DNA of 11,044 nucleotides. It comes from a bacterium (GTDB taxonomy: Bacteria > SZUA-79 > Acidulodesulfobacterales > Acidulodesulfobacteraceae). Every line of letters starts with the position of its first letter. Position 1 is the first letter of the stretch. The stretch is from the NCBI GenBank assembly GCA_021791295.1, contig JAJYWW010000030.1, forward strand, positions 1 to 11,044, read 5' to 3'. Positions 1 to 11,044 of this stretch are shown piece after piece. Below the pieces are notes generated by a model that searched no databases, was not told the DNA's origin, and worked only from the letters and a program-made list of their open reading frames with translations. A program made the translations under genes and the position numbers.

Positions 1-961
1 GAACAATATCGGCTTTAGAAAATATTTTTTCTATTTCTTTTTTATAAATATCCGAAAAACCGCCGCAATAATCAAAATATTCGAATGTTTGACGCTGGAC
101 GCCGTTTTTAGTTTTCCCGCTTTCTCTTTCCGTTTTTTCGCATGTATCATCGACTATCAACTCTGCTTCCAATATTTTTACGTTTTTGTTTTTAAAAATA
201 AAAAAAGCTCCTCCCGCTTCTGAAAAAGCCCTTATTTTCGCATATATAACCGCAGGTTCGTCTTTGCAAAAATCTATGAGCAGTTCTTCCTGCTTTATTA
301 AAGCGGTTAAATCATAAGCCGTATCGCCTTCTTTTTTTACTATATCCTGAGCATATCCGCATTTAAAAAAATTTATTCTATGCTTATATACAGTCTCTAT
401 AACTTCGGAAAGCAAAAGAGAGCCTGTTAAGGACAATTTTTCGTAAAGACCGGAAAAGTTTTCGTTTTTGTCTAAAGCAATTCTTTGCTGAGCCGCCAAA
501 GGACCGGTATCTACGCCTTCATTCATAGCCATTATAGTTACTCCGCCGAATTTCATCCTTTTTAATATCGTATAGTGCATGGGGCTCGGACCCCTTAAAT
601 CCGGCAAAAGAGAAGGATGCAGATTTAACACTCCATATACCGGTATATTTAAAATATCGGGCGTAAGAATGAGCCCGAAAGCGACGACGATTATAACGTC
701 GGGAGCGAGAGTTTTTAAAAAATCCGCTTCTTCCGGATTATTTTTAAAGGTTTTAGGGGTTCTTAAATTAAAGCCGTTTTCGCGGGCAATTTTTTCGACC
801 GGCGATTCAATATATTCTTTTTTTTTAGAATCCCATACCGGGGGCTTAGTATAAACTGCCTGCAAATCGACGATACCGTTTTTCCGAAGTTTTAATATAT
901 CAAGCAATGACAGCGACGCAATTTCAGGCGTCCCCATAAAGACCGTTTTAAGAGGCAGCAT
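1..961 (-). CDS. fmt: Methionyl-tRNA formyltransferase, C-terminus cut by window edge
   Basis: Formylates Met-tRNA(fMet) from 10-formyltetrahydrofolate in the cytoplasm, making the initiator tRNA. The minus-strand frame from ATG 961 is open to the left edge (320 codons seen). It begins MLPLKTVFMGTPEIA, where FMGTPE is the family's N-terminal signature. The formyl-transfer core is intact: N113-L-H115-P-S-L-L-P followed by LRGPSP, and MNEGVD151TGP; N, H and D are the expected catalytic residues. The C-terminal domain follows, but its last strands (normally ending in a GxGxLxLxxLQ region) lie beyond the edge. Around residues 245-300 a Lys/Glu-rich stretch looks longer than usual. Most bacterial Fmt proteins are about 310-320 residues, so this one is probably longer. 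The start overlaps the end of def by 14 nt with only a weak ribosome site, suggesting translational coupling. The identification is secure; the end is not visible. Confidence 0.95.
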   Translation of the reverse strand, partial: MLPLKTVFMGTPEIASLSLLDILKLRKNGIVDLQAVYTKPPVWDSKKKEYIESPVEKIARENGFNLRTPKTFKNNPEEADFLKTLAPDVIIVVAFGLILTPDILNIPVYGVLNLHPSLLPDLRGPSPMHYTILKRMKFGGVTIMAMNEGVDTGPLAAQQRIALDKNENFSGLYEKLSLTGSLLLSEVIETVYKHRINFFKCGYAQDIVKKEGDTAYDLTALIKQEELLIDFCKDEPAVIYAKIRAFSEAGGAFFIFKNKNVKILEAELIVDDTCEKTERESGKTKNGVQRQTFEYFDYCGGFSDIYKKEIEKIFSKADIV

Positions 962-1514
962 GCTCTAATTTCTTTTTTTTCTTAAGCGAAGCGTTATATA
1001 AGGAGCGTTTTAGCGGAGATACTTTATCTATAAATAAAATTCCGTCGAGATGGTCTATCTCATGCTGAAAAGCTATGGAAAGCAAGTCTTTTGCTTCCAT
1101 GACAAACTCCTTTCCTGAAATATCGTATGCCCTGACTTTTATTTCAAAAAATCTTTCGACGTCTGCGTTAAAATCAGGGATGGAGAGACATCCTTCTTCA
1201 TAAGTCGTCTTTCCCTCCTTAAATATTATTTCCGGATTTACGGCTATTATTAAATCTTTATTCGCCGTAAGAAGATTATCTTCGTCGAGCGAAAACGATA
1301 TTTCCTTATCTTTTTTTCTGGCTAAGTCTAAAACTATTATGCGTTTATTTATACCCGCCTGCGTAGCCGCAAGCCCGATACCGTCCGCTTTATACATAGT
1401 GTAAACTAAACTTTTAATCAAAGGAATATTGTTTTTAATATCGCTGATTTCAAGCGGATTTGCTTTAACCCTCAATTTTGGGTCGGGATATTTTAAGATA
1501 TTTAAAAATTCCAT
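948..1514 (-). CDS. def: Peptide deformylase
   Basis: Removes the N-formyl group from nascent proteins; a metal-dependent hydrolase, usually Fe2+. All three family motifs are present in 188 residues: G45-I-G-L-A-A-T-Q52, E107-G-C109-L-S, and H151-E-I-D-H155. C109, H151 and H155 are the metal ligands and E152 the catalytic acid/base. The start MEFLNILKYPDPKL matches the family N-terminus. The region around residues 65-90 (Lys/Asp/Glu-rich, between VLDLA and VNPEI) is about 15 residues longer than in typical Def proteins (about 165-170 aa). A GGAGG lies 19 nt before the ATG, too far for ordinary use. It directly precedes fmt, a common bacterial pairing, with a 14-nt overlap. It lies 44 nt downstream of the hypothetical gene and probably shares its transcript. 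Confidence 0.97.
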   Translation of the reverse strand: MEFLNILKYPDPKLRVKANPLEISDIKNNIPLIKSLVYTMYKADGIGLAATQAGINKRIIVLDLARKKDKEISFSLDEDNLLTANKDLIIAVNPEIIFKEGKTTYEEGCLSIPDFNADVERFFEIKVRAYDISGKEFVMEAKDLLSIAFQHEIDHLDGILFIDKVSPLKRSLYNASLKKKKKLEHAAS

Positions 1515-1558
1515 TGCCGAAATTACCGCATAACCTCCGTTATATATATTTTTACCGC

Positions 1559-2122
1559 CTATTTTATTTTGTTAAAATTCAGGCTTTTTTGATAAATTAC
1601 AAGTCCGTGAAGAGTGAGGGGAAGATTATATAAGTGTTCCGTAGCCGCGTTAGGCAATCCTTTCTTAACCTGTCTTGGCGGCACTTTTAAAGCGGCAAAT
1701 CCGGCCGGAATCTTTTTTCTTTTGACTCTCAAAAGCGGACCGTGTTTAAGAGGACGCGGTATCTTGTTTTGGGGAGTAATAGCATACATTCCGTTAATTT
1801 TTGCAGCTTCAAACCATATACCGTTAGCCCAGTAATAATATTTTTTTTTATAAAAATAATAAACCTTTTGATTTTTTTTGTTTATATACGCTTTTAAATT
1901 TTTAGAAATTTTGAGCATTATATACATCTTTCCTTCAGTGTAATATTTCTTTTTTTTGCTTTTCTTAAATGCAGACGAATGCCCGTTTAATACCGAAGCC
2001 GAAAATGCCGAACATTCCGCGGACTGCATAACATAAAATGCCGCCGAAATTAAAAATACTGATACGGCAGCCGCAAAAAACACAAAATATTTTATAAGTC
2101 TTTCCGTGCGGTATTTATACAT
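1559..2122 (-). CDS. Signal-anchored Lys/Tyr-rich hypothetical protein
   Basis: I do not recognise a named family. The 187-residue product has a basic N-terminus (MYKYRTERLIK) followed by one hydrophobic segment at about residues 11-33. That indicates a signal peptide or membrane anchor, so the rest is probably outside the cytoplasmic membrane. The middle (about 50-110) is very rich in Lys and Tyr and contains a YYYWANGIWFEA element. This resembles the short Tyr/Trp/Gly motifs of small secreted proteins in which a surface strand repeats aromatic residues. The C-terminal third has Pro/Lys/Gly motifs (VPPRQVKKGLP) and ends with a non-polar stretch. The start is supported by GAGGAG six nt upstream and by a promoter at 2163-2192. 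It lies upstream of def and fmt on the same strand, probably as first gene of the transcript. The predicted pI would be very high. Function unknown. Confidence 0.75.
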   Translation of the reverse strand: MYKYRTERLIKYFVFFAAAVSVFLISAAFYVMQSAECSAFSASVLNGHSSAFKKSKKKKYYTEGKMYIMLKISKNLKAYINKKNQKVYYFYKKKYYYWANGIWFEAAKINGMYAITPQNKIPRPLKHGPLLRVKRKKIPAGFAALKVPPRQVKKGLPNAATEHLYNLPLTLHGLVIYQKSLNFNKIK

Positions 2123-2162
2123 TTTAACTCCTCAATTTAATATTTTATTTTATTATATATTT

Positions 2163-2192
2163 ATTATATACGTTATTGACGGTAAAAATCAA
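2163..2192 (-). promoter_or_regulatory. Sigma70-type promoter for the hypothetical-def-fmt unit
   Basis: On the minus strand a perfect -10 TATAAT (2163-2168) is preceded, 18 nt away, by a -35-like TTGATT (2187-2192). Transcription would begin near 2156, about 34 nt before the ATG at 2122, leaving room for the GAGGAG ribosome site. Assignment is by consensus match only, in a very AT-rich region where chance matches are common. Confidence 0.5.
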
Positions 2193-2217
2193 TTTTTATA
2201 TTTTTCCAATATTTTTC

Positions 2218-2247
2218 TTGACTTTATATTTGAATTAGATATATAAA
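2218..2247 (+). promoter_or_regulatory. Sigma70-type promoter for the universal stress protein gene
   Basis: TTGACT (2218-2223) is followed after 16 nt by TATATA (2240-2245), or after 18 nt by TATAAA (2242-2247). Either gives a start near 2253 and a leader of about 40 nt before the ATG at 2296. The -35 differs from consensus at one position. It forms the second half of a divergent promoter region with the minus-strand promoter at 2163-2192. Confidence 0.5.
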
Positions 2248-2295
2248 TATTAAGATATAAAATAAATCAAATTTTAAATAAAAAGGAGAGATTAA

Positions 2296-2742
2296 ATGTT
2301 TAAAAAAATTTTATGCCCCGTCGATTTCAGCGACACGTCAATGGATGCCGCAAATAACGCAATTAAATTTGCTTCCGAAATTAAAGCGGAAATAACGTTT
2401 ATTCACGTTATAGATATTCAGACCTTGCAAAATATAGCGGATTTATCCGGCGGGGGCATAAACGACCTGGATCTTTTAATTGAAGAAGAAAAGCCGATAT
2501 TAAGCAGGCTTAAGGAAGAGGCCGAAAAAAAAGGGATAAAAGTTAATACCGTTTTAACGCACGGCGAACCGGTAAATATAGTTTTAAACGAAATTAAAGA
2601 AGGCGGATTCGACATCATAGTTATGGGAACGCACGGGAAAAAGGGGCTGACGAGATTGGTACTCGGTTCTATGGCTGAAAGTATCGTAAGGCAGTCGCAA
2701 ATTCCTGTACTTTTATACCATTGCACAGGACAAAAATGCTGA
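2296..2742 (+). CDS. Universal stress protein, UspA family, ATP-binding type
   Basis: A 148-residue single-domain protein of the Usp family, small cytoplasmic alpha/beta proteins that bind ATP and help survival under starvation or other stress. The N-terminus MFKKILCPVDFSD is the family's first strand and nucleotide-contacting Asp (D10). The ATP-binding signature is complete: G111-T-H-G114, nine residues, then G124-S125. FDIIVMGTHG and IPVLLYH are the typical last strands. Length is normal. The ATG follows GGAG (2285-2288) at a good distance. It is a monocistronic unit: own promoter upstream, strong terminator immediately downstream. The last residues CTGQKC add two or three cysteines that are not part of the family core. 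Family is certain; the stress it serves is not visible. Confidence 0.95.
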   Translation: MFKKILCPVDFSDTSMDAANNAIKFASEIKAEITFIHVIDIQTLQNIADLSGGGINDLDLLIEEEKPILSRLKEEAEKKGIKVNTVLTHGEPVNIVLNEIKEGGFDIIVMGTHGKKGLTRLVLGSMAESIVRQSQIPVLLYHCTGQKC

Positions 2743-2758
2743 AGTTAAAATAATTACG

Positions 2759-2810
2759 AAAAAAATGGAGGGGCGTAAACAAAATATGAGTTACGACCCT
2801 CCATTTTTTT
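2759..2810. terminator. Bidirectional rho-independent terminator
   Basis: Seven A, then TGGAGGG and CGTAA, a loop of about 12 nt, then TTACG, CCCTCCA and seven T. The arms pair over about 17 positions with one G/A mismatch. The A-tract and T-tract on either side make it work on both strands. It lies between the convergent universal stress gene (ends 2742) and the PDO gene (ends 2842), so one hairpin serves both. Confidence 0.9.
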
Positions 2811-2841
2811 ACATTAACAAACGATAATCATACAGCTTGTT

Positions 2842-3495
2842 TTATTGCCTATTAGCATACCCTTCCATAACTTTACCGAGAAAAACCGCTTCCGGAACCG
2901 CACCTACAACTTCGGCAGATTCGTTCATTACCGTTTTAGGCACGCTGAAAACCTCATATTTGTCTGAAAGATTAGGAAATTCTTGAATTTCTATTACGTC
3001 TGACGTAATATTTTCGTTAGCTATAGCAAAACTGTGCGCAAGAACCGCCGCCGGCGGACAATGAGGTCAGGTAGGGGTTACGAAAACCTGAATATTATAA
3101 GGCTTTGTTATTTCTTTTAACTTTTCGACCGTTTTTTCCGACAAGCCGGTTTCCTTGGTAGAAACGTTAATTATTCCGTTAACTAAAGTCATAAATTCAT
3201 GACCGGCCGGCATACCGTAAAATCTGACTCCGTAATCTTTATCGCCTTCTATAACTATAGCGGGAGTTCTTTTTATTCCGTAAAGTTTAACTTTATCGGT
3301 ATCTTTGTCGAAATCGTATTCTTCTAAACTTAATTTATCGCTTAACCCTGCAACCTCTGCAAGTATATCTTTGACTTCCTTGCAATAAAGACAGGCATCT
3401 TCGGCTTTAAAAAAAATTAACTTAACGTTATTTTTTAATTTTTCGTTAAAATCTTTTTTCAGGAACTCGCTATCCTGCTCGCTTAATAGAGGCAT
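2842..3495 (-). CDS. Glutaredoxin-like protein disulfide oxidoreductase with predicted selenocysteine (U143)
   Basis: Two thioredoxin folds in tandem, the layout of the PDO/glutaredoxin-like family (about 215-230 aa) that reduces or exchanges disulfides in the cytoplasm. Reading from ATG 3495 (AGGAG five nt upstream) to TAA 2842-2844 gives 217 residues, with one in-frame TGA at 3067-3069. First fold: C35-L-Y-C38, cis-Pro in R-T-P78, and the family element FYGMPAGHEF at 92-101. Second fold: VFVTPT-U143-P-H-C146, cis-Pro in SVP186KT, ending GKVMEGYANRQ. The TGA replaces exactly the first Cys of the second CxxC. After it the frame stays open for 74 codons, preserves family features and brings the total to family length. 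No usable start lies between the TGA and M190, so the second half is not a separate gene. Alternatives are a Cys-to-stop mutation or a sequencing error; the hairpin at 3045-3057 favours recoding. The selenocysteine machinery is not in this window. Confidence 0.88.
3045..3069 (-). promoter_or_regulatory. Candidate bacterial SECIS element with its UGA codon
   Basis: In the mRNA the UGA (3067-3069) is followed after 14 nt by a perfect hairpin: CCGCC (3057-3053), loop GGC, GGCGG (3049-3045). All five pairs are G-C, in the most GC-rich spot of an AT-rich gene, made by the codons CCG CCG GCG GCG. Bacterial SECIS elements lie directly downstream of the UGA inside the coding region, with G at the first loop positions, and are bound by SelB; this fits. 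Spacing is slightly shorter and the stem shorter than typical. An alternative weaker pairing, UGU-C-CGC with GCG-C-ACA, would give a larger loop. The UGA is followed by C, a context in which termination is weak. Confidence 0.6.
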
Positions 3496-3538
3496 TTTTT
3501 CTCCTTTTTTTATTTAGTCAATTTTAAGCTATAATTAT

Positions 3539-3568
3539 ATTATACAATTTTTGATGTTTATTTTGCAA
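3539..3568 (-). promoter_or_regulatory. Sigma70-type promoter for the PDO gene
   Basis: On the minus strand a perfect TATAAT (3539-3544) is preceded after 18 nt by TTGCAA (3563-3568). A second overlapping TATAAT lies at 3534-3539. Transcription would start near 3530, giving a leader of roughly 35 nt with AGGAG at 3501-3505 before the ATG at 3495. Confidence 0.5.
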
Positions 3569-3575
3569 ATATTTA

Positions 3576-3603
3576 TTGATTTTTTTTGAAAATATGATAT
3601 AAA
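3576..3603 (+). promoter_or_regulatory. Promoter giving a leaderless phospholipase C-like mRNA
   Basis: TTGATT (3576-3581), a 16-nt spacer and TATAAA (3598-3603) end six nt before the ATG at 3610. Initiation at the usual distance from the -10 would place +1 at or next to the A of the start codon. No ribosome-binding sequence is present upstream, which agrees with a leaderless transcript. Confidence 0.45.
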
Positions 3604-3609
3604 TATAAC

Positions 3610-4311
3610 ATGCAGCCAAAATTACATAACTATTGTATAGATAAGACTTTTGAGCTTCTTTATAACGATTCTAAATTAAACGTTATAAATTCACTTCTCG
3701 ATAAAAACATTTGCGGCATTAAACCCGAAGAAAGAATCAGGCTAATGCATCACGGCTCATACATAATCGACAGGCTTGCCATAAAAAAACTAAGAGTTCA
3801 TTGGTTCGGAGGGCATTACCTTTATCCGCATTCGCATGCAGGATATATCAGCGGCTTTTCCGACGCAGGAACAAAATGCGTTCAACTTTTCAATATAGCG
3901 TTGAAAGATTGGGAGAAAGGCAGATTTAAAAAATCGTTTATAAATCTCGGAGGCGCCGTTCATCTTGTGCAAGATTTATGCATTCCTTTCCATACAACAA
4001 ATCTTGCATTAAAAAAACACGTCCTATTTGAAAGATGGATGTCGGCAAATTATTTGGAAACAGATTTAAAATTAGAAAAAGGTATATATAAGTTTAAACC
4101 TCTGCGCGGGCATTACAGGGACGCTCATCCTTTCGGATGGGTGGATTACAACGCTCACAATTCCTCTCTTTATTTGCCTGAACTGCTCTATGCAAAGACT
4201 AAATTAGAATATTTTAACGCAATAAACAGAATTTTACCGGAAGCGGTAAAAACTTCCGCAGGTTTTCTGGAACTTTTCGCAAAGAAAACAGCTAAACTGC
4301 AAAAGCGTTAA
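3610..4311 (+). CDS. Zinc-dependent phospholipase C-like hydrolase, no signal peptide
   Basis: A 233-residue, mostly helical protein resembling the zinc-dependent phospholipase C / S1-P1 nuclease superfamily, which uses a three-metal site to cleave phosphodiesters. Likely metal ligands in order: H6 (TK-like helix start LHNYC), D54 in HHGSYIID, one of H64/H69/H74/H76, H118-x3-D122-x5-H128 in the diagnostic AVHLVQDLCIPFHTT, and H137-x3-E141. The HxxxD...PxH cluster is the strongest evidence. Classical members are secreted and begin with a signal peptide followed by a Trp ligand. Here there is neither: the protein begins seven residues before the first helix, so it is probably cytoplasmic. No Shine-Dalgarno sequence precedes the ATG, and the promoter abuts it. 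It is divergent from the PDO gene and 63 nt upstream of the CobD-like gene on the same strand. Substrate unknown. Confidence 0.8.
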   Translation: MQPKLHNYCIDKTFELLYNDSKLNVINSLLDKNICGIKPEERIRLMHHGSYIIDRLAIKKLRVHWFGGHYLYPHSHAGYISGFSDAGTKCVQLFNIALKDWEKGRFKKSFINLGGAVHLVQDLCIPFHTTNLALKKHVLFERWMSANYLETDLKLEKGIYKFKPLRGHYRDAHPFGWVDYNAHNSSLYLPELLYAKTKLEYFNAINRILPEAVKTSAGFLELFAKKTAKLQKR

Positions 4312-4374
4312 ATAAGCGCAAAATATATCATATCTATTAAAAGAATTATCAGCCTAAAGAACTCATAAACAATC

Positions 4375-5568
4375 GTGTCAAAAAAAAACCACGAAACTTT
4401 CTTTTCAATAAACGAAAATTTTAGCGTTAATCCGTTATGCGACGAAATTCACGGCGGAAATATTATCGATTACGGATACGAATGCGGCATAATCGACTTT
4501 TCGGCTAATATTAACCCTCTGGGATTAAGTCAAAAAGCATCCAAAATTTTAAAAGATTTTAAAAAATTAAAATTTTTTATCGAAAATTATCCGTCAATAT
4601 ATCCGGAACTTTTCGTCAACGCTTTATCGTTCTATCACGGCATAGAAAAACAGTTTATTTGCGAGGGCGCAGGGGCTTCCGAACTTATATTCAATATCAC
4701 CGCCGGTTTAAATCCTAAAAAAGTAATCATAGTAGAACCTTCATTTTACGAATATGAAAGAGCCGCTCTTTCAAAAATTCCAAAATCTAAAATTTTTCAT
4801 ATCAATACGTATTTATCGGAAAATTTCGAGTTAAAAGAAAAAAGTTTATCCAAGCTGATTAACTGCATAAACGAGAACATCGGCCAAAACGATGCGGTAT
4901 TTATAGCAAGTCCTTCAAATCCGGCGGGCAATATAACTCCGCTTCAAACCATAGTGCAAATACTGAAAAAACTAAAAGAAAAAAAAGCTTTTTTAATATT
5001 AGACGAATCTTTTATGGATTTCTGCGAAGATTTTTCGTCAAAACATCTGATTGCCGGAACGAGTTTGGATTATAAAGAAGCAAGCGGCAGAAATAAATTC
5101 GAAAACTTAATAATAATAAGGTCAATGACTAAGTTTTTTGCAATGCCGGGACTCAGGATAGGTTACGCATTCGCAAACCCGTTTTTGACGCAGCTGCTTT
5201 CGAAAACGTCCATTCCTTGGAAAATTACGTCTATAGCCGAGCGGATGGCTTATTCATCGATATCCGACGACGATTATATTTTACGATCCAGACTGTTGAT
5301 TGAAAAATTAAGAAAAGATTTTGAAAATAAATTAAAAAAAATACCGTTTTTAAGAATAATATCCGGTTCGGCAAACTTTTTTTTAATTAAAATAACCGAT
5401 GAAGGGTTAAATTCGGAATATCTGAAGGGTTATTTTCTAGAACGCGGTATTCTAATAAAGAACTGCGGCGGATACAGAGGTTTAAACGACAAGTATTTCA
5501 GGATAGCCGTAAGAAAAAAATCGGAAAACGACTATTTTATACGACAGTTAAAAAAAATAAACATTTGA
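4375..5568 (+). CDS. CobD-like PLP-dependent enzyme (threonine-phosphate decarboxylase / HisC-type aminotransferase)
   Basis: A fold-type I PLP enzyme of 397 residues. HGGN at 26-29 followed by IDFSANINPLG at 40-50 is characteristic of the CobD group, L-threonine-O-3-phosphate decarboxylases that make the aminopropanol phosphate of the cobalamin nucleotide loop. PLP-site residues are visible: N182 in SPSNPAGN, D210 in LILDESF, the Schiff-base K253 in SMTKFFAMPGLRIGY, and C-terminal FRIAVR with an Arg for the substrate carboxylate. It starts with GTG; an in-frame TAA nine nt upstream excludes an earlier start and no ATG precedes the HGGN motif. The ribosome site is weak. It follows the phospholipase-like gene by 63 nt and may be co-transcribed. 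No other cobalamin gene is nearby, so histidinol-phosphate aminotransferase or another amino acid role is possible. It ends convergently, 39 nt from uvrC. Confidence 0.85.
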   Translation: MSKKNHETFFSINENFSVNPLCDEIHGGNIIDYGYECGIIDFSANINPLGLSQKASKILKDFKKLKFFIENYPSIYPELFVNALSFYHGIEKQFICEGAGASELIFNITAGLNPKKVIIVEPSFYEYERAALSKIPKSKIFHINTYLSENFELKEKSLSKLINCINENIGQNDAVFIASPSNPAGNITPLQTIVQILKKLKEKKAFLILDESFMDFCEDFSSKHLIAGTSLDYKEASGRNKFENLIIIRSMTKFFAMPGLRIGYAFANPFLTQLLSKTSIPWKITSIAERMAYSSISDDDYILRSRLLIEKLRKDFENKLKKIPFLRIISGSANFFLIKITDEGLNSEYLKGYFLERGILIKNCGGYRGLNDKYFRIAVRKKSENDYFIRQLKKINI

Positions 5569-5607
5569 ATTTGAATTGAACTGCATATATAATTTTTTTT
5601 ATATAAT

Positions 5608-7728
5608 TTAAGAATGAAAATAATCGTAAATATTTTTTGCCGCCGTTTTATTTACGCCTTCAACTGCAGTCAATTCTTCTATAGAAGATTTTTTTATATT
5701 TTCTACGCTTCCAAGCTCTTTAATTAAATTGCCGTAAATTTTTTTACCTACCCCGTCTATATTTAGCAAATCCGAAGTAATCAGGGATTTCGTCTTAATT
5801 TTAGAAAAATAAGAGACGGCAAACCTGTGCGCCTCGTCTCTTAAGCTCATAAGCATTAAAATCTGCTCTTTGTTTTTGCCGAAATTAACTTCGTTTTTCC
5901 TGCCCGAAACATAAATTTTATCCAATTCGGTTTTTTTATAGGGATCGGCGGTTTTATCGCAGCTATGCCCTATAAAAATATCTTTGGCCTTTGCTATCGC
6001 TATAAGCGCCGGCATATTTTCTTTGTCGAATTCTTTGTCTGTTTTTTCAGCCTCCATAAATTCTTTGGCTGTTTTAACGAGAACGTTAAGCTGTCCTTTG
6101 CCGCCATCGACCATAATAACGTCCGGAAGAGGGTCTTTGCCGGACGCCGCGCCCTTAAAACGCCTGCCTAAAGCCTCATACATCATAGCATAATCGTCTG
6201 GAGTATTTTTGGTTTTAATCCTGTAACGTCTGTATAATGAAGTATCTTTGATTCCGTTGCGTAAAACTGATTTGGATGCGACGGCGTAAGTTCCGGAAAT
6301 ATTTGAAATATCGAAACATTCTATAATTTTAGGAATTTTACTTAAATGCAAAATTTCTTTTAAAATTTTTAATTTATTTAAACTTACGGCGTAATTATTA
6401 GTGCCGCTATTAGCATTTTTTATATTAACATTAACATTGCTATCGTTATCGGCATAAACGCCGGCGACAGCTTTGGCATCGGCGCCTGCATTGGTATTAA
6501 TATCGGCATCGGCGGTAAAAGCAGCGTCACCGTTATGCTCATTTTCTTTAATTAATTCGCTTGAACCGTTTAAATCAAAATCTACGCCTGCTTTTTCGAA
6601 AAAATTCTTTTTTGCATTTTCAAAAGCCATTTGCAACAGCGTGTCATACTTATTTTTATTTCTTTTTAAACTATCGGGTTCTATTATTTTAACTTTCTTT
6701 CCTGAATATTTTTTAATATATTCGAAAAGGCTTTTTTTATTTTCTCCGCCTATTTTTATCGGAACCAGTATTTCATCGGGAATATCTGCGTTAATTTCAA
6801 AATTTTTAGCATAATATCTGTCTAAAAAAGCCGAAATCATTTCGTCGTCTTTAATGTAGATATTTTTAAAAAAGAAATTTTTAGTGCCGGTGACCCTGCC
6901 GTTCCTTATAATTACTACGGTTATATCCAATTTATCGTTTTGCGAATAATACCCCGCCGCATCGATATCCTTTTCCTCTTTAAATACAACCGCCTGTTTT
7001 TCGTTTATCTTTATAATGGCGTTAATCTTATCCCTTAATTTTATGGCCGCTTCAAAATTTAACTCTTCGACGTGCTTATCCATGGACTTTTTCATCGATT
7101 TTATTAATTCCCTGTTTTTGCCGTTTAAAAGCAGAGTTATGCCTTCTATAGATTTTTTGTAGGCGTTAATATCGACAAAGCCGCAACAGGGACCGGAGCA
7201 TCTTTTAATTTGATAATAAAGGCAGGGTTTTTTCTTGGCGGCGCAGGAATTAAATTTATTGTCGGTGCATGTCCGCATTTTAAAAATTCTGTTGACTGTT
7301 TTTATGGTTTCGCTTACGGCAAAAGCGCTTGAATAAGGCCCGAAATATTCCCCGTCGCCTTTTCTAAAACTTCTCGTTTTAATTATATACGGAAATCCGG
7401 TTTTAGAATTAGCTATTTTTATATAAGGATATGATTTATCGTCTTTAAGACTTATGTTATATTTAGGCTTATATTGCTTGATAAGGGTGTTTTCCAGCAA
7501 AAACGCTTCTAATTCGTTGCCGGAAATTATAGTTTCTATATCGTTTATTTTTGAAACTAAATGTTCCGTTTTTACGCCTGCGTTTTTGCCGGAAAAATAC
7601 TGGGAAACCCTTTTTTTTAAATTTTTTGCTTTACCTACGTAAATAACGTCGCCGTTGGCATTTTTCATAATATAAACGCCGGGCGACCCGGAAATACCCT
7701 TAATCTTTGCAAGTAAATTTTCGTTCAT
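5608..7728 (-). CDS. uvrC: Excinuclease ABC subunit C
   Basis: Nuclease of nucleotide excision repair: joined to the UvrB-DNA complex, it cuts the damaged strand 3' and 5' of the lesion. All domains are present in 706 residues from ATG 7728. GIY-YIG nuclease at 14-90 (G17-V-Y, I-Y-V-G32, R40 and the NELEAF Glu); Cys cluster ending CLYYQIKRCSGPC; UVR motif EELNFEAAIKLRD that binds UvrB; RNase H-like nuclease with D473 (ECFDIS), D541 (MVDGGKGQL) and H634 (RDEAHRF); two helix-hairpin-helix repeats at the C-terminus (NIDGVGKKIYG, AVEGVNKTAAK). Typical length is about 600, and part of the excess is a low-complexity linker around 383-447. An upstream in-frame TTG at 7743 would add MYFVI, but the family starts just before the GIY-YIG domain, so I chose ATG 7728. 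Neither start has a Shine-Dalgarno. It lies about 110 nt downstream of uvrB. Confidence 0.97.
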   Translation of the reverse strand: MNENLLAKIKGISGSPGVYIMKNANGDVIYVGKAKNLKKRVSQYFSGKNAGVKTEHLVSKINDIETIISGNELEAFLLENTLIKQYKPKYNISLKDDKSYPYIKIANSKTGFPYIIKTRSFRKGDGEYFGPYSSAFAVSETIKTVNRIFKMRTCTDNKFNSCAAKKKPCLYYQIKRCSGPCCGFVDINAYKKSIEGITLLLNGKNRELIKSMKKSMDKHVEELNFEAAIKLRDKINAIIKINEKQAVVFKEEKDIDAAGYYSQNDKLDITVVIIRNGRVTGTKNFFFKNIYIKDDEMISAFLDRYYAKNFEINADIPDEILVPIKIGGENKKSLFEYIKKYSGKKVKIIEPDSLKRNKNKYDTLLQMAFENAKKNFFEKAGVDFDLNGSSELIKENEHNGDAAFTADADINTNAGADAKAVAGVYADNDSNVNVNIKNANSGTNNYAVSLNKLKILKEILHLSKIPKIIECFDISNISGTYAVASKSVLRNGIKDTSLYRRYRIKTKNTPDDYAMMYEALGRRFKGAASGKDPLPDVIMVDGGKGQLNVLVKTAKEFMEAEKTDKEFDKENMPALIAIAKAKDIFIGHSCDKTADPYKKTELDKIYVSGRKNEVNFGKNKEQILMLMSLRDEAHRFAVSYFSKIKTKSLITSDLLNIDGVGKKIYGNLIKELGSVENIKKSSIEELTAVEGVNKTAAKNIYDYFHS
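6388..6580 (-). repeat. Low-complexity linker insertion in uvrC
   Basis: This segment encodes about 64 residues of mainly Ala, Asp, Asn, Val and Gly in alternating order (for example ADADINTNAGADAKA and DNDSNVNVNIKN). The DNA shows a degenerate short-unit pattern, with GGCATCGGC near 6475-6515 recurring on the plus strand. It sits between the UvrB-binding middle region and the RNase H-like nuclease domain, where other UvrC proteins have a short linker. The frame is kept. It probably arose by replication slippage and forms a disordered tether. Confidence 0.6.
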
Positions 7729-7775
7729 AATAACAAAATACAAATAATATATATATATAATATATCATTAACTCA

Positions 7776-7802
7776 CCATTAGAGAAAAAAATTTTCTAAC
7801 GG
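7776..7802. repeat. Imperfect inverted repeat in the uvrB-uvrC gap
   Basis: CCATTAGA, a G bulge, AAAA, a 3-nt centre, TTTT and CTAACGG form arms of about 11 pairs with one bulge and one G-U pair in RNA. It lies 48 nt before the uvrC start and about 40 nt after the uvrB stop. It is not followed by a T-tract on the minus strand, so it is not a standard terminator. It could be a processing or protein-binding site. A short run of alternating AT follows toward uvrC at about 7747-7768. Confidence 0.4.
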
Positions 7803-7839
7803 CAATTTTGACAATTTTTAGATAAAGATAAGGCTAAAC

Positions 7840-9843
7840 TTAAACTTTATCCATTAAAAGCATATTTTTTTTAATATTATTAATTTCATCCCTAATGCGG
7901 GCTGCTTCTTCAAAATTAAGCTCCTTTACGGCTTTTTTCATTTTCTTAGATAAGTTTTTTATAAGTTTTTCGGCTTCTTTAGGGTCTATAATAAGAGGAG
8001 AATTTTCGTCGAAACCGCCGGATAAATCTATGTAGTCCTGCTCAAATATAGTAGTCAGCAGTCCGGCAATATTTTTTTTAATAGTCGTCGGCGTAATGTT
8101 ATTTTCTTTATTAAATGTTTCCTGAATTTTCCTTCTTCGCTCCGTTTCCGATATTGCAAATTTCATAGAATCGGTAATATTGTTGCCGTAAAGTATTACT
8201 TTTCCCTTAATATTTCTTGCCGCTCTGCCTATAGTCTGTATCAGTGATGTTTTGGAACGCAGAAAACCTTCTTTGTCGGCGTCTAAAATTCCGATCAGTT
8301 CGACTTCGGGAATATCAAGACCTTCTCTTAAGAGGTTTATGCCTACCAGTACGTCAAACTCTCCAAGCCTTAATTCTCTTATAATTTTAAATCTTTCGAG
8401 CGAATCTATATCGGAGTGAAGATATTTTGCCTTTATACCGCTGTCGATAAGAAATTCAGACAGGTCTTCCGACATTCTTTTGGTAAGGGTGGTAACAAGC
8501 GCCCTGCCGCCTCCGGATATCGTTTTTTTTATTTCCCCTATAATGTCGTCCACCTGATTTGTTTCGGGTCTGACTTCTACTTCAGGGTCTATTAATCCGG
8601 TAGGGCGTATTATCTGCTCTACTACCTGCGAACTTACGCTGAGTTCATAATCTGCGGGGGTAGCGGAAACAAAAATAAGATTTTTTATATGCGACGAAAA
8701 TTCTTCGAAATTAAGCGGGCGGTTGTCTAAAGCGCACGGCAGCCTGAAACCGTATTCTACCAAAGTAGATTTTCTTGAAATATCTCCGTTATACATCCCC
8801 CTGATTTGCGGAACGCTGACGTGGGATTCGTCTATCATTATTATAAAATCTTCAGGAAAATAGTCCAAAAGCGTAGGCGGCGGTTCGCCTTTTTTTCTTC
8901 CCGTCAAATGCCTCGAATAGTTTTCAATACCGGAACAATACCCCATCTCCTGCATCATTTCAAGATCGTACATCGTCCGCTGTTCCAGCCTCTGGGCTTC
9001 TACAAGTTTGCCGAGAGCTTTGAGTTCCATAAGCCTTTCTTTTAATTCTGCCTTTATGGTTTTAACCGCGCTTTTCATCGTAACTTCGTCGGCAACGTAA
9101 TGCGAAGCGGGATATATAGCCGTTTTGGAAAGCCTGCGTGTAATAACTCCTCTTAGCGGATCGATTTCCGCAATCATCGTAACTTCGTTGCCGAAAAATT
9201 CGATTCTTATAGCGATTTCTTCTTCGTATGCCGGAAAAACATCGACTATATCCCCTCTTACCCTGAACGTTCCGCGGTGAAAATCTATATCGTTTCTTTC
9301 GTATCTAATATCTGTCAGCTTGTCTAGAACGTCGCTTAAGTTTATCTCGTCCCCTTTTTTTACCTCAAGCAGCATATTGGCATAACTTTCGGGCGAACCT
9401 AACCCGTAAATGCATGATACCGACGCAATTACTATTACGTCTCTTCTGGAAAGGATAGAACGGGTAGCGGAATGTTTCATTTTATCTATCTGGTCGTTAA
9501 TCGCCGAATCTTTTTCTATATAAAGGTCTTTAGACGGAACATACGCTTCAGGCTGGTAATAATCGTAATAACTTATAAAAAATTCTACGGCATTTTCGGG
9601 AAACAAGGATTTAAATTCGGAATAAAGCTGTCCGGCGAGGGTTTTATTCGGCGCTATTATAAGAGCCGGCCTTTGCAACTCTTTTATAATGTTAGCCATC
9701 GTAAAAGTTTTGCCTGAACCGGTTACTCCCAGAAGCGTCTGATACCTAAAATTTTTCTTTTTTATTCCGTCCGTTAAAGATTTAATCGCAGCGGGCTGAT
9801 CGCCTGCAGGAGTGTTTTCGGAAACAAGATTAAATAAATCCAT
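7840..9843 (-). CDS. uvrB: Excinuclease ABC subunit B
   Basis: Damage-verifying helicase-like ATPase of nucleotide excision repair; it receives DNA from UvrA and recruits UvrC. The 667 residues cover the whole family length. Walker A G39-V-T-G-S-G44-K45-T46; the beta-hairpin [10 protein letters not shown] near 92-101 that clamps between DNA strands; DEAD-type motif MIDESHVS near residue 338; helicase motif [11 protein letters not shown]; and a C-terminal UVR coiled-coil motif [15 protein letters not shown] that pairs with the matching motif of UvrC. No insertion or defect is visible, in contrast to neighbouring genes. The ATG follows directly on a palindrome that holds a -10 box (9844-9862) and has no Shine-Dalgarno, so a leaderless or nearly leaderless mRNA is likely. 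It lies 48 nt downstream of rmuC and upstream of uvrC. Confidence 0.99.
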
Positions 9844-9862
9844 AATGTTATATTATAACATT
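9844..9862 (-). promoter_or_regulatory. Perfect palindrome with -10 box at the uvrB start: candidate operator/promoter
   Basis: AATGTTATA, one central base, TATAACATT: a perfect 9-bp inverted repeat ending at the base before the uvrB ATG. On the minus strand it contains TATAAT (9852-9857), which would put the transcription start about two nt before the ATG. A -35-like TGTTTT lies 17 nt upstream (9875-9880). A repressor on this palindrome would block the promoter. uvrB is a classic LexA target in many bacteria, but this is not the E. coli (CTGT...ACAG) or Gram-positive (GAAC...GTTC) LexA box. The regulator is unknown. Confidence 0.5.
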
Positions 9863-9891
9863 TTTGGCGGTTTTAAAACAGACGGGGAGAT

Positions 9892-11044
9892 TTAGTCGTT
9901 TTCGACGGAAAGAATATCGTCCTTGTCGTCTTTGTCGAACTTGGAAGCATCGAGCATTTTAGAAGTTTTTGCGCCGAGAAGCCTTATTTTATCCAGTTTA
10001 GACATTATATTGCCTTTTCCCGACGAAAGAAGACTTTTTGCGTTATTATAGGATACGGACGTTTTTTCTATGGAAGTTCCTATATCTTCCATACTTTTAG
10101 CGAAAGAACAAAATTTATCGTAAAGGCTTCCCGCGAGCGCCATTACTTCGGCTGCATTTTCCTGGCTTTTTTCCTGAATCCATAAATTATAAACTATTTT
10201 CAAGATTAGTAAAATAATGGAAGGGGTGGCTATTATAACTTTTTTTCCGTATGCATATGTCAAAAGGTCTCTGTCGTAATTTACTGCGGCGGTATAAGCA
10301 AACTCTATCGGTATAAACATAATAACGGAATCTAAGCTTTTTAGTCCGTATAGAGAGGTATATTTTTTGTCGCTTAACTCGTTTATGTGCCTTTTAATTG
10401 AAAGAATATGCGACTTAAGAAACTTTTCAGGGTCGCAATCAGGCTTAGAATCGGAATTAGAATCCGAATTAAGGCAATAGGCGGAAGAATCTGCACCGCT
10501 TCCGTAAGCCAAACTCATATATTTTTCGTAATCCGTTAAAGAAACTTTTGAGTCGATTATTAAATCCCTGTCCTTTGGAAGGTGCACTATAACATCAGGC
10601 CTTAAATTTATTTTTTCGTCCATTTCGTTTACTGTTTTTACCGTCTTCTGTATTTCATACTGAATTCCTTCTATGAGCTCCGATGATTCCAAAATCTGTT
10701 CCAGTATCATCTCGCCCCAGTCGCCCTGAACCTTTCCGCTGCCTTTAAGAGCCGAAGTCAGGTTGTCGGTCGTCTGCTTCATTACGTCTTGAGTATCTAT
10801 CAGTTTTTTTATTTCGTTTTGAAGCGAAAACCTCTGCTTAGACTCTTTATCATAGGTTTCCTCCACTTTTTTTTGGAACTCCAGAATCTTTTCGGAAAGA
10901 GGGTTGAGTATGCCGCTGATGCTGTCTTTATTGATTTCTATAAGTTTTTTACTTTTTTCTTCTAGTATTTTTGAAGACAAATTTTCGGAAAGATTTTCAA
11001 AAGCCTGTTTAAAATCAAGAAATTCATCTTTTTGACGTTTTAAT
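9892..11044 (-). CDS. rmuC: RmuC-family DNA recombination protein, N-terminus cut by window edge
   Basis: RmuC proteins limit recombination at inverted repeats in E. coli and have a predicted PD-(D/E)xK-like nuclease core after a membrane-anchored coiled coil. The frame is open to the right edge, with 383 codons seen; the missing part should be the N-terminal membrane segment and first part of the coiled coil. The visible N-terminal region is a charged coiled coil (LSEKILEFQKKVEETYDKE). Core signatures: GKVQGDWGEMILEQILE, RPDVIVHLPKDRDLIIDSKVSL with the expected D-x-K, VIMFIPIEFAYTAA and KVIIATPSIILLILK. A Ser/Asp/Asn-rich insertion lies between the DSKVSL strand and the next helix, encoded around the repeat at 10445-10468. 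An in-frame TTG at 10980 is not the start, because coding continues upstream of it. It is followed by uvrB after 48 nt. Confidence 0.95.
   Translation of the reverse strand, partial: LKRQKDEFLDFKQAFENLSENLSSKILEEKSKKLIEINKDSISGILNPLSEKILEFQKKVEETYDKESKQRFSLQNEIKKLIDTQDVMKQTTDNLTSALKGSGKVQGDWGEMILEQILESSELIEGIQYEIQKTVKTVNEMDEKINLRPDVIVHLPKDRDLIIDSKVSLTDYEKYMSLAYGSGADSSAYCLNSDSNSDSKPDCDPEKFLKSHILSIKRHINELSDKKYTSLYGLKSLDSVIMFIPIEFAYTAAVNYDRDLLTYAYGKKVIIATPSIILLILKIVYNLWIQEKSQENAAEVMALAGSLYDKFCSFAKSMEDIGTSIEKTSVSYNNAKSLLSSGKGNIMSKLDKIRLLGAKTSKMLDASKFDKDDKDDILSVEND
10445..10468 (-). repeat. 12-bp tandem duplication in rmuC
   Basis: On the plus strand TTAGAATCGGAA is followed directly by TTAGAATCCGAA, 11 of 12 bases identical. 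It encodes a Ser-Asp-Ser-Asn duplication inside a low-complexity stretch absent from typical RmuC proteins. Four-codon units keep the frame when copies are gained or lost. Confidence 0.7.

Follow-up and report, generated by a model that had tools for sequence, protein, structure and literature searches.

The window, i.e. the entire stretch of 11,044 nucleotides analysed here, harbours a gene for a two-domain protein disulfide oxidoreductase (PDO) on the minus strand (2842..3495), which starts with ATG and ends with TAA. Codon 143 of this gene is an in-frame TGA (3067..3069, minus strand). When the TGA is read as selenocysteine (Sec), the open reading frame comprises 217 codons with exactly one internal TGA, embedded in the motif T-P-T-U-P-H-C-P, while reading with translation table 11 stops after 142 amino acids. 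The first active site, C-L-Y-C, is encoded by codons 35–38 (3382..3393, minus strand) and the second, U-P-H-C, by codons 143–146 (3058..3069, minus strand). A CxxC motif was found at the first site in all 24 genes compared (that of the window and those of 23 relatives). The first-pass annotation had placed the TGA at the first Cys position of the second CxxC in a protein of 217 amino acids, which is borne out by the translation of this minus-strand gene. Judging from its sequence, GGAG at 3501..3504 (minus strand) is a likely ribosome-binding site; purine-rich stretches of G are present at the same place in relatives.

The neighbouring genes are a convergent gene for a universal stress protein (usp, 2296-2742) and a divergent phospholipase C-like gene (3610-4311), which scores 26.1 bits in Pfam against a cut-off of 26.8 bits. 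A 20-nt inverted repeat with A/T runs between usp and the PDO gene (2759..2810, assigned to neither strand) is a likely two-way terminator. Weak Rfam matches near 2700-2857 all remained below the gathering scores and were taken as chance matches on this repeat. At the 23 loci of the same phylum, for which flanks of at most 1.5 kb were examined, usp was found near the PDO gene in 17, the phospholipase C-like gene in 21 and a protein of 187 amino acids in 22. In the window, the latter is encoded at 1559-2122; it has a Lys/Tyr-rich stretch and yielded no NCBIfam match. The neighbourhood of usp and the phospholipase C-like gene is uninformative on function, and none of the scanned window neighbours of the PDO gene was recognised as a redox gene. 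The Cys-TGA end of usp was considered as a C-terminal Sec and rejected, since relatives swap TGA for TAA or TAG and the tail is not conserved.

Family assignment

PDOs typically possess two active sites of the CxxC type, and two such sites, CLYC and UPHC, are present in the window protein. It scores 270.8 bits with the NCBIfam model TIGR02187 ('PDO_seleno_TRX'; cut-off 185 bits), covering positions 2-208 of the 209 positions of the profile, and lies far below the thioredoxin cut-offs in the same search. The best match among solved structures is PDB 1a8l, a protein disulfide oxidoreductase (E 1.8e-50, residues 1-211). The part downstream of the TGA, taken alone, matches Pfam Thioredoxin_3 with 46 bits.

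Conservation of the in-frame TGA within the phylum

The genome nearest to the window is G001, which has 23% of the sampled words in common with it and a PDO homologue that is 97% identical. Thirty genomes from the phylum of G001 were used as relatives and all of them were searched. A full PDO gene was detected in 23 of the 30 genomes, representing five of six genera, and each of the 23 genes carries exactly one TGA at the same place, which excludes chance as the origin of the in-frame triplet. The stop at this site is always TGA, never TAA or TAG, Cys was found there in none of the 23 full-length homologues, and the motif T-P-T-U-P-H-C-P surrounds the TGA in all 23 extracted genes. In G014, the PDO gene additionally ends in TGA.

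One further genome (G027) contains the gene only as a piece cut by the contig end. Among the 30 genomes searched, G008, G011, G016, G021, G024 and G026 gave no PDO match over the cut-off. As G021, G024 and G026 lack a match despite being at least 92% complete, the gene is not universal in the phylum.

Values of pN/pS, pooled over all pairs of the 24 genes, were 0.195 before the TGA, 0.229 after it and 0.230 beyond codon 154. The statement of the first-pass annotation that coding continues beyond the TGA is thus supported both by this purifying selection and by the Thioredoxin_3 match of the downstream part. Decay or random stops after the TGA, which it had named as evidence against a selenoprotein, were not seen in the relatives. 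The conservation of P144, C146, P147, V185, P186 and G198 rounds to 100% across 155 aligned rows; these had been picked for their similarity or with a pattern in which P144, C146 and P147 are already fixed.

Selenocysteine machinery

Matches over the cut-off were obtained in the 30 phylum genomes for SelA (28 genomes), SelB (27), SelD (30) and tRNA-Sec (25), the counts for SelB and tRNA-Sec being derived from the rows listed in searches that covered 36 genomes. The best SelD match has one TGA of its own in all 30 genomes. The anticodon is TCA in each of the seven tRNA-Sec loci given to ARAGORN.

A tRNA-Sec over the cut-off was absent from G001, G003, G008, G016 and G025, where a direct DNA search also missed it. 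In G001, synteny breaks off at base 1 of a contig, approximately 200 nt before the place of the tRNA-Sec, and resumes at the end of another contig. Since this place is flanked by contig ends on both sides, there is likely an assembly gap, to which the missing tRNA-Sec of G001 is probably due. In G003, the match starts again immediately downstream of the place defined by synteny with G006, the DNA before this place differs, and no tRNA was found in the 3.5 kb taken (L257, contig 12, 1-3500); this genome nevertheless has SelA, SelB and a SelD with TGA. The search for the machinery that the first-pass annotation had proposed, run in the 30 relatives, was therefore positive for SelA, SelB, SelD and tRNA-Sec in most of them and left five genomes, including the nearest one, without a tRNA-Sec.

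Sec- and Cys-containing homologues outside the phylum

A search of 386 genomes yielded 88 with a match over the TIGR02187 cut-off. The resulting census has 65 members outside the phylum, of which 11 contain a TGA, in all 11 cases in the second site (second matches of G129 and G177 as well as one more TGA match, in G273 and under the cut-off, were left out; 4 of the 65 loci escaped the parsing script and were inspected by eye). In the 52 parsed census rows lacking a TGA, the residue at column 143 is always Cys and never Trp. Cys is likewise found at this column in 58 of 58 aligned rows, which were chosen for Cys. The homologue alignment suggested by the first-pass annotation hence gave the pattern it had expected for Sec, with TGA in all 23 phylum genes and Cys at the column in homologues.

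Named genomes were also scanned with a pattern built on the second-site motif, which returned at least 117 stretches; judged by the residues around the motif, 79 of the 80 listed look like in-frame PDO genes, of which three are cut by the locus end. The record titles of the listed matches name Acidobacteria, Chloroflexi, Rokubacteria, Bacillota, Gemmatimonadetes, Zixibacteria and others, showing the Sec form of the family in many phyla. From the 80 listed loci, 73 Sec genes of other lineages were taken for comparison. Left out were an out-of-frame chance match (L166), three loci cut by the locus end (L101, L105, L141) and three of the same phylum (L135, L142, L171).

A FastTree phylogeny of 182 rows requires 20 changes between Sec and Cys; outside the phylum, the 12 rows closest to the window have Cys. 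Since most Sec rows of this tree were picked by the TGA pattern, we claim only that Sec and Cys have changed repeatedly.

We claim no link between Sec and loss of the first CxxC, because among the parsed census members this site is retained by 8 of 9 with Sec and by 44 of 52 with Cys. When read by eye, it was also kept in all four census members missed by the motif (two Sec, two Cys). Among the listed, pattern-picked Sec genes outside the phylum, 42 of 73 retain the first CxxC, compared to 58 of 58 Cys rows, whose selection had been based on their similarity to the window protein or on a top score. The motif is absent from some Sec members of other phyla (31 of the 73 pattern-picked genes and 1 of 9 in the parsed census; the site of L267, for example, is GDLC), as it is from 8 of the 52 parsed Cys census members.

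SECIS-like hairpin downstream of the UGA

A G + C-rich, SECIS-like hairpin, CCGCC|GGC|GGCGG, is located directly behind the UGA at 3045..3057 (minus strand), with a stem formed by 3053-3057 and 3045-3049 and a loop at 3050-3052. Counted from the base after the UGA, the hairpin begins at 9 nt and its loop at 14 nt in all 24 genes. The underlying codons 146-150 (TGT CCG CCG GCG GCG) are invariant in the 24 genes, and the stem therefore shows no variation inside the phylum; the G + C content of the window is 36%. Ten control Pro/Ala columns elsewhere in the gene all vary, while invariance is also seen in five single codon columns outside this stretch. When codons 144-153 were compared with 20000 randomly drawn sets of other codons, not one set reached their degree of conservation.

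The bacterial SECIS model demands a loop of 3-9 nt, an upper stem of 4-16 bp, a G in the first two loop positions, 16-37 nt between the UGA and the apical loop and an energy of at most -7.5 kcal/mol, and the available text of the same source states that some genes do not fit the published model (PMC13188914). The PDO hairpin agrees with this consensus in its 5-bp stem, in its 3-nt loop GGC beginning with G and in its position directly behind the UGA, but differs from it in the spacing, which is 14 nt. The 45 nt after the UGA fold with -9.5 kcal/mol and the hairpin alone with -7.0 kcal/mol, values on either side of the limit of the model. At 16-37 nt, no hairpin of -4 kcal/mol or better was found in any of the 24 genes. 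In contrast, the best hairpin of the 73 Sec genes of other lineages, among the matches listed, lies at 17-29 nt (at 17 nt in 37 of them), and 66 of the 73 have, at 16-37 nt, a hairpin of -4 kcal/mol or lower with G in the first two positions of its loop. The same was true for 5 of 20 Cys homologues, for which 20 of 22 loci had been parsed.

By synonymous shuffling, the folding energies of the phylum genes hardly differ from those at their own control position (mean z -0.97 vs -0.82), but they do differ from those of Cys homologues (p 0.002). In other lineages, the Sec genes differ both from their own control (p 4.8e-7) and from Cys homologues (p 0.004).

Other selenoprotein genes of the same phylum have their hairpins further downstream. 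For SelD, each of the 20 genes examined (out of 30 found) features a GGUCC|GGA|GGACC type of hairpin at 17 nt, and FdhA has one at 18-19 nt in both genomes with the TGA form (ten genomes searched). From the comparison of the SelD and PDO hairpins, it follows that the apical core CC|GGN|GG is common to both and that it lies one codon closer to the UGA in the PDO gene. We lean, if only slightly, towards interpreting the PDO hairpin as a compact class of SECIS, frozen across the phylum at a spacing of 14 nt and read by the same SelB through the core CC|GGN|GG. If this is true, SelB tolerates a shift by one codon, and scanners that rely on the 16-37 nt rule overlook genes of this kind. The short spacing offers a direct test of the slack that SelB allows between the UGA and the hairpin loop.

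Decoding of the UGA codon

Based on these results, we are highly confident that the PDO gene encodes a Sec-containing member of TIGR02187 with two fused thioredoxin-fold domains and Sec at codon 143. The prediction of the first-pass annotation, namely Sec in the second site next to an ordinary first CxxC, gains support from the machinery in relatives, the Cys homologues, the TGA in 23 of 23 genes, the selection on the gene and the hairpin. SelB and tRNA-Sec would decode UGA 143 as Sec under the direction of the compact hairpin.

If the TGA were instead a real stop, the functional protein would have 142 amino acids and the remainder would be a remnant or untranslated. Public databases do contain many versions of 142 amino acids that end at codon 143. 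Purifying selection is, however, about as strong after the TGA as before it, the downstream part keeps C146, P186 and its Thioredoxin_3 match, and the triplet is TGA and never TAA or TAG in 23 of 23 genes, all of which makes this reading very improbable. A short product of 142 amino acids may arise as a by-product under selenium scarcity. We regard it as slightly less probable still that the UGA is decoded as Trp, through a change of the code, or by near-cognate readthrough. Trp does stand at the position in 7 of 13 database proteins retrieved (P0002-P0008), but these seven, which belong to the lineage, are probably table-4 translations on short contigs. Moreover, homologues without the stop have Cys in all of the selected and parsed rows described above, the PDO gene of G014 itself ends in TGA, and Sec machinery is present in the phylum, where the best SelD match itself contains a TGA in 30 of 30 genomes. 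A general recoding of TGA, which the first-pass annotation had already discounted, is contradicted by the TGA stops of usp and CobD in the window, by in-frame TGG in 5 of 10 window genes checked and by the usp stop, which varies between TGA, TAA and TAG in relatives. The least credible of the alternatives is a sequencing error or a pseudogene, for which no supporting evidence was found, given that the same codon occurs in 23 other genomes of five genera without a second stop inside the match and that the gene is under purifying selection.

With Sec as the preferred reading, the versions of the PDO gene in databases that have 142 amino acids or a Trp are corrected. A selenoprotein is added to this acidophile lineage, with Sec at the site in every full-length copy found.

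Predicted function

By analogy with characterised relatives, the most likely work of the PDO is disulfide reduction. An archaeal PDO receives electrons from an NADPH-thioredoxin reductase and reactivates peroxiredoxin (PMC7278568). In the window protein, as inferred from characterised archaeal PDOs, thioredoxin reductase would reduce the C-L-Y-C site, electrons would pass on to U-P-H-C, and the selenolate would attack disulfides of substrates or oxidised peroxiredoxin. Such a route from thioredoxin reductase via the two sites to targets such as peroxiredoxins appears a reasonable, moderately favoured proposal.

Thioredoxin reductase was found over the cut-off in 9 of 10 phylum genomes and AhpC/TSA proteins in 10 of 10, with no internal stop in any listed match of the latter. 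Peroxiredoxin and thioredoxin reductase genes have been reported to be expressed in the order Ca. Acidulodesulfobacterales (PMC6776010); in the available main text of that order description, no word beginning with 'seleno' occurs. At the 79 Sec-PDO loci among the listed pattern matches, three of which come from the phylum of the window, 99 adjacent open reading frames on the same strand include 6 OsmC, 5 AhpC-TSA and 5 rhodanese proteins; some of the 99 may be spurious.

Comparison with known systems

The window protein matches the sequences of the solved PDOs 1a8l, 1j08, 2ayt, 2ywm and 2hls over most of its length. In the alignment, 1a8l has Cys in both CxxC sites, whereas the window protein has Sec in the second. 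The N-terminal part of AhpF is also similar, as both the AhpF model and solved AhpF chains match the PDO (residues 14-215 in the case of the model). However, the PDO is far shorter than the 515 positions of the AhpF model (TIGR03140) and reaches 84.9 bits compared to the cut-off of 502.9 bits.

TIGR02187 is listed as a predicted selenoprotein family with a UxxC motif in the available text of two reviews (PMC9312934, PMC13188914), and Asgard archaea also possess a Sec form of the family (PMC11227280). The first-pass annotation had not been aware of a characterised example of this exact two-domain form. Our literature search for a Sec form of TIGR02187 or a UxxC PDO found no biochemical study, but the form is already on record as a predicted family. 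The PDO of the window shares with these known selenoproteins the family model, the type of motif and the replacement of Cys by Sec. It differs from them in the spacing of the loop and in its lineage, as the available text of the cited reviews does not name the Acidulodesulfobacterales for the Sec form of TIGR02187. The Sec family itself is thus known, and what is new here is the lineage, probably that of Ca. Acididesulfobacter, together with the SECIS-like hairpin and its loop spacing of 14 nt.
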